Source: a virus. Taken from it: a DNA stretch of 64,000 nt. The stretch's first letter is position 1, and every line of letters starts with the position of its first letter. Location of the stretch: IMG/VR virus record IMGVR_UViG_3300028654_000384, positions 62,001-126,000 of that record, one strand, 5' to 3'. The notes beneath the pieces were generated by a model. It saw nothing but the letters and a program-made list of their open reading frames with translations, was not told the origin of the DNA and ran no database searches. Positions 1-64,000 of the stretch are shown in pieces. A program made the position numbers and the translations under genes.

Positions 1-2
1 TT

Positions 3-923
3 GCGGCGCGCATCATCCCGGAACGTTTCTTGCCCAAGATGGTGACCGACAAGGACGCCGCCGTCCGCGCCGCCGTCGCCATGCGGGTGCCCATGCCCGC
101 GGTTCGCGAGATGATGAAGCGCTTCAAGCACGACGACCAACTACGTGCCATCTATCGCCAACGCAAGCAGGCGCTGCACGAGGCGGGCATCAGCCCACCC
201 AAGGCAGAACCCCTGGGCCATGACCCTGTCGACGGTGCAGAGCGAATGGGCGACGTGGCCCGGACGGCCGAAGGCCCCGAATTGAGCGATGCATGGTACG
301 ACGAACAGGCCCGCCTCTTCATTCACGACTACGCTCGAGCCGAGGCCAATGATCAGCATGCCCGGTTGCTCGATCGGGGGTGGGCATCGCTCGTCGTCCG
401 CCGCTTCTGTGCCAGCACCAAGGCGACGGCGCACGTTGAGATCGATGCAGAGAAGTTGCTGAAGCACGTCAACGACCTGATGGAAGAGAAGGACGATCGG
501 ACGCTGGAACGCGACGCGATGAAGGAGACCCTGGCGTGGTTGGGTGCGCAGGACATCAATGAGTCGGCACTGCCTGAATTCCACGAGATCATCGATCCCG
601 TCCGTGCACTGCTGGAGGCCAACCTGTCGCAGGAACAGTACGTCGCCGAGGCGCTGAAGCTGTTCAACGTCAAGCGGTCGGAGCTGCCCAAGGGCATCCG
701 CAAGTACTGCCTGGGTGAGGCCAACCTGCGGGTGACGTTGGTGCCGTGCCTGGGTAGCCTGCCGCACCAGCACGGTTTCCGCGCCGTCGACGAGCGTGCC
801 CTCGACAAGTTCTGTGAGTCGTGGAACGACGGCCAAGCGCTGGTCGGCGAGCCCTTCGTCCTCAACTGGGGACCTCACCAGGGCGATGCATCGAAGGTCA
901 ACTTTACCGTCACCCTGAAGTAA
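3..923 (+). CDS. Hypothetical protein, truncated at 5' end by window edge
   Basis: The reading frame stays open to the window edge; the first possible start (TTG at 30) has no clear ribosome site and codons for AARIIPERF lie in frame before it, so the true start is probably outside. About 300 residues remain, charged and likely helical, with no signal peptide or membrane segment. I recognise no family. It ends nine bases before the next gene, whose promoter-like hexamer overlaps this gene's stop codon. Confidence 0.75.
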   Translation, partial: AARIIPERFLPKMVTDKDAAVRAAVAMRVPMPAVREMMKRFKHDDQLRAIYRQRKQALHEAGISPPKAEPLGHDPVDGAERMGDVARTAEGPELSDAWYDEQARLFIHDYARAEANDQHARLLDRGWASLVVRRFCASTKATAHVEIDAEKLLKHVNDLMEEKDDRTLERDAMKETLAWLGAQDINESALPEFHEIIDPVRALLEANLSQEQYVAEALKLFNVKRSELPKGIRKYCLGEANLRVTLVPCLGSLPHQHGFRAVDERALDKFCESWNDGQALVGEPFVLNWGPHQGDASKVNFTVTLK

Positions 924-926
924 GAT
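921..926 (+). promoter_or_regulatory. -10-like hexamer TAAGAT, 6 nt before the start at 933
   Basis: TAAGAT followed by exactly six bases and then ATG matches the early-type arrangement seen before many genes in this window. No good -35 match is visible, and the hexamer overlaps the upstream stop codon. Confidence 0.4.
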
Positions 927-932
927 CTTGAG

Positions 933-1415
933 ATGCAGACGACGCTCGGCAAGCTGAAGTACGTGATCAGCGAGGTGCTTGAGGCCAACCAGGTGCTCAA
1001 TCGCCTGCGTGCCGTTGCTGCTGGCAAGAAGCCCTACATGGTGGGCCAGTGGGCGACGGTGCCCCGAGATTATTCACAGCCCAGCGTGGGCGTCGCTAGT
1101 TGTTGGGTTGCCGAAGACCCCGAGTTGGGCAAGGTGTACCTGACGTTTAGCTCACACATCACCTACAAGAAGGTCAAGAACAGTCGCCTGCGCGATCCCG
1201 GCGGCACCCGCTATGCCTACACCGCGATCCTGTCGTCGCACCCGTGGGAGACGTTTGAGAACCACGGCAATGTGCCTGTCTTCAAGCTGGCGGCGACGGG
1301 TGAAGGCCGCGAGGACGACAAAGCACTGCAGGCGCGCAAGCAGATGGTGAAGCTGTTCGGCGTCGACCCGATGGCCCACAGGGGCCCACTTGAACCGACG
1401 GAGACACGAAGATGA
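933..1415 (+). CDS. Virion-type protein with N-terminal targeting-like helix
   Basis: 160 residues. It opens with MQTTLGKLKYVISEVLEA, a member of the short N-terminal amphipathic helix family (Lys-Leu-Lys, Leu-Ile, Glu) repeated on a dozen proteins here. The rest (YMVGQW, AYTAILSSHPWETF) matches no family I know. Inference: the helix resembles T4 capsid-targeting sequences, so this is a candidate packaged or head-associated protein. It overlaps the next gene, which has the same type of N-terminus, by four bases. Confidence 0.8.
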   Translation: MQTTLGKLKYVISEVLEANQVLNRLRAVAAGKKPYMVGQWATVPRDYSQPSVGVASCWVAEDPELGKVYLTFSSHITYKKVKNSRLRDPGGTRYAYTAILSSHPWETFENHGNVPVFKLAATGEGREDDKALQARKQMVKLFGVDPMAHRGPLEPTETRR

Positions 1416-1747
1416 AGACGACAATCAGCAAGCTGAAGCAGTTGATCAACGAGCACCTGTTGGTCGAGGTACCCGTTGGATCCGGCATGCGCAAGCCGCA
1501 GTTCGGCCTGTCGTCGGGAGGCGGTGGTCTCAGGCCCGCCAAGTTCGATCCTGCAGTGCACGATCTCAAGGACGTCATGTGGGCCGTCATGGACGAGTTT
1601 GCGGGCGTTGCCTCTGACCTCGGTGTCGACGACATCAAGGATCCCGCCTTCATCGGTTACATCGGCGATCAGTTGACTGATAAGGGTGTGCCCAACGACA
1701 TCATCCTGCAGGTCAAGGCCAAGCTGCAACGCGGGCAGTCGCGTTAG
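1412..1747 (+). CDS. Virion-type protein with N-terminal targeting-like helix
   Basis: 111 residues beginning MKTTISKLKQLINEHLL, one of the clearest copies of the shared N-terminal helix. A Gly/Pro-rich linker follows (VPVGSGM, SSGGGG), then a compact acidic helical domain of about 70 residues. The linker is where a maturation protease could cut if the helix is a capsid-targeting sequence. The ATG sits inside the ATGA overlap with the previous gene, so the two are co-transcribed. No function is recognised. Confidence 0.8.
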   Translation: MKTTISKLKQLINEHLLVEVPVGSGMRKPQFGLSSGGGGLRPAKFDPAVHDLKDVMWAVMDEFAGVASDLGVDDIKDPAFIGYIGDQLTDKGVPNDIILQVKAKLQRGQSR

Positions 1748-1801
1748 GGTTGAACATCACGTGCAGTGTGTGTAAGATCATGAACGTGGGGAGGGCAGCA
1801 C

Positions 1802-2137
1802 ATGATCAATGAATTGTCACAGGCGAGGTTGTCGCCCGAGAGTGATGCGTACAAGCGCGTCTATGACCTGCTCGAGGAACACACAGTCTCGTGGGTGACT
1901 GACGCGTGGAAGAAGAACCCCACGCTCGATGCCATTCAACAGCAACCGCTGTACAAAGTGACGCTTGAACAGGTGTTGAATGCGCCCAACGGGCGTAGTC
2001 TAAATCCACAAAAAGTACGTGCTCACCTGGCGCTTCGTGATCAATTCGTGGTGTTGGCAGTCAATGGTGTTGAGGTTTGCGTGTTCGGTGAAGTTGCTGA
2101 TCAGATCTTCAATGCGTTGGCCGAACATGCGACCTGA
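1802..2137 (+). CDS. Hypothetical protein
   Basis: 111 residues, soluble, no recognised domain. The start is supported by a strong ribosome site (GGGGAGGG) eight or so bases upstream. A TAAGAT hexamer near 1771 may be a promoter, making this one of the few genes here with a conventional leader. Confidence 0.65.
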   Translation: MINELSQARLSPESDAYKRVYDLLEEHTVSWVTDAWKKNPTLDAIQQQPLYKVTLEQVLNAPNGRSLNPQKVRAHLALRDQFVVLAVNGVEVCVFGEVADQIFNALAEHAT

Positions 2138-2330
2138 TCTTGGTGACATTATTCGGTACAAGTTGGGAATGACAAAGGTGAACGGAGAGTGGGTCGAAGA
2201 GCTTAGTGATGATTTTGGAACTGTTATTTCGGTTAGCGATAATGACATCGGAGTGTTTTGGAGCGTTACTCAACGCATTGAACATCACTCTCCGGGTGAT
2301 CTAGTTGTAGTCGTTCGACGATCCAAGTGA
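2127..2330 (+). CDS. Small hypothetical protein
   Basis: 67 residues if started at the ATG that overlaps the end of the previous gene (MRPDLGDIIRYKLG). An upstream in-frame ATG at 2019 exists but would lie wholly inside the previous gene, so the short form is preferred. Beta-rich composition (GTVISVSDNDIGVFWSV) suggests a small barrel-like fold. Function unknown. It converges on the minus-strand pair that follows. Confidence 0.6.
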   Translation: MRPDLGDIIRYKLGMTKVNGEWVEELSDDFGTVISVSDNDIGVFWSVTQRIEHHSPGDLVVVVRRSK

Positions 2331-2336
2331 AGTGCG

Positions 2337-2618
2337 TTAGTTGAAGCGATCGACGACGTTGCCGTCCCGGTCGACGACCAGCCCCGCCTTGTCGAGTGCC
2401 AGCCCGATGGCGTGCTCGCTCGCACCCAGCCAGCTGACCAGCTCATCGAACGACACCTTGCCCGGTGTCACCCCCTTGGGATCCGTCTTGCGCTTGTTGC
2501 GCAGCGAGCTGACGTAGAGGTCTTCCCACGTCGTCCGCACTTCGTCGGGCGACGGCACCCGCTCGATGTCAATGCTCTCATGGATCAATGAGCGCAGGTG
2601 TTTGACTGTCGTCCGCAT
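2337..2618 (-). CDS. Virion-type protein with N-terminal targeting-like helix
   Basis: 93 residues. The chosen ATG gives MRTTVKHLRSLIHESI, again the shared N-terminal helix; a longer in-frame ORF upstream is a shadow of the neighbouring gene. The middle is charged and the end (LVVDRDGNVVDRFN) looks structured. Its start codon overlaps the stop of the zinc-ribbon gene upstream by one base, so the two form a minus-strand operon. Confidence 0.75.
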   Translation of the reverse strand: MRTTVKHLRSLIHESIDIERVPSPDEVRTTWEDLYVSSLRNKRKTDPKGVTPGKVSFDELVSWLGASEHAIGLALDKAGLVVDRDGNVVDRFN

Positions 2619-3502
2619 CAGATCTCGCCGTGCTTCTTCATGTTCCACGCCACGGCATACGGGTTCTCGACGCCTTTCTGCTTCTTGAGGGCCTTGACGA
2701 CCTTCTTGCCTCCGGGCGGCGCCACTTCGTCGACCTTCGACCGCTTGTGTTTGGGGTGAGAAGTGCCTGCGGGCATGTTCGACGTGAAGTCCTCGGCACC
2801 GTAGACGATTGACGAACTCTCGTCCGTCAACTTGGCGTCCGCCTTCGGTCGCGCACAGTCTGGGCAGGTGCAGCCGGCGGCATGGCCCGGGTGGCGTGCG
2901 GGGCCGTCGCTTTCCTTGACGGCGCGCTTGGCGCGCTTGGGTTTTTCGCCTGAGCCACCGCACTTCGGGCACTTCTTGGTGTTTCCCGGCTTGTTTGATG
3001 GAGCGAACCCACCACCGTTACACGTCGGACACACGTCTTCGTCGGGTTCGTACGTGGCAACGCCGTATTTGCCTTCGGCCATGTCGGGCGGCGTCCCCAT
3101 CCGTCCGCACTGGGTGCACGTCGACTCGTCCATGCCCATCAGGCCCCCGCACGATTCGCAGGTGGGCTTGTTGATGGGTCCGGGCGTCAGGTCTTCGGCG
3201 ATCGCACCAGTCGCTCGCACATCTTCTTCGCGTACCTCGATGTCCCCCGCCGCGGTCGACACCTTGTACCAGAGCTGACTGCGTTGTTTCTTGCCCCCCG
3301 GCCGGCCGGGGCCGAACATGTGTGAGGTGACCTGACCAGCAACGCGTGCACCGTTGCGCTTGACCATGACGGGTGTTCCTGGTGCGAGGATCGCCCCTCC
3401 CCCGTGTGAGTCATAACTCTCCGTGATGGGTTCACCGAACCTCTCGAGCAGTGACTTCATGATCTTGGCAACGGCGTGTTCACTGAGGGGTTGGCGAGGC
3501 AT
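2618..3502 (-). CDS. Multi-zinc-ribbon virion-type protein
   Basis: 294 residues. The N-terminus (SEHAVAKIMKSLLERFGEPI) is a looser version of the targeting-like helix. Residues 45-95 look like a small beta domain. Then come several paired-cysteine knuckles: CESCGG, CTQCGR, CPTCNGGGF, CPKCGGSGE and CTCPDC. The CxxCxGxG pair resembles the DnaJ zinc-finger repeat, but there is no J domain here. The C-terminus (KKQKGVENPYAVAWNMKKHG) resembles a tail motif I associate with phage structural proteins. A late-type hexamer lies five bases before the start. Confidence 0.75.
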   Translation of the reverse strand: MPRQPLSEHAVAKIMKSLLERFGEPITESYDSHGGGAILAPGTPVMVKRNGARVAGQVTSHMFGPGRPGGKKQRSQLWYKVSTAAGDIEVREEDVRATGAIAEDLTPGPINKPTCESCGGLMGMDESTCTQCGRMGTPPDMAEGKYGVATYEPDEDVCPTCNGGGFAPSNKPGNTKKCPKCGGSGEKPKRAKRAVKESDGPARHPGHAAGCTCPDCARPKADAKLTDESSSIVYGAEDFTSNMPAGTSHPKHKRSKVDEVAPPGGKKVVKALKKQKGVENPYAVAWNMKKHGEI

Positions 3503-3507
3503 GTCGT

Positions 3508-3513
3508 TAAGTA
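3508..3513 (-). promoter_or_regulatory. Late-type hexamer TACTTA, 5 nt before the start at 3502
   Basis: On the minus strand TACTTA-ACGAC-ATG. Same hexamer and spacing as before several virion-type genes; no -35 is evident. Confidence 0.5.
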
Positions 3514-3544
3514 TTCACGTCGTGCCCATGTGGGCACGCATCTC

Positions 3545-3572
3545 TGAACACGGGCGCGGGTGATGATAGAAT
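3545..3572 (+). promoter_or_regulatory. Early-type promoter TGAACA-N16-TAGAAT
   Basis: The -10-like TAGAAT (3567-3572) is followed by six bases and the ATG at 3579, so a transcript starting at the usual distance would have almost no leader. It is divergent from the late-type element at 3508. Confidence 0.6.
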
Positions 3573-3578
3573 TGACCC

Positions 3579-3959
3579 ATGGCAAAGCGTAAGGGTTATC
3601 GGCCCCGTCACCTGTTGGTCAAGGACTTCACCACGATCCTCTTTGCTCACGACCTGATGGGTTTGACGGGCTTGGGCTGTCCCACTGACGAGTACGAGAG
3701 CGAGGCGCTGAGCATCGTCGCCCGGATGACGGAGACACAGATGCTCGATGCGGCGTCAGGTGCGTCGGCTGAGGATGCGCTGGCAGTGACCCTCCACATC
3801 ATCAGGGACGTCTTCGAACTGTGGTTCGGCACCATCGTCGACGGGGCGAAGGCCCTTGACTTGGCCCGAGTGTTATTGGCTGAGCACGTGGCATCGTACC
3901 CCGCGTCTAAGAAGAAGACGGCACCCGTGGCTGATACGAGCCCTGAATCAGGTGTATGA
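3579..3959 (+). CDS. Hypothetical protein (DUF1871-like flavour)
   Basis: 126 residues. The stretch CPTDEYESEALSIVARM resembles the G-x-P-x-D-E-Y-x-x-E core of small DUF1871-type proteins; this is a weak family resemblance only. No membrane segment. The C-terminus is a low-complexity tail rich in Lys, Thr and Pro. It overlaps the upstream end of the epimerase transcript. Confidence 0.65.
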   Translation: MAKRKGYRPRHLLVKDFTTILFAHDLMGLTGLGCPTDEYESEALSIVARMTETQMLDAASGASAEDALAVTLHIIRDVFELWFGTIVDGAKALDLARVLLAEHVASYPASKKKTAPVADTSPESGV

Positions 3960-3960
3960 T
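3955..3960 (+). promoter_or_regulatory. -10-like hexamer TATGAT, 7 nt before the start at 3968
   Basis: TATGAT-CTGTGAC-ATG. It supports starting the sugar-nucleotide gene at 3968 rather than at the in-frame ATG inside the hexamer. Confidence 0.5.
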
Positions 3961-3967
3961 CTGTGAC

Positions 3968-4969
3968 ATGAGCCGCAATGTCTTGATCACGGGTGCAGCG
4001 GGGTTTGTCGGCAGTCACCTGTGCAAACACTACCTCGATGCGGGTGACAGAGTCTGGGGCATCGACAACTTCTGCTCGTCAGACGAGCACTCTGAACACT
4101 TGGCGGCACTGAAGGCCCACTCGAACTTCACTTTCTCCATGGCTGATGTTACCGATGATCACCAAGACTGGTTTTCAATCTTTGAATTTAACATGGATAA
4201 TGTCAAGTTCGACCTCATCTTAAATTTCGCGTGTCCCGCCTCTCCTCCGTCATACCAAGACATGCCGGTTTTGACGATGATGACGTGCACACAGGGTACC
4301 GCAAACGTGCTCGACCTGGCAGATGAACACGGTGCCGTCGTCGTCCACGCATCGACCAGTGAGGTGTACGGTGAGCCGCTGGTGTCACCGCAACGCGAAG
4401 ACTATAGAGGAAATGTAAATCCGTATGGGCCTCGGGCTTGTTACGACGAGGGTAAACGTGCTGCCGAAGCGCTGTGCTACGACTACTTGCACATGTACGG
4501 CGTCGATGCGCGTGTGGTTCGGGTGTTCAACACTTATGGGCCGCACCTCGATCAGCACGACGGCCGTGTCATCAGCAACTTCATCAGGCAAGCGTTGCAG
4601 GGTGAACCACTGACGGTGTATGGGCACGGCCAGCAGGGGCGGTCGTTCTGCTACGTTGATGACTTGGTGCGTGGCATCGTCGCGGTGGGTGACCTGCCTG
4701 CGAACCCGCAGGGACCCATCAACCTCGGCAACCCTAATGAATACAGGGTGATTGAGCTGGCGACGAGGGTGCTTGAGAAGGTCGGTGCACTTGAACGGCA
4801 CCGCTTGCGCGGCGATCAAATCATCCACAAGCCCATGCCCATCGACGACCCGACGCAGAGGTGCCCCGACATCACGCGGGCCAAAGAGCTGCTCGGGTGG
4901 GAGCCACGGGTTGGGCTCGACGAGGGCCTAGATCGAACGATAGGCTACTTTCGGCGCGTCGTCAGGTGA
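3968..4969 (+). CDS. UDP-glucuronate decarboxylase-like SDR (UDP-xylose synthase)
   Basis: 333 residues, extended short-chain dehydrogenase. The N-terminus has the Rossmann motif GAAGFVGSH, a catalytic-type Ser/Thr near STSEVYG, and the Tyr-x-x-x-Lys pair in GPRACYDEGKRAAE. The CYDEGKR block, INLGNPNEYRV and DDPTQRCPDITRAKELLGWEP are hallmarks of the UXS group, which converts UDP-glucuronate to UDP-xylose with bound NAD. Together with the second epimerase (19779), the UDP-sugar pyrophosphorylase (56051) and the glycosyltransferase (17031), it suggests a phage UDP-sugar pathway. UDP-glucose dehydrogenase, needed for UDP-glucuronate, is not in this window. Confidence 0.85.
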   Translation: MSRNVLITGAAGFVGSHLCKHYLDAGDRVWGIDNFCSSDEHSEHLAALKAHSNFTFSMADVTDDHQDWFSIFEFNMDNVKFDLILNFACPASPPSYQDMPVLTMMTCTQGTANVLDLADEHGAVVVHASTSEVYGEPLVSPQREDYRGNVNPYGPRACYDEGKRAAEALCYDYLHMYGVDARVVRVFNTYGPHLDQHDGRVISNFIRQALQGEPLTVYGHGQQGRSFCYVDDLVRGIVAVGDLPANPQGPINLGNPNEYRVIELATRVLEKVGALERHRLRGDQIIHKPMPIDDPTQRCPDITRAKELLGWEPRVGLDEGLDRTIGYFRRVVR

Positions 4970-4988
4970 GTTCTCCGCACGTGGGTGA

Positions 4989-4994
4989 TACTTA
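4989..4994 (+). promoter_or_regulatory. Late-type hexamer TACTTA upstream of 5016
   Basis: GTGATACTTA followed by a 21-base leader containing GAAGGA, a ribosome site for the ATG at 5016. It is the same hexamer as the leaderless late-type sites but has a conventional leader. Confidence 0.4.
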
Positions 4995-5015
4995 ACCACG
5001 AAGGAATTCATCACC

Positions 5016-5456
5016 ATGACGATCGATCCGGTTCAAGTAGCCGCGTATGTTACCGCTGGCGCACTCGCTGCGACGAAGTTGTTTAGTGCGTTTCAACCAC
5101 TGTGGCAAAAACTGCCGCGGTGGCTCGCTGTCGCCTTCCCGATCCTCGTGTTGGATCTTCCGCAGGTTGCCGTCTACTTCGGCCATACTGCCACGACGGG
5201 ATCGCTATCGACAGCGTTGATCGCTTCACTCGCCTTGCTCGTCCCGGGCGTCGCTGAGGCTGAACTTACGCCGCAGCAGGTGACCGCCGCGAAAATCGCT
5301 GCGATTAAATCTGCCGCATCTGACACCGCCGACGCTGCCCAAGCGACGAAAGACGCCCACGCAATGCCCGTGGGTGAAGGCGCACCGATGCCGGCGACTG
5401 TTGCTACGGGTGTCACGGGCACCGCCACTGTCGTGGTGACGCCGCCGAAGGCATAA
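5016..5456 (+). CDS. Membrane protein, holin-like architecture
   Basis: 146 residues with three hydrophobic segments (about residues 8-25, 35-52 and 60-80: AAYVTAGALAATKL, WLAVAFPILVLDLPQVAVYF, ALIASLALLVPGVA). A hydrophilic Ala/Thr-rich tail follows. Size and topology would fit a holin or a virion membrane protein, but no family motif is seen. A late-type promoter and a ribosome site precede the start. Confidence 0.6.
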   Translation: MTIDPVQVAAYVTAGALAATKLFSAFQPLWQKLPRWLAVAFPILVLDLPQVAVYFGHTATTGSLSTALIASLALLVPGVAEAELTPQQVTAAKIAAIKSAASDTADAAQATKDAHAMPVGEGAPMPATVATGVTGTATVVVTPPKA

Positions 5457-5484
5457 GTTCTTACGTAGAGAGTTTGTTGTTGTG

Positions 5485-5502
5485 TGGTCTCGAAAGAGAC
5501 CA
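5485..5502 (+). terminator. Hairpin with GAAA tetraloop
   Basis: TGGTCTC-GAAA-GAGACCA is a perfect 7-bp stem with a GNRA-type loop, 29 bases after the stop at 5456. There is no U-tract, so it may be a terminator, an RNA-stabilising 3' end or a processing site. Confidence 0.5.
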
Positions 5503-5528
5503 TTCGACGTTAAGGGCGTAGAGTGTTG

Positions 5529-5534
5529 TACTAT
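5529..5534 (+). promoter_or_regulatory. -10-like hexamer TACTAT, 5 nt before the start at 5540
   Basis: TACTAT-GTACA-ATG, the close-start arrangement typical of this window. Confidence 0.4.
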
Positions 5535-5539
5535 GTACA

Positions 5540-5839
5540 ATGAGCCTAAGCATCGAACGTGGTCATGAGTTTGAAAGTAATATGTTTCCCGCCGGCATTG
5601 GTGCAGCTTATGGCATTGTGATGGAAATTGATTCTAGCTCTACTCCCGATCGAATCACTGGAAAGTGGTTGATTGGTGACAAACTGCGTAATTTCTGTGC
5701 TGTTGCGCACAATGAATTTCACCTTCATCATCCTCAATCTGAAATTGGACTGAGTAGGGCGAAGACTATTGGCCAGTGCGACTTTCTGGGTATTGACACA
5801 GTCGGCGTTGTCTCAATGTGGTATGAACAGGAAAAGTGA
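5540..5839 (+). CDS. Hypothetical protein
   Basis: 99 residues, soluble, AT-richer codons than the neighbours. It has a His cluster (HNEFHLHHPQSE) in the second half but no recognised motif. It overlaps the following gene region closely and probably shares its transcript. Confidence 0.6.
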   Translation: MSLSIERGHEFESNMFPAGIGAAYGIVMEIDSSSTPDRITGKWLIGDKLRNFCAVAHNEFHLHHPQSEIGLSRAKTIGQCDFLGIDTVGVVSMWYEQEK

Positions 5840-5850
5840 GGAGAAAATAC

Positions 5851-6054
5851 ATGACGAAAAGTTACATATCAGATGTTGATGCGCAACAAGGTGACTTCTA
5901 TGAAGACACTGAACATCGCGTGTATAAGTGTGTCGCAAGGTGCGGCATCACTGTGACGGAAGGAAAGACATCATACACAACTTCATGGGAGTGCGTGTCA
6001 AAGGATGTTGATCTTGCGCCCGTGGGGCATATGAAACAAACTTCACGGCGCTGA
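5851..6054 (+). CDS. Small hypothetical protein
   Basis: 67 residues starting at the ATG that follows AGGAGAAAATAC, a clear ribosome site; a GTG 15 bases upstream overlaps the previous stop and is less likely. Beta-rich with three Cys (YKCVARCGI, WECV). Function unknown. Confidence 0.6.
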   Translation: MTKSYISDVDAQQGDFYEDTEHRVYKCVARCGITVTEGKTSYTTSWECVSKDVDLAPVGHMKQTSRR

Positions 6055-6069
6055 CGAAAAATTAACGAC

Positions 6070-6103
6070 CTACGGGGCGCACAATTTCTTGGGCACCCCA
6101 TAG
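6070..6103 (+). terminator. GC-rich imperfect hairpin after 6054
   Basis: CTA-C-GGGG-C-GC and GC-A-CCCC-A-TAG can pair around a 12-base loop, 15 bases after the stop codon. There is no U-tract; a possible transcript end. Confidence 0.35.
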
Positions 6104-6123
6104 ATCTGGTTAGATGGTCGTGG

Positions 6124-6189
6124 CTAGCGCTTAAGCAGAGCGCGCAGCACGATGATCAAAACCAGTAGTGTCTGTAGGTTGTGAATCAC
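6124..6189 (-). CDS. Tiny hydrophobic peptide
   Basis: 21 residues from a GTG start: VIHNLQTLLVLIIVLRALLKR, nearly a single membrane helix with a basic end. The ribosome site AAAGGAG sits eight bases upstream, which is the main support. It could be a small membrane regulator or toxin-like peptide; that is inference only. Confidence 0.4.
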   Translation of the reverse strand: MIHNLQTLLVLIIVLRALLKR

Positions 6190-6221
6190 GGTGTGTCTCC
6201 TTTCTCGAAGGTGGGAGAAAT

Positions 6222-6253
6222 ATCAGGTCAACGGATGGTGCCGTTGACCTGAT
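6222..6253. terminator. Perfect 13-bp inverted repeat with 6-nt loop
   Basis: ATCAGGTCAACGG and CCGTTGACCTGAT are exact reverse complements around ATGGTG. It lies upstream of the tiny minus-strand ORF and downstream of the plus-strand genes. It could be a bidirectional transcript end or an operator. No U-tract is seen. Confidence 0.55.
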
Positions 6254-6468
6254 GCGTTTGTGGGGAACTATTGCCTTCACAGATCGTAAATAGGTGATGG
6301 TTGTCGTATAATACATGTTGGGATGCCTCGTCATGTTCACGAATTTTCTGTGGGCGGTTTGTGGGCACAGATAACCATTCACATTGATACGTATTCACTC
6401 ATGCAACAATCCGCTTTCCGTGATACGGGTGCACACAGTGATGATCATTCAATGATGTTTGTGCGAAG

Positions 6469-6497
6469 TGATCTTCTCCACCTCTCCATTGTACGAT
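6469..6497 (+). promoter_or_regulatory. Early-type promoter TGATCT-N17-TACGAT
   Basis: Spacer 17; seven bases (CCCACCC) then ATG at 6505. The spacer and flanks (TCTCCACCTCTCC) closely resemble the promoter at 6955, so the two may be duplicates. Confidence 0.6.
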
Positions 6498-6504
6498 CCC
6501 ACCC

Positions 6505-6954
6505 ATGCCCAGCGATTACTTGGTCGTGACTGACGCAGAACGTGAAAACGCACGCCGCAAGGCGGAGATCATGGCCGCCAACATCATCCGTCGGGGCTGT
6601 GCAGGGGACCGCTCGCGCGTGACGGTAGAAAGTGACTGCAACCGTGGCCTCATCGTCGAACAGCTCCGCAATCGAGGCGATGAGGCCTGGTGGAACGATC
6701 ACTGGGAGAAAGCACAAGTGGTCGGCGATGACGGAGGCATTGACACCCGCGATGGGACTGACCTCAAGGTTATCAGGCCAGGCAATCGCTTCGTGTTTGT
6801 GAAGCGTCGCAGTGCCCGCGCGGAGAACTATGAGGCCTGGGAACTCGACGATGAGTGCATTTTTGCGAGGCGCATGGGCACCTTCACTCGCGGCGACATT
6901 CGCGACAACATCTGGGGCGGTGTCAGCGGTGTCCTCGTCAGTGACCTGAAGTAG
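6505..6954 (+). CDS. Hypothetical protein
   Basis: 149 residues, charged, soluble, no recognised domain. The N-terminal half is helical (DAERENARRKAEIMAANI) and the C-terminal half beta-rich with paired RRSARAENYEAWEL and FTRGDIRDN. Its promoter gives an almost leaderless start. Confidence 0.65.
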   Translation: MPSDYLVVTDAERENARRKAEIMAANIIRRGCAGDRSRVTVESDCNRGLIVEQLRNRGDEAWWNDHWEKAQVVGDDGGIDTRDGTDLKVIRPGNRFVFVKRRSARAENYEAWELDDECIFARRMGTFTRGDIRDNIWGGVSGVLVSDLK

Positions 6955-6983
6955 TGACCTTCTCCGCCTTTCCGTGGTACAGT
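6955..6983 (+). promoter_or_regulatory. Early-type promoter TGACCT-N17-TACAGT
   Basis: Spacer 17; six bases (CTACTC) then ATG at 6990. Nearly the same sequence as the 6469 promoter. GGTACAGTCTA recurs at 19764 before the sugar epimerase. Confidence 0.65.
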
Positions 6984-6989
6984 CTACTC

Positions 6990-7352
6990 ATGCCCAATGA
7001 CGACGGCTCCGACGCAGGCCTCCGCCGCACCCACCTCCTCTACGAACTGTTGATCACCGAGCTCATTGTCGGCAGGAATACGATCGCCGATGAATTGACG
7101 AAGTCTAAACTCGACCAAGATCCCTACTACCTGATGGGCCAAGCCTCCCTCAACGTCGCCCTGCACAGCGCTGCGTCGGCGTTGGAGGATAGCGGCCTGA
7201 TCGACGAGGATTCGATGCGGTGCCGTGACTGCGGCATGCGCTTCGTCGACCACGATGAGGATACGCACAACGAAGACTTGCCCGAGATTCCGGGTGCAGC
7301 GACTTCGCCCGAGGGTTCTGCTCCCACCAAGCCGCCGAGCAAGCTGAACTGA
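6990..7352 (+). CDS. Hypothetical protein with one CxxC
   Basis: 120 residues from the promoter-proximal ATG; a GTG at 6954 lies upstream of the -10 box and is rejected. The N-terminal two thirds are helical (LLYELLITELIVGRNTIADEL). Residues 75-85 hold CRDCGMRFVDHDEDTH, a possible zinc site. The tail is Pro/Ser-rich. Function unknown. Confidence 0.65.
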   Translation: MPNDDGSDAGLRRTHLLYELLITELIVGRNTIADELTKSKLDQDPYYLMGQASLNVALHSAASALEDSGLIDEDSMRCRDCGMRFVDHDEDTHNEDLPEIPGAATSPEGSAPTKPPSKLN

Positions 7353-7861
7353 TGTCTTGTGTTGTTTACGTCATTACCAATCGCGTCAATGGCAAACGAT
7401 ACGTTGGGAAAACGATCCACCAAACTACAAGGTGGGCAACCCATGTCAGGGCGGCATTTACAAGTGGGTCACAATATGCGATTCATCGCGCGATCCGTAA
7501 ACACGGAAAAGAGAATTTTGACTTTCAGGTCGTCAGTGAGCACGCCACTGAAGAGGAAGCGTTTATCGAAGAAACTCGGTTGATCCGAGAGTTGAATACG
7601 ACTAAACTGGGCTACAATATGAACGAGGGTGGGAAAGGTGGTATTTCACCGACCGAAGAGGTCAGACAAAAAATCGTTCTAAAAGCCACTGGTCGGAAGC
7701 AAAGCGCTGAACAACGACAACAGGAGAGTGAACGGACGACCGGATCAGGAAACCCGATGTACGGTCGTAAACAGAAGCCTGAAACGCTTGAGAAGATGCG
7801 TATCAAACGTCTTGAATATTGGGCGAAGCGACGAGCTGAACGTACGTCTAAGGTACAATAA
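7352..7861 (+). CDS. GIY-YIG homing endonuclease with NUMOD3
   Basis: 169 residues. The N-terminus has the GIY-YIG core (VVYVITNRVNGKRYVGKT), the conserved Arg (TTRWATH) and the Glu of helix 3 (EAFIEETRLI). A NUMOD3-type DNA-binding repeat follows (GNPMYGRKQKPETLEKM). It is AT-richer than its neighbours, a common sign of a mobile gene. It sits immediately before the DNA polymerase gene, whose 5' part is the likely target or co-conversion tract. Confidence 0.85.
   Translation: MSCVVYVITNRVNGKRYVGKTIHQTTRWATHVRAAFTSGSQYAIHRAIRKHGKENFDFQVVSEHATEEEAFIEETRLIRELNTTKLGYNMNEGGKGGISPTEEVRQKIVLKATGRKQSAEQRQQESERTTGSGNPMYGRKQKPETLEKMRIKRLEYWAKRRAERTSKVQ
7854..7859 (+). promoter_or_regulatory. -10-like hexamer TACAAT, 5 nt before the polymerase start
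   Basis: GGTACAAT-AAAAC-ATG at 7865; it lies inside the end of the homing endonuclease gene. Confidence 0.5.
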
Positions 7862-7864
7862 AAC

Positions 7865-10800
7865 ATGTCACGCGTTCCGAAGAAGTTTGTTGGTCTACAC
7901 GCTCATACAGGGTTTAGTCCCTTCGATGGACTTGGGTATCCGGATGAACACTTCATCTGGTGCATGGAAAACGGTTTGGACGCGCATACTATCACGGACC
8001 ATGGTAACTGCTCTGCTTATGCGCATGCCATGCTCTGGGCAGAAAAGTGGAACACTGAGCACAAAGACAAGCCCTTCAAGTATATTCCCGGCGTCGAGGC
8101 GTACTTTCATCCCGATTTGGCGCAATGGTCTCGAGATAAGGCCGCCGCTGATCAAGCCACCATCGACAAGGCCGCCGCCAAGAAGCTACGCACCAAGCTC
8201 GAGATCCTGCAGACCAAGCTCGTCGTCAATACTGACGGCGATGACGAGTCGGAGTCAATTGAAGTCTCCAACGCCCTCACGCTTGAGGACGAGTCAGAAT
8301 CGAAGAGCACCAAGCACTTCAATCCTGTCAATCGTCGGCATCACCTCGTGCTACTACCCAAGAACCCTGCTGGTCTACTGAAGATCTTCGGTCTGGTGTC
8401 GCAGAGCTATTTGACCGGATTTTACCGTTTCCCGAGGCTTGATGCCAAGATGCTGCGGGAAGCCTGTAAGGAAGGCAACATCATTGCCTCGTCTGCCTGC
8501 ATTGCGGGTCAGCCTGCATACAGCGTCTTTCAAGAGGTGCAGAAGCTGAAGTTCGACGACCTAAACCAGGCGTTGCTCGACGATCCTACCACACTGGAGA
8601 AGTGCATCACTGGTGTCGGTAACACTTACGACCTGATGACGTCGGTGCTGGGCGAAGGCAATTACTACCTCGAATTGCAGTTCAATAAACTACCCGCACA
8701 GAACCTCGTCAATCGAGCCATCATCGAGTTCGCTCGCCGAGCAGGCGTCACCAAGCAACTTATCGTCACCGCCGACTCCCACTATCCACGGCCAGAGCTG
8801 TGGAAAGAGCGCGAGCTGTACAAGAAGCTCGGCTGGATGAATGCGAAGGGAATCGACGCCGATTCGCTGCCCAAGTCGAGGGACGAGCTGAAGTGTGAGC
8901 TGTACCCGAAGAACGCATCGCAGGTGTGGGATGAGTACCTGCGCTCGAAGGTGGGGACGTCGTTCTATGATGACGATCTCGTCGCTGATGCAATTGAACG
9001 CACTCACGACATCGCCCACCAAGTCATCGGCCCGGTGCCGCCCGATCGGTCACCCAAGTTTCCGAATGAGCGGCTGATCCCGAAGGGCACCAAGTCGTTC
9101 GATCACCTCGTCAAACTGTGCAAGGAGGGCCTGACCAAGAGGGGATTGCAGGACAAGCCTGCCTACGTTGAGCGGTTGAAGGAGGAGCTGGGCGTCATCA
9201 AGGCGATGAAGAATGCCGACTATTTCGTGTCATACCAGAAAATCATGGAGTTGGCGCGAAAAGTGGTACTATGTGGGCCTGGGAGAGGCAGTGGTGGTGG
9301 AAGTCTCGTCGCCTACGTGCTCTACATCACTGACCTCGACCCGTTGAGGTGGGAGCTCCCATTTTCTCGCTTTCTCTCGATCTACAGGAAAGGTGCGCCG
9401 GACATCGACAGCGATCTCGCCGATCGCGACAAGGTGCTCGAGCAACTACGCAACTTCTTCGGCTTTGAGAACGTCGTCCCGATCAGCAACTACAACACCT
9501 TCAAGCTGAAGACGCTGGTCAAGGACATCGGCAAGTTCTACAGCGTGCCCTTCGAGGAGACCAATGCAGCAACAAGGACAGTGGAAGACGAAGTTCGCAA
9601 GGCAACGATGAAGGAAAGCGACGACAAGAACCTTTTCACACTGACTTTTGATGATGCGATGTTGTATAGCCCGTCGTTCAAGGCCTTCATCGACAAGTAC
9701 CCGCAGGTCGCCGAGAGCATCAAGATCCTGTTCAAGCAAAATCGTAGTTTAGGACGTCATGCTGGAGGTGTTCTCATAACTGATGACCTGCCTAACAAGA
9801 TGCCGCTGGTCGCTAGTCACGGTGAACCTCAATCGCCCTGGGTAGAAGGCGTGGGATTTAAACATTTAGAATATATTGGTGCGTTTCTTAAGTACGATCT
9901 CTTGGGTCTTGAAACTTTGCGCTATATCGAGCGCGCAATTGAGTTGATCCTGATCAAGGAAGGCAATCCCAAGCCCACCTTTCCCGACATCAAGGCGTGG
10001 TACGACGCCCACATGGCACCCGATGTCATTGACTTCAACGACCAGAAGGTCTACGAGGTCTATGCCGAAGGCAAGTGGTCGGGCATCTTTCAATGTACGG
10101 GTCAAGGCGCCCAACGCCTGTTCAAGAAGGCTAAGCCCAAGTCGATCATCGACATCGCCGCCTTGACGTCGATCTATCGTCCCGGCCCATTGGCCGCCCA
10201 CGTCGACAAGCTGTGGTTGGAGCACGAGCACACACCCTACGATTGGGGTCACCCGCTGATCAATGAGACACTGAAAGAAACGCGAGGATTGTTGGTTTTT
10301 CAGGAATCTGTGATGGCTCTCGTCAACAAGGTCGCCGGCTTTCCCATGGCCGAGACCGACGAAGTGCGCCGTGCCATCATGAAGCGCAGCATCTCGGGAG
10401 GTGAGGCCGCCAAGAAGAAGGTGAAGGAGCTCGAGGACAGCATTGTCTCCGGCGCGGTCAAGAACGGCGTGCCTGAAGCGACAGCTCGCAAGATGTACGA
10501 GACGATATGTTTCATGAGCGGCTATGGGTTCAATCGCGCCCACGCGTGTGGGTATAGCATTGTCTCGTACTGGTGCGCGTGGATGCTGACCCACCACGAG
10601 GAACAGTGGCTGTGCGCCTACCTCGAGGCGATGTCGACGACCCCCGACAAGCGCGCCAAGGCCTTCGGCGAGGTCAAGGCCCTGGGCTACCAGATCGTGC
10701 CCATCGACATCAACCACGCGCAGTTGGGGTGGACGGTGCTGCCCGGCAAGAAGCTGATGCCGTCGATGACGTCGGTCAAGGGGGTGGGTGACTCCGCCGT

Positions 10801-11566
10801 CGAGGAGATCATGTCGCAGCGTCCCTATGAGTCGATCGAGCAGATGCTGTGGAACGACGACGGTTCGTGGCGCCCCAGCAAGTTCAACCGTCGCGCCCTC
10901 GAGGCGCTGATCAAGGTACAGGCGCTCGACAGCGTGGGCTGTATCGGCCCCGACAAGGTCTTCAAGTCGTACCACCACATGCACGAGACGCTGATGGGTG
11001 AGTACGTTGAGACGGTGACCCGCAAGCGCAAGGGTGTCGAGGAGACCGTCGAGATCACCCGCGAGCACGCCGCGCTGATCAAGCGGTCGAACAAGGGCGA
11101 TCCCCACGAGGGCCGCAAGAACTTCTTCGAGCTGGCGCGGCGCCTGGCCGACACCCACGGTGACGAGTGGACGCGGAAGCAGCTCGCCGAGTTCAAGGCC
11201 GACTACTTCGGCACCGTCGACGTGATGACGATGTTTGACCCCAAGTACTTTGAGGCCTTCACCCGTAACGGTGTCGGGCCCATCGAAGACCTCGAGGTGG
11301 GCTCGACGGCGCTGTGTTGGTTGGTCACCACGCTGTCGGCACCAAAAAAGGGTGGGTCACCTGTCGCCGGCGTGATGAAGAAGACGAAGAATGGCAAGGC
11401 CTACCTGCAGGCCTTCGTCACCGGGCAGGTCGGCAAGCCCCTGCGGCTCAACGTGTGGGGCAAGAAGGAGCTGCTCGAACCTTATGTCCTCTATGCGGGT
11501 GAGGTGGAACGCAATGAGTTCGGCTTTTCAACTGCGGCCTTCAAGTTGAGGCTCATCGCCGGGTGA
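7865..11566 (+). CDS. dnaE: DNA polymerase III alpha subunit (C-family replicase)
   Basis: 1233 residues, close to bacterial DnaE length. The N-terminal PHP domain keeps HAHTGFSPFDG and ITDHGNCSAYAHA, so its metal site may be intact. The palm has GPGRGSGGGSLVAY, ITDLDPLRWELPFSRF and PDIDSD, the catalytic aspartate motif. GYGFNRAHACGYSIVSYW matches the conserved DnaE block before the C-terminal helix-hairpin-helix and OB regions. It is the phage replicase by inference. Unlike T4, which uses a B-family polymerase, this phage uses a C-family enzyme despite its T4-like dCMP hydroxymethylase. Base composition dips locally near 9235-9300 and 9740-9960. Confidence 0.95.
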   Translation: MSRVPKKFVGLHAHTGFSPFDGLGYPDEHFIWCMENGLDAHTITDHGNCSAYAHAMLWAEKWNTEHKDKPFKYIPGVEAYFHPDLAQWSRDKAAADQATIDKAAAKKLRTKLEILQTKLVVNTDGDDESESIEVSNALTLEDESESKSTKHFNPVNRRHHLVLLPKNPAGLLKIFGLVSQSYLTGFYRFPRLDAKMLREACKEGNIIASSACIAGQPAYSVFQEVQKLKFDDLNQALLDDPTTLEKCITGVGNTYDLMTSVLGEGNYYLELQFNKLPAQNLVNRAIIEFARRAGVTKQLIVTADSHYPRPELWKERELYKKLGWMNAKGIDADSLPKSRDELKCELYPKNASQVWDEYLRSKVGTSFYDDDLVADAIERTHDIAHQVIGPVPPDRSPKFPNERLIPKGTKSFDHLVKLCKEGLTKRGLQDKPAYVERLKEELGVIKAMKNADYFVSYQKIMELARKVVLCGPGRGSGGGSLVAYVLYITDLDPLRWELPFSRFLSIYRKGAPDIDSDLADRDKVLEQLRNFFGFENVVPISNYNTFKLKTLVKDIGKFYSVPFEETNAATRTVEDEVRKATMKESDDKNLFTLTFDDAMLYSPSFKAFIDKYPQVAESIKILFKQNRSLGRHAGGVLITDDLPNKMPLVASHGEPQSPWVEGVGFKHLEYIGAFLKYDLLGLETLRYIERAIELILIKEGNPKPTFPDIKAWYDAHMAPDVIDFNDQKVYEVYAEGKWSGIFQCTGQGAQRLFKKAKPKSIIDIAALTSIYRPGPLAAHVDKLWLEHEHTPYDWGHPLINETLKETRGLLVFQESVMALVNKVAGFPMAETDEVRRAIMKRSISGGEAAKKKVKELEDSIVSGAVKNGVPEATARKMYETICFMSGYGFNRAHACGYSIVSYWCAWMLTHHEEQWLCAYLEAMSTTPDKRAKAFGEVKALGYQIVPIDINHAQLGWTVLPGKKLMPSMTSVKGVGDSAVEEIMSQRPYESIEQMLWNDDGSWRPSKFNRRALEALIKVQALDSVGCIGPDKVFKSYHHMHETLMGEYVETVTRKRKGVEETVEITREHAALIKRSNKGDPHEGRKNFFELARRLADTHGDEWTRKQLAEFKADYFGTVDVMTMFDPKYFEAFTRNGVGPIEDLEVGSTALCWLVTTLSAPKKGGSPVAGVMKKTKNGKAYLQAFVTGQVGKPLRLNVWGKKELLEPYVLYAGEVERNEFGFSTAAFKLRLIAG

Positions 11567-11576
11567 TGCGGGTGAA

Positions 11577-11582
11577 TAATTA
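11577..11582 (+). promoter_or_regulatory. Possible late-type hexamer TAATTA
   Basis: GTGAATAATTA followed by 11 bases and ATG at 11594. It is a weaker match than the TACTTA sites. Confidence 0.25.
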
Positions 11583-11593
11583 GGGTCAATTCC

Positions 11594-12091
11594 ATGGACT
11601 TTCTCGACATGTTCCACGTACCCGACACCGAAGAAGGCAAGCGCGACATCAAGTGGATCGAGAAGGCCCACATTGTCATGTGGCTCCTCAAGGACATGTC
11701 GTGGGTCAACCATTGGCGTTGGGTGGGCATGGCGGCGATCCTGCCGACGTTGGGGTTGGCCATCAAGATCGCCTACGACAGTCGCCATTCGATGGCCGAC
11801 TTTGTCCACGATGTCGCGGTGTGTTGTTGGATCAGCGCCAACATCACCTGGATGCTGGGTGAGTTCTTTGTCAACGACGAAACCCGGCCCATCGCCAAGG
11901 TGTTCTTTTACCTCGGCGCCGTAGTAATATTGAGCTACTACGCCTACGCAGGCTCCAAGAGGTTGCTCCATGCTCATCGCCTTCGACACCAAGTTCCACA
12001 AGCCCAAGAGTCCCTCGGGGGACGAAGTGACGCTGGCGCTCGGCCCGGGGACAGCGATGCTGACGCTGCGCTCGGACAAGTTCAACGTTGA
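11594..12091 (+). CDS. Polytopic membrane protein
   Basis: 165 residues. A charged N-terminus (KWIEKAHIVMWLLKDMSW) precedes four probable membrane helices (about 42-60, 72-92, 105-125). The KDMSWVNHW, RHSMADFVHDVAVCCWISANI and ITWMLGEFF pattern resembles an uncharacterised bacterial inner-membrane family. The last 40 residues are read through 120 bases that also encode the start of the next gene, an unusually long overlap; the functional protein may end near AYAGSKRLLHAH. Confidence 0.6.
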   Translation: MDFLDMFHVPDTEEGKRDIKWIEKAHIVMWLLKDMSWVNHWRWVGMAAILPTLGLAIKIAYDSRHSMADFVHDVAVCCWISANITWMLGEFFVNDETRPIAKVFFYLGAVVILSYYAYAGSKRLLHAHRLRHQVPQAQESLGGRSDAGARPGDSDADAALGQVQR

Positions 12092-12671
12092 GCATAGGCC
12101 CGGCGCGCCGACCGAAGTGGGACTGGCCCGCTACATGACGAAGGACGAGCTGCGAGAGCTGGCCTTGGCAGCGTCGAAGGCGGCCGATGAACTCGAGGCG
12201 CGTCAATCGCCCATCACCGTCGTGGGATCACAGGTGCCTGCCAACGTGACGTTGGCACAGCACAACATTGACTACGTCAACAATCCCGGCATACAGGCCG
12301 GAGCGGCGAGCACCCTGCCACCCGGCGTGACGTTCGTGGTGCGGGACCCGGGCAAAGGTGGGCTGATGGGTGGCTTCACCGAGCGCGAGCTGACGATGTT
12401 GTCGTACTTGATGGCGTGGCTCGTCAAGTCGCCGGCGTCCGCCGGGCGGTTGGTTTCCGTCGCTACTGGAACACAAGATGACTCTACGTTGCTTCCGCTC
12501 CTCAAGGAGCTACAGGAGCTGATCACTACCACGGCGATCGAGCGCAATTTTGCATCCGATCGTGTCACACTGCGCGCCGCGGCGCTGACGTGGTTGGGCA
12601 ACCCACACGCTCGCAAGCATGTCATTGGGAGGTTGCTATTGACGGCACTCGACGCAGGGGAGGTGGGCTGA
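11970..12671 (+). CDS. Hypothetical protein
   Basis: 233 residues, soluble, no family recognised. An N-terminal beta-rich part (MLIAFDTKFHKPKSP, VTLALGPGTAMLTL) is followed by helical segments. The ATG lies inside the membrane-protein gene in another frame. Codon use is typical of the GC-rich part of the genome. It ends in a TGATG overlap with a tiny membrane-peptide gene. Confidence 0.7.
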   Translation: MLIAFDTKFHKPKSPSGDEVTLALGPGTAMLTLRSDKFNVEHRPGAPTEVGLARYMTKDELRELALAASKAADELEARQSPITVVGSQVPANVTLAQHNIDYVNNPGIQAGAASTLPPGVTFVVRDPGKGGLMGGFTERELTMLSYLMAWLVKSPASAGRLVSVATGTQDDSTLLPLLKELQELITTTAIERNFASDRVTLRAAALTWLGNPHARKHVIGRLLLTALDAGEVG

Positions 12672-12748
12672 TGTGGCTCGCCGTCCTGATCGTGGTCGCG
12701 GTGTTTAGCATCGGCTTCATCCTTGGTCAAGCTCTGGAGAGGCGGTGA
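12671..12748 (+). CDS. Single-helix membrane peptide
   Basis: 25 residues: MWLAVLIVVAVFSIGFILG then QALERR. One membrane helix with a charged C-terminus. The start overlaps the upstream stop (TGATG), and the next gene begins three bases later. Function unknown. Confidence 0.5.
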   Translation: MWLAVLIVVAVFSIGFILGQALERR

Positions 12749-12751
12749 TTC

Positions 12752-13699
12752 ATGTCACTGTGCGGAGGTTGTGGATCTACGTTTGACCCATGGTCATTGA
12801 GTGGAAAAGGTAGATTTGTAAGTCGATGGTGTCGATGTTGTGTTGATGGCACTAAACGTCGTCAAGTGTTTGATTGTTTAGGTTGTCATCAACACATTGA
12901 TCGTTGGGTTGAAGGTCTTTATACCTCACCAACTTTTTGTAATAAGTCATGTAGAATGAAGTATGAATATGCTAACAATATTAGGCGTAATTTTCTTAAT
13001 GATAAAACAACGTGGGAATGGTGGGTCAGTAAATACGGCGAAGAAGAAGCACTTCGTAGAAAAGAGCATCATCGCGACGCAACATCACTAGCTACGTCGG
13101 GAGAAAATAATCCGATGTATGGGCGTCATGATCATGTACACGGTTTGAAACGTTTTGCCAAAGAAAAGACTGGTAAAACACTTGAAGAAGTGCATGGCGT
13201 TGATCTAGCAAGGAAAATGCGCGAGAACAAGTCATTACATGCGCGTGGGTCAAATAATCCTGCGTATGGCAAGGTGTATACGAAAGGTGGAAAGAGCATT
13301 AAGGGTTACTACAAAGACAAGTTTTTTCGTAGTCTACTCGAGTATTCATTCATGAAACATCTTGAGAGTGAGGGGTTATCGCTTAACATTGATGTTGATT
13401 ATGAGTGCTTCATTGTTCCATATGTGTTCAATGGTGCTGATCGGACATATCGCGTTGATTTTTACGTGCCAAGTCGTCATGCAGTGTATGAAGTCAAACC
13501 TGCTTATGCTATGAAAGGTGTGACGCCCATCAATGAAGCAAAATGGAGTGCAGCACGTGTATACTTCAACCAACGCGGCATACAATTTTATGTAATGTCT
13601 GAGTTAGATTTTCCAAAGATCATGTTTGATATCGCGAGACAAGACAGCGATGTGACATGGAAAGAAGAGACGTTCAAGTATTTCAAGAGGTCAAAATGA
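12752..13699 (+). CDS. Homing endonuclease, NUMOD3 plus restriction-like nuclease core
   Basis: 315 residues. Four cysteine pairs in the first 75 residues (CGGC, CRCC, CLGC, CNKSC) form zinc knuckles. Two NUMOD3 repeats follow (ENNPMYGRH, SNNPAYGKV). The C-terminal third carries FRSLLEYSFMKHLE and YRVDFYVPSRHAVYEVKP, a D-...-E-x-K arrangement as in Vsr/PD-(D/E)XK-type homing nucleases. It is strongly AT-rich relative to its neighbours, as expected of a mobile gene, and overlaps the kinase gene by four bases. Confidence 0.75.
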   Translation: MSLCGGCGSTFDPWSLSGKGRFVSRWCRCCVDGTKRRQVFDCLGCHQHIDRWVEGLYTSPTFCNKSCRMKYEYANNIRRNFLNDKTTWEWWVSKYGEEEALRRKEHHRDATSLATSGENNPMYGRHDHVHGLKRFAKEKTGKTLEEVHGVDLARKMRENKSLHARGSNNPAYGKVYTKGGKSIKGYYKDKFFRSLLEYSFMKHLESEGLSLNIDVDYECFIVPYVFNGADRTYRVDFYVPSRHAVYEVKPAYAMKGVTPINEAKWSAARVYFNQRGIQFYVMSELDFPKIMFDIARQDSDVTWKEETFKYFKRSK

Positions 13700-14418
13700 T
13701 GCAACGAGTTATCATGTTTGTTGGGCCAGATCGTTGTGGCAAAACGCAAATTGCTCAAGCTCTTGCAAAAAAGATGGGTGCGATGTACTTCAAAGCATCG
13801 TGGGAACATGCCGCATATCAACAAAGCATAGGTCTTCGTCAAGGTCGAGATTTAGATCGGGGTGCAGTCGGTGCTAATCTTGATTTAGTGCGCCATCAAG
13901 TGCGCGAAATTGCTCGACAAGATGATATTGGATTTTGGGTTGCTGAGACAAAAGATAGTGATGGTAAACTCACTCGACAGACTCTTGAACCCAAGGCATT
14001 TACGAAAAAAGATCGATTTTTGAATGAATTACGGTTTGCCGATCCGCGTACATTTGATTTTGTGAAACAATTAGGAGAACAACTTGGAACAAGCGTTGTG
14101 TTTGATCGTGCATACCCTTGTGAAAGTGCGTATTCAACCGTAATGTGCCGTGAAACCGATCAATCAGCGCTTGAACAAATTGATCGTTGGTGGTCATCTC
14201 TTAATACTTTGATTATTGTGTGTCGTCGATCTAACTACAGTGGCATTACAGACGATCTTGATTCTTCAATCAATGGTGACGTACTTCAAAAACTTGATGA
14301 CGCATACATGGAATTTACCACGTGGACGCGGTGCTTCTTCAAAGAACTCAACGTCGACGATGAAGACCTCGACCGCGAAGTCAATGAGATCCTGCAGTTC
14401 ATCGGATGGGAGAAGTGA
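13696..14418 (+). CDS. Thymidylate-kinase-like P-loop NMP kinase
   Basis: 240 residues from the ATG in the ATGA overlap. Walker A is GPDRCGKTQIA. VVFDRAYPCESAYSTV resembles the DR-Y-P-S-x-x-A-Y-S motif of dTMP kinases, and LIIVCRR resembles the strand before the lid. It would phosphorylate a deoxynucleoside monophosphate, plausibly dTMP or hydroxymethyl-dCMP; substrate is inference. The gene is AT-rich like the homing endonuclease upstream until about 14310, where composition switches abruptly to GC-rich for the last 35 codons. Confidence 0.75.
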   Translation: MMQRVIMFVGPDRCGKTQIAQALAKKMGAMYFKASWEHAAYQQSIGLRQGRDLDRGAVGANLDLVRHQVREIARQDDIGFWVAETKDSDGKLTRQTLEPKAFTKKDRFLNELRFADPRTFDFVKQLGEQLGTSVVFDRAYPCESAYSTVMCRETDQSALEQIDRWWSSLNTLIIVCRRSNYSGITDDLDSSINGDVLQKLDDAYMEFTTWTRCFFKELNVDDEDLDREVNEILQFIGWEK

Positions 14419-14426
14419 GGTGATCC

Positions 14427-14612
14427 ATGTGGCTCTATGACAGCGTGGCGAACGTGTGGCACATGTGGGCAATTGCCAGCCCAACGATCGGCACCAAGGC
14501 ATGGTGCGGCTTCGCTCTAACGGCAGATTGCACCCCCACGGGCGGCACCACCGGCATCCGCTGCGTATCGTGCAGTTACCTCTTCACCAAGTCGAGGCCC
14601 CAACGTGCCTAA
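14427..14612 (+). CDS. Small hypothetical protein
   Basis: 61 residues, Trp/Cys-containing (WHMWAIASPTIGTKAWCGF, CVSCSYLF), with the ribosome site GTGAGGTGATCC before the ATG. CxxC near the end may bind metal with upstream Cys. It overlaps the next gene by eight bases. Confidence 0.5.
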   Translation: MWLYDSVANVWHMWAIASPTIGTKAWCGFALTADCTPTGGTTGIRCVSCSYLFTKSRPQRA

Positions 14613-15099
14613 TACCTGTCACTTCTGCGCCAAGCCAACGAAGCCGGGTCACAACTACTGTGATTGGGACTGTCACGTCGCTGATGCCAAGCGCATTGGG
14701 GGCAAGGTCAAGTGTCCCAACGGTCTGCGCATCGCCTGCATCAAGCACAACGGCGACATGCTGGAACACGAGCACGGTGACCACCCGGACTACAAGTTTC
14801 CCGTCACCGTCGAGTACCACGGCACCGACTTCGAGCGCGCCGAGGTGCAGCTGGCGATCTATGGCAAGCTACTCACGCCTGCTGAATTGCTGCGCTCCCG
14901 TGATCAGGTGCACGCGCTGATCTACACCGACGGAACCATCGCGGTGACAATGTACGAATGTTGTTACGCGACGTGGTTCATCAATCAATCAAGCGTTTCC
15001 CGTGTGGTGGGTAACCTGTGGGAGCGCGGTGAGTGGGCGTTATCTGCGGCTTCACGCACGAAGATCAGTGACTTGTACAATGGCTCGCGTGGGCACTAG
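14605..15099 (+). CDS. Zinc-knuckle hypothetical protein
   Basis: 164 residues from a GTG start. The N-terminus CHFCAKPTKPGHNYCDWDCH has the spacing of a treble-clef-like zinc site. The remainder is a mixed domain with Cys pairs (MYECCYATWF). I recognise no enzyme family. It is co-directional and probably co-transcribed with 14427. Confidence 0.65.
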   Translation: MPNTCHFCAKPTKPGHNYCDWDCHVADAKRIGGKVKCPNGLRIACIKHNGDMLEHEHGDHPDYKFPVTVEYHGTDFERAEVQLAIYGKLLTPAELLRSRDQVHALIYTDGTIAVTMYECCYATWFINQSSVSRVVGNLWERGEWALSAASRTKISDLYNGSRGH

Positions 15100-15102
15100 A
15101 AT
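15097..15102 (+). promoter_or_regulatory. -10-like hexamer TAGAAT, 6 nt before the start at 15109
   Basis: TAGAAT-CAGCAC-ATG, overlapping the end of the previous gene. No convincing -35. Confidence 0.45.
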
Positions 15103-15108
15103 CAGCAC

Positions 15109-15660
15109 ATGAAACTCTACTGGCTTGATCTAGAAACCACGGGTCTCGATCCCTCAAGCACCGAGATTCTTGAAGTGGCGGTCGCCGAGGCTGACTTGCT
15201 CAACCCCTTCGACGTCAAGCACATCTATCACGCGGTGTTGCCGCTCCTCACGCACGTCGAGCAGCTTAACCCGTTCATTGTCAACATGCACACCCAGAAC
15301 GGGTTGTTGGCCGAGTGTCAGGGTCCGAATACCAAGTCGCTAGCGCAGGTTGACAAGGAACTGGCTGCGTTGATTGCGTGGGTCGACGACAAGGACGAGC
15401 GTGCCACACTGGCCGGGTCGAGCATTCACTTCGACCACTCGTACATCAAGGTGTACATGCCGCTGACCAACAAGAATCTGTCATACCGTCACTATGACGT
15501 GTCAGCACTGAAGTTGTTCTGCCAATCGATGGGCATGCCCAAGTTCAAGAAGGCCGAAGCGCACCGTGCCAAGGACGACATCATCGAGAGCGTTGACCAC
15601 GCCAAGGCCTGCAAGGAGTGGCTGACGGCGAACTTGAGCTATGCGCCGGTGATGAAGTGA
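15109..15660 (+). CDS. DEDDh 3'-5' exonuclease, oligoribonuclease-like
   Basis: 183 residues, the length of oligoribonuclease. ExoI motif is LDLETTGLDP, ExoII contains the Asp of IHFDHSY, and ExoIII is HRAKDDIIES with the catalytic His and Asp. The LSYRHYDVSALK block also matches oligoribonucleases. It would degrade short RNA or DNA to mononucleotides for reuse. A proofreading role beside the DnaE-type polymerase is possible but unsupported. Confidence 0.85.
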   Translation: MKLYWLDLETTGLDPSSTEILEVAVAEADLLNPFDVKHIYHAVLPLLTHVEQLNPFIVNMHTQNGLLAECQGPNTKSLAQVDKELAALIAWVDDKDERATLAGSSIHFDHSYIKVYMPLTNKNLSYRHYDVSALKLFCQSMGMPKFKKAEAHRAKDDIIESVDHAKACKEWLTANLSYAPVMK

Positions 15661-15884
15661 AGCTCGGCCTCATCTTCGTTGGGTTGTTGGCGCTGTGCGG
15701 GTGTTCGCAGACCGCACAGGTCCTGTCGAAGGATGGAACTAAGGTCGCGGCGGTGTGTGAGGGTGGTAACTGGGTGCTGTGCATGACCACAACGTGCCCC
15801 AACGGTTACGACGTTGTCAGCATTGACATGCGAAACAGTGAACGCGCGCCACAGGACGCCAACGCGATCGTCAGGTGCAAGTGA
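15657..15884 (+). CDS. Small lipoprotein
   Basis: 75 residues from a GTG overlapping the exonuclease stop. The signal MKLGLIFVGLLALCGCSQ ends in a lipobox (LCGC), so Cys16 would be lipidated. The mature part has four more Cys (AVCEGGNWVLCMTTTC) that could form disulphides in the periplasm. Function unknown; phage lipoproteins often act in superinfection exclusion or lysis, which is inference. Confidence 0.6.
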   Translation: MKLGLIFVGLLALCGCSQTAQVLSKDGTKVAAVCEGGNWVLCMTTTCPNGYDVVSIDMRNSERAPQDANAIVRCK

Positions 15885-15891
15885 GTGTTGA

Positions 15892-16980
15892 TCAGTCAGC
15901 CAGTCTTGACAGGTGCTCGTACACCAGCTCATCGATGATCTGCCTGGCCTCGTCAATGGGATCCCACGTCTGCGTGTGATCAAAGCCCAGCTTCTTGACC
16001 TTCAACTTGCCGTCGGGGTCACGGGTGACCTTGGCATCCTGGCCTGGGTTGAACCGCGTGTTGGTGGTGGGCCCGGGACCGTAGGCCTTGCCCTTGTAGC
16101 GGGTGTGGACGGGACGGTTGTTCTTGCGGCCGTAGATGCGGTAGGTGTCCTTCGACGCGCCGGGGGTACGGACGCTGTTGGCCGGGTCAGCCTTGGGTTT
16201 CTTGGCCCAATCGGGCTGTTCTGCCTTGGGACGGTCATATGTACCAGCGCTGGGTGGCTTGGCCCAATAAGGTTGTTCTGCCTTGGGCGGGGGTGGGCGA
16301 CCGGGTCGAGGTTTTTCGACATAGCCCTTCTTGCGCTTGTCATTGATCTGTGCCTGCGCCACGTGGACCGCCATGCCGTTTGCACTGTAATCCTCGGTAG
16401 TGGTTTGACCCGCTGAACCGATGCGGCCCCATCGCTTGGTGAGTTTATTACCACTAACGCTGATCTCCCAGAACTTGCTCGATGAACCACCCACGAATTC
16501 GAAGTAGCGAGGCTCTCTGAACCCGCTCTTTCGTTGCTCCTCCTGCGCTTTCTTCGCCGAGGCCTGGTCATTGTATGTTCCACCGGCCGATGCTGGTGGG
16601 GGTGGCTGCTTTTTCCACCATGCATCGCGCTCGTCGCGTTTGCTGGAATTCCATCCGTCTTGTGGCGGGGGAGGTGCTGCCTTGGGTGGTGCCGCATGGG
16701 CCTTCGCCGCCTTGGGATCTTCATAACCCTTGAATTCGGCGCCGAACCTGAACTTGTTGGTGGGGTTGAGCAGCCGATCCTTGGCATTGTTGATGTCGAC
16801 CATCTTGCCGTGGGCGTTGGGATCGCCTGCGTTGCGGTCGGGGTGGTGCTGGAGGGCCAACTTCTTCCATGCCGCCTTGATCTGATCCTCCGACGCACCC
16901 TTGGGCACCCCGAGGATATCATAGGCGTTGAGCAGGGCCTCTTGGATCAGGCGCCTGACCTCGTGGATGTTGAGCCTCAT
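15892..16980 (-). CDS. J-domain/WGR fusion protein with targeting-like helix
   Basis: 362 residues from the ATG at 16980. Residues 1-16 are MRLNIHEVRRLIQEALL, the shared N-terminal helix. Residues 18-75 are a J domain (AYDILGVPKGASEDQIK, ALQHHPDRN), with HPD intact. After a Pro/Ala linker, residues 145-215 match a WGR domain (FWEISVSGNKLTKRWGRIG). Pro-rich linkers and a basic segment follow. The C-terminus (IIDELVYEHLSRL) echoes the N-terminal helix. J domains stimulate Hsp70; WGR domains bind DNA ends in PARPs. I know of no characterised J-WGR fusion. A late-type promoter lies five bases upstream, so this is probably a late, possibly packaged protein. Confidence 0.85.
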   Translation of the reverse strand: MRLNIHEVRRLIQEALLNAYDILGVPKGASEDQIKAAWKKLALQHHPDRNAGDPNAHGKMVDINNAKDRLLNPTNKFRFGAEFKGYEDPKAAKAHAAPPKAAPPPPQDGWNSSKRDERDAWWKKQPPPPASAGGTYNDQASAKKAQEEQRKSGFREPRYFEFVGGSSSKFWEISVSGNKLTKRWGRIGSAGQTTTEDYSANGMAVHVAQAQINDKRKKGYVEKPRPGRPPPPKAEQPYWAKPPSAGTYDRPKAEQPDWAKKPKADPANSVRTPGASKDTYRIYGRKNNRPVHTRYKGKAYGPGPTTNTRFNPGQDAKVTRDPDGKLKVKKLGFDHTQTWDPIDEARQIIDELVYEHLSRLAD

Positions 16981-16985
16981 CACCG

Positions 16986-16991
16986 TAAATA
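16986..16991 (-). promoter_or_regulatory. Late-type hexamer TATTTA, 5 nt before the start at 16980
   Basis: On the minus strand TATTTA-CGGTG-ATG. It is back-to-back with the early-type hexamer at 17018 on the plus strand. Confidence 0.55.
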
Positions 16992-17017
16992 GGGGTGTAG
17001 ATGGGCGTGTGCGGGAG

Positions 17018-17023
17018 TAAAAT
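17018..17023 (+). promoter_or_regulatory. -10-like hexamer TAAAAT, 7 nt before the start at 17031
   Basis: TAAAAT-GAAGAGC-ATG; a weak TGTAGA lies 16 bases upstream. Supports the start at 17031. Confidence 0.5.
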
Positions 17024-17030
17024 GAAGAGC

Positions 17031-18344
17031 ATGAAGCGACTACTGGTGACGACGCAGTTGAGCAACTTTGTCGACGGTAAAGCAGATCTCGCTTGCGATA
17101 GCGGGTGGCAAATGTGCATCAACCGCATCCGCGAGATGCTACGATTGAACCCCAACCTCTACGTCGACATCATGGGACCCAATGAGGATCAGTTGGTGCA
17201 GCACCCCGCCGACGTCAATCCTGATCTGGTTGCGATGTACGGCGAGATCGACGTGCCACGATTGCGGTACATTGAGCACCCAATCGTCACCAGCGCGCTG
17301 ATCACCCGCTATGACTTCAAGTGGTCGGAGATCGCCGACTCAATGGGCCTCGAGGAACACAAGGCTGATGTCACCCAGCGCTATGACGCCGTCTATGTGA
17401 ATGATCCCATGCAGCTCCGCGCCTTCAAGGCCATGTTCCACGTCGTCGGGGGCTACCAACCCAAGTTCTTCGTGCACTCACACTTCGTCGACGTCCCCGA
17501 GGTCCCCAAGTTCCCAGCCGAAGCGTCGCTGTGGCTGGGCCAGTGCGAGGCCACGCTGAAGGCTGACTACAACTTCTGGCAGTGCGAGTCGGCGATGAAC
17601 CAGTTCTTCGACAGCATGGGCAAGTGGTTCGTGCAGGACGTGGTCGACGACGTGCGGGCTAAATCGCAAGCGTCTGATGACGGGTATTCGATTGCGGAGA
17701 TCACTTCGCCCATATGCCAAGCTAATCTACGGTTTACGGACGCTGAGTGGCGTGCCAAGACTAATGGTAAGGTGGTACTGTTCTTTCCCAATCGCATTAG
17801 CCAGAGTTCAAGTGATTACACGCGTGGTTGGTGGTTCACACATGAGTTCATGCCCAAACTTCGACAACGTCGCCAAGACTATGTCGTGGTGTGCGGTAAT
17901 CCTAACATGAAGCTGTCGAATGATGAACTCGTTCAATTATGTGGGCCTCATGGTTATGTTAAGCTGCACGATCACACGTTCAATCGTGATGAGTATAAGT
18001 ACGTTGCGTCACACAGTGACATTGTCGTAGCGCTGTATGATGCCAAGAGTGACGCGTACGGTGGGACGGCCTCTCGAGAATGCATTGAATTGGGGTGTGT
18101 ACCATGCTGGCCTTCTTGCAATGAATATTTGAGCCTTGCTCGAGAAGCAAGAGTTGAACACCTATTGGCCAAGTCTGACTTGTCTGATTTAGTAGACGTC
18201 GCAGACAATCTCATTGGTCTTGCGGGTTCATCATCTTTGCCATTGAAACAGTACAATGAACGATTGCGTGAAGTTGTACGTAGGCGCTGTTCGTTTGAAC
18301 AGACTGTTCCCACAATGATGAAAAAGATGGGTCTACTATGCTAA
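17031..18344 (+). CDS. GT-B-type glycosyltransferase
   Basis: 437 residues. The C-terminal half looks like a GT-B nucleotide-sugar domain: GKVVLFFPNRI, DYVVVCGNPNMKL, YKYVASHSDIVVALYDAKSD and GTASRECIELGCVPCWPSCNEY, where the Glu in RECIELG is in the position that binds the sugar nucleotide. The N-terminal half is less typical. Given dCMP hydroxymethylase and UDP-sugar enzymes in this window, one candidate substrate is hydroxymethylcytosine in DNA. Glycan or protein substrates are equally possible. Composition is GC-rich up to about 17660 and AT-rich after, continuing into the homing endonuclease. Confidence 0.7.
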   Translation: MKRLLVTTQLSNFVDGKADLACDSGWQMCINRIREMLRLNPNLYVDIMGPNEDQLVQHPADVNPDLVAMYGEIDVPRLRYIEHPIVTSALITRYDFKWSEIADSMGLEEHKADVTQRYDAVYVNDPMQLRAFKAMFHVVGGYQPKFFVHSHFVDVPEVPKFPAEASLWLGQCEATLKADYNFWQCESAMNQFFDSMGKWFVQDVVDDVRAKSQASDDGYSIAEITSPICQANLRFTDAEWRAKTNGKVVLFFPNRISQSSSDYTRGWWFTHEFMPKLRQRRQDYVVVCGNPNMKLSNDELVQLCGPHGYVKLHDHTFNRDEYKYVASHSDIVVALYDAKSDAYGGTASRECIELGCVPCWPSCNEYLSLAREARVEHLLAKSDLSDLVDVADNLIGLAGSSSLPLKQYNERLREVVRRRCSFEQTVPTMMKKMGLLC

Positions 18345-19363
18345 TTGAAGTTCTCGAAACATGGATCAAGACGCCTCGATACAAGAATCGTGGTAAACGA
18401 CGATTGTTAGCGATTGTTGCGTGTGATGCGTGCGGCAAACGTGAACAGCTACCATACATCAACGGAATGTGGGAGACTCGAAAACGCGTCTGTTCACCTG
18501 AGTGTGATACAAAACTACGATCTCGTGGTGGTGCGCTTTATGCAAGTATCACGGCGACGAACGTAGAGCGATATGGCGCAAAGTACGCATCAGCGACTGA
18601 TTTAGGAAAGCACAAACAGGAAGAGACAAATCTTAGAAAGTATGGATATAAGGCATCCTCACAATCACCTGAAGTTGAAGCTAAACGACTTAACACGTGT
18701 CTTTCTATGTATGGCGGACCTGCAGCAACAAGTGACGCGAACGTCAGAGCGAAAGTCAAGTTGACGTGTGATACCAAGTTTGGTGGTGGTGTGTTGCTCG
18801 ATGATGATATTCGAGAGCAATTCAACGCAACTATGGTAGAACGACATGGTGCACCGTGGGCAGCACAATCAGCAATCATTCTCGCTAAACAACATCAGAC
18901 CAACATTGAACGTTATGGAGTTGCGTTTCCATTCCACACAGATGAAGCGAAGTCAAGAGCACACTCACCCCAAGCGCTACTCAAACGCCATGAGACCATG
19001 AAGCGTAATGGCACATACAGGACTTCAAAGCCTGAAGACCGTCTCTATCAAGTTCTGTGTGAGATGTTTGATATAGACGACGTCGACCGCCAGACGCTCG
19101 TATACAAGTGGCCAATTGACTTCTACGCCAAGAGCATTGACACCTACGTACAGTACGACAGTTATTGGCATGGCGTCGGACGCGCAATCATTGAGGTCGC
19201 TGAACACAAGGTGCCTCGAGACGTCTCGATTCACAAGAAGATGCTGACTGACATCGCTCAGGATGCGTACTTCGCCGAACGTGGCATGCGGCTCATTCGT
19301 GTGCAGAGCCTGACGCCTGAACAGATTACCCCCGCGGCCATGCGTCGCATGGGCCTGCTGTGA
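18338..19363 (+). CDS. Large homing-endonuclease-like protein
   Basis: 341 residues. A CxxC...C...C zinc site near the start (CDACGKREQ, VCSPECDTK) is followed by repeated N-x-E-R-Y-G units (NVERYGAKYAS, NLRKYGYKASS, MVERHGAPWAA, NIERYGVAFPF). A C-terminal nuclease-like domain has KPEDRLYQVL, WPIDFYAKS, YVQYDSYWHG and a helical end. This layout matches a large class of phage homing endonucleases (DUF7487-like). The first two thirds are AT-rich. The start overlaps the glycosyltransferase stop. Confidence 0.75.
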   Translation: MLIEVLETWIKTPRYKNRGKRRLLAIVACDACGKREQLPYINGMWETRKRVCSPECDTKLRSRGGALYASITATNVERYGAKYASATDLGKHKQEETNLRKYGYKASSQSPEVEAKRLNTCLSMYGGPAATSDANVRAKVKLTCDTKFGGGVLLDDDIREQFNATMVERHGAPWAAQSAIILAKQHQTNIERYGVAFPFHTDEAKSRAHSPQALLKRHETMKRNGTYRTSKPEDRLYQVLCEMFDIDDVDRQTLVYKWPIDFYAKSIDTYVQYDSYWHGVGRAIIEVAEHKVPRDVSIHKKMLTDIAQDAYFAERGMRLIRVQSLTPEQITPAAMRRMGLL

Positions 19364-19364
19364 C

Positions 19365-19691
19365 ATGAAACCCGGTGACCTCATCGAGTGGGCGTACAAG
19401 TCGGACGGCAAAGTCGTTCACCCCCATGAAGAATTGTGGTCATCGATCGAGAAACGCTACGTGCCCATCGGCGGCCTACACCTGTTCGTCAGCAATGTTG
19501 ACGGCACCCTGACATGGCTGCCTCTGGGTGAGAATTGTAAGGGGTTGCTCCACGCGCGCGAGGCTGATACGATGGCCAGGTCGGGCCGGTCGTTCGCGAC
19601 GAGCGGTTGCTCCACGCGCGCGAGGCTGATACCGACCTGTACGGCGAGTGGTGCGACGACGAAGTCGGTTGCTCCACGCGCGCGAGGCTGA
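19365..19691 (+). CDS. MKPGDLI-family small protein, 3' end carrying repeats
   Basis: 108 residues. The first 70 match two later genes (24293, 24550): MKPGDLIEWAY, YVPIGG, H-L, VDG-LTWL-L. Paralogues continue with an L-x-A-x-E-x-D segment that here is the first copy of a 28-bp direct repeat. The last 40 residues run through repeats two and three in other frames, so the native C-terminus is probably lost. Function unknown; the fold is likely a small beta barrel. Confidence 0.65.
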   Translation: MKPGDLIEWAYKSDGKVVHPHEELWSSIEKRYVPIGGLHLFVSNVDGTLTWLPLGENCKGLLHAREADTMARSGRSFATSGCSTRARLIPTCTASGATTKSVAPRARG

Positions 19692-19694
19692 TAC
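19543..19694. repeat. CRISPR-like triplicate: three perfect 28-bp repeats, two unique 34-bp spacers
   Basis: Perfect copies start at 19543, 19605 and 19667, exactly 62 bp apart. The unit runs GGTTGCTCCACGCG to CGCGAGGCTGATAC and has an inner dyad (CCACGCG/CGCGAGG with one mismatch). The two 34-bp spacers are unrelated to each other. In reverse orientation the unit has the GT...CGCG...GGAG-AACC look of type I-E repeats. Against CRISPR origin, copy one encodes LLHAREAD, homologous to coding sequence of two paralogues, and no cas gene is in the window. Confidence 0.85.
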
Positions 19695-19743
19695 GGTAGG
19701 CGTGCCGAGACGTCGCCGATTGTACCCACGCCTGTACCACACC

Positions 19744-19771
19744 TGAACACTGATCTCTCATGTGGTACAGT
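19744..19771 (+). promoter_or_regulatory. Early-type promoter TGAACA-N16-TACAGT
   Basis: Spacer 16; seven bases (CTAACCC) then ATG at 19779. Confidence 0.65.
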
Positions 19772-19778
19772 CTAACCC

Positions 19779-20735
19779 ATGACCGAACGGGTATTGATCA
19801 CGGGCGCGGCGGGTTTCATCGGCTCAAACCTGGTCACCCGGTGCCTGGCCGAAGGGTGGGTCGTCCGCGGCGTCGACGACATGAGCAGTGGCCACCGAGA
19901 ACTGCTGCACCCCGCCTTTAATACTGGTAGCCTGTTGATCGGCGACTTTGCCGCTGATTTCGTCCTCAACTCGATCAGGGCACAGGCCTTCGACGTCGTC
20001 ATTCACCTGGCGGCGACGCCCCGCGTCAGCTATTCCGTCGAACACCCGCTGGAAACGCACGACAACAACGTCACCAAGACGCTGAAGTTGCTCGACGCCT
20101 GCACGGGCAACGTCAAACGCTTCGTCTTCGCCAGCTCCAGTGCCGTCTATGGTGGCGCGCTGGAGCTGCCCACTCCCGAGACGGCACCCAAGGAACCCAA
20201 GTCGCCCTATGCACTCCAGAAGTCGATCATTGAGGACTACCTGAAGTTGTACAGCAACCTCTACGGCCTCGACAGCGCTTGCCTGCGGTTCTTCAACGTC
20301 TTCGGCCCGGGCCAGTTGGGTAGCAATCCCTATGCGACGGCGATCGCGGCGTGGCTGACAGCGATCAAGCGCGGCGAGCCCATGCGCAGCGACGGTGACG
20401 GCTTTCAAAGCCGCGACATGTGCTACGTCGACAACGTCACTGATGCCTGTGCCAAGGCGGTGCAGAGCAAGGTACCCCTGATGGGAGCGTGTTACAACGT
20501 GGCCTGCGGCGACAATGTCTCCAACAACGACATCTTGGCGGTGTTGCGGGCCCATTACCCAGAGGCGACCGTCGTCAATGCGCCGGCTCGACGGGGCGAC
20601 GTGATGCACACCATGGCCGACGTGTCGAAGGCCCAGCAACAGTTGGGCTACGTGCCGCTGGTCAAGTTCTGGCCGGGCCTCATCAAGACGATGATGTGGT
20701 ACGAGCGTGAGTGGGAACAGATCAGGAGCCTGTGA
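19779..20735 (+). CDS. UDP-sugar 4-epimerase-like SDR
   Basis: 318 residues. Rossmann motif GAAGFIGSN, Ser in FASSSAVYGG, and YALQK as the Tyr-x-x-x-Lys pair. RFFNVFGPGQ and the overall layout fit GalE/WbpP-type UDP-hexose or UDP-GlcNAc 4-epimerases. Some members also interconvert UDP-xylose and UDP-arabinose, of interest because a UDP-xylose-synthase-like enzyme is encoded at 3968. Substrate cannot be fixed from sequence alone. Confidence 0.85.
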   Translation: MTERVLITGAAGFIGSNLVTRCLAEGWVVRGVDDMSSGHRELLHPAFNTGSLLIGDFAADFVLNSIRAQAFDVVIHLAATPRVSYSVEHPLETHDNNVTKTLKLLDACTGNVKRFVFASSSAVYGGALELPTPETAPKEPKSPYALQKSIIEDYLKLYSNLYGLDSACLRFFNVFGPGQLGSNPYATAIAAWLTAIKRGEPMRSDGDGFQSRDMCYVDNVTDACAKAVQSKVPLMGACYNVACGDNVSNNDILAVLRAHYPEATVVNAPARRGDVMHTMADVSKAQQQLGYVPLVKFWPGLIKTMMWYEREWEQIRSL

Positions 20736-20932
20736 TGAAGATCACCTTGACGGCCGATGAAGTGCGCGAGGCCTGCGCGATGTACGTCCGCAGCAAGTAC
20801 GAAAATTTGCGGGGTGCAACTCTGGCGGTGCAACTGCACCGTCGTCAACTGACGCCGCAGGAGGAATTCGACGCCTCGCACGGCTACGTCAACGACATGA
20901 CGGACCGCGTTGAAGCCGTGGTGGACGCATGA
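20735..20932 (+). CDS. Small hypothetical protein
   Basis: 65 residues from the ATG overlapping the epimerase stop. Helical and charged (MKITLTADEVREACAMYV, LTPQEEFDASHGYVNDM). No function recognised; translationally coupled to its neighbours. Confidence 0.6.
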   Translation: MKITLTADEVREACAMYVRSKYENLRGATLAVQLHRRQLTPQEEFDASHGYVNDMTDRVEAVVDA

Positions 20933-21162
20933 GCAATGTCAGGTCAGTCGCAGATTACCATGCAAATCACGCAATTGAAGCACTCAAAGTGCTCATTGAG
21001 TCAACGCCTGAAGGCGAGTTCGTAGATATCCCACAAACACGTCAACAGCTCGAACAGATGCGTCAAAAATTGATCGGCATCGAACACATGAAGGATAGCG
21101 TCGCATACATCGATTATCAACTTGAACAGGGTGATTTGGGAAGGGTACGATTCGCAACATGA
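20929..21162 (+). CDS. Small helical hypothetical protein
   Basis: 77 residues, mainly helical with a likely coiled coil (RQQLEQMRQKLIGIEHMKD). AT-richer than its neighbours. Overlaps both flanking genes by four bases, so it belongs to the same operon as the hydroxymethylase. Confidence 0.6.
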   Translation: MSNVRSVADYHANHAIEALKVLIESTPEGEFVDIPQTRQQLEQMRQKLIGIEHMKDSVAYIDYQLEQGDLGRVRFAT

Positions 21163-21914
21163 TTACTAACACCGTCTCTGACATGCGACTGGAGCTGGCA
21201 CGTCACCTCGCTGACCAGCGCTTCACCAGCGTCAACCGTGAGGCGTCAATGACGTCGCTGGTCGGCGCCAAGACGATCGAACTGTGTGGTGTCAACTTCA
21301 TCGCCGACCAAGAAGTGCTGTTCGGCAAGCTGAACCACGATTACCTCAAGCGTGAGGAACAGTGGTACCAGTCAATGTCGTGCAGCGTTGATGACTTTCC
21401 GGGTGGCGCCCCCGCGGTGTGGGAGGCAATCGCCTCGAGGGATGGACTGGTCAACTCAAACTACGGCTACCTCATCCGTCACTCCGACAATGGTTATCAG
21501 TTCGACCACGTCGTTAACGAGTTACGAAGGAACCCGGAGTCCCGCCGAGCGGTGATGATCTACACCCGGCCGTCGATGTGGGTCGACTACAATAAGGGTG
21601 GGCGCTCTGACTTCGTCTGCACCAACACGGTGCAGTACCTGATCCGCGACGGTTCGGTGAGTGCTGTGGTGAATATGCGCTCACAAGATTCACACATCGG
21701 ATATAAGAACGATCGCGAATGGCAGCGATTGACGCTCAACGCCGTCGCTGATGCGGTGGGAGTACCAGCGGGCGTGCTGATGTGGCAGGTGGGGTCGCTC
21801 CATGTCTACCAACGTGACTTCTACCTCGTCGATCACTTCATCAAGACGCGTGAAGTCAACATCACCAAGGCGCAGTACCGTGAACTGTATCCCACGTCGC
21901 CGTATAATGAGTGA
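21159..21914 (+). CDS. 42: dCMP hydroxymethylase (T4 gp42-like)
   Basis: 251 residues, thymidylate-synthase fold, close to T4 gene 42 along its length: KTIELCGVNFIADQ, NSNYGYLI, RRNPESRRAVMIYTRPSM, DFVCTNTVQYLIRDG with the catalytic Cys, and VGSLHVYQRDFYLVDH. At the base-recognition position thymidylate synthases have Asn; here NDREWQ places Asp, as in dCMP hydroxymethylases. The enzyme makes 5-hydroxymethyl-dCMP from dCMP with methylene-tetrahydrofolate. The phage DNA therefore probably contains hydroxymethylcytosine. Overlaps the previous gene by four bases. Confidence 0.9.
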   Translation: MITNTVSDMRLELARHLADQRFTSVNREASMTSLVGAKTIELCGVNFIADQEVLFGKLNHDYLKREEQWYQSMSCSVDDFPGGAPAVWEAIASRDGLVNSNYGYLIRHSDNGYQFDHVVNELRRNPESRRAVMIYTRPSMWVDYNKGGRSDFVCTNTVQYLIRDGSVSAVVNMRSQDSHIGYKNDREWQRLTLNAVADAVGVPAGVLMWQVGSLHVYQRDFYLVDHFIKTREVNITKAQYRELYPTSPYNE

Positions 21915-21930
21915 AGGAGCAACACCGAAA

Positions 21931-22497
21931 ATGACATGCATCGTTGGCGTCGCGAAGGGCAACACGGTCTGGTTGGGCGGCGATAGTGCCGCGACGGGCG
22001 GGAACATGAATCGCACCATCATCAAGGATCCCAAGGTCTTCGTCCGCGGCGAGCTAGCCTTCGGCGTCTGCGGCCTACCTAAGGTGATGGACGCCGTGGC
22101 CCATGGCATCGAAATGCCCCAGCAACAAGGTGATACAAGCGATCGGACCTTTCTGGTCAATGAGCTGGTGCCGGCCCTCCGCGCGGGGCTCAAGCGCCTT
22201 GATTGTACCGCCAAAGACCCGCAATTCGGCACCGTCTTCATGGGAGGCATGTTGATCGGCTACCGAGGTGTCATCTATGAGTTGCAGGGCAATTTTCAAC
22301 TGTGTACCTGCGCTGAAGGCTTTGCCTCGGTCGGCTCGGGCTCGCCCTTCGCCAAGGGCGCCCTCCATGCGTCGAATGGCAAGGGCAGTCCCCGCAAGCG
22401 GATCCTCAACGCCCTCGAGTGCGCGACAAAGGGCAATGCGGGCGTCGCCCCACCCTTTGTCATCGTCAGTGTCAAGCAGAAAAGGAAGTGGCTGTAA
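21931..22497 (+). CDS. Proteasome-beta-like Ntn hydrolase, copy 1
   Basis: 188 residues from ATG-ACA-TGC. After Met removal Thr1 would be N-terminal: T-C-I-V-G, with GGDSAATGG giving Asp17 and DPKVF giving a Lys near position 33, the proteasome/HslV catalytic trio. FGVCGLPKVMDAV and ASVGSGSPFAKGAL match conserved beta-subunit strands. No propeptide. A start at 21907 would add eight residues and bury Thr1, so I prefer 21931. A paralogue follows two bases downstream. Target unknown. Confidence 0.8.
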   Translation: MTCIVGVAKGNTVWLGGDSAATGGNMNRTIIKDPKVFVRGELAFGVCGLPKVMDAVAHGIEMPQQQGDTSDRTFLVNELVPALRAGLKRLDCTAKDPQFGTVFMGGMLIGYRGVIYELQGNFQLCTCAEGFASVGSGSPFAKGALHASNGKGSPRKRILNALECATKGNAGVAPPFVIVSVKQKRKWL

Positions 22498-22499
22498 GC

Positions 22500-23081
22500 A
22501 TGACCTGCGTCGTTGGGTTGGAAGATCACGGCATCATCTACGTCGGTGCGGACAGTGCGGGCATCGACTCTCACTCGTTGAGCATCGTCGGCCGCGCCGA
22601 CGAGAAGGTCTTCGTCACCGATGACGGCGACTTCATCATGGGCTTTGCGGGCTCTTTCCGCATCGGTCAGCTGCTGCGCTATGCCCTCGTCACCCCTGAT
22701 CAACCGGGCCGCATGGATGACATGGCCTACATGGTCACCGACTTCATCGACGCCGTGCGCGCAATGCAGCACGACAAAGGCGCGCGAGAGAAGAAGGACG
22801 AACTTGAACAGCACGAGGCCTCGTTCATCGTCGGGTATCGAGGTCACCTCTATGTCATCGAGAGCGACTACCAGGTGGGTCGACCCATCGACAACTATGC
22901 CGCGATCGGTTGTGGAGCTGACATGGCCTTGGGTGCCATGTACGCGACCAAGAAGCTGAAGATGAAGCCTGAAGAGCGATTGATGTTGGCGCTGCAGGCG
23001 GCCGCAGAGTTTAGCGCCGGCGTCAGGCCACCCTTTCACATCCTGAAGCTCGAACCTCCTGTTGTTGACGAGGCAAAGTAG
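22500..23081 (+). CDS. Proteasome-beta-like Ntn hydrolase, copy 2
   Basis: 193 residues beginning M-T-C-V-V-G. Thr1, Asp17 in VGADSAG and Lys35 in DEKVF are all present; GFAGSFRIGQLL and AIGCGADMALGAMYA match the beta-subunit core. It differs from copy 1 over most of its length, so this is an old duplication. Tandem pairs could form a mixed ring or act separately. No unfoldase ATPase is visible nearby. The start is set by homology to copy 1; earlier in-frame codons lie inside copy 1. Confidence 0.8.
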   Translation: MTCVVGLEDHGIIYVGADSAGIDSHSLSIVGRADEKVFVTDDGDFIMGFAGSFRIGQLLRYALVTPDQPGRMDDMAYMVTDFIDAVRAMQHDKGAREKKDELEQHEASFIVGYRGHLYVIESDYQVGRPIDNYAAIGCGADMALGAMYATKKLKMKPEERLMLALQAAAEFSAGVRPPFHILKLEPPVVDEAK

Positions 23082-23090
23082 GAGAACACC

Positions 23091-23405
23091 ATGGGCGCAC
23101 ACCTGATCAATGGTGAGTTTCAAAGCGACAAATATCCGACGTGTCCCCGGGGAAAGGTGCCATTGAGCGTCAAGGATCCGACGGCACAAGACCTGCTGTG
23201 GGAGTACGCGCAGCGTCGCCGCGCAGTTGATGCCGAGTTTGCTGACGATCTGGAGACGGCGCTGCGCGCGTGTGGTTATGAGCCCAGGGGCATCACTAGG
23301 ATTTCAAAGTCCGATGCCGAATACTTGCGAGGCGAGCCTTCACCACTGAAAATTCTGATCCCAAATTCTATTGAAGAAGACGACCCGCCTGAAAGTGAGG
23401 AGTGA
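23091..23405 (+). CDS. Conserved phage-type hypothetical protein
   Basis: 104 residues. HLINGEFQSDKYPTCPRGKVPLSVKD and DLLWEYAQRRRAVDAEF look like a small protein I associate with phage nucleotide-metabolism clusters; no function known to me. AGGAGAACACC precedes the ATG. Acidic tail. Confidence 0.7.
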   Translation: MGAHLINGEFQSDKYPTCPRGKVPLSVKDPTAQDLLWEYAQRRRAVDAEFADDLETALRACGYEPRGITRISKSDAEYLRGEPSPLKILIPNSIEEDDPPESEE

Positions 23406-23407
23406 AC

Positions 23408-23710
23408 ATGACATCGAGAGACTTCTGCTACTGGCTCCAGGGCTTCTTGGAGCTCCGCGATGCAGGTTACTCGGGTACGAACATCTCGCTGACCCACGAA
23501 CAGCTCGACTGCATCAAGCGTCACCTGGCGATGGTGTTCAAGCACGAGATTGACCCGAGCATGGGTGATGAGGCTCACCGTGACGAGCTGCAGGACATCC
23601 ACGACGACGATGCGACTGCCAAGCAACCCATTAGACCCAAACGCGTGAACGTCTCCGTCCTCGACCAGCGCGGTCCCACGTTCGATCCCAACGTCAGGTT
23701 GATGTGCTGA
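23408..23710 (+). CDS. Conserved phage-type hypothetical protein
   Basis: 100 residues. The N-terminus (DFCYWLQGFLELRDAG) is a pattern often seen in small phage proteins. GAGGAGTGAAC provides the ribosome site for this ATG; an in-frame GTG lies six bases upstream. Function unknown. Confidence 0.7.
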   Translation: MTSRDFCYWLQGFLELRDAGYSGTNISLTHEQLDCIKRHLAMVFKHEIDPSMGDEAHRDELQDIHDDDATAKQPIRPKRVNVSVLDQRGPTFDPNVRLMC

Positions 23711-23711
23711 G

Positions 23712-24296
23712 ATGGCCGACACCAACGCCTCTCTGATCGTCTTCTGTGGGCCCATGATGTCGGGCAAGACGTCGAAGCTGTTGATGGCCCTCGAGCGCCT
23801 CAAGTACCAGCACAAGCGCGTTGCCGTCTTCAAGCCCTCGCTCGACGTCAGGTACAGCGCCAGCGAAATCGTCAGCCACTTGGGTTGGCGGCACCCGGCG
23901 ACGACGGTGCAAGGCGGCGCCGACATCCTCGAGGCACTGGCTGAGGCCGACGTGGCACCTGATGCGATTGCCGTCGACGAGGCCTTCATGATCCCGGGTG
24001 TCGCAGGGGTGTTGACGTGGTTGTACCGCACCGGCGTCGACGTCGTCGTCTCCACGCTCGACATTTCGGCGACGGGCAAGCCCTTTCCCGAGGTCGAGAA
24101 GTTGTTGCCGTGGGCCACGCACATCGAGAAGTGCTCGGCCGTCTGCACCCAGTGTGGCCGTGACGCCTTCTACACCCACAAGAAGCAGGTGTCGACCGAC
24201 GATGAGATTGAAGTCGGTGGTGCCGAGATGTACGAGCCGCGTTGTAGCCGCCATCACGTCGCGATCGATCTGCGGCCCAAGCTCAATGAGCCATGA
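23712..24296 (+). CDS. tdk: Thymidine kinase (type II)
   Basis: 194 residues, usual length. Walker A GPMMSGKTSKL, the catalytic VDEAFM loop, and a zinc site from CTQCGRDAFYTHK plus a later Cys (RCSRHH). It phosphorylates thymidine with ATP in dTTP salvage. Together with dCMP deaminase (26006) and the NMP kinase (13696) it supplies phage DNA precursors. Confidence 0.9.
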   Translation: MADTNASLIVFCGPMMSGKTSKLLMALERLKYQHKRVAVFKPSLDVRYSASEIVSHLGWRHPATTVQGGADILEALAEADVAPDAIAVDEAFMIPGVAGVLTWLYRTGVDVVVSTLDISATGKPFPEVEKLLPWATHIEKCSAVCTQCGRDAFYTHKKQVSTDDEIEVGGAEMYEPRCSRHHVAIDLRPKLNEP

Positions 24297-24553
24297 AACC
24301 CGGCGATCTCATCGCGCGGGTGTACGAATCTGACGGCGTTACAGCACTTCGTAGAGAAGAATTGTTATCATCGGTGACGGGCGATTACGTGCCCATTGGG
24401 GGCATTCACCTGTTGATCAGCTATGTCGATGGAATATTGACATGGTTGCCTTTGGGTGCAAACTGCAACGAGTTGTTTAGTGCGGACGAGAACGACACCG
24501 AAGCCGGCATTGCAGGCGACGACGTCATCTACGTACACGTGAGCCTGACATGA
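24293..24553 (+). CDS. MKPGDLI-family small protein
   Basis: 86 residues, paralogue of 19365 and 24550: MKPGDLIARVYESD, YVPIGGIHLLIS, VDGILTWLPLG, then LFSADENDT and an acidic tail. This is probably the most intact member. Beta-rich; the PGDLI start recalls small phage barrel proteins. Function unknown. Confidence 0.7.
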   Translation: MKPGDLIARVYESDGVTALRREELLSSVTGDYVPIGGIHLLISYVDGILTWLPLGANCNELFSADENDTEAGIAGDDVIYVHVSLT

Positions 24554-24840
24554 AGCCAGGCGACCTCATCGAGTGGGCGTATAGGGTTGATAATTGTGTC
24601 GTTGTTCACAGTGAATATTTGTGGTCATCGGTGTTCAATCGTTTTGTGCCCATTGGGGGCATCCACCTGCTGATCGGACGCGCCGATGGGATATTGACGT
24701 GGCTGTCTCTACGTGCAGCTCACAAGGGCTTGTTGCGAGCCGCCGAGCGCGATGTGCTGTGCCTAAGGGCGGAACGTCCTGCCGGCAAGGGTTGTTACGC
24801 ACGTGTCTTCGGGCGCGGTGCGGTGAGGCCGACGGTGTAA
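24550..24840 (+). CDS. MKPGDLI-family small protein
   Basis: 96 residues, in tandem with 24293 by a four-base overlap. Shares MKPGDLIEWAY, FVPIGGIHLLIG, DGILTWLSL and GLLRAAERDV. The C-terminal 30 residues diverge. The three-member family suggests repeated local duplication. Confidence 0.7.
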   Translation: MKPGDLIEWAYRVDNCVVVHSEYLWSSVFNRFVPIGGIHLLIGRADGILTWLSLRAAHKGLLRAAERDVLCLRAERPAGKGCYARVFGRGAVRPTV

Positions 24841-24863
24841 TCGATGATCCACCGTGGTATGAT
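24836..24863 (+). promoter_or_regulatory. Early-type promoter TGTAAT-N16-TATGAT
   Basis: Spacer 16; six bases (CAGTAG) then GTG at 24870. This favours the GTG start over the ATG at 24897. Confidence 0.55.
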
Positions 24864-24869
24864 CAGTAG

Positions 24870-26009
24870 GTGATACCCATTCGCCGCCCATTCACAATGA
24901 AACTGCCCGCTGAAGTGTTGACCCTATCGAGCCTCTTCAATCAGGTGGGTCATGAGCTCTACGTGGTCGGCGGTGCCGTTCGCGATGCGGTGTTGGGGCA
25001 ATCACCCAAGGACTTTGACGTGGCGACGGGGGCGACACCAGACCAAGTGGTGAAGCTGCTGAAGACACTGCCTGGCGGGTGCAAGATCAATGCCGTCGGC
25101 AAGTCATTCGGCGTCGTCAAGGTGCAGTTCTACGCCGCGCGCAATGAACTCGAGATCGCCACGTTCCGCCAGGACGTGGGTGCAGGGCGAAGGCCTGAAA
25201 GCGTCGTCTTTACCACGATCGACGAGGACGTCAAGCGCCGTGATTTAACGATCAACGCGCTGTTCTTCGACATCGAACGCAGCGAACTCGTCGATCTGGT
25301 GGGCGGGTTGGCTGACCTCGACGCCAAGCTCGTCAGGACGGTGGGCGACCCATTCGCACGCTTTGCCGAAGATCGCCTCCGCATCCTGCGCGCCGTCAGG
25401 TTCGCCTGCAAGTTGGGCTTTGACATCGAAGGGATGACTGCGCAGGCGATCAAGCACGACCCCAACCTTCACGGCGTGTCGCCTGAGCGCATTCACGACG
25501 AGTTCACTCGTGCCGTGGCGACGGCGAAACACGTGCCGGCACTGATGCAGCACCTGAACTACTTTGACCTGTGGCCTCACGTGCTGCCGGGCCTCAACGT
25601 GTCGTACCAGTTGGCCGAAGGCATCACCTCACGCGTGCCTGAGGTCGCACTAGCAGTGCTGCTCGATCACCAGCGACCGTGTGGCATCGACGAGCGTTTG
25701 GCCGCGCTGAAGTACAGCGCTCACGAGATCTCGCGGACGACGTTCCTGTTGAGGTACCGCGACCTCGAGGTGTCGAGTGCCTTCAAGCTGCGCAAGGCCT
25801 TCTTGGCGTGCTCGATGAGCGCTGAGGTGCTGCAGGACTACTATCGCCTGCGGGGCCTGCCCGTCACTGCGTTGGTCAGGGCCTTCAACGACTACCTGCG
25901 CGCGGCGCCCGTCAAGGGCGGCGACGTGATGAAGGATGGTTTTGCTAAGCAGGCGCTTGGCGCTGAGATTGAACGACGTGAGACCGAGATTTTCAAGGGG
26001 TTGCTATGA
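24870..26009 (+). CDS. CCA-adding enzyme / poly(A) polymerase family nucleotidyltransferase
   Basis: 379 residues. YVVGGAVRDAVLGQSPKDFDVAT is the class II nucleotidyltransferase signature with the catalytic Asp pair. KRRDLTINALFFD and the DRLRILRAVRFACKLGF block are conserved neck motifs. It would add or repair CCA on tRNA 3' ends, possibly countering host tRNA damage during infection (inference). The start is GTG 24870 by promoter spacing, or ATG 24897 with loss of nine residues. Confidence 0.85.
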   Translation: MIPIRRPFTMKLPAEVLTLSSLFNQVGHELYVVGGAVRDAVLGQSPKDFDVATGATPDQVVKLLKTLPGGCKINAVGKSFGVVKVQFYAARNELEIATFRQDVGAGRRPESVVFTTIDEDVKRRDLTINALFFDIERSELVDLVGGLADLDAKLVRTVGDPFARFAEDRLRILRAVRFACKLGFDIEGMTAQAIKHDPNLHGVSPERIHDEFTRAVATAKHVPALMQHLNYFDLWPHVLPGLNVSYQLAEGITSRVPEVALAVLLDHQRPCGIDERLAALKYSAHEISRTTFLLRYRDLEVSSAFKLRKAFLACSMSAEVLQDYYRLRGLPVTALVRAFNDYLRAAPVKGGDVMKDGFAKQALGAEIERRETEIFKGLL

Positions 26010-26566
26010 AGAAGACATTCGAGGAAGCATGGGCCGAGAAGGAGAAACAGGGCTACCAGTACGGCGCCGACGCCCTGGAGCAGGTTCGCATGGGATGGGA
26101 GCTGCACGAAGGTGCTGATGAGCCCAAGGTCGGTCGATCACCTTGGCCTACGCGGTGGATGAATGTCGCTCGCTTGCTAGCCAGTGAGTGTTCTTATGAC
26201 CCAAGACTGAAGGTCTGTGCAATCATGGTGCCCGAGGACAATACGGGAATCATGGCTTTTGGGTACAATGGGAATGCGAAGGGCATGCCCAATGAAGTCG
26301 AGTCACTTGTTCCCGGCCAATCAGGTGCGATTCACGCTGAACAAAATTGCCTCATTAAGGCACCATTCCACTTTCCACTCAAGAAACACATGTACATCAC
26401 CCACAGTTCATGCAGGGCCTGTGCCAAGCTCCTGATCAACGCCAACGTGTCGCGCGTGGTCTATGGAGAGCTGTACCGCGACGCGTCGGGCCTCGACCTG
26501 CTGCGAGCAGCGGGAATAGAGGTTTACTCCGAGGCAGAAGCCGTGGCCCTTACGGCACGGGCGTGA
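26006..26566 (+). CDS. dCMP deaminase-like cytidine deaminase
   Basis: 186 residues. The zinc site is complete: HAEQNCL supplies His and the proton-shuttling Glu, and SSCRACAKLL supplies two Cys. GYNGNAKGMPNE matches deoxycytidylate deaminases. An N-terminal extension of about 40 residues precedes the domain. It converts dCMP to dUMP for thymidylate synthesis. The start overlaps the CCA-enzyme stop. Confidence 0.85.
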   Translation: MKKTFEEAWAEKEKQGYQYGADALEQVRMGWELHEGADEPKVGRSPWPTRWMNVARLLASECSYDPRLKVCAIMVPEDNTGIMAFGYNGNAKGMPNEVESLVPGQSGAIHAEQNCLIKAPFHFPLKKHMYITHSSCRACAKLLINANVSRVVYGELYRDASGLDLLRAAGIEVYSEAEAVALTARA

Positions 26567-26572
26567 TACTTA
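26567..26572 (+). promoter_or_regulatory. Late-type hexamer TACTTA
   Basis: GTGATACTTA, then seven bases to GTG 26580 or ten to ATG 26583. It marks the switch from nucleotide-metabolism genes to virion-type genes. Confidence 0.5.
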
Positions 26573-26579
26573 TGCCAAA

Positions 26580-26891
26580 GTGATGAAGAAGCTACAGGAA
26601 GTCGACGTCATTCGCATCATGCGCGAGGAATGGTCAGCGAAGGTCAAGACCCTTGCCGAGGAGGTTGACGTCGTCATGAACTCCAAGGTGAAGGATGGTA
26701 GCACGGTGGGGGTGCTCTCGCCGGGATTAAAGATAAAACATAAACAAAGTGGGATTTTGTACACCGTCATGTCCGTCGGCCCACGTGATGTGCTGATCAG
26801 GCCGCCCGATGGAGACCCAAATGGATCAATTAGTGACACTGCGATGCTCGTCGATGCTGCTGAGCTAGAGCAGTCCTACAAGCTTGACTGA
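26580..26891 (+). CDS. Virion-type protein
   Basis: 103 residues. The N-terminus (KKLQEVDVIRIMREEWSAK) is a looser targeting-like helix. The second half is a small beta domain (LSPGLKIKHKQSGILYTVMSVGPRDVLIRPPDG) of a kind I associate with phage structural proteins. Start is GTG 26580 or ATG 26583; the first fits the late-promoter spacing. Confidence 0.7.
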   Translation: MMKKLQEVDVIRIMREEWSAKVKTLAEEVDVVMNSKVKDGSTVGVLSPGLKIKHKQSGILYTVMSVGPRDVLIRPPDGDPNGSISDTAMLVDAAELEQSYKLD

Positions 26892-26910
26892 AATTGGGAG
26901 ATCAATACGA

Positions 26911-27639
26911 ATGGCACAGCACGATAAAGAAGACCAGTTGACCGATCTCCTCAAGGGCGTCGACATCAAGGGCATCGTCAATGGCGCGTTGCAGAAGGGT
27001 GGTGCTGTCGCTGCCCCCATCGACGAGGCCTACGTGGCGCAGCCCAAGCCCTACTCGCAGGTGACGGAGTTCGTGTCCCAGAAGACGAAGGACGCCCACA
27101 CGTCGCTGTACCAGAAGTACGTCGAGACGTTGAACCGGGTGTCTGCTGAACTCGACACTGCTTCGAAGTCGGAAGCCAACAGCAACCACTCCGACTTCAG
27201 GAGCCTGAAGCTTGATGAGACGCGGTTGCTGAACGCGGTTTGGCTACATGAACTTTACTTCGCCAACTGCTTTGACGTTCATAGTGAGTGCTACATGAAT
27301 TCCATGGCGTACATCCGCCTGGAACGTGACTTCGGCACCTTTGAGGACGCACAGCAGGACATGATGGCATGTGCGCTGGCCTGCGGTGAGGGCTGGATGA
27401 TCACCGCCTACAACATGTTCCTCAAACGCTACGTCAACGTCATGGTCACCGACAACAGCCACGACGTGATGTTGGGGCTGTACCCGATCATCGTCATCGA
27501 CATGCATGCTCACGCGTACTTCAAGGACTACCTGACTGACAAGAAGAGCTACCTCGTAGCGATGATGCGCCAGCTCAACTGGAACGTCATCGAAGAGCGG
27601 TTCACCAAGGCTGAATCGATTGCCGAGGTGGTCAAGTGA
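26911..27639 (+). CDS. Fe/Mn superoxide dismutase-fold protein
   Basis: 242 residues from the ATG with ribosome site GGGAG; the in-frame TTG at 26884 is less likely. After an extended N-terminus (SQVTEFVSQKTKDAHTSLYQKYVETLN), the SOD pattern is visible: His in KDAHTSLYQKYV, His in LNAVWLHELYFANCF, GEGWMITAYN, and Asp plus His in IDMHAHAYFKDY, followed by LNWNVIEERF. All four metal ligands therefore appear present. It lies in a virion-type operon. It may be a virion-borne dismutase or a structural protein keeping the fold. Confidence 0.75.
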   Translation: MAQHDKEDQLTDLLKGVDIKGIVNGALQKGGAVAAPIDEAYVAQPKPYSQVTEFVSQKTKDAHTSLYQKYVETLNRVSAELDTASKSEANSNHSDFRSLKLDETRLLNAVWLHELYFANCFDVHSECYMNSMAYIRLERDFGTFEDAQQDMMACALACGEGWMITAYNMFLKRYVNVMVTDNSHDVMLGLYPIIVIDMHAHAYFKDYLTDKKSYLVAMMRQLNWNVIEERFTKAESIAEVVK

Positions 27640-28289
27640 AACTCCGCGTCGGCGACCTCAAGCGCATCCTTGTCGAGGCCCAGCGTGGCCAACTGACGAC
27701 CTATCACCGCATCCTGTTGACCGAGGAGGGCGATTCGGCTGCCCACACCGAAGGTGGTAGCGGTGAGTCGCTCGACAATCAGGTCGACAAGTACCTGATG
27801 CAGTACGAGAACGACTCCAAGAAGACCGACGGTGAAGTCCCCGGGGGTACGGTGGGCCAGATGGAGTCGGCTGACTGGCGCGACATCTGCCGTGGCATTC
27901 TGAATGAGGCAGGCGATGATGACGCCGCCGACAAGCCCGCCAAGCCTGACCCCGATGCCGATGGCACCGAGGACGCCGGCGCGCCCGCCAAGCTCGGTGT
28001 TGACAGCCTCGACGTCGAGAAGTTCGCCAGCAACGTCGTCCGCCTGATCGAGAACTACGACAGCCTGCTCGAGGTGCGCAATACCCTGATGCGCCGCGCC
28101 AAGGCATTCTTGGCCAAGACCTACGATGATGAGGTCTGCAAGACCTACGACGACGTGCTGCGCGATGACCACGGCATGGAGCCCGGTGCCAACAAGGGCG
28201 AGCTCAACGCCGACAAGTACCCAGCGCCCGCCGCCGACCGTGCCAGTGGCAGCGCCGAAGCGGGCCCCGGAGGGGGAGGCGCTCCGTGA
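27636..28289 (+). CDS. Virion-type protein with targeting-like helix
   Basis: 217 residues from GTG in a four-base overlap. MKLRVGDLKRILVEAQ is a clear copy of the shared N-terminal helix. A long acidic, low-complexity linker (DDDAADKPAKPDPDADG) separates it from a helical domain (FASNVVRLIENYDSLLEVR) and an Ala/Gly-rich tail. Likely head-associated by context. Confidence 0.75.
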   Translation: MKLRVGDLKRILVEAQRGQLTTYHRILLTEEGDSAAHTEGGSGESLDNQVDKYLMQYENDSKKTDGEVPGGTVGQMESADWRDICRGILNEAGDDDAADKPAKPDPDADGTEDAGAPAKLGVDSLDVEKFASNVVRLIENYDSLLEVRNTLMRRAKAFLAKTYDDEVCKTYDDVLRDDHGMEPGANKGELNADKYPAPAADRASGSAEAGPGGGGAP

Positions 28290-28672
28290 AGAGAAACGGC
28301 GTCCTCAGGAGAAAGAACATACACGTCAAGCTGACCCGGGAGACGCACACTGCCTTCAAGATGCGCCTGTTGGAGCACGACGTGCCGATGCAGCGTGCCT
28401 TTGAGGCCTTCGCCGAGGCCGTCGCCGACGGTTGGCAACCTGCAATCAACATCGTCATCCGCGAAGTCCGCCGGAAGTTGAAAGACGAGTTGTTGTCGGT
28501 GGGCATCAAGCCGATCGACCTGAAGCGCAAGTTGAAGGCGCCTGGTCCTGTCAGTGAACTCGACGCAGACACGTTGTATGATTTGATCAGCGACGACGAG
28601 GATGATTCGGAATCGCCCAATGACGATGAAGAACCACCCATGACGCAAGGACATCACCATGAAGCTGCTTGA
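28286..28672 (+). CDS. Hypothetical protein, possible DNA-binding N-terminus
   Basis: 128 residues from GTG. The strand-helix-helix look of NIHVKLTRETHTAFKMRLL is compatible with a ribbon-helix-helix fold, unproven. The C-terminus is very acidic (SDDEDDSESPNDDEE). Operon position suggests a virion or packaging role. Confidence 0.6.
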   Translation: MKRNGVLRRKNIHVKLTRETHTAFKMRLLEHDVPMQRAFEAFAEAVADGWQPAINIVIREVRRKLKDELLSVGIKPIDLKRKLKAPGPVSELDADTLYDLISDDEDDSESPNDDEEPPMTQGHHHEAA

Positions 28673-28934
28673 TAAGGCCTTCAACAAGGCGCTGATGTTG
28701 GCTCCACCCATCGTGGAGTTAGTCAATGCCCTCAAGTCATGCGTGGACACGCTGCATGAACTAGCGCAGCACACGGCATCGCTGATTCGTACCCAGACTT
28801 ATCACCAGCGCGTTCTCGAACACCTGCACGCTCAACAGCAGCAGATCATCGGTCGCATGATGGAACACAAGCTCGACACCACGCTGCCCGCACTCGGCGA
28901 CGGCGTCATTGACGACAAGAACAAGCCCAATTGA
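28659..28934 (+). CDS. Helical hypothetical protein
   Basis: 91 residues, almost entirely helical with a likely coiled coil (YHQRVLEHLHAQQQQIIGRM). Overlaps the previous gene by 14 bases. Function unknown. Confidence 0.6.
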   Translation: MKLLDKAFNKALMLAPPIVELVNALKSCVDTLHELAQHTASLIRTQTYHQRVLEHLHAQQQQIIGRMMEHKLDTTLPALGDGVIDDKNKPN

Positions 28935-28952
28935 ATTCACGAGGAGAACACC

Positions 28953-29030
28953 ATGGTCGACAAGAAGAAGTCATCGCCTGACAAGGGCACCCAGGGTCAC
29001 GTCATCCCGGGGACGGATCCGATTCTATGA
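28953..29030 (+). CDS. Very small basic peptide
   Basis: 25 residues: MVDKKKSSPDKGTQGHVIPG and TDPIL. Ribosome site GAGGAGA seven bases upstream, and the stop overlaps the next ATG (TATGA). Could be a translational coupler. Confidence 0.45.
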   Translation: MVDKKKSSPDKGTQGHVIPGTDPIL

Positions 29031-29431
29031 GCCTCTCTGTCTTCGGCGTCGTCCTCAACTTTCTCAAGGCACACTGGGGCGCGATCGCGCTGGTCGGCCT
29101 CGTGGCGGTGGGTTATGGCTGGTTCCACCACCAGAATGCGCTCAACGTCGCTGCACTTGCACAGCTCAACACCGCCCACCAAGTCGAGATCACCGCAATC
29201 AACAAGGCCCGTGCCGACGAGGAAGCACAGCACGCGCAGGAGCAGCAGGCCCTGCAGGCGTCGCTGGCTCAGGCCCAACAACAGTTTGAGCAGGCCACCG
29301 CTGCACTGGCAGTGAAGCAGGCCGCCGAACAAACGAAGATCGCCAAGCAGTACGCCAATGATCCCGTTGGGCTAGCGACGCTGTTGAGCGCCAAGTTCGG
29401 TTTCGCCGTGCAACCCCCGGCGGGCCAGTGA
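29027..29431 (+). CDS. Inner-membrane spanin-like protein
   Basis: 134 residues. One N-terminal membrane helix (WGAIALVGLVAVGYGWF) is followed by a long Ala/Gln/Glu-rich coiled coil (ARADEEAQHAQEQQALQASL) and a short tail. That is i-spanin (Rz-like) architecture for lysis of a Gram-negative host. No partner o-spanin lipoprotein is certain nearby. Confidence 0.55.
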   Translation: MSLSVFGVVLNFLKAHWGAIALVGLVAVGYGWFHHQNALNVAALAQLNTAHQVEITAINKARADEEAQHAQEQQALQASLAQAQQQFEQATAALAVKQAAEQTKIAKQYANDPVGLATLLSAKFGFAVQPPAGQ

Positions 29432-30000
29432 GGTCGCTCATGAATTCACCTCGCATCATCGCCACGGTGACAGTCGTCGCCCTGATCGCTGCAACGTCGG
29501 TGCCCGCTTGGGCCGACGACGCCGTGCTCGCAGCGAACCATGCAGCATCGGATGCAGCCTCCAACGCAGCTAGCGCTCGGGTCACCGTAGCGCTCACTGC
29601 CCCTGCACCGGTGGTCACCACGCCGCCCCCAGTAATTACGCCGCTCAAGCTTGGGCAGGTAGCTCCGTACCCGGGTGTGCTATTTTCTCCCAGCGCTGTA
29701 GGCCAGATCATTGCCCAGCAGGACACGGCGATGGCCACGTTGCAGTTGTCGGTGCAGCACCAGGCGACGATCGACGCAGATCAACAGAAGTTTGCCCTTG
29801 ATGCCGCGGCGACGACGTGCACCACTGACAAGAGCATCTTTAGCGCGCAATTGACCGACGCACAGAAGCAGAACTTGATCCTGCAGGACGAGCTGAAACG
29901 TGAGTCATCGGGCCCAGGCGCGGGCACGTGGATCGGTCTCGGCGTCGTCGGTGGCATCGTCTTGACGGTAGTGACCGCGTTTGCCGTGGGTAAGCTCTGA
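29428..30000 (+). CDS. Exported protein with C-terminal membrane anchor
   Basis: 190 residues; start GTG 29428 or ATG 29440. Signal peptide (IATVTVVALIAATSVPAWADD) with a cleavage site after AWA, an Ala/Pro-rich middle, a helical segment (DELKRESSGP before), and a C-terminal membrane helix (GVVGGIVLTVVTAFAVG). It follows the spanin-like gene and may take part in lysis or envelope contact; inference. Confidence 0.6.
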   Translation: MRSLMNSPRIIATVTVVALIAATSVPAWADDAVLAANHAASDAASNAASARVTVALTAPAPVVTTPPPVITPLKLGQVAPYPGVLFSPSAVGQIIAQQDTAMATLQLSVQHQATIDADQQKFALDAAATTCTTDKSIFSAQLTDAQKQNLILQDELKRESSGPGAGTWIGLGVVGGIVLTVVTAFAVGKL

Positions 30001-30009
30001 CCAGCGACC

Positions 30010-30015
30010 TATTTA
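30010..30015 (+). promoter_or_regulatory. Late-type hexamer TATTTA
   Basis: CCTATTTACG with a 19-base leader containing GGTGAGG before the ATG at 30035. Confidence 0.35.
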
Positions 30016-30034
30016 CGTTGGTGAGGTCGTGCTC

Positions 30035-30406
30035 ATGGCAAACTTGTGGATCAAGGATCAGAACGGCGATCCCAGCGTCATTGTGACACTGGTCGCGGTG
30101 TCGTTTGTGGCGGTGACAGTGGGCTACGTGATGTCGCTGTTCGATCGCATCGGCACCGTGTCAATCAGGCCCTTCGACGTCGCGGCGTGTGGTGCTTATT
30201 TCGGGAGCGTGATGGCCGCCTTCGTGGGCCACCATTGGGTGACGACCAAGTACGTCAATGGTCAAGTCGTCACCGATGATTCGTCGGCGACCGTCACCAC
30301 GACCCAATCAGGCAGCGGTAACACCGTCACCGCGACGACTGATGCAACGTCGACGACCACGACGATGCCAGTGGTGCCAGGAACGAACCCCGGGGTCACG
30401 ACATGA
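30035..30406 (+). CDS. Two-helix membrane protein with Thr-rich tail
   Basis: 123 residues. Two hydrophobic segments (VIVTLVAVSFVAVTVGYVM and FDVAACGAYFGSVMAAFVG) are followed by a Thr/Ser-rich low-complexity tail (TTTQSGSGNTVTATTDATS). The ribosome site supports this ATG over upstream in-frame starts. Function unknown. Confidence 0.6.
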   Translation: MANLWIKDQNGDPSVIVTLVAVSFVAVTVGYVMSLFDRIGTVSIRPFDVAACGAYFGSVMAAFVGHHWVTTKYVNGQVVTDDSSATVTTTQSGSGNTVTATTDATSTTTTMPVVPGTNPGVTT

Positions 30407-31623
30407 CGACCATTGTCACCGACGATGCCCTCCGCGAGATGGTGCGCGAGGCGCTCTCCAACACGGGCTGGAGCAATGAGGACGCGGGCACTGCCAACGT
30501 CAACCCCGTCGTCGATCCGTCGAAGGCCGTCACCGACCCCGTCAACCCCAACTTCACGCCCCAGACCAAGACCGAGTTCGGCGTGGCGATCAATCAGCTA
30601 GTCAGGAACCTACCCGACACCGAGATGCCCGACCTGTATGGCGTCGTCAAGAAGACGCTAGACCAGCGGACTGAAAAAGAAGAGGAACAAGCGATGGACA
30701 AGAAGGCAGTGCAAGGCGGTTCTCAAGAAGCGATCGATGACGCGAAGAAGAAGCAAGCTGAGGCGGTGATCCGCAAGGCCGTCCGCAAGGCGCTGGCTGA
30801 GGCACCCCTGCCCCCGGTCAAGAAGATCCCGATCGGTGTCCACGGCAAGGAATTCAACGATCGGGTCGAGAAGACGAAGGCCGGCCTCAAGAAGTCGTTG
30901 GGCACCGCGGCGGCTGAACTCGATAAGCCTGATCAAGAAGAACTTGATGCTGTTGCCGATGGCGGTAATGCACCTAAAGGGCGCAACAAGGCATACAAGC
31001 CCGGCGCGTTGGGGGGCATGCAGGACGTCGGCGGTCAGTCGTTTGAGGCCATTGCCAAGGAAGTGGGCATGTCGGTCGCCGGTGCCAAGCAGCTCGTCGA
31101 CAAGTCACTGGAGAAGTTGAAGTGGCTGCACCGCCTGCCCGAAGACGACCGTGACATCCTGATCCTCACCACCGCCAACGACTACATCAAGACGCTGGCG
31201 CAATCGGGCGAGCTGACGGCGCCCGACATTCAACTGATGAAGGATCACCCGACGATCGTCACCGAGCTCGACGGTTTCCGCGAGTACCTGCACGACGTCA
31301 TCACCAAGGCACGCAAGCCCGGCAAGAAAATCAACGCCTTCGGCGAGGGGACGGAGGCCGACGAGGTCAACCAGCTCAACGAGTCCGCCAAACGCTTGGT
31401 CACCACGTTGACCGAGGTCATCGGCAACCACGCCGTGGTGCAGGCCGACATGCGAGGCCCCTACATCGTCATCGAGGGCCGCGAAGCCCGCCCGCGTGAT
31501 CCCAACAAGACGCAGTACGCCGCGGGCACCAAGGTGCGAGTGCACCAGCGGGCCAGCAAGGGCGTGTCATTGGTGGAGATGCCCAACGGGGAACAGTGGA
31601 CATTGAAGGGCATGAAGGGCTAA
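30403..31623 (+). CDS. Virion-type protein with sigma-region-4-like domain
   Basis: 406 residues. N-terminal targeting-like helix (MTTIVTDDALREMVREALS). A second amphipathic stretch at 120-135 (AVIRKAVRKALAEAP) repeats its style. Residues about 215-255 (QSFEAIAKEVGMSVAGAKQL) read like the helix-turn-helix of sigma region 4, followed by a helical domain and a C-terminal beta domain (GTKVRVHQRASKGVSLVEM). It could be a packaged transcription factor or a structural protein using a similar fold. Confidence 0.7.
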   Translation: MTTIVTDDALREMVREALSNTGWSNEDAGTANVNPVVDPSKAVTDPVNPNFTPQTKTEFGVAINQLVRNLPDTEMPDLYGVVKKTLDQRTEKEEEQAMDKKAVQGGSQEAIDDAKKKQAEAVIRKAVRKALAEAPLPPVKKIPIGVHGKEFNDRVEKTKAGLKKSLGTAAAELDKPDQEELDAVADGGNAPKGRNKAYKPGALGGMQDVGGQSFEAIAKEVGMSVAGAKQLVDKSLEKLKWLHRLPEDDRDILILTTANDYIKTLAQSGELTAPDIQLMKDHPTIVTELDGFREYLHDVITKARKPGKKINAFGEGTEADEVNQLNESAKRLVTTLTEVIGNHAVVQADMRGPYIVIEGREARPRDPNKTQYAAGTKVRVHQRASKGVSLVEMPNGEQWTLKGMKG

Positions 31624-31629
31624 ACGTCG

Positions 31630-32409
31630 ATGGACGGCATCACCACATACGTGCCCAAGACGCAGGTCGTCGCCGCGGTACAATACGAGGTGCGCCTGAT
31701 GCAGCCTCGCGCCAACATCGAGGTCGCCAAGCAACTGTGCTATGAAGCGGCAGCGAAAGGCGCCAAGCTCATCGTGCTGCCCGAGCTGTGCATCGGTGGG
31801 GCGGTGCTGAGGTCGACCGACGAGGCTTTCAAGGTATGCCAAGAGGCCGACGGGTGGCAGACGCAGGCCTTCGTGCCCATTGCCCAACGATTCAACGCCC
31901 ACATTGTCTTCGGCTACACCCAGTGGTGTGAGGGCAAGTTCTACAACTCGGCGGCGATGGTAGGACCGACAGGGTTGGTGGGTAACTGGCAGAAGCACAA
32001 TCTTTTCGGCGGGGATAATTTGTGGGCGCAGCCAAGCGAACAAACACCACCCATCGTGCTGACCCCCGCGGGGCGCGTCGGTGTGCTGATCTGCCGTGAC
32101 ATCAGCAATCGCATGCGCGAGAGCTACGTCTTTCACCAACCCGGCCAGCGTTTCTACAAGCCCGGTCAGGTCGACGTCATTGCGTGCCCGGTCAATTGGG
32201 GCAGCGCCTTCTCATATCCCGCCAGTGAGTGGGTCGAGTTGGTCGAGCAGACGCGTGCCAACGTCATCGTCAGCAATCGGGTGGGCGAGGAACGCGACAT
32301 GAGTTACAAGGGAGGCTCGGCGATCATTGACCGTGACCGCCGCATCTGGACCAATGGCTCCAGTTTCACAGAAGCTGCCGTCGTGGGCGGCGTGGTGGTG
32401 TTGGGATAA
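31630..32409 (+). CDS. Carbon-nitrogen hydrolase (nitrilase superfamily)
   Basis: 259 residues. Catalytic Glu in VLPELCIGG, Lys in WQKHNLFG and Cys in VLICRDIS give the nitrilase Glu-Lys-Cys triad. PVNWGSAFSYPASEWV and NVIVSNRVGEE match the family core. Members hydrolyse amides or nitriles or perform NAD synthetase glutaminase chemistry; the substrate cannot be told. Unexpected at the end of a virion-type operon. Confidence 0.8.
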   Translation: MDGITTYVPKTQVVAAVQYEVRLMQPRANIEVAKQLCYEAAAKGAKLIVLPELCIGGAVLRSTDEAFKVCQEADGWQTQAFVPIAQRFNAHIVFGYTQWCEGKFYNSAAMVGPTGLVGNWQKHNLFGGDNLWAQPSEQTPPIVLTPAGRVGVLICRDISNRMRESYVFHQPGQRFYKPGQVDVIACPVNWGSAFSYPASEWVELVEQTRANVIVSNRVGEERDMSYKGGSAIIDRDRRIWTNGSSFTEAAVVGGVVVLG

Positions 32410-32417
32410 TGTCTGGC

Positions 32418-32448
32418 GCCTGAGCGGGTTGATTAAGCCCAGTCAGGC
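32418..32448. terminator. Hairpin between convergent genes
   Basis: GCCTGA and TCAGGC pair, with GGG/CCC inside after a mismatch. It lies between the plus-strand hydrolase and the minus-strand lipoprotein, so a bidirectional terminator is plausible. Confidence 0.45.
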
Positions 32449-32465
32449 CGTCAATTGATCACCGC

Positions 32466-32924
32466 TTACCGAATGTGGACTTCTAGCCCCTGAGGGCCTT
32501 GGTGTTCTTGTGAGTGCTGACGATCCTGCTCTTGGCGCTCTTTGTCCTGTCGCTCTTTGTTCTGTTGCTCTTGCCTCTGTTGCTCCTGAAAATTACGGTC
32601 TTGTTGGTCACGTTCTTCGTGCTTGCGCGCCTCTTCTTGTTTCTGCTTGTCTTCTTGCACACGCTGCTGGCGAAGGCGCTCTGCCTGATTCGCTTGTTCC
32701 TGACGTTGCAGCGCTTGCTGAGCGCTGTTCTGTCGCTGTTGTTCCTGCTGAATCTGAAACTGACGATCGCGCTCGGTGTTGTCAACAACAACGGGCGGGG
32801 CTGCGGGCACGAACACCTGTTGTGGCGCCGGCACGGGTTCTGGCGTGGACTGAACGGGTGCTTGGCAACCGATTGCCACCGTCGACGCGGCGAGTAGTGA
32901 GAATAGAATTGACTTGAATTGCAT
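32466..32924 (-). CDS. Gln/Glu/Arg-rich coiled-coil lipoprotein
   Basis: 152 residues. Signal peptide with lipobox AIGC (residues 17-20), a Pro-rich linker, then about 100 residues of Q/E/R/K-rich sequence (QQEQQRQNSAQQALQRQEQ) that must be a long coiled coil. It would be a lipid-anchored periplasmic rod, for example an outer-membrane spanin-like partner or an exclusion lipoprotein. A TAGTTA late-type hexamer and GGAG lie upstream. Confidence 0.65.
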   Translation of the reverse strand: MQFKSILFSLLAASTVAIGCQAPVQSTPEPVPAPQQVFVPAAPPVVVDNTERDRQFQIQQEQQRQNSAQQALQRQEQANQAERLRQQRVQEDKQKQEEARKHEERDQQDRNFQEQQRQEQQNKERQDKERQEQDRQHSQEHQGPQGLEVHIR

Positions 32925-33045
32925 GGTATTTCTCCATCGAATACTTAACTAAGTCAGTGCAATTGTTGTCCACTAATTCGCGATGAATTCTCAATCCGAG
33001 CATGTTGAAAGTTCGCGGAATCCTGACAGCGTACCACCCACGACC

Positions 33046-33051
33046 TACTTA
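33046..33051 (+). promoter_or_regulatory. Late-type hexamer TACTTA, 4 nt before the start at 33056
   Basis: CCTACTTA-GATC-ATG. Confidence 0.5.
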
Positions 33052-33055
33052 GATC

Positions 33056-33466
33056 ATGAGCCAGCTGTCTCGCCTTCACGAGAACTTCATTGCCCAGTCC
33101 GAGCGACCCATGGACTTCGGTCGGTTACCCATCACTGCGCAGCAGGCCCAGTCCCCCGTGGTGCCCATGGATCGGTGGCAGGCGATCGACGGTGCCCTGC
33201 ACAAGACGTACCGCTTTCGGGAATCCGAGCACCGCAACGAGTTCATCGTCTCGTGGTTGGCCTACGAGCACCAGACGCAGCACCACGCCCGTTTGACCCT
33301 CGACGAGGGTGAGGTCAGCCTCCGCCTCCAGACCCGCGACACCCAGCGCATCACTGAACTCGATAAGGAAGCGGCTCGCTATGCCGACGTGTTGTACAAG
33401 GACCTCGTCTCGCGCCCAACTACGGTGACGTCGTCGGGTGATGACCAAGACGCTGACACGTTGTAG
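33056..33466 (+). CDS. Pterin-4a-carbinolamine-dehydratase-like protein
   Basis: 136 residues. After an N-terminus resembling the targeting helix (MSQLSRLHENFIAQ), KTYRFRESEHRNEFIVSWLAYEHQTQHHARL followed by VSLRLQTRDTQRITELDKEAARYAD has the pattern of pterin carbinolamine dehydratases, whose HHP...T-H core is partly altered here (HHA, TRD). The enzyme family recycles pterin cofactor or binds DNA-regulatory partners. Whether it is active is doubtful. Confidence 0.5.
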   Translation: MSQLSRLHENFIAQSERPMDFGRLPITAQQAQSPVVPMDRWQAIDGALHKTYRFRESEHRNEFIVSWLAYEHQTQHHARLTLDEGEVSLRLQTRDTQRITELDKEAARYADVLYKDLVSRPTTVTSSGDDQDADTL

Positions 33467-33469
33467 GAT
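33442..33469 (+). promoter_or_regulatory. Early-type promoter TGACCA-N16-TAGGAT
   Basis: Spacer 16; six bases (CGTGCT) then ATG at 33476. Confidence 0.55.
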
Positions 33470-33475
33470 CGTGCT

Positions 33476-33895
33476 ATGGAGCTCAAGGCACAGTCACCCA
33501 CGCTGATGATGAGCGAGGCCCTGAAGGGTCGCCTGACCGACGATGACGGGGTCGTGGGTGAGGATACACCACCCGTCCTTGCGGTGACCGTCGTTGCCGT
33601 CATCAAGGTGGGTGACAAGCAGACGGCGATCGTGGGCCTGCTGAGGAGCGCGCTGTTCGACACGGACACGCCAGAGCTGGAGTTCAAGGTGCAGCTCTCC
33701 GATGCCCTCGACTTCGTCGCCGCCAAGTCGTTGTTGTTTCAAGGCTTTGAGCTGCACCACGGCGCCACCTGCGCCGTCGCTGTTGAAGGCCCCTTCATCG
33801 TCAAGGGTGCCCGGATCGATGACATCAACGTTGTTGAACAATTGTGCGTGCTGTGTTTGGGCCTCGAACGCACGATTCGCACCGTGACCGCCTAG
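33476..33895 (+). CDS. Hypothetical protein
   Basis: 139 residues, soluble, mostly beta/alpha mixed (PPVLAVTVVAVIKVGDKQT, FELHHGATCAVAVEGPFIV). No family recognised. It has its own early-type promoter between two late-type ones. Confidence 0.65.
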   Translation: MELKAQSPTLMMSEALKGRLTDDDGVVGEDTPPVLAVTVVAVIKVGDKQTAIVGLLRSALFDTDTPELEFKVQLSDALDFVAAKSLLFQGFELHHGATCAVAVEGPFIVKGARIDDINVVEQLCVLCLGLERTIRTVTA

Positions 33896-33898
33896 TTA
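33893..33898 (+). promoter_or_regulatory. Late-type hexamer TAGTTA, 6 nt before the start at 33905
   Basis: CCTAGTTA-TTTGCC-ATG; it overlaps the upstream stop codon. The same TAGTTA variant precedes 46320. Confidence 0.45.
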
Positions 33899-33904
33899 TT
33901 TGCC

Positions 33905-34975
33905 ATGAGTGGCATGGTACCTCGCACGGGTGAAGAGACGCTGATCGACATGTCGACGACGGAAGATGACTGCATGGACAGCATGGACCTACAATCAATT
34001 GTCGATCGAAACATGGACATTGCCGTCCGGGACAATGGTTACACCGAGCTTGCCAGCATGTCTCCCGAAAACGCTGCCATTGACTTGTGTACCTATTCAC
34101 AAGAACTTGAAAACTTTGACATCGACGACGTTGCAGCTTGTGTTAGTGTCTGGCGAGCGAGTCACAAGCAACTTGAGGATGCCAACCCGCCCATCGACAT
34201 GTCGATGACGGAAGAGGATGATATAGACACCGAACGCTACGAAGCGACCGTCACCGTCGCTAAACCCGACGAGGCAGTGAAGAGCGCCAAGCAGTGGAAC
34301 CTGCGGGCGACGCAAGCGACGGTGGGTCATTCACACGACGTCACCTTTGAAGGCAACTACGGCGACCTGATGAACTTTATGACGGCATATCTATCGATGT
34401 CGAGTGCCGACGCCGATACCTACGTGGATCGGGTACCGGATCGACAACAGGAGAGCAGACAGATGACGAAACCGATGAACGAGACGATGGATGATGACAT
34501 GGACGAAGGCTCTGCCGACGATGAGAAGTCGCCACGTGGTGATGAGCACGAGTGGCTTGACTTGCCTGACGGCAAGGTCTCACGTGAAGACGACGACGAT
34601 TTTGCCTCAGGTGGCGGTGCTCTCGCGCCTCACATGAGCGAGACGATGGATGACGACGACATGGACGAGGCCGGGCCGCCCCCGCCTCCGTCAACTGCGC
34701 CCCCGACGTCAACGCCGCCTCCGACGACCACGCCGCCGACCAAACCCTCGTCGACTCCACCACCGTCGAGCACGCCGTCGTCGACCCCACCTACGCCGAC
34801 CCCTCCCATAAAGACTGAGTCGACAGAGTTCGATCTGTTCATGGATCGCATTGTCATCGACGAGGCACGCGTCCGTAAGGTCGATCTCCCGGAGAACAAC
34901 CCGATGCGGCGCCTGGCCAAGAACTACCAAGAACGACCCATGGGCCGCACCCGGTTCGTCAAGCGGGGCACGTGA
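33905..34975 (+). CDS. Acidic, Pro/Thr-rich virion-type protein
   Basis: 356 residues. The N-terminal part is acidic and structured. The middle holds two copies of an ETMDDD-MDE repeat (about residues 196 and 242), then about 45 residues of Pro/Thr/Ser low complexity (PPPTTTPPTKPSSTPPPSS). The C-terminus is basic and conserved-looking (NPMRRLAKNYQERPMGRT). Acidic, repetitive phage proteins in such operons are often scaffold or core components; inference. Confidence 0.65.
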   Translation: MSGMVPRTGEETLIDMSTTEDDCMDSMDLQSIVDRNMDIAVRDNGYTELASMSPENAAIDLCTYSQELENFDIDDVAACVSVWRASHKQLEDANPPIDMSMTEEDDIDTERYEATVTVAKPDEAVKSAKQWNLRATQATVGHSHDVTFEGNYGDLMNFMTAYLSMSSADADTYVDRVPDRQQESRQMTKPMNETMDDDMDEGSADDEKSPRGDEHEWLDLPDGKVSREDDDDFASGGGALAPHMSETMDDDDMDEAGPPPPPSTAPPTSTPPPTTTPPTKPSSTPPPSSTPSSTPPTPTPPIKTESTEFDLFMDRIVIDEARVRKVDLPENNPMRRLAKNYQERPMGRTRFVKRGT

Positions 34976-35664
34976 TGACAAAGCACGTCAAGTTGACCGA
35001 CGCCAAGTCGCTGTTCGCCTACATTGACAACGTCTTCGCCGAGGGCATCAAGAGCACCCTGCACCAGAAGGCGTTGGCCGAGAAGGACAAGCAGGGCACG
35101 GGCGGGGGTTCAACCAACGCCAACGATGACCTGTTCGGTGCGGGCAGTGGTGGCGATGATCAGGGCGGCAGCGATCAAGGCACCGACGACCACACCGACA
35201 AACCCAGTTCATCGAAGACGATGGACGACGAGAACAGCAAGCTGAAGGACGCCGACGTCGAGCCCAAGGACATCGTCGACAAGCTGAACTCGATCAGGAG
35301 CGGCAAGTCGTTCAAGGACAGCGCCGTCAAAGGGGCGATGGACGAGTGGATCAACAGCCTGTCGAAGACTGAGCGCGTTGCGCTGTTCGCCTTCGTCCGC
35401 GGCATCGCCCAGATCGTCACCGGTGAAGTGCCCGCCAAGCAGGCTGAGGAGCCCGGCAAGCACCCGGCCGACATCAAGATGGACAAGACCAACGAACCAC
35501 ACACTAAGGAAGTGCGTCCCAATGTTATTAAGGGTGCTGGGGGCGACAAGCCCGCAGGCAGCAAGCACTCGGGCGCCACGAGCCCACAGAAAAAATCGCA
35601 CGGCACCGATGAGGAGAACACCGACGCGCCGATCAGCGCACCAATTCAGGCGAAGCGGCGTTGA
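34975..35664 (+). CDS. Virion-type protein with targeting-like helix
   Basis: 229 residues from the ATG overlapping the previous stop. The N-terminus (TDAKSLFAYIDNVFAEGI) is a looser shared helix. A Gly/Asp low-complexity linker (GGGSTNANDDLFGAGSGGDD) precedes a helical domain (VDKLNSIRSGKSFKDSAVKG) and a basic tail. Function unknown. Confidence 0.7.
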   Translation: MTKHVKLTDAKSLFAYIDNVFAEGIKSTLHQKALAEKDKQGTGGGSTNANDDLFGAGSGGDDQGGSDQGTDDHTDKPSSSKTMDDENSKLKDADVEPKDIVDKLNSIRSGKSFKDSAVKGAMDEWINSLSKTERVALFAFVRGIAQIVTGEVPAKQAEEPGKHPADIKMDKTNEPHTKEVRPNVIKGAGGDKPAGSKHSGATSPQKKSHGTDEENTDAPISAPIQAKRR

Positions 35665-35689
35665 CCACACAACGTGGATGGTATAAGAT
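35661..35689 (+). promoter_or_regulatory. Early-type promoter TTGACC-N17-TAAGAT
   Basis: The best -35 match in the window (TTGACC), spacer 17, then six bases (TAGCGC) and ATG at 35696. Confidence 0.65.
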
Positions 35690-35695
35690 TAGCGC

Positions 35696-36010
35696 ATGAC
35701 TGACCCGCAATTCGTCGACATCCGCTACATCCCGCTGCCCATGGGCGGCACCCTCGAAGTCAAGGTGACGCAGCCGTTTCTCGATCGCCTGCGCGCCCAC
35801 TTTGGGCTACTGGCACAACAACCCGTGGATGATGATCAGATCAGGATGTACTTATACGGTGCAATGGACACGGCCGTCACCAAGGCCGAAGCTGAGGTCA
35901 ACAAGGATGTCGTCGAACCCAAGCGAAGCAAGAAGAAGGCAAAGCGAGTCAAGGCGCCTGCTAAGGACGCTGGTAAACCTCGTGGTCGAAAGACGCGTAA
36001 GGGAAGCTGA
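35696..36010 (+). CDS. Hypothetical protein with basic tail
   Basis: 104 residues. A compact N-terminal domain (FVDIRYIPLPMGGTLEVKV) is followed by a strongly basic tail (KRSKKKAKRVKAPAKD) suited to nucleic-acid contact. Function unknown. Confidence 0.65.
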   Translation: MTDPQFVDIRYIPLPMGGTLEVKVTQPFLDRLRAHFGLLAQQPVDDDQIRMYLYGAMDTAVTKAEAEVNKDVVEPKRSKKKAKRVKAPAKDAGKPRGRKTRKGS

Positions 36011-36011
36011 C

Positions 36012-36209
36012 GTGTCAGACGGCTCGCGGGTGCCCCACGGCTCCAGCAAGCACGTCAAAGATCTGGAGACGCGGATCAGGTCGCTGACCACGTGGCGAGA
36101 CCGACAGAAGCGTGGGTCGGAAGCGCGTGCCAACTATAGTCGCCTCATTCAACGCCTGAAGGGTGAACTTGCCAGCGCTAAACGCGCGTCGGCGAAGAAG
36201 GACGACTGA
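36012..36209 (+). CDS. Small basic coiled-coil protein
   Basis: 65 residues from GTG. HVKDLETRIRSLTTWRDRQK then GSEARANYSRLIQRLKGELA forms a charged helical hairpin of a kind I have seen in phage head-gene operons. It lies between two virion-type genes. Function unknown. Confidence 0.65.
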   Translation: MSDGSRVPHGSSKHVKDLETRIRSLTTWRDRQKRGSEARANYSRLIQRLKGELASAKRASAKKDD

Positions 36210-36211
36210 AC

Positions 36212-37480
36212 GTGGGAGGTGCGAGCGGGCATCTTCGACATTTGCACGACAACCTCGACCTGACGTTCGGGGAGTTGAAGGATGTGTTGTCGTCGGCGGC
36301 CGATGGCAAGCTCGAGCGCACCAGTGAAAAACTCGACGGGATCAACCTAGTCTTCACGTGGGCGGGTGATCAACTGAAAGTAGCCCGCTCGGGCGGTGAC
36401 ATCAAGAGCGGCGGCATGGACGCTGTAGGTCTGGCGACCAAGTTTCAGGGGCGCGGCAACCTGGCCGACGCCTTCAACGGTGCCTTCAAGGTGCTCCGCG
36501 ACGCGGTGGGCTCGCTGAGCGACGCCGTCCGAGCCAAGGTCTTCAACGACGGCCGCACCTGGTACTCGATTGAGGTCATCTACTCCAAGAATCCCAACGT
36601 CATCAACTATGACGCCAACTACGTTGTCTTCCACGCCAGTCCCGTCTTCCACGTCTCACGCGCCGGCGAGGTCAAGAAGCTCGACTCTGCTCCCGGCGTG
36701 GCCTTGTTGGAGAAGCACGTCGACAACATGCAGCGTGCCCTGACGCAGCGTAGTTGGCAGGTCAGGGGCCCGGCTCTGGTTCGCCTCAAGAAGCTGAGCG
36801 ACGGCAACGCCGTCAAACGTGCCTTCACCATGATCGGTCAGGCACAGTCGATCGCCGGAGTGGGTGACGATGATACCCTCGGCGATTACCTCGCGGCGCG
36901 GATGACTGATGAAGTCGCGGGGCTCGACCTGCCACCCAAGGTCGCCAAAGCGGTGACGGCTCGGGCGGTGGGCAACCCGGGCGCACCGTCGTTGCTCAAC
37001 CTGAAGAAGCTCGTCTCGCCCGACCAATATGCCGCCGTCAATCACTTTGTCAAGGCATCGCCGGGCCTGCTGAAGAAGTTCATTGAGCCCATCGAGCGTG
37101 CCGTCCATGAGTTTGCGATTGAGGCCCTGCGTGGCATGCACTCCACGCTCATCGGCAACAACGACGCCGAGGTGCAGCGCCTGCGGGGTGAGGTCGCCCG
37201 GGCCGTCAAGGCGATTGAAGCCAGCGGCGACGCCACGGCGATGGACGTGTTGCAGAAGCAGATGACGAAGTTGGGTAGCATCGAGAATGTCAGCAGCGCG
37301 ATGGAGGGCGTTGTCTTCACGTGGAAGGGCAACTCATATAAGTTCACGGGTGGGTTTGCGCCTGCCAACCAGATCCTCGGCCTGTTCAAGTACGGGCGCA
37401 AGGGCGTAAAGATCCCCGTTCAAGAGGCCTATTTAAGGCACGCGGTCGCTCGGTTGGTCGCCAATGGGAGACACAGATGA
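36212..37480 (+). CDS. Ligase-like nucleotidyltransferase-fold virion protein
   Basis: 422 residues from GTG. GHLRHLHDNLDLTFGELKDV opens a domain with TSEKLDGINLVFTW, where K-x-D-G is the adenylation motif of DNA/RNA ligases, followed by LKVARSGGDIKSGGMD. This layout resembles a widespread phage protein family (DUF6267-like) found among structural genes. Later ligase motifs (E-G-V-V-F-T-W near residue 370) may be present: AMEGVVFTWKGNSYKF. So a ligase-like active site is conceivable, but activity is unproven. Confidence 0.65.
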   Translation: MGGASGHLRHLHDNLDLTFGELKDVLSSAADGKLERTSEKLDGINLVFTWAGDQLKVARSGGDIKSGGMDAVGLATKFQGRGNLADAFNGAFKVLRDAVGSLSDAVRAKVFNDGRTWYSIEVIYSKNPNVINYDANYVVFHASPVFHVSRAGEVKKLDSAPGVALLEKHVDNMQRALTQRSWQVRGPALVRLKKLSDGNAVKRAFTMIGQAQSIAGVGDDDTLGDYLAARMTDEVAGLDLPPKVAKAVTARAVGNPGAPSLLNLKKLVSPDQYAAVNHFVKASPGLLKKFIEPIERAVHEFAIEALRGMHSTLIGNNDAEVQRLRGEVARAVKAIEASGDATAMDVLQKQMTKLGSIENVSSAMEGVVFTWKGNSYKFTGGFAPANQILGLFKYGRKGVKIPVQEAYLRHAVARLVANGRHR

Positions 37481-38286
37481 GGGTTAGGTTGGGCTTGTTG
37501 AGAGAGCAGATACGCGCCATTCTGACGGAGTCGCCCGCCTCAAACGCATTTGAGAAGCACGTTGCATCAGCCGTAAAGGCCGCCCTTTCTGGGACAGGTG
37601 CCAAGATTGAACACGCTGGCTCTTCTGAGTACTCTGACATCCGCATTGACATCCCGGGCATTGGGTCATCATTCCTCGAAGTGAAGCTGACGTCAGGTGA
37701 CAACCTTGGCAACCCACGCCTGCAATACGATGGTAATCAGTGGATCGTTGCCGGCGACAGTGGTTCGCCGCTGGCAGCCTATGCAGTAGAGTTCATGAAT
37801 GAGTCACCCGAAGCGCAGGCCTTCATCAATGACCTCAAGGCGTTCCTGAAGACTGACACCGTCAGGTTACAAGGCAAGAAGCCCGGGTCGGTAACGTTGC
37901 CGCAGATCAAGGCGTTCTTAGCCAAACGACCCAACAAGAACATCGCTGAGCTTGACAGCGTCGATGCCGCCGCGTTGGCCACACAGCACTATGCCGTCGC
38001 CAAGAAGGAACCTGCTCACTACGTACAGGCAGGCGACGACTTCTACCTCATGGGTAGTGCAGATCCATTGGACTTGAACCTGGTCAACGATGGGCAGATC
38101 CCCGTCCTCAGGGGCATGGGTCGGCTGGCGGTTCGCATTGCCGATCGCAGCGCGCGCTATGAGGTACAAGTGTCAGTGAAGATGTGGAAGCACGATCCGA
38201 GCCCATTCTCGGCCATGCTGCCGACCTCTAAGGTCAATCCCTTCACTGCACTGGCTAAGTCACTGAAGGCCCGCAAGCGCGGCTAA
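37477..38286 (+). CDS. PD-(D/E)XK nuclease-like protein with targeting-like helix
   Basis: 269 residues. MRVRLGLLREQIRAILTES is the shared N-terminal helix. Residues about 24-75 have a restriction-nuclease pattern: Glu in FEKHVASAVKAAL, Asp in SSEYSDIRIDIPG, and Glu-x-Lys in SSFLEVKLTSG. The rest is alpha/beta (VDAAALATQHYAVAKKEPA) with a basic tail. If the helix is a packaging signal, this is a nuclease carried in the head and injected with the DNA. It overlaps the ligase-like gene by four bases. Confidence 0.7.
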   Translation: MRVRLGLLREQIRAILTESPASNAFEKHVASAVKAALSGTGAKIEHAGSSEYSDIRIDIPGIGSSFLEVKLTSGDNLGNPRLQYDGNQWIVAGDSGSPLAAYAVEFMNESPEAQAFINDLKAFLKTDTVRLQGKKPGSVTLPQIKAFLAKRPNKNIAELDSVDAAALATQHYAVAKKEPAHYVQAGDDFYLMGSADPLDLNLVNDGQIPVLRGMGRLAVRIADRSARYEVQVSVKMWKHDPSPFSAMLPTSKVNPFTALAKSLKARKRG

Positions 38287-38336
38287 GATCTGTACTTCAC
38301 CGCACTATGTGGTAGACTGCTCTCGGAGGTGCAATC

Positions 38337-39152
38337 ATGCACTATCGAGACACCGTTTGGTACACCAGCGCGGTCATGGACTTGAATGCTGAGATTGAGG
38401 ACCTTGAGGCCCAAAAGTCGCAGCTAGCCGGCATCAAGTCCAACCTGCGCACGAAGACACAAAAAAACGTCCTGTTGAGCGTCAAGAATCGCCTGAAGAA
38501 GAGGCATAAGTGGGCTCACAAGCTGGAGATGGGTGACCTATCGTACTTCAAGGCATACGAGCTAATCAGGATACTGGCGGAGCTTGAAGGTCGGTTGTGG
38601 TCACCTGCCGAATGCGCCACGTTGGGAGAACCGCGCGCATTGCACGAGGGCCCGGGCGAGAAGGCGATCAAGATGCGGTTGGGTCTAACGCTATCATCGT
38701 CTACTGGCAGAGACCTGCCCAATGGCGAGATCAAGTGGCTCGACAATGGTAAAGGCTCATTACAGGCGATGCAGGTGTCGCTGTGCGGTCAGAAAGCATG
38801 GGGCGCCTTCATCTTTGAACAGGCGGAAGCGGGCCTGTTCAGGGGTCTTGACCCCACTGTCAGGCAGGCGCTCAAGGACGGTGAAGTGCCCAAAAGGATG
38901 ATCGACGTGCTACCTCTCAACGTTCACCGTGAGCTATGCATGGCAGTCTTGCCGGCAAAGGTGCTGGCGGGTTACGGTGACATCTACTGTGCCTTCAATT
39001 TCGGTTACATCGTAGTGCCTGCCGATGACCTCAATGCCTGGCGTTTAACAGGCATCTCCAAGGGCCGACCACGCTATGCACTGAACATTGACTATGTCGT
39101 CATTAAGTTGCTGATCTCATCGTCCGAGCAGCAACTTGACGTAGTGGCGTAG
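38337..39152 (+). CDS. Hypothetical protein
   Basis: 271 residues. N-terminal coiled coil (LNAEIEDLEAQKSQLAGIK) then a basic helical segment and a mixed C-terminal domain (LAGYGDIYCAFNFGYIVVP). GGAGGT lies nine bases before the ATG, and TAGACT further up may be a promoter. The 3' end overlaps the convergent nucleotidyltransferase gene by 36 bases. No family recognised. Confidence 0.65.
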   Translation: MHYRDTVWYTSAVMDLNAEIEDLEAQKSQLAGIKSNLRTKTQKNVLLSVKNRLKKRHKWAHKLEMGDLSYFKAYELIRILAELEGRLWSPAECATLGEPRALHEGPGEKAIKMRLGLTLSSSTGRDLPNGEIKWLDNGKGSLQAMQVSLCGQKAWGAFIFEQAEAGLFRGLDPTVRQALKDGEVPKRMIDVLPLNVHRELCMAVLPAKVLAGYGDIYCAFNFGYIVVPADDLNAWRLTGISKGRPRYALNIDYVVIKLLISSSEQQLDVVA

Positions 39153-39749
39153 CAGCGCCTCGGCGCGGGGCTTGCGAGCCCTGTCGGTCGTCTTGATGTC
39201 CTTGGGCGGGTCTTTCGCTCGGGCCGACAATACGTTCCACACTAGGTCGCGGTCGATGGCTTTGGGCAGGTGCTTGGTGAAGTTGGCCTTGTCACCCGCT
39301 CCGAGCCATTGCCGCATCTGGGTGCCCGACACGTTGACGGTCTGTGACCGCTCGATGGGCCGGAGTTTAATCTGCCCGTGGGCGAGAAGGTTGCCTGCAT
39401 ACTTGCTCAAGGTGGCGTAGTTGGCCTTCAGGTCGTCGGGGTCGGAGTAGATGTTGAAGGTGTCAGTGGAACCTGCTGTGTCGGCATCGCCCAATTCTTT
39501 GTAGACGTGGCCGATGGGTGAGCCACCGTAGGTGACGGTGACGTTGGCGGGTAGACTGGGCTCGATCGTCTCGTCCCACAGCTTCTTCATGTCGGCGCCG
39601 ACGATGGGCACCTCACCCGGCCGCGCCCGATCGCTCAACGACACGTAGAGGTGCACTTCATCGTTGTTGCGCGCGGCGATGTTGACAAGGGCACTATGGC
39701 CAGCCTGCCAGGGCTTGAATGATCCCGCGATGATGCCGATCTTTGCCAA
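39117..39749 (-). CDS. Cytidylyltransferase-fold nucleotidyltransferase (NMNAT-like)
   Basis: 210 residues from TTG with AGGAG upstream. GSFKPWQAGHSALVNIA is a variant of the G-x-F-P-x-H-x-G-H motif in which the first His is Gln. NVSGTQMRQWL matches the I-S-G-T-x-x-R motif. Phage relatives of this fold are common, and NAD or nucleotide-sugar synthesis is possible. The C-terminus (ALLRHYVKLLLGR) looks like the shared helix placed at the other end. A TACTTA hexamer (39779-39784, minus) lies upstream. Confidence 0.7.
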   Translation of the reverse strand: MAKIGIIAGSFKPWQAGHSALVNIAARNNDEVHLYVSLSDRARPGEVPIVGADMKKLWDETIEPSLPANVTVTYGGSPIGHVYKELGDADTAGSTDTFNIYSDPDDLKANYATLSKYAGNLLAHGQIKLRPIERSQTVNVSGTQMRQWLGAGDKANFTKHLPKAIDRDLVWNVLSARAKDPPKDIKTTDRARKPRAEALLRHYVKLLLGR

Positions 39750-39778
39750 GTGATAGTGTGCTCCTGTCCGTTATAAGG

Positions 39779-39784
39779 TAAGTA
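39779..39784 (-). promoter_or_regulatory. Late-type hexamer TACTTA upstream of 39749
   Basis: On the minus strand, followed by a 29-base leader with AGGAG. It overlaps the plus-strand region just before 39787. Confidence 0.3.
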
Positions 39785-39786
39785 CC

Positions 39787-40242
39787 ATGGACGACAAGAA
39801 CAAGGTTCGCCGGAAGGCGACTTCATGTGGCGGTCTACCGTGGCGAGTTCACCTGGGTCGAGTGCAGGTGCTGTTAGTCAAGCAATTTTCACACAGTGAC
39901 AACTGGGGCGTGCCTAAGGGTCACCTCAAACCCGGTGAATCGCTGGAGGACTGCGCACGGCGAGAAATTCGTGAGGAGACTGGCATCGACGTTGGGCTGA
40001 CCGAGCGCCTGCCTGACATCACGACGGTGCACCGTGGTGAGGAAAAGACGGTGGTGCTGTGGCTAGCGCTGCCCACTGCCGACGTTGAACCCTATCACGA
40101 CAACCCCGACAGTGAAGTCGCCGATGCGCGTTGGTTCAACATCGATGCACTGCCCATGATTCACAACTACCAGCGCACCATTGTCAAACACGGCATCGAG
40201 GCGATCAAAGTTGATCTCAACAGCTACGTGCCATCGCCGTGA
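39787..40242 (+). CDS. NUDIX hydrolase (Ap4A-hydrolase-like)
   Basis: 151 residues. The NUDIX box is complete: G-H-L-K-P-G-E-S-L-E-D-C-A-R-R-E-I-R-E-E-T-G. NWGVPKGHLKPGES is typical of diadenosine polyphosphate hydrolases. It would clear a nucleoside diphosphate derivative. A TATAAG hexamer nine bases upstream may be its promoter. Divergent from the nucleotidyltransferase gene, so the two may act on related nucleotides. Confidence 0.85.
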   Translation: MDDKNKVRRKATSCGGLPWRVHLGRVQVLLVKQFSHSDNWGVPKGHLKPGESLEDCARREIREETGIDVGLTERLPDITTVHRGEEKTVVLWLALPTADVEPYHDNPDSEVADARWFNIDALPMIHNYQRTIVKHGIEAIKVDLNSYVPSP

Positions 40243-40481
40243 ACCTCGTTGACCTAAAACCCGGCAGCGTGTTTTACTGCCCACACGGTGCCACGATGTG
40301 GAGTAAATCTGCGGGGACCGGCGCATCAAAGGCGTTGGGTAGACTAAACACCCGCGAGCTGTGTTTAGTGGTGGCCTTGACCAAGGAGTCTGTGCTGATC
40401 GTGACGTCAGCACCGCGCGCGGTGTGGATCGACAAGATCAGTCAACACGGTGACAACGATCGCATCCGCAAGCTGTGGTGA
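40239..40481 (+). CDS. Small hypothetical protein
   Basis: 80 residues from a GTG overlapping the NUDIX stop. VDLKPGSVFYCPHGATMWS suggests a small beta barrel distantly like the MKPGDLI family. No function known. Confidence 0.6.
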   Translation: MNLVDLKPGSVFYCPHGATMWSKSAGTGASKALGRLNTRELCLVVALTKESVLIVTSAPRAVWIDKISQHGDNDRIRKLW

Positions 40482-40509
40482 TGTGCCTGTAACTTTGGTG
40501 TGCGTGGCA

Positions 40510-40515
40510 TACTTA
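40510..40515 (+). promoter_or_regulatory. Late-type hexamer TACTTA, 6 nt before the start at 40522
   Basis: GGCATACTTA-TCAGCG-ATG. Confidence 0.55.
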
Positions 40516-40521
40516 TCAGCG

Positions 40522-41562
40522 ATGGCGTCCGACAAACTGCTACGTGAGTTCATCAGTGAGGTGGTGCTGCTCACTGAGGAGGGCGAAGGTGGGGGTGAAT
40601 ACGCTGACTTATCAATGGCAGATGCTACGGGCAGTCCCTACGGCATGTCGTTCGGCTCCAACGACGACCTCTACAACACCTTCGTCAAACCCTTCACCGA
40701 CGTGGTGGGCGTGGCCGCGGGCAAGACCAAGGCCCTGTCACAGAAGGGTCAAACCCTGGTACGCGTTGCCTTCGAGGCCGTGGCCACGACGCTGGTGCCC
40801 ATCCTCCGCGACTCCTACGGCGAGATCTTCGAGAAGGAGAAAGAGGAACTCGACAAGATTCGTCGTGACTACCACGACGTCTTTCAGGCCACTTGGGATG
40901 CCTTCGAAGACCACGATGCGTTGCTGGCCGCATTCCTCCATGCGCCGGCGTCGTTCATCACGTCGCGATTGGCCAAGCAATCACCCAAGGTCGTCATCAA
41001 GATGATCAGCGTGCTGACGGGCGGCACCCTCGACACGTGGCTCGATAAGGTGAAGAACGCCTTCGGTGTCGAGGGTGGCCCATCAGGTGCCAACAAGCCG
41101 GTGCACGGTGGTGACAGTGGGCCCATGGAGAGCACCCTGCATGAGGATGGGGGTAACCACCCACCCATTGAGCAGGTGCTGACCAGCGACAAGGTGAGGG
41201 CCCGTGTCGCCGATGCGCCGGTGACCAAGAAGTTGCAGCAACGTGGGACGGAGATCACGCGCGGCACCCTGGAGAAGGTCTACAAGCAGGCCAAGGGGGT
41301 GTTGGGTGCCAAGTCGCTGGAGCAATTGCAACAGTTGGTGCATAGACCGCTCAAGGGCCTCGACAAGATGAAGGGCGTCCCACAACAGGAGCGTCAGGCG
41401 GCGGAACAGCAGATCTTGGCGGCGGCGAAAAAGTCGATGCGTGAATTCTACACGAAAAACCTCGAGGGTCAGGTGAAGCAGGCGCTCGACCAGGGAGTGC
41501 CCGACGACTCGCCTTATATCAGTGACTACCGGCGCGTCATCAGCAAAATCAAAGCACTGTGA
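40522..41562 (+). CDS. Virion-type protein with targeting-like helix
   Basis: 346 residues from the promoter-proximal ATG. MASDKLLREFISEVVLLTEE is the shared helix in the form also seen at 53824 (MASDRDLLRQLIREVL). A Gly/Glu linker, a helical domain with membrane-like character (ALLAAFLHAPASFITSRLAK), an acidic spacer and a C-terminal helical domain (AAKKSMREFYTKNLEGQV) follow. Function unknown. Confidence 0.75.
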   Translation: MASDKLLREFISEVVLLTEEGEGGGEYADLSMADATGSPYGMSFGSNDDLYNTFVKPFTDVVGVAAGKTKALSQKGQTLVRVAFEAVATTLVPILRDSYGEIFEKEKEELDKIRRDYHDVFQATWDAFEDHDALLAAFLHAPASFITSRLAKQSPKVVIKMISVLTGGTLDTWLDKVKNAFGVEGGPSGANKPVHGGDSGPMESTLHEDGGNHPPIEQVLTSDKVRARVADAPVTKKLQQRGTEITRGTLEKVYKQAKGVLGAKSLEQLQQLVHRPLKGLDKMKGVPQQERQAAEQQILAAAKKSMREFYTKNLEGQVKQALDQGVPDDSPYISDYRRVISKIKAL

Positions 41563-41592
41563 TCGGTGTAGGATTACCTGAGGAGCACTCAC

Positions 41593-41913
41593 ATGGGCAA
41601 TTGGACGATCGTGATCAAGGGCGTGGGCTGTCATCACAACATGGACTACCTGGGCGACGCCGACCGCATGGCCGCCGAGTTCGTCAAGGCGCTGCGCAAT
41701 GCGGGTCACAGCGTCTCGCACGCGGCAATCACCCACGGTGGTGAGACCGACCTGTCACAGCCCACTGTCTACATCGACAATCAATCGACCAACAAGGGAC
41801 CGCGGTGTGACAAGGAACTGCACCACACTGATGGTACAAAGCCCGAGCACTGTCGGTTGGTCGTGGCCCATGAGGGCGTCTGTCTCCCGCCGGTGAAGTG
41901 GGAGACGCTCTGA
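41593..41913 (+). CDS. Conserved phage-type small protein
   Basis: 106 residues. NWTIVIKGVGCHHN and DADRMAAEFVKALRNAGHSV resemble a small protein I have seen in many large phages, function unknown. Late Cys/His residues (RCDKELHH, EHCRLVVAHEG) could bind zinc. Ribosome site GAGGAGC; a TAGGAT hexamer at 41571 may be the promoter. Confidence 0.7.
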   Translation: MGNWTIVIKGVGCHHNMDYLGDADRMAAEFVKALRNAGHSVSHAAITHGGETDLSQPTVYIDNQSTNKGPRCDKELHHTDGTKPEHCRLVVAHEGVCLPPVKWETL

Positions 41914-41918
41914 TAGAG

Positions 41919-41947
41919 TGACCAAGTGTGCGGTGACGGTATAGAGT
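41919..41947 (+). promoter_or_regulatory. Early-type promoter TGACCA-N17-TAGAGT
   Basis: Spacer 17; six bases (GACCGC) then ATG at 41954. TAGAGTGACC occurs twice, 28 bp apart (41914, 41942), so the promoter may be a small duplication. Confidence 0.55.
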
Positions 41948-41953
41948 GACCGC

Positions 41954-42235
41954 ATGGCAAAGACAGCACCCGCAAAAGCAGTCGCAGAGATGATGCCCGA
42001 CGAGATCACCGCCTTGCGCGCCGTGGTCAACGACTTCATGGGCCAAGTGAGTTCGATCGACAACGAGATTGAGACCCTGAAGGGGGATCGCAAAGAAGTC
42101 ATCGAGTCCTTCAAAGACAAGCTCGATATGAAGACGTTGCAGACTGCGCTGAAGGTCATCAAGCTCCAGAACAGCATTGCGCACAAGGATGCCTATGACT
42201 TGTTCATGGAAGTCCTCGGCGATCCGGCCCAATGA
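41954..42235 (+). CDS. GapR-like (DUF2312-type) helical DNA-binding protein
   Basis: 93 residues. EITALRAVVNDFMGQVSSID, EIETLKGDRKEVIESFKDK and KTLQTALKVIKLQ follow the helical layout of DUF2312/GapR, a tetrameric protein that wraps overtwisted DNA near moving forks. Key basic residues cannot be judged by eye. If correct it would act in phage replication or transcription. Confidence 0.5.
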   Translation: MAKTAPAKAVAEMMPDEITALRAVVNDFMGQVSSIDNEIETLKGDRKEVIESFKDKLDMKTLQTALKVIKLQNSIAHKDAYDLFMEVLGDPAQ

Positions 42236-42444
42236 ACCGCGGCACCGCCTGCAATGACTGCATCAGGTGTGCAGAGATCAAGGTCGCCGCACGTGGGGTG
42301 CGCGCCACTCTTCTTGAACCTGAGTTGAATCGCATGTTCCTGTGTCCGACGTGTGGCAACAAGCGGTGTCCCAAGGCAACCTACCACGACAACAAGTGCA
42401 CCGGCTCCAATGCGCCCGGACAGGAAGGCAGCGACTACAAATGA
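42232..42444 (+). CDS. Zinc-ribbon-like small protein
   Basis: 70 residues overlapping the previous gene. Two Cys clusters: ACNDCIRCAEIK and LCPTCGNKRCPKA plus NKCTGSNAPGQ. The second cluster resembles a small conserved phage protein. Function unknown. Confidence 0.65.
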   Translation: MNRGTACNDCIRCAEIKVAARGVRATLLEPELNRMFLCPTCGNKRCPKATYHDNKCTGSNAPGQEGSDYK

Positions 42445-43976
42445 GTGCCGATATTGAGTGGGATAAATCGGTGATCTTGAACGCTGACAATGAACATCTC
42501 CTTGCTTTGCCAGTCATGTCGTTCATCAAGGGATTGGTCGAGCGGTACGGCGCTAGCGTTGACACGTGTCTCGATGCCCGCAAGCACCGCAGCATCGTTG
42601 ACTGCGACTTCGCTCGTTCACCCGAGGAGCTCGACTCATCATGGCGTGCGGCACCCCCACCTGCCGACCTCATCGATCGCCGCGTCGAGATCACCGGGCC
42701 GCCCACCCGCAAGGGCGTCATCAATGCTCTCAATTCGGGCGCTGACGTCTTCATGGCCGACTTTGAGGACTCATGCTCACCGACGTGGGACAACCTGATC
42801 AGTGGTCAGGTCAATCTCTTCAATGCCGTTCGTCGCACCATTACCTACGACGATCCTACGACGGGCAAACACTACTCGCTCAATGACAAGCCAGCGGTGT
42901 TGATGGTCAGGCCCCGGGGCTGGCACCTCAAGGAGAAGCACGTCAGGCTCGATGGCAAGCCCGTGCCTGCGGCCCTGGTCGACTTCGGTCTCTATGTCTT
43001 CAACAATGCACACGAACTGTTGTCACGTGGGTCAGGCCCGTATCTGTACCTGCCCAAGATGGAGAGTCACCACGAGGCGAAGCTGTGGGACGATGTCTGT
43101 TCCTACGCAGAGCAGGTACTCAACCTGCCCATGGGCGCCATTCGCACGACGTGCCTGATCGAGACGCTGCCTGCCGCCTTCTGTATGGACCGCATCATCT
43201 ACGCCCTCCGCGACCGCATCGTGGGCCTCAACTGCGGGCGCTGGGACTACATCTTCTCCTTCATCAAGAAGCGCCACGATGACCCGAGCGCGGTGTTACC
43301 CGATCGCTCGCTGTTGACGATGGACAAGGCATTCCTCAACGCCTACGATGAGCTGTTGGTGCAGACGTGCCACAAGCGCGGCATCCACGCGATGGGCGGC
43401 ATGGCGGCGCAGATCCCGATCAAGGGCAATGCCGAGGCCAATGACGTCGCCATGGAGAAGGTACACACCGACAAGTTGCGTGAAGCAGCGATGGGCCACG
43501 ACGGCACTTGGGTCGCCCACCCGGGTCTGATCCAGATCGCTCGTGAGGCCTTCAAGGACTGCGGGCCCAATCAGATCGATCGGCCACGCACCAATCGACC
43601 CATCACTCGCGACGAGCTGTTGTTGGTGCCGTCAGGTCCCTGCACCGAGGAAGGCCTGCGCCACAACATCAGGGTTGGCATCCAATACCTCGAGGCGTGG
43701 TTGAGCGGCAATGGCTGCGTGCCCCTGTACAACCTGATGGAGGACGCGGCGACGGCCGAGATCTCACGTGCCCAAATATGGCAGCAACTACACCACGGTG
43801 CGATCGTCGGCGGGCGCCCACTGACCTACGTCAGGTTGGCGGACATCATCAGCCAAGAAACAATGCCACTGGTGGGCGCGCGGATCGACGATGCGATCAG
43901 GTTGTTCATGAAGGTTGCATGCGACCCGCACGAGTTCACCGACTTTCTGACGCTGCCCGCCTACGACATGCTGTAA
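42441..43976 (+). CDS. aceB: Malate synthase A
   Basis: 511 residues, close to bacterial AceB. The family signature is present (VGLNCGRWDYIFSF), as are TCLIETLPAAFCMDRIIYAL, GGMAAQIPIK and MEDAATAEISRAQIWQ with the catalytic-type Asp. It condenses glyoxylate with acetyl-CoA to malate. The ATG overlaps the stop of the small phage gene upstream, and isocitrate lyase follows 15 bases later. This tight coupling to phage genes argues against a chance host insertion. I know of no characterised phage glyoxylate shunt. Confidence 0.95.
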   Translation: MSADIEWDKSVILNADNEHLLALPVMSFIKGLVERYGASVDTCLDARKHRSIVDCDFARSPEELDSSWRAAPPPADLIDRRVEITGPPTRKGVINALNSGADVFMADFEDSCSPTWDNLISGQVNLFNAVRRTITYDDPTTGKHYSLNDKPAVLMVRPRGWHLKEKHVRLDGKPVPAALVDFGLYVFNNAHELLSRGSGPYLYLPKMESHHEAKLWDDVCSYAEQVLNLPMGAIRTTCLIETLPAAFCMDRIIYALRDRIVGLNCGRWDYIFSFIKKRHDDPSAVLPDRSLLTMDKAFLNAYDELLVQTCHKRGIHAMGGMAAQIPIKGNAEANDVAMEKVHTDKLREAAMGHDGTWVAHPGLIQIAREAFKDCGPNQIDRPRTNRPITRDELLLVPSGPCTEEGLRHNIRVGIQYLEAWLSGNGCVPLYNLMEDAATAEISRAQIWQQLHHGAIVGGRPLTYVRLADIISQETMPLVGARIDDAIRLFMKVACDPHEFTDFLTLPAYDML

Positions 43977-43991
43977 ACAGAGAGGTGCGAC

Positions 43992-45374
43992 ATGGATGAC
44001 ATCAAACGACCCTACACTCCCGCTGACGTCAAGCGCCTGCAGGGCCGCACCCGAATCGTACACTCGCTGGCCGAGAATGGTGCCGGTCGATTACGTGCTA
44101 TGATGGTGAACCAATCCGTGCGGGCGTTGGGAGCGCAGACTGGCAACCAAGCGGTGCAGATGGTCAAGGCAGGATTGAAAGCCATATATGCGTCAGGTTG
44201 GCAAGTTGCCGCCGACGCCAACACGTCAGGCCAGACCTACCCAGATCAGTCACTGTACCCCGTCGACAGCGTGCCCACCCTGGTCAGGCGCATCAACAAT
44301 GCACTGCTCCGTGCCGAGCAGATCGATGCGATGGAAGAGGCAGATGGCCAACGCAGCGAGAATCATCGTCACTGGTTAGCGCCCATCGTTGCAGATGCTG
44401 AGGCAGGCTTTGGCGGTCACCTCAACACCTATGAACTTGTCAAGGCGTTGATCGAGGCCGGTGCGGCAGGCATTCACCTCGAGGATCAGCTGTCGAGCGC
44501 GAAAAAATGCGGGCATTTAAATGGGAAAGTGCTCATCCCGACGTCTCAAGCGATCAACAACCTCGTCGCCGCCCGCCTCGCTGCCGACGTGCTCGAGGTG
44601 CCGACGGTCATCATTGCTCGCACCGATGCACTGAGTGCGCAATTGATAACCAGTGATATTGACGAACGAGATCGCCAGTTCGTTGCACCAACTAGTCGCA
44701 CTTCGGAAGGTTTCTACCACCTGACGGGCGATCCCATGCAGCGGACGATCGCTCGTGGCCTCGCCTATGCGCCCTACGCCGACCTGCTGTGGTTCGAGAC
44801 GTCAACGCCCGATTTGGCGCAAGCCAAGCAATTCGCTGAGGCGATCCACGCACAGTTCCCGGGCAAGCAGTTGGCCTTCAATTGTTCGCCGTCGTTCAAG
44901 TGGCGCAAGCACCTGACGGACGATCAGATCGCCTCGTTTCAGGATGACCTACACGCGATGGGTTATGTCTTCCTCTTTGTAACCCTCGCGGGTTGGCACG
45001 CCAATGCCAGCAGCGTCTTCGAACTGGCGCTCGATTATCACCAGCGTGGCATGGGTGCCTACGTCAAGTTGCAGGATCGGGAATTCACGCTCGAACAAGC
45101 GGGCTACACCGCCGTCAAGCACCAGCGCGAAGCCGGCACCTCATACTTCGACGCGATCGTTAGTGTCATCACCGGCGGTACTTCGTCGACGTTAGCGATG
45201 AAGGGCTCGACTGAGGCCGAGCAGTTCTCTGAACATGCAACCCCGTACGGGGTAGGATTACCCTATGGCGAAGAAGTCGAAGAAGAAGCGGGAAAAGACG
45301 GTGGTGTGCACGGATGTCGGGCAAGCGAAGTTCGCGCCCCAGCAGACGTACGCCCTGACGCTGACCCGGTTTGA
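43992..45374 (+). CDS. aceA: Isocitrate lyase
   Basis: 460 residues. The signature K-K-C-G-H with catalytic Cys is in [42 protein letters not shown] and [13 protein letters not shown] are all conserved. It splits isocitrate into succinate and glyoxylate, feeding the malate synthase upstream. Typical enzymes end near GSTEAEQF; here about 45 further residues read through the promoter and start of the next gene, so the original stop seems to have been lost. The catalytic core looks intact. Confidence 0.95.
45230..45258 (+). promoter_or_regulatory. Early-type promoter TGAACA-N17-TAGGAT inside the isocitrate lyase 3' end
   Basis: Spacer 17; six bases (TACCCT) then ATG at 45265. Confidence 0.6.
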
Positions 45375-45783
45375 GGTCCTCCACCTACGCGACCTGTTTA
45401 GCATCACGTTGCCCACCGACGTCAAGCAGACGGTGAGCCAGGGATTGGCCGCCGTCGAGGATCGAGAGATCGTCGAAGCCAAGCTGTGGCGCAAGGTCGC
45501 CACCTTGTGTCAAGCGGCGGCAGTGCCGACTGACGATGCGGCCCCTGACTTCGTCTGCGCGGCGTCGCAGGCACCCCCGGTCGGCGTCTTCAGGCTGGCG
45601 CACGATCCGCAGGAGGGTCAGGAGAATCAGTCACCAACCGGGAGCGTGTTGGATAACATCGTGACCGGTGATGAGAACGTTGATGATCCGGGTGACGACG
45701 ACCCGTTCATGGGCGCCACGCCGTCATGGCCCACCGGTGAACCGATCGGACAACGTACACCAAAGAAGGCGAAGCAGCCGTGA
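45265..45783 (+). CDS. Hypothetical protein
   Basis: 172 residues. Basic start ([13 protein letters not shown]), a structured core ([19 protein letters not shown]) and an acidic Gly/Pro-rich tail. It overlaps the extended end of isocitrate lyase by 110 bases in another frame. The core looks like a small phage protein; function unknown. Confidence 0.65.
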
Positions 45784-46298
45784 CCGCCTACAAGATCGGC
45801 CAGCTGATCTATGTGGTTCTTCGTGGCCAGAACACGGTGTACCCGATGATGATCACCGAGGTCATCAGCAAGCAGACGATGGAAGGTGACAGCATCACCT
45901 ACATGGTCGCCGGGGGTTCAGGTACGGGCGCGCAGGTACTGCCGATCGACAAGGTAGACGGTGAGATCTTCACGTCGGCGGCCGAAGTCAAGCGGATGTT
46001 ACTCGAGCGGGCGACCAACGGCATCAACCAGCTGGTCAACAACGCCGTCACTAAGGCGAAGGAGTGGTACCCGACTGCAACAGAAGCGACGACTGAGGGG
46101 TGGAAGTCCAATACTGAACCTCCTCACAAGAGCATCCATGCGCCTGGGCCGCAGATCAAGGCGCGAGGTGCCAAGTCGACCAAGGCGCGCGAAGAAGTGC
46201 CGCCCGTGACTGAAGAATTACCCGTCGATGGTGATGGCGTCACAGTGCAGATGCCCGACGGCACTGTCGCCCGCGTCAAGCTACCCGCCTCGATGTGA
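45780..46298 (+). CDS. Phage-type protein with small beta domain
   Basis: 172 residues from GTG. YKIGQLIYVVLRGQNTVYPM, MITEVISKQTMEGDSITYMV and VDGEIFTSAAEVKRMLLERA form a pattern I associate with uncharacterised T4-like phage proteins. The C-terminus is a low-complexity linker followed by a short beta motif (TVQMPDGTVARVKLP). Function unknown. Confidence 0.65.
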   Translation: MTAYKIGQLIYVVLRGQNTVYPMMITEVISKQTMEGDSITYMVAGGSGTGAQVLPIDKVDGEIFTSAAEVKRMLLERATNGINQLVNNAVTKAKEWYPTATEATTEGWKSNTEPPHKSIHAPGPQIKARGAKSTKAREEVPPVTEELPVDGDGVTVQMPDGTVARVKLPASM

Positions 46299-46308
46299 TG
46301 GGAGCCGA

Positions 46309-46314
46309 TAGTTA
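46309..46314 (+). promoter_or_regulatory. Late-type hexamer TAGTTA, 5 nt before the start at 46320
   Basis: CGATAGTTA-GCTAC-ATG. Confidence 0.5.
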
Positions 46315-46319
46315 GCTAC

Positions 46320-46640
46320 ATGAAGACGACAGTGGGCAAGTTGAAGCAGTTCATCACAGAAGCGATGGACATTCCGCAGTTCAAGTCGATCAAGGGGTTG
46401 TCACGCTTTGTACACAACAAACATGCACACGGTACCGTGGTGACTCGGGAAGCGATCGCCTTCACCAATCCTCCTCCCGAAGCAGTCAGGTTCACCGTCG
46501 GCGCTGGTTATTTGGTCGGTTGGAACACTGATGACCCACGACAACGTAACATTGATTGGGAGCTCCACATCAATGAGCCGGGTGGGTTTACCGATGGACC
46601 ACCTTGGGAATACAAGTGGGTGAAAGTGGGGACGGGATGA
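46320..46640 (+). CDS. Virion-type protein with targeting-like helix
   Basis: 106 residues. MKTTVGKLKQFITEAMD is the type example of the shared N-terminal helix. The rest is a small domain (FKSIKGLSRFVHNKHAH, FTVGAGYLVGWNTDD). The late-type promoter and tandem relation to 46637 support a virion role. Confidence 0.75.
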   Translation: MKTTVGKLKQFITEAMDIPQFKSIKGLSRFVHNKHAHGTVVTREAIAFTNPPPEAVRFTVGAGYLVGWNTDDPRQRNIDWELHINEPGGFTDGPPWEYKWVKVGTG

Positions 46641-46900
46641 AGACGACAGTCGGCAAGCTTCGTAACCTCTGTGCTGAGGCGGTCTCGGCGCACCCCGACT
46701 ACTTGAAAAAGGAAGCGCTGCGTGAGGCCCTCCAACAAATCATCACCACGTCGGTAGCATCAGGTGATGTAGCGACCCAAGAAAGGCTCGATGGCCTCTT
46801 CGGCGACCTATCGATGGCACTGAACGCCTTGAAAGGCGTTCCCTTTGACGTGTGGGTGAAGATGGCGACGAAAGCGACGAAGGTGAGGAAGTCCCGTTGA
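46637..46900 (+). CDS. Virion-type protein with targeting-like helix
   Basis: 87 residues. MKTTVGKLRNLCAEAV repeats the first seven residues of 46320 exactly, although the bodies differ. Helical remainder (LREALQQIITTSVASG) and basic C-terminus. The ATG overlaps the upstream stop. Confidence 0.75.
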   Translation: MKTTVGKLRNLCAEAVSAHPDYLKKEALREALQQIITTSVASGDVATQERLDGLFGDLSMALNALKGVPFDVWVKMATKATKVRKSR

Positions 46901-47283
46901 GTGATAACACGACGCCGGCGACGACGCTCTTCTACGTGTGGTTGACGACCTTCGACACCAGCTATGTCGATCAACTGTGCCTCAAGCTGATCAAACGTGG
47001 CTTTGTGGTGGGGGCGATGGGCCGCAAGTTGTTCACTGAACACGAAGATAATGCCGTCAGCGTCGTTGCGTTGTCGATCCACCGTCATCCGGTGAGTGAA
47101 GAAGAGAAACGAGACTACACCGCGACGGGTATCCACGCCGAGATCACCGACGTGTTGCGGACACTGAAGGCCAAGTGGGCCAGCATGGTGGTGTCAGTCA
47201 CCGCAGGCTGCACGTGGAACATCGGTAATGTTCGGGTGACTGCCGCCGAACGCGCCGTCGAATTGACCAAGAAGTTGAACTGA
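46897..47283 (+). CDS. Hypothetical protein
   Basis: 128 residues if started at the TTG overlapping the previous stop, with GTGAGGAA upstream. Alpha/beta (TTLFYVWLTTFDTSYVDQ, ASMVVSVTAGCTWNIG). No family recognised. A longer in-frame start inside the previous gene exists. Confidence 0.6.
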   Translation: MSDNTTPATTLFYVWLTTFDTSYVDQLCLKLIKRGFVVGAMGRKLFTEHEDNAVSVVALSIHRHPVSEEEKRDYTATGIHAEITDVLRTLKAKWASMVVSVTAGCTWNIGNVRVTAAERAVELTKKLN

Positions 47284-47285
47284 AC

Positions 47286-47702
47286 ATGCGTGACGCGGGT
47301 TGGCTGGTGCTGGCGATCGTGGGTTGGGGTTGTTGGCCCGTCACCCAGGCGCTGGCGACTCGCTACATGCACCCGTTGTCAGTGCAGTTGACCAACGTTT
47401 GCATCTGTGGCGCGCTGGCGCCCATCCTCTACGTGTGGATGCGATCGAACGCTCAAGTGGGCAGCTTCAACGTGCCCGGGGTGTTGTGGACGCTGGCGTC
47501 GACAGTGCTAGCGGGCATGGCGGGCCTCGGCTTTCTGTTCGCCACCAAGCAACGACCCGCCAGTGAAGTGCTGTCGTACACTCAAGTCTACCCGGCCCTA
47601 TCATTCATCATGTGTTGGGTGACACTGGGCGAGACGTTCACACTGGTGAAGGTCATCGGCGCGGTGCTGTTGGTCGCCGGTTGCGTCGTCATGAACCAGT
47701 GA
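47286..47702 (+). CDS. EamA-type half-size transporter-like membrane protein
   Basis: 138 residues with four to five membrane helices (WLVLAIVGWGCWPVTQAL, VLAGMAGLGFLFATK, TQVYPALSFIMCWVTLGE, VIGAVLLVAGCVVM). The helix pattern and YTQVYPALSFI...GE match the EamA/DMT fold at half length, which would work as a dimer. Substrate unknown. A small-molecule exporter is odd in a phage. Confidence 0.65.
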   Translation: MRDAGWLVLAIVGWGCWPVTQALATRYMHPLSVQLTNVCICGALAPILYVWMRSNAQVGSFNVPGVLWTLASTVLAGMAGLGFLFATKQRPASEVLSYTQVYPALSFIMCWVTLGETFTLVKVIGAVLLVAGCVVMNQ

Positions 47703-47728
47703 GGGTGCAAAAGTGCGGTGGTGTGAGG

Positions 47729-47734
47729 TAGGAT
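47729..47734 (+). promoter_or_regulatory. -10-like hexamer TAGGAT
   Basis: TAGGAT-GGTCAC-ATG points to an ATG at 47741, which opens only a 37-codon frame overlapping the next gene. Probably a decayed duplicate of the promoter at 47776. Confidence 0.35.
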
Positions 47735-47775
47735 GGTCACATGGCATTATTGTTCACCAGCTGCCGACGGTGTGA

Positions 47776-47781
47776 TAGAGT
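47776..47781 (+). promoter_or_regulatory. -10-like hexamer TAGAGT, 8 nt before the start at 47790
   Basis: TAGAGT-AGTACTCG-ATG. Confidence 0.4.
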
Positions 47782-47789
47782 AGTACTCG

Positions 47790-47972
47790 ATGGCCACCAA
47801 GCTGCTCTTCACCCAGGTATATCACGGATTCGAGGCCTTTGCCGACTACTTTCGTGACGTGCACGAAGCAGTCGATGCCGACTTCAACCCGGCGATGAAG
47901 GACATCCCGGGCGAGTTTCAAGGCAAGGTCACCGTCACAATCACCTACGAACCTGAGGACGACAACACATGA
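47790..47972 (+). CDS. Small hypothetical protein
   Basis: 60 residues, soluble (FTQVYHGFEAFADYFRDVHE, KVTVTITYEPEDD). Overlaps the next gene by four bases. Function unknown. Confidence 0.6.
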   Translation: MATKLLFTQVYHGFEAFADYFRDVHEAVDADFNPAMKDIPGEFQGKVTVTITYEPEDDNT

Positions 47973-48538
47973 GCGCGAAGCTGTCAACGGAGAAACTGAA
48001 GGAATTGATCGGCACCTGGCTGGCGACCGATGCGGCCCGACATGACCTGAAGCACCACTCCGACCTCGACAATCCCGACGAGATGACGGTGGATTGGGCC
48101 AATGGCGACGTTGAAGTGACGCGGCTACAATACGTGTGCCGACTGTACGGTGCACCACTCGACTCAACGTTGGTGCAGCTCGAGGAGTTCATCTGGCACA
48201 TGTGGTGCGATGGTTCGCAGTGGAAGCGCTGTGAGAAGCGCCAGTTGAAGGACGAGGCCGAGGACACCTTCACACAGGTGGAGTACATCGGCGAGTGGAA
48301 AAAGGGTCTGCCTGGCAACCAGCAGGCACGTCGCACTGTCGAATCGTTCCCGTGCGACCTGATGGGCGAGCACAACCCGGAGCTGGTCACCAAGTTCTTC
48401 AATGACCTGAAAGCGGCACAGAAGTGCATCTATCGCACGTTCGTGCCCAACAACCAGCTCGCCGACAACTACCGTCTCGAAGTGATCACCACACCCGATG
48501 ACACTGAAGTCGTGGGCTGGTGGGTGACGGTGGACTGA
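47969..48538 (+). CDS. Hypothetical protein
   Basis: 189 residues. The N-terminal MSAKLSTEKLKELIGTWLA loosely recalls the shared helix but lacks the LI-x-E ending. The rest is charged with Trp/Cys clusters (EEFIWHMWCDGSQWKRCEK). No family recognised. Confidence 0.65.
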   Translation: MSAKLSTEKLKELIGTWLATDAARHDLKHHSDLDNPDEMTVDWANGDVEVTRLQYVCRLYGAPLDSTLVQLEEFIWHMWCDGSQWKRCEKRQLKDEAEDTFTQVEYIGEWKKGLPGNQQARRTVESFPCDLMGEHNPELVTKFFNDLKAAQKCIYRTFVPNNQLADNYRLEVITTPDDTEVVGWWVTVD

Positions 48539-48539
48539 C

Positions 48540-48755
48540 ATGAGTAAGCAACGCTTTGAAGAACAGGTCGGCATTGAGCTGACGCGCTGTGGCAAGGTGA
48601 TGCCGCTCGGTGGCAACCTGTCACTGCGTGGTGCTGCAGGCGCGACCGAGACGCGGTTGGGTTATGAGTGCAGCAAGTGCTTCCGTCGAGTTGCCGTCGT
48701 CAATTGCTGGCCTCCACCGGGCAACACTATCTACTTGAACGATGAGGAGCCGTGA
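48540..48755 (+). CDS. Small zinc-site-like protein
   Basis: 71 residues with Cys at LTRCGKVM, ECSKCFRRV and NCW, a plausible one-zinc ribbon. Overlaps the next gene (GTGATG). Function unknown. Confidence 0.6.
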   Translation: MSKQRFEEQVGIELTRCGKVMPLGGNLSLRGAAGATETRLGYECSKCFRRVAVVNCWPPPGNTIYLNDEEP

Positions 48756-49084
48756 TGACCGATCGCTTCACCTGGGACTCCGACGGCGTCCTCAACTATG
48801 CCTTCACCGGCGCGGCACTTGACGAACAATGGTCACGTGAATTGTCACAGATGCATCACTTGTCGTACGATGAGGGCGGTGCCGTCAAGTTCCTGAAGGC
48901 GCGCCTGGGCAGGCAGAAGTTCTGTTGGCAGGGGTCATCTGTTCGCAATTGGGTCTGGGAGGGCGACGATTGGCGTGCCTTCGCCTCGACCCGCGGCGTC
49001 TCGTTCGAGGTACGCACGGGCTCGACGGTTGAACAGGCCTTCGCTGCGTGGCAGGACTTCAAGCGAAAGGTGGGACTAACATGA
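48755..49084 (+). CDS. Hypothetical protein
   Basis: 109 residues, Trp-rich (FTWDSDGVLNYAF, RNWVWEGDDWRAF). Co-directional with four-base overlaps on both sides. Function unknown. Confidence 0.65.
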   Translation: MTDRFTWDSDGVLNYAFTGAALDEQWSRELSQMHHLSYDEGGAVKFLKARLGRQKFCWQGSSVRNWVWEGDDWRAFASTRGVSFEVRTGSTVEQAFAAWQDFKRKVGLT

Positions 49085-49332
49085 TTCACTATAGGTCAGG
49101 TGACGTACCCATGGTCGGCGATCGGGTGATGATTTCGCCCGAGTCGCCACGCGTTCGAACAGGACGAAGGGCAGCAAAGAGCGAAGGCACCGTAACACAA
49201 TTGGGTTGTGACTTGTGTGATCCGATGCCAGACTTAGTCTTCGTCGATTGGGACGATGAGATTGGGTCGACAATGCCGACAAGCGACACCATGTTGAGTG
49301 ATCTGATTCTAGTGAAGAGAGGTTCAACATGA
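49081..49332 (+). CDS. Small beta-rich hypothetical protein
   Basis: 83 residues from the ATG overlapping the previous stop. VMISPESPRVRTGRRAAKSE and LVFVDWDDEIGSTM suggest an SH3-like barrel. Function unknown. Confidence 0.6.
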   Translation: MIHYRSGDVPMVGDRVMISPESPRVRTGRRAAKSEGTVTQLGCDLCDPMPDLVFVDWDDEIGSTMPTSDTMLSDLILVKRGST

Positions 49333-50165
49333 GCATCCTCGTTCTCGACGGCGCAAATTTGCTACACCGCGCCCGCAGTGGCTTTCAATTGGGTGACTTC
49401 GCAACCGTCTACAACTTCTTCCGCCAGCTACGCCCGTTGGTCGACCAATTCAAACCTACGAGGGTCTATATGACACTCGAGGGGGCACCCAAGCGGCAAC
49501 TGGCGCTGCTCCCGGAGTACAAGGCCCACCGCATCATCGACGTCACCACTGACGAGGGTGCCAAGAAGCAGGCGTCACTCGTCGACTTTCGCCGGCAGTC
49601 TGCGCTGATCGTTGAGCTGGTGTCCGCACACTTTCCCATCAGCGTCATCCGTCATCCCGATTTTGAGGGGGACGACGTGATCATGTCTATCGTGAACCGT
49701 TCGTCGTCAAGTGCTGAGTTCATCATTGTGTCGACCGACAGCGACTTCACACAGATGTTGCAGAATGGCGTCGGCAACGTGCGCCTCTACAACCCGGTGA
49801 CCAAGAAGTTCGTCGAGGCACCCGTCGATTATTCTTACGTGCTGTGGAAAGCACTACGAGGCGATGGCTGTGACAACATCCCGGCACTGGTCACTGAAGC
49901 GAAGGCACTGGAGCTGGTTCATGATCCTGAGTCGCTTGAGGGAATGCGCCTGATGCCGGCCTTCGCCGAACAGTTCGAGCGCAACTATAAGCTCATCGCC
50001 TTGTGCACGTTGACGGATGCCGAGGCGATGCAGACGCAGTCGTCTGCGCCCACCCGCGACTGGGACGCGGTGAAGGCCAAGTTTGATGAGTGGGCCTTCA
50101 AGTCGCTGACCAAGGACGGCACCTGGGACAAATTTGTGGCGACGTTTGAACCCCTGTGGGGGTGA
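49329..50165 (+). CDS. 5'-3' exonuclease / flap endonuclease
   Basis: 278 residues. LVLDGANLLHRA supplies the first metal Asp, FEGDDVIMSI and STDSDFTQ the acidic cluster, and KALRGDGCDNIP the K-x-x-x-G-D-x-S-D-N-I-P-type helix-3-turn motif (Cys for Ser). It would remove RNA primers and flaps during phage replication, like T4 RNase H or the PolA 5' domain. Confidence 0.85.
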   Translation: MSILVLDGANLLHRARSGFQLGDFATVYNFFRQLRPLVDQFKPTRVYMTLEGAPKRQLALLPEYKAHRIIDVTTDEGAKKQASLVDFRRQSALIVELVSAHFPISVIRHPDFEGDDVIMSIVNRSSSSAEFIIVSTDSDFTQMLQNGVGNVRLYNPVTKKFVEAPVDYSYVLWKALRGDGCDNIPALVTEAKALELVHDPESLEGMRLMPAFAEQFERNYKLIALCTLTDAEAMQTQSSAPTRDWDAVKAKFDEWAFKSLTKDGTWDKFVATFEPLWG

Positions 50166-50198
50166 CGTCGAGCCCACCTACCCTCAACGGAGTGGACG

Positions 50199-50414
50199 AT
50201 GCGACAGTGGCAGCGTGCGATCGGCTGGTTATGGGCAGCGCCGTTGACGGCGTGTGGCCTGCTCTACGTCAACCTCTTCACCCTGTTGGGTTGGTACCGG
50301 CGCCAACAGAAGGTCATCGTCGACACCCTCTGGGTTGATACTTATGAGGATGCGATTAAAACTCGGTACGTTGAAACGACTCATCAGGGAGGCTTCGATG
50401 GCATCTGCTGTTGA
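50199..50414 (+). CDS. Truncated duplicate of the 50769 membrane-associated gene
   Basis: 71 residues. WLWAAPLTACGLLYVNLFTLLGW matches the 50769 protein almost exactly at its N-terminus, then the homology stops at WYRRQQK. The rest overlaps the late promoter and the start of 50350 in another frame. It is either a short membrane peptide or a decayed copy. Confidence 0.45.
   Translation: MRQWQRAIGWLWAAPLTACGLLYVNLFTLLGWYRRQQKVIVDTLWVDTYEDAIKTRYVETTHQGGFDGICC
50339..50344 (+). promoter_or_regulatory. Late-type hexamer TACTTA, 5 nt before the start at 50350
   Basis: TTGATACTTA-TGAGG-ATG. It selects the ATG at 50350 over the one at 50344. Confidence 0.55.
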
Positions 50415-50703
50415 TCTGTTGTCACAATGGGCAAAGAGATACGATTTCGAACCTTCTTCGGGAAAAGAGTGTGAACGCTATCTCGAAGACATGGCAGAAA
50501 CAGAAATTCCCAAAGTTTGTTTTTATGACAACAATAGCACAGTTCATGAACCACCGATTGCTTGGGTTGCAGCTGATGATCGGATCATGATCGTCAGCGA
50601 CGGAAGTGGTCCCACGGGCGTATTCTGTCGCGAAGTTTCGAAAGACGAACTTGAAGCGGCACTTCAACCTGACGCGGCGCCAACTGACATCACTCCGGAG
50701 TGA
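50350..50703 (+). CDS. Virion-type protein with targeting-like helix
   Basis: 117 residues. MRLKLGTLKRLIREAS is a strong copy of the shared helix. The body is AT-richer than its neighbours (FEPSSGKECERYLEDM, FYDNNSTVHEPPIAWV), with a Pro-rich tail. Inserted between two copies of a duplicated gene, which suggests recent movement. Confidence 0.7.
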   Translation: MRLKLGTLKRLIREASMASAVDLLSQWAKRYDFEPSSGKECERYLEDMAETEIPKVCFYDNNSTVHEPPIAWVAADDRIMIVSDGSGPTGVFCREVSKDELEAALQPDAAPTDITPE

Positions 50704-50768
50704 TGGACACGTTTACTTCTGACCTCTGACGCGCTCGGCGGGCCTACATATCGCAGGAGGTGTGTCCC

Positions 50769-51254
50769 ATGTCCAAGGTCACGCAAGTAGCGGGCTACGT
50801 TTGGGCAGCACCGTTGACGCTGCTCGGTCTCATCTACGTCAACCTCTTCACCTTGTTGGGCTGGTACCGGCACCTGGGCACCTTCGGCGATGCACTGGCT
50901 TGGGAACCCAAACCGCACTGTTTGCCGCCGTGGTTGGCACGCCACTGGCACCTACGAGCGGGCCAATCACTGGGTAACGTCGCTGTCCTCAATGTCAACC
51001 TCGCCACCCACACGGGTCAATTGGCACTGCACCACGAGCAGGACTGCATCAGGCAGGCGATGACGTTGGGCCCGCTGTACCCGGTCGCCTATGCCGTAGT
51101 GTGGGCAGCGATGAAGGCGGCGTGCCCGCGGTCGAACCCCCACTTCTCGCACCCGTTCGCCGTCGAGGCACGTCGAGCCGCGGGTCAGCTCATTGACGTT
51201 GAGGGTGCCTACGAGAAGCTACGGGCACACCATCACCCCGCGAAAGGCGACTGA
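50769..51254 (+). CDS. Membrane-associated protein with HHEQD motif
   Basis: 161 residues with AGGAGG upstream. One N-terminal membrane segment (AAPLTLLGLIYVNLFTLLGW), then a soluble domain with LALHHEQDCIRQAM followed by a second hydrophobic stretch (LYPVAYAVVWAAMKAAC). HHEQD near the middle recalls peptidase-like helices but lacks a full HExxH. Function unknown; see the truncated copy at 50199. Confidence 0.6.
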   Translation: MSKVTQVAGYVWAAPLTLLGLIYVNLFTLLGWYRHLGTFGDALAWEPKPHCLPPWLARHWHLRAGQSLGNVAVLNVNLATHTGQLALHHEQDCIRQAMTLGPLYPVAYAVVWAAMKAACPRSNPHFSHPFAVEARRAAGQLIDVEGAYEKLRAHHHPAKGD

Positions 51255-51290
51255 TCGGCCTATTTCGGCCTGAGGTCTTCAGACTGAGGG

Positions 51291-51296
51291 TATTTA
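51291..51296 (+). promoter_or_regulatory. Late-type hexamer TATTTA, 5 nt before the start at 51302
   Basis: GGGTATTTA-GCGGC-ATG. Confidence 0.55.
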
Positions 51297-51301
51297 GCGG
51301 C

Positions 51302-51553
51302 ATGGCCCGCATTGCCCTGACACCTGACCGCCTCAAGCACATCATCAAGGAAGAGCTCGCACAGGCCCCCGTCGCAGGCGCGGGCATCGGCAAGCTACTG
51401 AGCGATCTCGTCGGCACCTTCGAGGCCAAGCTGAGCCAACAGTACCCGGGTGACGTCGTCAAGCGCGAGGCCGCTGATCTCAAGACGCAGATCGAGGCGT
51501 TGCTCCGTGCCGCGGTGACCAAGGTCAAAACCGCACAGGGGAAGGCGTCGTGA
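51302..51553 (+). CDS. Small virion-type protein with targeting-like helix
   Basis: 83 residues. MARIALTPDRLKHIIKEELA carries the shared helix; an Ala/Pro/Gly linker and a helical, basic remainder (LSDLVGTFEAKLSQQY) follow. Overlaps the endolysin gene by four bases. Confidence 0.7.
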   Translation: MARIALTPDRLKHIIKEELAQAPVAGAGIGKLLSDLVGTFEAKLSQQYPGDVVKREAADLKTQIEALLRAAVTKVKTAQGKAS

Positions 51554-52140
51554 GGACGTCAGCTGCAGGCATACAATTTATAACGCATGAAGAAGGCGTC
51601 GTGCTCCACACTTACAATGATGTCGGTGGGAAAGCAACGATCGGAATTGGCCACCTGCTCGGCCCGGGTGAGTCGTATCCCAACGGCATCACCCTTGCAC
51701 AGGCACAGGCCATGCTCGCGAACGACCTTGCCCGGTTCGAGGCCGCCATCAGCGGCGGCGTCAAGGTGACGATCACCCAACACATGTTCGACGCGCTCGC
51801 CAGCTTTACGTACAACCTGGGCACCGGCGCACTCGCCTCCTCTACACTCCTCAAGCTCCTCAACAAGGGTGACTTCGCCGGTGCGGCCGCCCAATTTCCG
51901 GCCTGGGACAAGGTCGACGGCGTGCCCAATGCCGAGATCCTCGGCCGGCGCAAGCGTGAAGCTGCACTGTTCTTGACCCCCGATGCGGCCCACGTCGCTC
52001 CCCCGCCCGCGCCGCCTGTTCCCACCCCTCCCGTGCCGCCGAGTATTCCTGCGGTCCCCGTGGCGCCTCCACCCGCGCCCACCAATGCATTCGCCGACTT
52101 CTTTGCGATGATCTTGAGACTGTTCACCGGAGGCAAGTGA
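51550..52140 (+). CDS. GH24 endolysin (T4-lysozyme-type muramidase)
   Basis: 196 residues from GTG. The catalytic E-8aa-D/C-5aa-T pattern is in THEEGVVLHTYNDVGGKATI, with IGHLLGPGE after it; FDALASFTYNLGTGAL and GRRKREAALFL are GH24 hallmarks. It cleaves peptidoglycan glycan strands. The last 50 residues are a Pro/Ala/Val linker ending in a hydrophobic helix (FADFFAMILRLFTGGK), unusual for GH24 endolysins and possibly a membrane-active tail. Confidence 0.9.
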   Translation: MRTSAAGIQFITHEEGVVLHTYNDVGGKATIGIGHLLGPGESYPNGITLAQAQAMLANDLARFEAAISGGVKVTITQHMFDALASFTYNLGTGALASSTLLKLLNKGDFAGAAAQFPAWDKVDGVPNAEILGRRKREAALFLTPDAAHVAPPPAPPVPTPPVPPSIPAVPVAPPPAPTNAFADFFAMILRLFTGGK

Positions 52141-53000
52141 TGACGCAGACATACCGCAAGACGTGGCGACCTGATAGCACCCAACCACTGCCCGCAGGCC
52201 AAGCCGCATTCCACGACCTGCCACTCGGGGCGGCTAACCTCGCCTCGGTGCTGGCGGCGGGCGCTGCTGTGCCCAATCAGATCGTGGAACAGGGTGGCAT
52301 CCTCGACCTCAGGCCCCTGTGCCCACCAATTGACAACCAGTACCAAGTGTCCGACTGCGTTGCCGATGCCACGTGTTCGGCGTTGGAGTTCTGTCAGATC
52401 CGCAATGGCCTGCCCTTCGTCAAGCTGTCACGCCTGTTCATGTACTACAACGCTCGATTGCAGACGCAGGACACCGCCAACGATGCAGGCACCTACATCA
52501 GGTTGGCCTTTAGCACTCTCGCGTCGCTGGGCACCTGTCCTGAGTCCACGTGGGCCTATGACACCTCAATGATCTTCACCCGCCCGTCGTGGGAGAGCTA
52601 CCGCGAGGCGTATCCCAACAAGGTCACCAACTTCTACTCGATCAGCCAGCTGTTGATCGCGGCGAACAACATCATCAATCCCAATTCGTTGACGGCCTCC
52701 ATCAAGCAAGCACTGCAGGCGATCCACCCGGTCGTCTTCGGCATGACCGTTGATGAAGGTTACGACAACACGGGTCGCGACGGCATGGTGGCGATGCCGG
52801 CATCGAAGCGCATCAGTCCCGGTGGCCACGCACAGATGATCTGTGGCTACAACGACAACCTACAGCGATGGATCGTCAAGAACAGCTGGGGCACTGGTTG
52901 GGGCGACGGGGGATACTGCTACGTGCCCTATGCCTACTTGGGTGCGTCCGGCGTCGACGACATCTGGGTGCCGACGCTGGCACCGGGCCAGCGGGCGTGA
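52140..53000 (+). CDS. Papain-like (C1) cysteine protease
   Basis: 286 residues. Gln and Cys in NQYQVSDCVADATCSALEF, His in SPGGHAQMICGYND, and Asn in WIVKNSWGTGWGDGGY form the C1A catalytic set; NSWG-x-x-WG-x-x-G is the classic motif. No signal peptide. It lies between the endolysin and a targeting-helix gene, so it may help lysis or act on host or virion proteins. Confidence 0.85.
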   Translation: MTQTYRKTWRPDSTQPLPAGQAAFHDLPLGAANLASVLAAGAAVPNQIVEQGGILDLRPLCPPIDNQYQVSDCVADATCSALEFCQIRNGLPFVKLSRLFMYYNARLQTQDTANDAGTYIRLAFSTLASLGTCPESTWAYDTSMIFTRPSWESYREAYPNKVTNFYSISQLLIAANNIINPNSLTASIKQALQAIHPVVFGMTVDEGYDNTGRDGMVAMPASKRISPGGHAQMICGYNDNLQRWIVKNSWGTGWGDGGYCYVPYAYLGASGVDDIWVPTLAPGQRA

Positions 53001-53332
53001 CACACCTGCTGCGCACCTTCATCCACGAGGCATTGCTCCACGAGCTGCGCCGTGACCACAAGTTCATCACCCACCTGCGGACTTCTGGGTTGGGCGAGCC
53101 CGGGTCGAAGGAAGGCTTTGAAGCGCGACGACTGGCGGATGATTGGCTGCGCGACGTGGAATTAGAGCTGGGTCGGCCCCTGCGACCCGCTATCAAGGCA
53201 GGCGTCCGCAAGTTCGTCGAGCGGCGGTGGGCAGGCCTCCGCGCACGTTTCAAGGGCGATGAACAGGCGGCGCAACAAACGCTTTCCAACTTGCTCAATA
53301 CCAAGTACGTTGACCTGAGGACGGGAGACTAA
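52997..53332 (+). CDS. Virion-type protein with targeting-like helix
   Basis: 111 residues from GTG overlapping the protease stop. MTHLLRTFIHEALLHELRRD is the shared helix without the leading Thr-Thr. The rest is helical and charged (EGFEARRLADDWLRDVEL, RWAGLRARFKGDEQAAQ). Function unknown. Confidence 0.65.
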   Translation: MTHLLRTFIHEALLHELRRDHKFITHLRTSGLGEPGSKEGFEARRLADDWLRDVELELGRPLRPAIKAGVRKFVERRWAGLRARFKGDEQAAQQTLSNLLNTKYVDLRTGD

Positions 53333-53333
53333 G

Positions 53334-53834
53334 ATGGGCATCAAGATCTTGCGACACTACACTAGCAGTGCACGGCCTCTCATACAGATCGCGGCGTGGG
53401 CAGCCGTCGCCGGCACGGTGACGCTGGCACTGGCCACGTGCACGTCGTGTCACAGCACCGGGGTGCTCATCGTGCCCACCAACCCGCCGACCATCACCGA
53501 TCAATCGGCATGTGCACAGGCGTGTGGCAACCTCGTGGCACTGGGTTGCGTGGAAGGCACGCCCATCGACACTCACCAGACGTGTAAGGTCGACGCCGAC
53601 TGCTTGGGAGTGACAGGCGTCCACGATGAATATCAGACGTGCTCCGTCGCCTTCACCTGCATGGTCACCTGCGTCAACTTCTGCACCGCGACGGAGAACA
53701 CCGGCGTGTGGCTCGACCCCACGTGTGCGGCCAAGATCACTTCGTGTGACCAACTGAGCACCTGTCCGGGCCCACAGACGGCGGGCACCAGCTGCACCGG
53801 CCCGGGCTGCAAGGTGGCGCCGAGTGGCAAGTGA
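53334..53834 (+). CDS. Exported Cys-rich protein
   Basis: 166 residues. An N-terminal hydrophobic segment (WAAVAGTVTLALATCTSC) is a signal peptide or lipoprotein signal. The mature part has about 16 Cys (CAQACGNLVALGC, CTATENTGVW), implying several disulphides in the periplasm. Function unknown. Confidence 0.65.
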   Translation: MGIKILRHYTSSARPLIQIAAWAAVAGTVTLALATCTSCHSTGVLIVPTNPPTITDQSACAQACGNLVALGCVEGTPIDTHQTCKVDADCLGVTGVHDEYQTCSVAFTCMVTCVNFCTATENTGVWLDPTCAAKITSCDQLSTCPGPQTAGTSCTGPGCKVAPSGK

Positions 53835-54396
53835 CCGTGACCTGTTGCGGCAATTGATCCGCGAAGTTCTCACCGACTTCAACACCAAGACGCTCGGCAA
53901 GGACGGCGTTGCGGGCAACGTCTTCAACACGGGCCTGACGACGGGCGGTGCGGGTGTGTTGAAGCAGAACGGCAACATCCTCGATGATGAGGATGCCGAC
54001 GAACAGCACGACGAACAGAGCACACAGCGGGCGGCGTGCTGTTTAATCGTGGGCCACGATGGGACAGTGCTGTGCGTGTCACGGAAGGATGATCCCACCG
54101 CTTGGGGCATGCCGGGAGGGAAGGTTGATCCCGGCGAAGACGACGAGACTGCTGCGGGTCGAGAGTTGACGGAAGAAGTGGGCCTGACAGCGACGGCGCT
54201 GCACCCGGTCTTCACTATGCGCGACAGGCAGGGGTTCACAACGACAACATTTGCCTGTGAAGTTGACGGCCAGATCAACACCAGCGAATCGGGCGTCATC
54301 AGGTGGGTGCACCCGAGCCTGTTGTGCAATGATGCCCACTCGCCGTTCGCTGCGTATAATCGGGCCCTGTTTGCCGAGCTGGGAGTGAAAACTTGA
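53824..54396 (+). CDS. NUDIX hydrolase with targeting-like helix
   Basis: 190 residues from a GTG inside the previous gene. The start is chosen because it yields MASDRDLLRQLIREVL, parallel to 40522. A Gly/Asn/Asp linker follows, then a NUDIX domain (GMPGGKVDPGEDDETAAG, RELTEEVGLT). A packaged NUDIX hydrolase is an unusual combination; it could act on nucleotides in the injected cytoplasm. Confidence 0.8.
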   Translation: MASDRDLLRQLIREVLTDFNTKTLGKDGVAGNVFNTGLTTGGAGVLKQNGNILDDEDADEQHDEQSTQRAACCLIVGHDGTVLCVSRKDDPTAWGMPGGKVDPGEDDETAAGRELTEEVGLTATALHPVFTMRDRQGFTTTTFACEVDGQINTSESGVIRWVHPSLLCNDAHSPFAAYNRALFAELGVKT

Positions 54397-54414
54397 ACTG
54401 ACTTGGGGTAGGAT
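54386..54414 (+). promoter_or_regulatory. Early-type promoter TGAAAA-N17-TAGGAT
   Basis: Spacer 17; 24 bases to the ATG at 54439, so this one has a short leader. Confidence 0.5.
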
Positions 54415-54438
54415 CAGATCTAAGAGGGTCGTCGCTCC

Positions 54439-55197
54439 ATGAAGTCGATTGTACTGGCAACGTCACTGGCGCTGATCACGGTGGGTTGTGGTGGCACTGC
54501 TTCTCCGGGTGGGAGCGCAGCGCTGTGCGTTCACGACGTCAACCGAGCAACTCCCAACGGTTGGTTGTTGAAGTCGCCTGTCGTGCGCTTCGACTTCTGG
54601 GGTTCGTACTGGCAACAATTGCAACCCGCCGACGTGGGCAGCGACGAGGCACCCACCGTCGACGGTGCACAGGATGAGCTGAACACTTGGGATAGGCTGC
54701 TCAACCAGGGACCCATCAACGTGTTGCAGAGGCTGACCGAGTACGGCATCGGTGCACCCATTATGTCTGACGTCATGGTCATCGACAACGTCAACGTCGT
54801 CAACTCCTTCGTCGATGCCACCGTCGGCGATGAACTCAATGCCGAGATCCAACGTGGCGACATCGCTGCACCCTCCGTTGACGGCGAGACGCTGTACGTC
54901 GTGGTGTTGCCGCCCAACGTGCTGTCGGCATACATGATCGCACAAGGCGCCGGCGGTTACCATTCCTGGGCCACCTACGGCACCACCAAGTATGCCTTCG
55001 CCATCGTCAAATTCCGTGATGACATAGCCCTTTCACACGAGATCTATGAGGCGGTGACTGATCCGGGCGACGGCTCGGGTTACATTGAACGCAACAGCGG
55101 GAAAGAAATCGGTGACTTCTGCGAGCAATCGAGCGAGATCATCAATGGCTACAACGTCCAGAAGGTGTGGTCACAGGCCGCGTGTCAGTGTGAATGA
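54439..55197 (+). CDS. Exported lipoprotein with HE-x-x-E metallohydrolase-like motif
   Basis: 252 residues. Signal MKSIVLATSLALITVGCGG ends in a lipobox (TVGC). Near the C-terminus ALSHEIYEAVTDPGDGSGYI and GKEIGDFCEQ match a secreted bacterial family with an S-H-E-x-x-E-A-x-T-D-P motif, likely zinc-binding. Activity is unproven. It would sit in the host outer membrane or periplasm. Confidence 0.6.
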   Translation: MKSIVLATSLALITVGCGGTASPGGSAALCVHDVNRATPNGWLLKSPVVRFDFWGSYWQQLQPADVGSDEAPTVDGAQDELNTWDRLLNQGPINVLQRLTEYGIGAPIMSDVMVIDNVNVVNSFVDATVGDELNAEIQRGDIAAPSVDGETLYVVVLPPNVLSAYMIAQGAGGYHSWATYGTTKYAFAIVKFRDDIALSHEIYEAVTDPGDGSGYIERNSGKEIGDFCEQSSEIINGYNVQKVWSQAACQCE

Positions 55198-55208
55198 GGA
55201 GAAATGTG

Positions 55209-55412
55209 ATGAGCGTCAAAGAAGACTACAGTACTGAACACATGTTGCAACAGGCGGAAGATGACGGCATCGCGGTGACGAGTGTCACTGACCGTCACAT
55301 GTTCATCTTCACCAAGCGCCACGTTGAAGGCCTATTGAAGACGATGGCCGACTCGGGCAACGATAAGTGTATGGTCTTCGTCAAGCGCCCCGTCGCTGGC
55401 AACGGCAACTGA
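55209..55412 (+). CDS. Small hypothetical protein
   Basis: 67 residues from the ATG with GAGGAGAAATGTG upstream. Soluble (HMLQQAEDDGIAVTSVTD). Function unknown. Confidence 0.6.
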   Translation: MSVKEDYSTEHMLQQAEDDGIAVTSVTDRHMFIFTKRHVEGLLKTMADSGNDKCMVFVKRPVAGNGN

Positions 55413-55413
55413 C

Positions 55414-55884
55414 GTGAACATCTTCGTCGTCGATGAAGATCCAATTCTGGCCGCGCGCGACCTGTGCAACAAACACGTGGTCAAAATGTTGCTGGAGAGC
55501 GCTCAACTGCTAGTCACCGCTTTCCCACCCGGGACTACGCGCTACAAGCACACGCACGTCAATCACCCGTGTGCCAAGTGGGTGCGCGCATCATTGTCGA
55601 ACTATGAGTGGCTGTTGAAGCACGCTTGTGAGCTCTGCAATGAATACACGCGGCGTTACGGCAAAGTTCACAAGACCGAGGAAGTGATCGCTTCGCTCGA
55701 AGAAGCTCCCACGCTCGATGATGTCGGGTTGACGTCCTTCGTGCAGGCAATGCCCGACAAGTACAAGGGACCCAATGCAGTCGCGGCATACCGCGCCTAT
55801 TACGTCGGTGACAAGGCACGCTTTGCCAAGTGGGCACCTCGTGCTGTGCCTCCTACGTGGTGGCCTCATGAGGAGACACCGTGA
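55414..55884 (+). CDS. Conserved phage-type hypothetical protein
   Basis: 156 residues from GTG. MNIFVVDEDPILAARDLCNK, HVVKMLLESAQLLVTAF, YKHTHVNHPCAKWVRAS and ELCNEYTRRYGKVH resemble a small family I have seen in large phages, with invariant-looking His, Lys and Asn that suggest an enzyme. No reaction known to me. Confidence 0.7.
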   Translation: MNIFVVDEDPILAARDLCNKHVVKMLLESAQLLVTAFPPGTTRYKHTHVNHPCAKWVRASLSNYEWLLKHACELCNEYTRRYGKVHKTEEVIASLEEAPTLDDVGLTSFVQAMPDKYKGPNAVAAYRAYYVGDKARFAKWAPRAVPPTWWPHEETP

Positions 55885-56063
55885 AAAATACGGGCTTCTT
55901 TCTCCGCTTTCTTCGTGGGTTCACGTGCAAACACGAGTGGGGCAACGTCGTCGAAATCGTTCACGACGAAGGTGACCTCATTCGCGACTGGCTCGGTTCG
56001 AGCTACACCAGACACACGTACATCTGCAATCAGTGTGGCAAGGAAAAGACATGGACACGTTGA
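55881..56063 (+). CDS. Small zinc-site-like protein
   Basis: 60 residues. CKHEWGNVVEIVHD and YICNQCGKEKTW supply Cys/His ligands for one zinc. Overlaps the next gene. Function unknown. Confidence 0.6.
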   Translation: MKNTGFFLRFLRGFTCKHEWGNVVEIVHDEGDLIRDWLGSSYTRHTYICNQCGKEKTWTR

Positions 56064-57115
56064 CGAAAGAGCCTGGTTTCACCCGTTCACTGCGGGAAGA
56101 GTTGGTGCAGGTGTCGCCCGACTTTCAGGTTCGGGTGCACCGGCCGGGGGCGTTGTCCGACGCTGAGTTGATGGCACTGACGATGCGGCACGATGCTGAC
56201 CCGGCGATGTATCACCCGGAGCCCGTTAATGCCAGTGGAGTATCGATCCTGGGCGACGTCACCCCTGCCGACGAGGCGATGGGCATGAGCGCGATCAAAC
56301 GCGGTGAAGTTGCCATGGTGGTACTGGCGGGCCGGGCCCCCAAGTTGCTTGCCAAGATCCCGGGCGTTGACACCAGCATGCTGGCGTGGAAGCTGATGCA
56401 GGGCGGCGACATGCCCGTGTGGATCATGGTGGCGCCTGACCAATTGGCGCCGGCGGAGCACCACATCAAGCAATTGGTGCTGTCACCCAACCTCAGGGGC
56501 ACCCTCTTCACGCAGTTCGAGGGGTACCGCCTGACACCCGACAATAGGATGGCATGGGTGGCACCGGGGGTGCCCGACTTGGGCCCGTTGGGCAACGGTG
56601 ACCTGGGCCCGGCACTGCACGAGGCAGGCATCCTCGCCGAACACCCCAACGTCAAGTGGGTCTTCATCTGCAACGTCGACAACGTCATGGCGTCGCCGCA
56701 CGAGGGCCTCATCGGCCTTCACATCAGGCACCGGGCACCCATCACCTGTGAGGTCGTCGACCTGCACCCGGACGATCGGGGCGGCGTGCTGGCTCGCGTC
56801 GAGGGTTATCGTCAGCTCGCCGAGGATTGGCGGTTACCGTCAGGTTTTGCGAAGCCGGGCATGTTCTATAGCACTAACACCATGCTCGTCAACGTCGAGG
56901 TGTTGCAGACCCACTTTGCATGGCGCTGGCACCGCATCCGGCGGGAAGTGGGCAATCGACTGGTGGTGCAGCACGAGCGCTTGCTCCAGCAGTACACCGA
57001 GGAATTCGGTGCCGTCTACGTGCGGGTACCGAGGGACATGCGGTACGTGTCGGCCAAGACGACGGCGGGTCTCGAAGAAGCGGGTAAGGCAATCCTACGA
57101 ACGAGGCACCCATGA
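56051..57115 (+). CDS. UDP-sugar pyrophosphorylase (UDPGP family)
   Basis: 354 residues. AMVVLAGRAPKLL sits where the nucleotide-binding loop is expected but lacks its usual G-G-x-G. GNGDLGPALHEAG, WVFICNVDNVMASPHEGL, DDRGGVLARVEG and FYSTNTMLVNVEVL follow the eukaryote-like UDPGP pattern. It would make UDP-sugar from UTP and sugar-1-phosphate, feeding the SDR enzymes at 3968 and 19779. The altered loop leaves activity in some doubt. Confidence 0.7.
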   Translation: MDTLTKEPGFTRSLREELVQVSPDFQVRVHRPGALSDAELMALTMRHDADPAMYHPEPVNASGVSILGDVTPADEAMGMSAIKRGEVAMVVLAGRAPKLLAKIPGVDTSMLAWKLMQGGDMPVWIMVAPDQLAPAEHHIKQLVLSPNLRGTLFTQFEGYRLTPDNRMAWVAPGVPDLGPLGNGDLGPALHEAGILAEHPNVKWVFICNVDNVMASPHEGLIGLHIRHRAPITCEVVDLHPDDRGGVLARVEGYRQLAEDWRLPSGFAKPGMFYSTNTMLVNVEVLQTHFAWRWHRIRREVGNRLVVQHERLLQQYTEEFGAVYVRVPRDMRYVSAKTTAGLEEAGKAILRTRHP

Positions 57116-57468
57116 TCCTCTCACTCGTCGCTGTCGTGGCGGCATCGGCATTCGGTTCTGTCGTCATCATCACCAAGTCGGCGCTGGCATTCGCCAACGT
57201 CTTCGACAAGCGCGAGCGTGAAGACGACAGTGGCGTGAAGCTGTACCCATTCGAGCACGTGGTCAATGGAAAAACTCGCTGTGTAGTGTGTGGTTACTAC
57301 GCTAGTAATGCCACTAGTGGCAATCCTGCATTGGGACCAGGGGCACCGCGTGCGTGCGAGGATGATACTTGCAGTGCTCGGTGGGATGACATCGCTCACC
57401 TTCACATGACGTGTCGTTCGTGCCGCAGCGCGTGGTTGATGAGGACGGCACCGGCTGACCTCACGTGA
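57112..57468 (+). CDS. Membrane-anchored zinc-site protein
   Basis: 118 residues. An N-terminal membrane helix (ILSLVAVVAASAFGSVVII) precedes a cytoplasmic domain with four Cys pairs (CVVCGYY, CEDDTC, CRSC). Function unknown. Confidence 0.6.
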   Translation: MILSLVAVVAASAFGSVVIITKSALAFANVFDKREREDDSGVKLYPFEHVVNGKTRCVVCGYYASNATSGNPALGPGAPRACEDDTCSARWDDIAHLHMTCRSCRSAWLMRTAPADLT

Positions 57469-57884
57469 GGATACCACCCGTTTCACCCTACGGCCTCATT
57501 CAGGAGACGCTGTGGCCCGACGAATGGTTGATCCTCGTCACCGGCACCATGCTCAATTGCACCACGCGCAAGCAGGTTGAACGGGTGCTGCCCGACTTTC
57601 GTTGTCGGTGGCCCACCCCTCAGGTCTTTGTCACCGCCTCATACGACGACGTCTTTGAGTTGATCAAGCCACTGGGTTTCGGCAACAGGCGCACGGGCAA
57701 CCTGTTGAAGATGACGCGTGCCTACCTGATGACCGACTGGCACCACGCCCGTGAACTGCCCGGCGTCGGCGAGTACGGTGCACGCAGTTGGGAGATCTTC
57801 TGCTTGGGCGTGTTGGGCACGACGCCACCGAAGGATCATGCCTTGCTACAGTATTGGGACTGGGCGGTGACCTTACCGAGCTGA
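57465..57884 (+). CDS. HhH-GPD DNA glycosylase (MBD4-like)
   Basis: 139 residues from GTG. LVTGTMLNCTTRKQVERVLP, LIKPLGFGNRR, the helix-hairpin-helix LPGVGEYGARSWEIFC and PKDHALLQYWDW match MBD4-type thymine/uracil mismatch glycosylases. The catalytic-type Asp is in PKDHAL. In a phage with hydroxymethylcytosine DNA it could excise deaminated bases or attack other DNA; inference. No Fe-S cysteines. Confidence 0.75.
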   Translation: MRIPPVSPYGLIQETLWPDEWLILVTGTMLNCTTRKQVERVLPDFRCRWPTPQVFVTASYDDVFELIKPLGFGNRRTGNLLKMTRAYLMTDWHHARELPGVGEYGARSWEIFCLGVLGTTPPKDHALLQYWDWAVTLPS

Positions 57885-58748
57885 CAACGGGCCGATGATC
57901 TTGTTGTGCTCGAGGAAGCCACGAATGGTGTCGTGGCAGGTGAACAGCGAGATGTCAGGCACGTTCCTCTTGAAGCTGTCGGCGGTGCCGATGAGGTCGC
58001 CTGCAGCATTGAAGGCCGGGCCACCCGAGTTGCCGAAGAAGACGGCCGCTGACACCTGCACGTAGTCGTGAGGTTTACCTTCATTGTTGGTGTACTCTGA
58101 CAGGTGCCCCGACACGTAACCGTGGGTGTATGTCCACCACATGCCCGCCGGCATGCCGATGATGTGAACCTCGTCGCCAGGTGAAGGTGTGGTCGACATC
58201 AGGTGAGCAATGGGATGATCACCAGGATCCTTGACGCGGATCAACGCTAGGTCATTGTACATGTCGACGGCGATGCACGCGCTGTCATGGTACGTTTGTT
58301 GTGAGTCGGCGATGTCGCCGCGCGTTGAGTATATCACGGGTTGACCCACCGGCGTCCACTCCGTCAACTGAGGAGGCGGTGCCGTCGTCACTCCGTTGAT
58401 CTGGTCGATCATTTGTTTCAGGATCGCCGTCGCGTCGAGCGGTGGCTTAGCGTCGGCGGGCTTGCCGATGTCATCAATGCAGTGTTCGGCCGTCAGGATG
58501 ACGTTGGCACTGACCCACACGCCGGTGCAGTAGGAGTGCAGCTTGGCACCGCGCCCTGCGTTGATCGGCTCGATGACGTTGCCCTCACTGTCGGCGTAGT
58601 GTACCAGGGCGACGGTCTCATACTCCAGTTGGGCGATCATCTCGGCATGTGTCAATGGAGGTGGTGTAGCAATGGTGATGTAGTGGTAGGCATGTGTACA
58701 GCAAGCGGGTAGAAAGGCAATGCCCAACCAGGCCAACAACTTCTTCAT
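57873..58748 (-). CDS. Exported trypsin-like serine protease
   Basis: 291 residues. Signal peptide with LPACC lipobox-like end. Catalytic His in ILTAEHCIDD, Asp in MYNDLALIRVK, Ser in FFGNSGGPAFN. GSGGP-type oxyanion loop is clear, so this is an S1 protease acting in the periplasm. A GTATAGATC element lies upstream on the minus strand. Its 3' end overlaps the convergent glycosylase gene by 12 bases. Confidence 0.85.
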   Translation of the reverse strand: MKKLLAWLGIAFLPACCTHAYHYITIATPPPLTHAEMIAQLEYETVALVHYADSEGNVIEPINAGRGAKLHSYCTGVWVSANVILTAEHCIDDIGKPADAKPPLDATAILKQMIDQINGVTTAPPPQLTEWTPVGQPVIYSTRGDIADSQQTYHDSACIAVDMYNDLALIRVKDPGDHPIAHLMSTTPSPGDEVHIIGMPAGMWWTYTHGYVSGHLSEYTNNEGKPHDYVQVSAAVFFGNSGGPAFNAAGDLIGTADSFKRNVPDISLFTCHDTIRGFLEHNKIIGPLSAR

Positions 58749-58881
58749 TCACTGCACCTCTGATCTATACTATGGCGTCTCGTGCGCACCTACACCACAT
58801 TGTCACCGGGATGTAACACAATGAACGGGGAGCGTGTACGGGTGTGATGTCATACAGTAGAGTGTTGAATGGAGCACTACA

Positions 58882-59736
58882 ATGCCAGAGGGACCTGAAC
58901 TTCGAAAAAGTCGCGATGACCTACAATTCTTGGTCGGTCGCTACATCACCCGCGTTGAGGCGGTGGGCGGACGCTATGCGAAGGTGCCGCCCGTTGGTCT
59001 CAACGACTTCACTGGCTCAAGCAAATGTGCCGAGTGCCTCTACCTGAAGGAGTACGGTCGCATCGAGGAAGTCGAGGTCAAGGGCAAGTTCATGTGGTGG
59101 AGCATTCGAGCGGCGTGGTCGCTGTGGTGCACCTACGGCATGACGGGCAGGTGGAGCACCACCCGAGACGATAAGCACTGTGCTGTGGTGCTGACCCACC
59201 GTGGTGCTGCAGGCGACGAGGCCTGCGTCTACTTCAATGATCCACGGCACTTCGGCACCCTGAAGTTCGTCTATGACCGTGACGGCGACAAGACGCAGGC
59301 CAAGCTCGACGCGCTGGGTCCCGACATGTTGGGCTCACCGCCGGCCCCTGAACAATTCATCGCCCGGCTGGGCAAGAAACCCAATCGCACCCTGGCCGAG
59401 GCGCTGATGGACCAATCTGTCGTCTCGGGAGTGGGCAATTACGTCAAGGCCGAGGGCCTCTACATGGCCGCACTATCGCCACACCGCACCGTCGCCGAGT
59501 GTTCGGTCGCCGAACTGATGCACTTGGGCACGCGGTTGACCCAGGTCATGATGGAATCGTACACGTCTGGTGGCGCGACGATCAGCACCTACCGCACCGT
59601 CGACGGCACCAAAGGTGGGGCGCAGCGACGCTTTGCGGTGTATGGTAATATGACGGACCCGATGGGTCACCCGGTGATCAAAGAGGCGACCAAGGACGGG
59701 CGCACTACCCACTGGTGCCCGGCGATCCAAAAGTGA
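58882..59736 (+). CDS. Fpg/Nei-family DNA glycosylase without zinc-finger cysteines
   Basis: 284 residues. MPEGPELRK gives the catalytic Pro2-Glu3 N-terminus; EVKGKFMWW holds the conserved Lys; FNDPRHFGTLKF and QSVVSGVGNYVKAEGLY match the core and the H2TH helix. The C-terminal zinc-finger region (VYGNMTDPMGHPVIKE) keeps the hairpin but lacks the usual four Cys, leaving only WCP at the end, like zincless-finger relatives. It would remove oxidised bases. Ribosome site GGAG precedes the start. Confidence 0.85.
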   Translation: MPEGPELRKSRDDLQFLVGRYITRVEAVGGRYAKVPPVGLNDFTGSSKCAECLYLKEYGRIEEVEVKGKFMWWSIRAAWSLWCTYGMTGRWSTTRDDKHCAVVLTHRGAAGDEACVYFNDPRHFGTLKFVYDRDGDKTQAKLDALGPDMLGSPPAPEQFIARLGKKPNRTLAEALMDQSVVSGVGNYVKAEGLYMAALSPHRTVAECSVAELMHLGTRLTQVMMESYTSGGATISTYRTVDGTKGGAQRRFAVYGNMTDPMGHPVIKEATKDGRTTHWCPAIQK

Positions 59737-59745
59737 ACCCCAACC

Positions 59746-59982
59746 ATGCATGACAACATCATCTCCTTCATCAGATCACTGTCACAGGGTCGTTGCTCGT
59801 GCTACCAGATCGGTGGCAGCCTGAGCATCGGCACCTATGACCCATTGACGGGTGCTGAGACGCCGTTCAAGTCAACGCCCGGGACGACGATCAAGTGCCA
59901 GCGTTGCAAGGCGAGGGCGATGCTCGAGGCCGATGGCATTGAGTACGAAAAGGTCGATCACTTGCCGGTGTACACGACGTGA
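59746..59982 (+). CDS. Small Cys-containing hypothetical protein
   Basis: 78 residues with CSCYQIGG and CQRCKARAML, a possible zinc pair. Function unknown. Confidence 0.6.
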   Translation: MHDNIISFIRSLSQGRCSCYQIGGSLSIGTYDPLTGAETPFKSTPGTTIKCQRCKARAMLEADGIEYEKVDHLPVYTT

Positions 59983-59998
59983 GAGAAAGAACTACACC

Positions 59999-60790
59999 AT
60001 GACCAAGCCCAACAAGACCGAGATCATCTTCGTCGTCGACCGCAGTGGATCGATGAGCAACATTGCCGTGGCCATGAGCGCCGGCTTTGACGAGTTCATC
60101 AACAAACAGAAGTCAGTGCCGGGGGAGTGCCTGGTGACGGCCACACAGTTCGACGACAAGTATGAAGTGTTGTACACCGCGAAGCCGCTGGTCGAAGTGC
60201 CGGCCTACGTGCTGGTGCCTGGCGGCATGACGGCGCTGTACGACGCCATTGCACAGACGATCACCGCGACGGGCACGCGCCTCAATCTGATGCCCGAGAC
60301 CGAACGTCCGAGCCAAGTCCTCTTCGTCATCATCACTGACGGCGGCGAGAACTCATCACGAGAATTTGCAGGCGAAGCGGGTCGACAACGCGTGCACAGC
60401 ATGATCACTCACCAGCGCGCCAAGTACAGCTGGGAATTCGTGTTCTTGGGCACCAACCAGGACGCCATTGCCACGGGCACCTCGCTCGGCGTCAGTGCGA
60501 CCAACTCTGTCACCTACGTCTGTTCGTTGACGGGCAGTCAGAACTTGATGCGTGGGTTGTCGGCAAACGTGGGTGCATACCGCCAGTCGAATCAGGCGAC
60601 GATGGACAACCTCTACAATCAAGCGTCGTACGATTCGCTGATGACTGACGATGCGGTTGAACCGCAACCCACCTTGTGGACGGGCCCGATGATAATTCCC
60701 GGCGGTGCGGTGCCCAACATCACCTGTGCGCCGACGATCCTACCGGGCACCACAATTGGCACTGTCACCGTCAATCCGCCTAAGCGTTGA
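59999..60790 (+). CDS. VWA-domain protein with intact MIDAS
   Basis: 263 residues from ATG preceded by GAGAGAAAG. FVVDRSGSMSNIA is the MIDAS D-x-S-x-S, with Thr in PGGMTALYDAI and Asp in VIITDGGENSS completing it. The C-terminal 60 residues are Pro/Thr-rich. VWA proteins often act with AAA ATPases or as adhesion modules; no ATPase partner is seen here. No signal peptide, so cytoplasmic or virion. Confidence 0.8.
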   Translation: MTKPNKTEIIFVVDRSGSMSNIAVAMSAGFDEFINKQKSVPGECLVTATQFDDKYEVLYTAKPLVEVPAYVLVPGGMTALYDAIAQTITATGTRLNLMPETERPSQVLFVIITDGGENSSREFAGEAGRQRVHSMITHQRAKYSWEFVFLGTNQDAIATGTSLGVSATNSVTYVCSLTGSQNLMRGLSANVGAYRQSNQATMDNLYNQASYDSLMTDDAVEPQPTLWTGPMIIPGGAVPNITCAPTILPGTTIGTVTVNPPKR

Positions 60791-60797
60791 GTGGCGG

Positions 60798-60826
60798 TGT
60801 AAAACGCCCGGTTGTGGGCTTACAAT
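60798..60826 (+). promoter_or_regulatory. Early-type promoter TGTAAA-N17-TACAAT
   Basis: Spacer 17; seven bases (GGAGTTC) then ATG at 60834. The upstream ATG at 60825 overlaps the -10 box. Confidence 0.5.
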
Positions 60827-60833
60827 GGAGTTC

Positions 60834-61046
60834 ATGACCAAGGAAGAGTTTCTCGAGCACGTGAGAGACGCCATCGACAATGTCAACTCGCCCGGTGGTG
60901 AGTATGCTGCCTTCATTGTTGAAGGGGAGCAAAATGCTCGCAACATGGCACAGCACGATCCCGTGCTCGGCCAGAAGGTCACCCGCGTCGTCGAGGCCAT
61001 GAAAGACCTCGGCACCTACCTCAAACACCGCGGCGAATCTCAATAA
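60834..61046 (+). CDS. Small helical hypothetical protein
   Basis: 70 residues (MTKEEFLEHVRDAIDNV, KVTRVVEAMKDLGTYLK), helical and charged. Start chosen by promoter spacing; ATG 60825 would add three residues. Function unknown. Confidence 0.6.
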   Translation: MTKEEFLEHVRDAIDNVNSPGGEYAAFIVEGEQNARNMAQHDPVLGQKVTRVVEAMKDLGTYLKHRGESQ

Positions 61047-61057
61047 CACGTCTCGTC

Positions 61058-61258
61058 ATGGAGGATGCACTCACAGTACGAGCGTGCCTCAACTTGCTGC
61101 GTGCAGGTCACAAGCGCCTCGTCAGGAACACCCTCCGAAATAAGGGTACCGTCGTGCTTGAAGCCTGTGGTACCCGTTTGATCACCCCCGAAGAAGCGAC
61201 GACGTTATTCATGTTACAGCGCACTCCCTGGTACGTGAGAGTGTGGTGGGTCAAGTAA
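61058..61258 (+). CDS. Small hypothetical protein
   Basis: 66 residues, basic (LRAGHKRLVRNTLRNKG), ending in a Trp-rich hydrophobic tail (WYVRVWWVK). Function unknown. Confidence 0.55.
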   Translation: MEDALTVRACLNLLRAGHKRLVRNTLRNKGTVVLEACGTRLITPEEATTLFMLQRTPWYVRVWWVK

Positions 61259-61279
61259 CCATTCAAGAGAGGATTGTCC

Positions 61280-62236
61280 ATGTTGAACCGTAGTTTTACG
61301 ATCGTGGCACTGTTGGGCACGTTGGCCTTCAATGCAGGCTGTTCGAGCCAAGACGTGCCGCCTGCACACAAGGGGCGCATGTTCGAGAAGACGGGCATGT
61401 TGAAGTTCTACACCGGAGGCAAGGGGTTTGATGGGCCAGTGTTGGGCCCGGGCACCTATTTCACCGGCGTGTATCCCGAAGTCAGGATCGTCGATTGCTC
61501 GACGCGGACGTTCAAGGAACCCATGACGTCGATGACGAAGGACGGCGTCCAATTCGCGCTCGATGTCTACATCACCGTCAGTGCCAACTGCGACAATGAT
61601 CAGGCCACCGAGATCCTGCTCAATAAGCTGGCCCCCACGGGCAAAGTCGACGCACCGAACCCGGGTGCCGGTGCAGGTAACGGCGTTCCCGACGAGAAAG
61701 ATCCCGTTGAGACTGATGCTGACCGTGCCATCACTTCGAGGCAGGTGTACAGCACCTTCGTGCGCCCCGCGTTGGGCGAAGCGGTGCGGCAGGCGATCGC
61801 CAGCTACGACGCCAACGACATCAACTCCCACCGGGAAGAACTGTTCGGCCGCATCAAGACGAAGCTCGACTCTGACCTGAAGGGTTCACCATCGCTGGTC
61901 ACCGTCGTCAACTTCAACCTGTCCAACTTCAAGCTGCCCGATGAGATGGCCAACGCCGCCGCCGACCGAGCGACACAACAGGTGCTCCGCGACAAGTCGG
62001 TCGCTGAACAGGAACGCATCAAGGTTGAGACGGCGACGGCACTGTTGCAGGTCGACAAGACCGCCGCCGAGGCACAAGCTGAAGCACGTAAGATCGATGT
62101 GGTCGGTGCTGCGCTGCACCGCAATCCCGAGTACTACGTCCGCGACGTCTATTACTACGCCGCGGAGCACGGAGGCAGCGTGATGCTACCGACGAATCCC
62201 AACGTCATCCTGTCGATGACGCCCGGACACAAGTAG
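61280..62236 (+). CDS. SPFH/prohibitin-like lipoprotein
   Basis: 318 residues. The signal sequence ends NAGC-SSQ, an atypical lipobox. The SPFH core is visible: GPGTYFTGVYPEVRIVDC, SMTKDGVQFALDVYITV, RQVYSTFVRPALGEAVRQAI, then an Ala/Glu/Gln/Arg coiled coil (ATALLQVDKTAAEAQAEARK) typical of stomatins and prohibitins. Such proteins form ring scaffolds on membranes. A lipid-anchored version would sit outside the inner membrane, and in a phage is unusual. Confidence 0.75.
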   Translation: MLNRSFTIVALLGTLAFNAGCSSQDVPPAHKGRMFEKTGMLKFYTGGKGFDGPVLGPGTYFTGVYPEVRIVDCSTRTFKEPMTSMTKDGVQFALDVYITVSANCDNDQATEILLNKLAPTGKVDAPNPGAGAGNGVPDEKDPVETDADRAITSRQVYSTFVRPALGEAVRQAIASYDANDINSHREELFGRIKTKLDSDLKGSPSLVTVVNFNLSNFKLPDEMANAAADRATQQVLRDKSVAEQERIKVETATALLQVDKTAAEAQAEARKIDVVGAALHRNPEYYVRDVYYYAAEHGGSVMLPTNPNVILSMTPGHK

Positions 62237-62244
62237 AGAACGCC

Positions 62245-62523
62245 ATGGTCGTCGCCGATGTCATTGCGCTGTTCGTCGTCCTGGGCCTGTTCGGCCTGGG
62301 CGGCAAGACGATCTTCTCGGCGTGGAATTCGTTGCGCGAGCGCCATAAGGAGAAGGTCGTTGACCACGACCGCATGCGGAATGAACTACGTGCTGCTCTC
62401 AATTCGCGTGACTACAAGCAGCTCGAGGACTTTCTCATCGTCTGGGACGCCGACATCAATAGCGTCACCCGAGACGTCATCAGACAACGCATCAACGAAC
62501 TGATCAGCGAGCACGGGCTATGA
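62245..62523 (+). CDS. Membrane-anchored small protein
   Basis: 92 residues. One N-terminal membrane helix (VVADVIALFVVLGLFGLGG) and a charged helical tail (LEDFLIVWDADINSVT). Follows the SPFH gene by eight bases and may act with it. Function unknown. Confidence 0.6.
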   Translation: MVVADVIALFVVLGLFGLGGKTIFSAWNSLRERHKEKVVDHDRMRNELRAALNSRDYKQLEDFLIVWDADINSVTRDVIRQRINELISEHGL

Positions 62524-62699
62524 GCACCAAGCTCCCCGACGTGGCGTCCGTCTTCCTGCAGCTCGACGCCGCGCTGTGCCTACTGTCGCGCGCCAAGGGT
62601 GAGAAGCCGCCGGCACAGTACTTCGACCAACGCTCAAAGCACGTCTGTCGACTGACGCTCGACGGTCACACTTATCAGTTAGTCATTACCGAAGTCTAG
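62520..62699 (+). CDS. Small hypothetical protein
   Basis: 59 residues from the ATG overlapping the previous stop (MSTKLPDVASVFLQLDAALC). Soluble. Function unknown. Confidence 0.5.
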   Translation: MSTKLPDVASVFLQLDAALCLLSRAKGEKPPAQYFDQRSKHVCRLTLDGHTYQLVITEV

Positions 62700-62707
62700 G
62701 AGAGAAC

Positions 62708-62932
62708 ATGATTGATTCGCTAGGAACACGATGGGTAAAGTGCGTGCGTGCAAGCAACACGCAGGGGCAGCTCCACGTCGGGAACATCTACCATGTGCGC
62801 GGTGAGATCGGTGCCTACACCTACTTCGATGGAATGCAGGACGGATTTCTCACGCGGCGGTTCGTCGACTGCGATCCACCACCGGCACGAGGTTCGACCT
62901 TAAAGTCGAGGAGGGCTCGTGCCCGACGCTAG
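62708..62932 (+). CDS. Small hypothetical protein
   Basis: 74 residues with AGGAGAGAAC upstream. Beta-rich (RWVKCVRASNTQGQLHVGNI) with a basic tail. Overlaps the next gene by 14 bases. Confidence 0.6.
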   Translation: MIDSLGTRWVKCVRASNTQGQLHVGNIYHVRGEIGAYTYFDGMQDGFLTRRFVDCDPPPARGSTLKSRRARARR

Positions 62933-63155
62933 GGAAGTGCGCGCACCCGATTGCGAAGGTTGGTGGCTACGGGGCAAGGGTGGCTTCAATGTCAAGCTGT
63001 TCTTCGTCCAGGGCTTCGACGACGGCACGCCTCTCAGCATTTGGGATGAAGACATTGAAGATTTCATCCCGGTGACCAAGTACGTCAAACCCCTAGTACG
63101 TTGGTGGGGGCCCATCGTCCACACGTTGAGCGATGAAAAGTTGAGCTCTACATAG
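62919..63155 (+). CDS. Small hypothetical protein
   Basis: 78 residues from GTG. Trp-rich (CEGWWLRGKGGF, LVRWWGPIVHTL). Function unknown. Confidence 0.55.
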   Translation: MPDAREVRAPDCEGWWLRGKGGFNVKLFFVQGFDDGTPLSIWDEDIEDFIPVTKYVKPLVRWWGPIVHTLSDEKLSST

Positions 63156-63163
63156 GGGTGCAA

Positions 63164-63220
63164 ATGAAGTGTTTGATCTACATCGTCGGAACAATGAACA
63201 TTCTGATCTGGGGGTGGTGA
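63164..63220 (+). CDS. Possible tiny hydrophobic peptide
   Basis: 18 residues: MKCLIYIVGTMNILIWGW, one short membrane segment. Weak ribosome site. Listed only because the spacing between genes fits. Confidence 0.25.
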   Translation: MKCLIYIVGTMNILIWGW

Positions 63221-63221
63221 A

Positions 63222-63362
63222 GTGCGAAGATCAGCGTTGGTTTTGCACCATCAATGGGGTCAACATTGGGTCGACGTCATCGCTGCGATGCTAGGATTGC
63301 CCGTAGAGCTGATGTTCATCGCAATGAGCGTCTACATCATGTTGCCAGTGGCGAGAGAATGA
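63222..63362 (+). CDS. Possible small membrane protein
   Basis: 46 residues from GTG with GGGGGTGG upstream. WVDVIAAMLGLPVELMFIAM forms a membrane helix. Function unknown. Confidence 0.35.
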   Translation: MRRSALVLHHQWGQHWVDVIAAMLGLPVELMFIAMSVYIMLPVARE

Positions 63363-63363
63363 T

Positions 63364-63531
63364 ATGAGGAGCAAACTTACGGCGCCACAGTGTACTGACC
63401 CCAACTGCAAGTACAACATACGTGGCATTCGCCACACGTGTGGACAGTGCAGCTTTTTGTCCGAAGTGAAGTGTGCTTGCTATGAGAAGAACGTGAAACG
63501 GGGTCTCAAGGCACATGTTGACAATGAGTGA
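63364..63531 (+). CDS. Small zinc-site-like protein
   Basis: 55 residues with six Cys (QCTDPNCKYN, TCGQCSFL, KCACYE), enough for one or two zincs. Function unknown. Confidence 0.5.
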   Translation: MRSKLTAPQCTDPNCKYNIRGIRHTCGQCSFLSEVKCACYEKNVKRGLKAHVDNE

Positions 63532-63540
63532 CGTGAATGA

Positions 63541-63546
63541 TAGGTT
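63541..63546 (+). promoter_or_regulatory. -10-like hexamer TAGGTT, 5 nt before the start at 63552
   Basis: TAGGTT-AAGAC-ATG; weak match. Confidence 0.3.
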
Positions 63547-63551
63547 AAGAC

Positions 63552-64000
63552 ATGTGCACCCTCATCGTCCTCAGTGAAGCGATCGATGGTTACCCACTCG
63601 TCGTCGCCGCCAATCGCGATGAGCACTATGATCGGCCTTCGCTGCCGCCTGCAATCACCGGTGATGTCATCTGCCCGCGTGATCTCCACAAGGGTGGCAC
63701 GTGGCTGGGCGTGGCTCGTGGTGGCTGGTTCGCCGGGTTGACCAACCAAGTCGACGCCCACCAACCGCACCTGCTGGCGTCACGAGGCCACGTCGTTGAT
63801 GCTTGCCTCAAGGCCGGCAATCACCTGGCCGTGGCCCAATACCTGCAGGGGCTTGATCGTGGCGTCTACAACAACTTCAACCTGGTCTTTGGCAGGCCCG
63901 GCGCCATTTTTTTGTGCCGTGTCTGGGGGCTGCACGCGCTGGAGATGCTCGTGGTGCCTGCAGGAACCAGCGTCTTCACCAATGATTGTTGGGACGGGCA
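63552..64000 (+). CDS. NRDE-family (TANGO2-like) Ntn-hydrolase-type protein, 3' truncated
   Basis: At least 149 residues, open at the window end. MCTLIVLSE with Cys2 as the candidate N-terminal nucleophile, VVAANRDEHYDRP as the N-R-D-E signature, and GGTWLGVARGGWFAGLTN are the TANGO2/NRDE hallmarks. Biochemical role of the family is unsettled. It is the third predicted Ntn-type hydrolase in this window. Confidence 0.8.
   Translation, partial: MCTLIVLSEAIDGYPLVVAANRDEHYDRPSLPPAITGDVICPRDLHKGGTWLGVARGGWFAGLTNQVDAHQPHLLASRGHVVDACLKAGNHLAVAQYLQGLDRGVYNNFNLVFGRPGAIFLCRVWGLHALEMLVVPAGTSVFTNDCWDG

Follow-up and report, generated by a model that had tools for sequence, protein, structure and literature searches.

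Two diverged proteasome-like genes form a conserved tandem in large metagenomic phages

What does a virus do with two proteasome-like genes lying side by side? Phage homologues of the proteasome (AAH and PPH) have been listed since 2021 as single-copy genes without known unfoldases, and the accessible part of that study gives them no function and found no informative, function-linked gene context for the novel homologues (Fuchs, Alva and Lupas 2021, PMC8665760). The question is raised by a stretch of 64,000 nucleotides (positions 62,001 to 126,000 of the virus record IMGVR_UViG_3300028654_000384; hereafter the window), in which an initial annotation had proposed a tandem of proteasome-beta-like hydrolases. 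The tandem proved real. Both ORFs lie on the + strand with 2 bases between them, both match PHROG_1040, and the two proteins are 28% identical over their full length. We refer to them as A (P0001) and B (P0002).

21915-21920, + strand: Shine-Dalgarno-like AAGGAG before the A start (sequence)
21931-22497, + strand: A-type proteasome-like subunit P0001, 188 aa (PHROG_1040, AlphaFold2/Foldseek)
22500-23081, + strand: B-type proteasome-like subunit P0002, 193 aa (PHROG_1040, AlphaFold2/Foldseek)

Both proteins had been described as starting Met-Thr-Cys without a propeptide and as keeping an intact Thr1/Asp17/Lys33-type site, and we could confirm both points. AAGGAG precedes position 21931, similar purine runs are found ahead of most orthologues, and MTC is the earliest start codon in several of these. 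An alternative start of P0001 at 21907, 24 bases upstream and adding MSEGATPK, is possible. Since this start has no Shine-Dalgarno, since AAGGAG lies ahead of 21931 and since orthologues begin with MTC, the absence of a propeptide in P0001 is well supported. Removal of the Met by the host methionine aminopeptidase would expose Thr1. Numbered after Met removal, the catalytic residues are Thr1, Asp17, Lys34 (equivalent to Lys33) and the oxyanion Gly47 in P0001, and Thr1, Asp17, Lys35 (equivalent to Lys33) and the oxyanion Gly50 in P0002. The equivalent of Ser129 is Ser in P0001 (GSG) and Cys in P0002 (GCG). P0001 ends in a basic tail, KQKRKWL.

A sensitive profile search, which could have put the pair outside the proteasome/HslV family, placed it inside. 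PHROG_1040 ("peptidase HslV family") matched P0001 with an E-value of 5.5e-21 and P0002 with 2.5e-22; against the Pfam Proteasome family PF00227, both single sequences matched only below the cut-off. By phmmer, P0002 retrieved the betaproteobacterial proteasome homologue BPH (5ovs, E 1.9e-6). Searched against the PDB, a profile of 55 relatives matched HslV (1.3e-10), BPH (5.5e-10) and 20S beta chains (1.1e-7), and nothing beyond these at E <= 0.01. AlphaFold2 models of P0001 and P0002 had pLDDT values of 95.6 and 95.1 and showed the Ntn fold, with an S1-S11 core and flanking helices. For both models Foldseek returned BPH, then HslV, then 20S beta, with a probability of 1.00 for all three; the best matches were BPH 5ovt for P0001 (E 3.4e-11) and BPH 5ovs for P0002 (E 1.9e-13). 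The nearest viral folds were phage proteins, one of them named HslV. Given the E-values of the PHROG_1040, profile and Foldseek searches, these matches are not due to chance. Moreover, the residues typical of the family (Thr1/Ser1, Asp17, Lys33, Gly47) are present in both proteins. P0001 and P0002 are thus members of the proteasome-like family, related to BPH and HslV, which are their nearest relatives with solved structures by both sequence and fold. Membership of this family presupposes neither proteolytic activity nor assembly into rings.

Within this family the pair differs from each characterized neighbour. BPH (PDB 5OVS/5OVT/5OVU) is the best structural match of both (TM-score 0.70-0.81) and shares with them Thr1, Asp17, the Lys and the lack of a known unfoldase, but it is only 16-23% identical to them in structural alignments; it is a bacterial homo-oligomer with a longer and more acidic pore loop. 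HslV of the HslVU system has the same fold and catalytic triad and a profile match, but the pair falls far short of the HslV NCBIfam models TIGR03692 and NF003964 (no more than 23.2 bits, where the cut-offs lie at 137 and 157.75), and the phage records examined have no HslU-type gene. The models contain helices H1-H4 and a short pore-loop hairpin, without an H3-H4 insertion and without H5. H3/H4 insertions are regarded as hindering double rings (Fuchs et al. 2021, PMC8665760), so by the group definitions in the accessible part of that paper the models fit group I and are compatible with double rings. AAH, as described there, is a compact group-I protein of many phages and alphaproteobacteria with no propeptide and no known unfoldase. 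Its group-I features (no insertions, no S12/H5, H1-H4, no propeptide) recur in P0001 and P0002, which by these features are probably of the AAH type. PPH (Proteasome homologue of Phages and their Hosts, PMC8665760) is likewise phage-borne and of group I, but is described there as having about 140 residues and no helix H2, unlike the pair, with 188-193 aa and a predicted H2 (residues 71-89 in P0001 and 74-92 in P0002).

We then compared the pair with 234 relatives. Thr1 was found in 233 of them, the remaining one having Ser, and the equivalents of Asp17 and Lys33 were invariant (234/234). The position of the oxyanion Gly47 was mostly Ser or Thr, with Gly in 39. At the Ser129 position Cys occurred in 172 and Ser in 52 of the 234; all A proteins have GSG, and B proteins have GCG except for Val in L078 and Ala in L079. 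As Cys is the commonest state at this position, reading the loss of Ser129 in B as inactivation is weak. Between orthologues dN/dS was 0.07-0.25 wherever dS was estimable, one comparison being saturated; the pair evolves under purifying selection. The position two before the oxyanion Gly is Val or Ile in A and Phe or Tyr in B in our alignments. We take it to be proteasome residue 45, at the S1 pocket. The C-terminal tail is net positive in 10 of 10 A proteins and of mixed charge in B. A BPH-like acidic pore loop was considered as a feature separating A from B and was rejected, the loops being mildly negative throughout (mean charge -2.4 in A, -1.8 in B and -1.2 in the remaining relatives). Among bacterial sequences, many Azospirillum proteins are about 44-48% identical to P0002, and the relative at L247:1205-1776 (Bradyrhizobium sp. 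NAS96.2) is split between a pair of neighbouring ORFs that overlap, which may reflect a frameshift in this copy or an error in the sequence.

The initial annotation had proposed a survey of phages for the pair. An A-type search in IMG/VR, in which the window's virus and an overlapping contig with identical A and B proteins were counted once, yielded 12 metagenomic virus contigs with an A-type gene; in 10 of these a B-type gene lies beside it in the same orientation: the window's virus, 3300033063_000091 (L003), 3300036772_000425, 3300044712_001255 (L036), 3300037501_000232, 3300033412_000004, 3300005529_000001, 3300035696_000014, 3300004481_000740 and 3300037010_002844. One gene separates A from B in L003; in the other pair contigs the two frames overlap by up to 4 bases or lie up to 28 bases apart. 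The order is reversed in L036, a 324-kb virus contig, which also has a third proteasome-like copy at most 2 kb from the pair (L036:10520-11188). In 3300050821_009947 the A gene lies at the contig end, and in 3300023179_008318 (L035) it has no B nearby and is followed directly by a small ORF and GroEL. Phylogenetically, A is a distinct monophyletic subfamily, forming one clade with an SH-aLRT support of 99. Seven of the eight B sequences in the tree form a clade (support 92) amid single-copy relatives, and the L036 partner falls elsewhere. Among 148 viral loci flanked by 1.5 kb or more on either side, a second copy was found only in loci of A-bearing contigs.

Isolated phages gave a different picture. 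PHROG_1040-type homologues occur in 63-76 isolated phage records, at one place per record per query (E <= 1e-5), and none is an A-type relative, the best identity to P0001 being 32%. These singletons, among them those of Escherichia phage 121Q, Geobacillus virus E3, Moorella phage MTATph1 and Ochrobactrum phage vB_OspM_OC, belong to the same family as the pair. In several isolated phages, viewed case by case, the homologue lies near nucleotide-metabolism or PhoH genes; Geobacillus virus E3, for example, has thymidylate synthase and DHFR near its PHROG_1040 gene. The Salmonella jumbo phage pSal-SNUABM-04 resembles the viruses studied here in having two predicted HslV-like ORFs and no HslU but, according to the accessible part of its description, these are ORFs 1 and 116 and hence not in tandem, and that part offers no analysis of the two (PMC7823757).

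Profile matches to thymidylate synthase, thymidine kinase and dCMP deaminase bore out the nucleotide-metabolism neighbours reported earlier. The pair lies in a syntenic block consisting of epimerase, thymidylate synthase, A, B, thymidine kinase, tRNA nucleotidyltransferase, dCMP deaminase and a superoxide dismutase-like gene. The core of the block (ThyA-A-B-TK) is conserved around the pair, and two small ORFs lie between B and the thymidine kinase. At the DNA level we found no plasmid homologues of the block.

19779-20735, + strand: nucleotide-sugar epimerase, block gene F0 (PF01370 E 5.6e-50; 9/10 compared loci)
21159-21914, + strand: thymidylate synthase family gene, block gene F1, directly upstream of A (PF00303 E 1.6e-14, phrog_160 E 1.1e-42; syntenic)
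23712-24296, + strand: thymidine kinase, block gene F7, downstream of B (PF00265 E 2.3e-35; syntenic)
24870-26009, + strand: tRNA nucleotidyltransferase (CCA-adding type), block gene F3 (PF01743 E 1.6e-32, phrog_2244)
26006-26566, + strand: dCMP deaminase, block gene F5 (PF00383 E 2.5e-15, phrog_174)

Several other ORFs of this region deserve mention. A 251-aa protein at 26884-27639, present in 8/10 compared loci, has an iron/manganese superoxide dismutase C-terminal domain (PF02777, E 4.3e-17). Small paralogous proteins starting with MKPGDLI surround the block (19365-19691, 24293-24553 and 24550-24840; also L036:8550-9125), with similar PGDLI/PGDMI ORFs in L011, L035 and L256. Upstream of the epimerase, 18338-19363 encodes a DUF7487/homing-endonuclease-like ORF (PF24308, phrog_3339).

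The NRDE protein at 63552 had been counted as a third homologue of the same kind. We rejected this assignment: the protein belongs to the TANGO2 family (PF05742, E 8.8e-23) and has no PHROG_1040 or Proteasome match. A divergent third homologue does exist in the window's virus, outside the window, at G000:C1:50320-50826 (G000 being this virus; 168 aa, PHROG_1040 E 2.8e-4), with Thr1, Asp17 and Lys33 in place. Its region comprises L007:10320-10826 and 12324-12758 (G000:C1:50320-50826 and 52324-52758); judged by eye, an HSP20-like ORF lies 1.5 kb downstream of it, with ThyX-like and thymidylate-kinase-like ORFs nearby. The NRDE gene is the first gene of a locus that encodes a chaperonin.

63552-63998, + strand: NRDE/TANGO2-family protein, cut by the window end (PF05742)
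G000:C1:127165-128532: AAA ATPase (PF00004), 43 kb from the pair
G000:C1:125552-130871 (window 63552 to past its end): NRDE/TANGO2, AAA ATPase, small ORF and GroEL; also in L254, L255, L257 and L035

This gene order is conserved in G000, G001 and G006. The small ORF before GroEL (about 95-110 aa), seen in five records, may encode a phage co-chaperonin or GroEL partner. GroEL was found in 5/5 A-bearing records of more than 200 kb (G000, G001, G003, G006, G010) but in 0/7 large records with a single B-type gene, a contrast with a one-sided Fisher p of 0.0013 if the records were independent, which they are not, because the phages compared have a common ancestry. ClpP is encoded in G001, G003 and G006, outside the pair, and not in the window's record. 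The pair had also been described as lacking an unfoldase. This stood for the ClpX/HslU-type AAA_2 unfoldase (PF07724), found in 0/10 phage records as opposed to 14/14 controls, but the AAA ATPase of the GroEL locus has to be set against it. Threading unfoldases carry an aromatic-hydrophobic-Gly pore-loop motif. In a four-sequence alignment the pore-loop-1 region of the phage ATPase reads IADLGGLDNSTL and does not have this motif, so that the protein is a weak candidate for a threading unfoldase; presumably it is Bcs1-like.

Taking the fold, the catalytic residues, the purifying selection and the conserved tandem in large phages as established by computation, we favour, with about even confidence, the reading that A and B are paralogous group-I subunits predicted to form rings that degrade unfolded proteins with two specificities and no dedicated unfoldase. 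Each subunit would build double rings like those of BPH and HslV, which would enclose the active sites. Their substrates, degraded independently of ATP, would be peptides and proteins that are unfolded, damaged or still nascent, and the rings might work beside the phage's own chaperonin in early host takeover and in the proteostasis of the infected cell. Two cleavage specificities are suggested by the Val/Ile of A and the Phe/Tyr of B two before the oxyanion Gly. Against this reading counts that Cys replaces Ser129 in P0002, as in most of the family. What cautions most strongly against taking proteolysis for granted is BPH, which bound epoxomicin but showed no activity when standard peptidase and casein assays were applied (PMC5777263). 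As, in addition, the family member connectase is a protein ligase (PMC8665760), a conserved active site is no proof of proteolysis. The same two facts speak for A and B being specific non-degradative enzymes such as a ligase or an amidase, for which connectase and other Ntn hydrolases are precedents; this we consider quite unlikely, because both models have the H1-H2 that connectase is missing and no insertion over the active site.

It is possible, if doubtful, that A and B co-assemble in one hetero-oligomeric ring, in which the subunits alternate or a ring of A is stacked on one of B. The conserved adjacency of nearly overlapping reading frames in 10 contigs, the strong divergence of A from B with retention of all triad residues, and the differently charged C-terminal tails are consistent with this, but the inheritance patterns, as read from the sequences, argue mildly against it. 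Across eight genomes, a sample of low power, pairwise identities of A tracked those of neighbouring genes (r 0.36-0.76) and not those of B (r -0.12, thus no signal of A-B co-evolution), and B identities tracked none of the neighbours clearly. Moreover, L075 and L077 are 91% identical in A and 64% in B, the B of L036 is of an unrelated lineage and lies on the opposite side of A, and L035 has A with no B nearby. That A follows its neighbours but not B points, weakly with eight genomes, to exchange or fast evolution in the B slot. Another reading makes A and B partner peptidases of HslU or a different AAA+ unfoldase of the host, which the phage would hijack for targeted degradation of host proteins. 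It would agree with the close fold relationship to HslV and with the 10 records devoid of a phage-encoded ClpX/HslU-type AAA_2. We hold it to be unlikely, since BPH, the nearest fold relative, is reported to have lost the residues that contact HslU (PMC5777263) and since the accessible part of PMC8665760 names no co-occurring AAA+ interactor for the novel homologues. That the phage's own AAA ATPase (G000:C1:127165-128532) feeds the rings is very unlikely: its orthologues do occur in four A-bearing records of more than 200 kb, adjoining GroEL in three, but it is remote from the pair and, from its motif-less pore loop, of presumably Bcs1-like character. Some phages use proteases in head maturation, and a virion-maturation role had been among those first suggested for the pair. 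This role appears highly improbable, because the related records G001, G003, G006 and G007 encode a separate T4-type prohead protease (PF03420, S77) and the pair itself sits among nucleotide-metabolism genes; a Pfam scan found no PF03420 in P0001 or P0002. The window's own record, which may be a fragment, had no PF03420 match, and PF04586 was absent in six records. Returning to proteolytic rings of two specificities, one might extend the proposal to a large-phage proteostasis system made up of GroEL, the Bcs1-like AAA ATPase and a protease of two proteasome-like subunits. The derived A would be linked in function to the chaperonin, and an exchangeable B would set or adapt specificity. We regard this extension as rather speculative.

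Single-copy phage homologues are already known (PMC8665760; PHROGs; the isolated phage records above), which reduces the novelty implied by the initial annotation. As far as we found, what is new is a conserved, diverged A/B pair shared by ten or more related giant viruses that bear GroEL where they exceed 200 kb. The accessible part of PMC8665760 makes no mention of the A subfamily or of the tandem, and in the open-access literature we found no description of these or of the GroEL association; beyond Fuchs 2021 and scattered annotations, our literature search returned no report of experiments on a phage proteasome homologue. The association of the A subfamily with GroEL is, to our knowledge, the first context lead for this family, and the conserved diverged pair makes it possible to ask directly whether phages assemble proteasomes that have several specificities or are hetero-oligomeric. 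Should the pair prove proteolytic, these phages would possess a system of their own for folding or degrading proteins, and their duplication would independently parallel those that gave cellular proteasomes alpha/beta and beta1/2/5.
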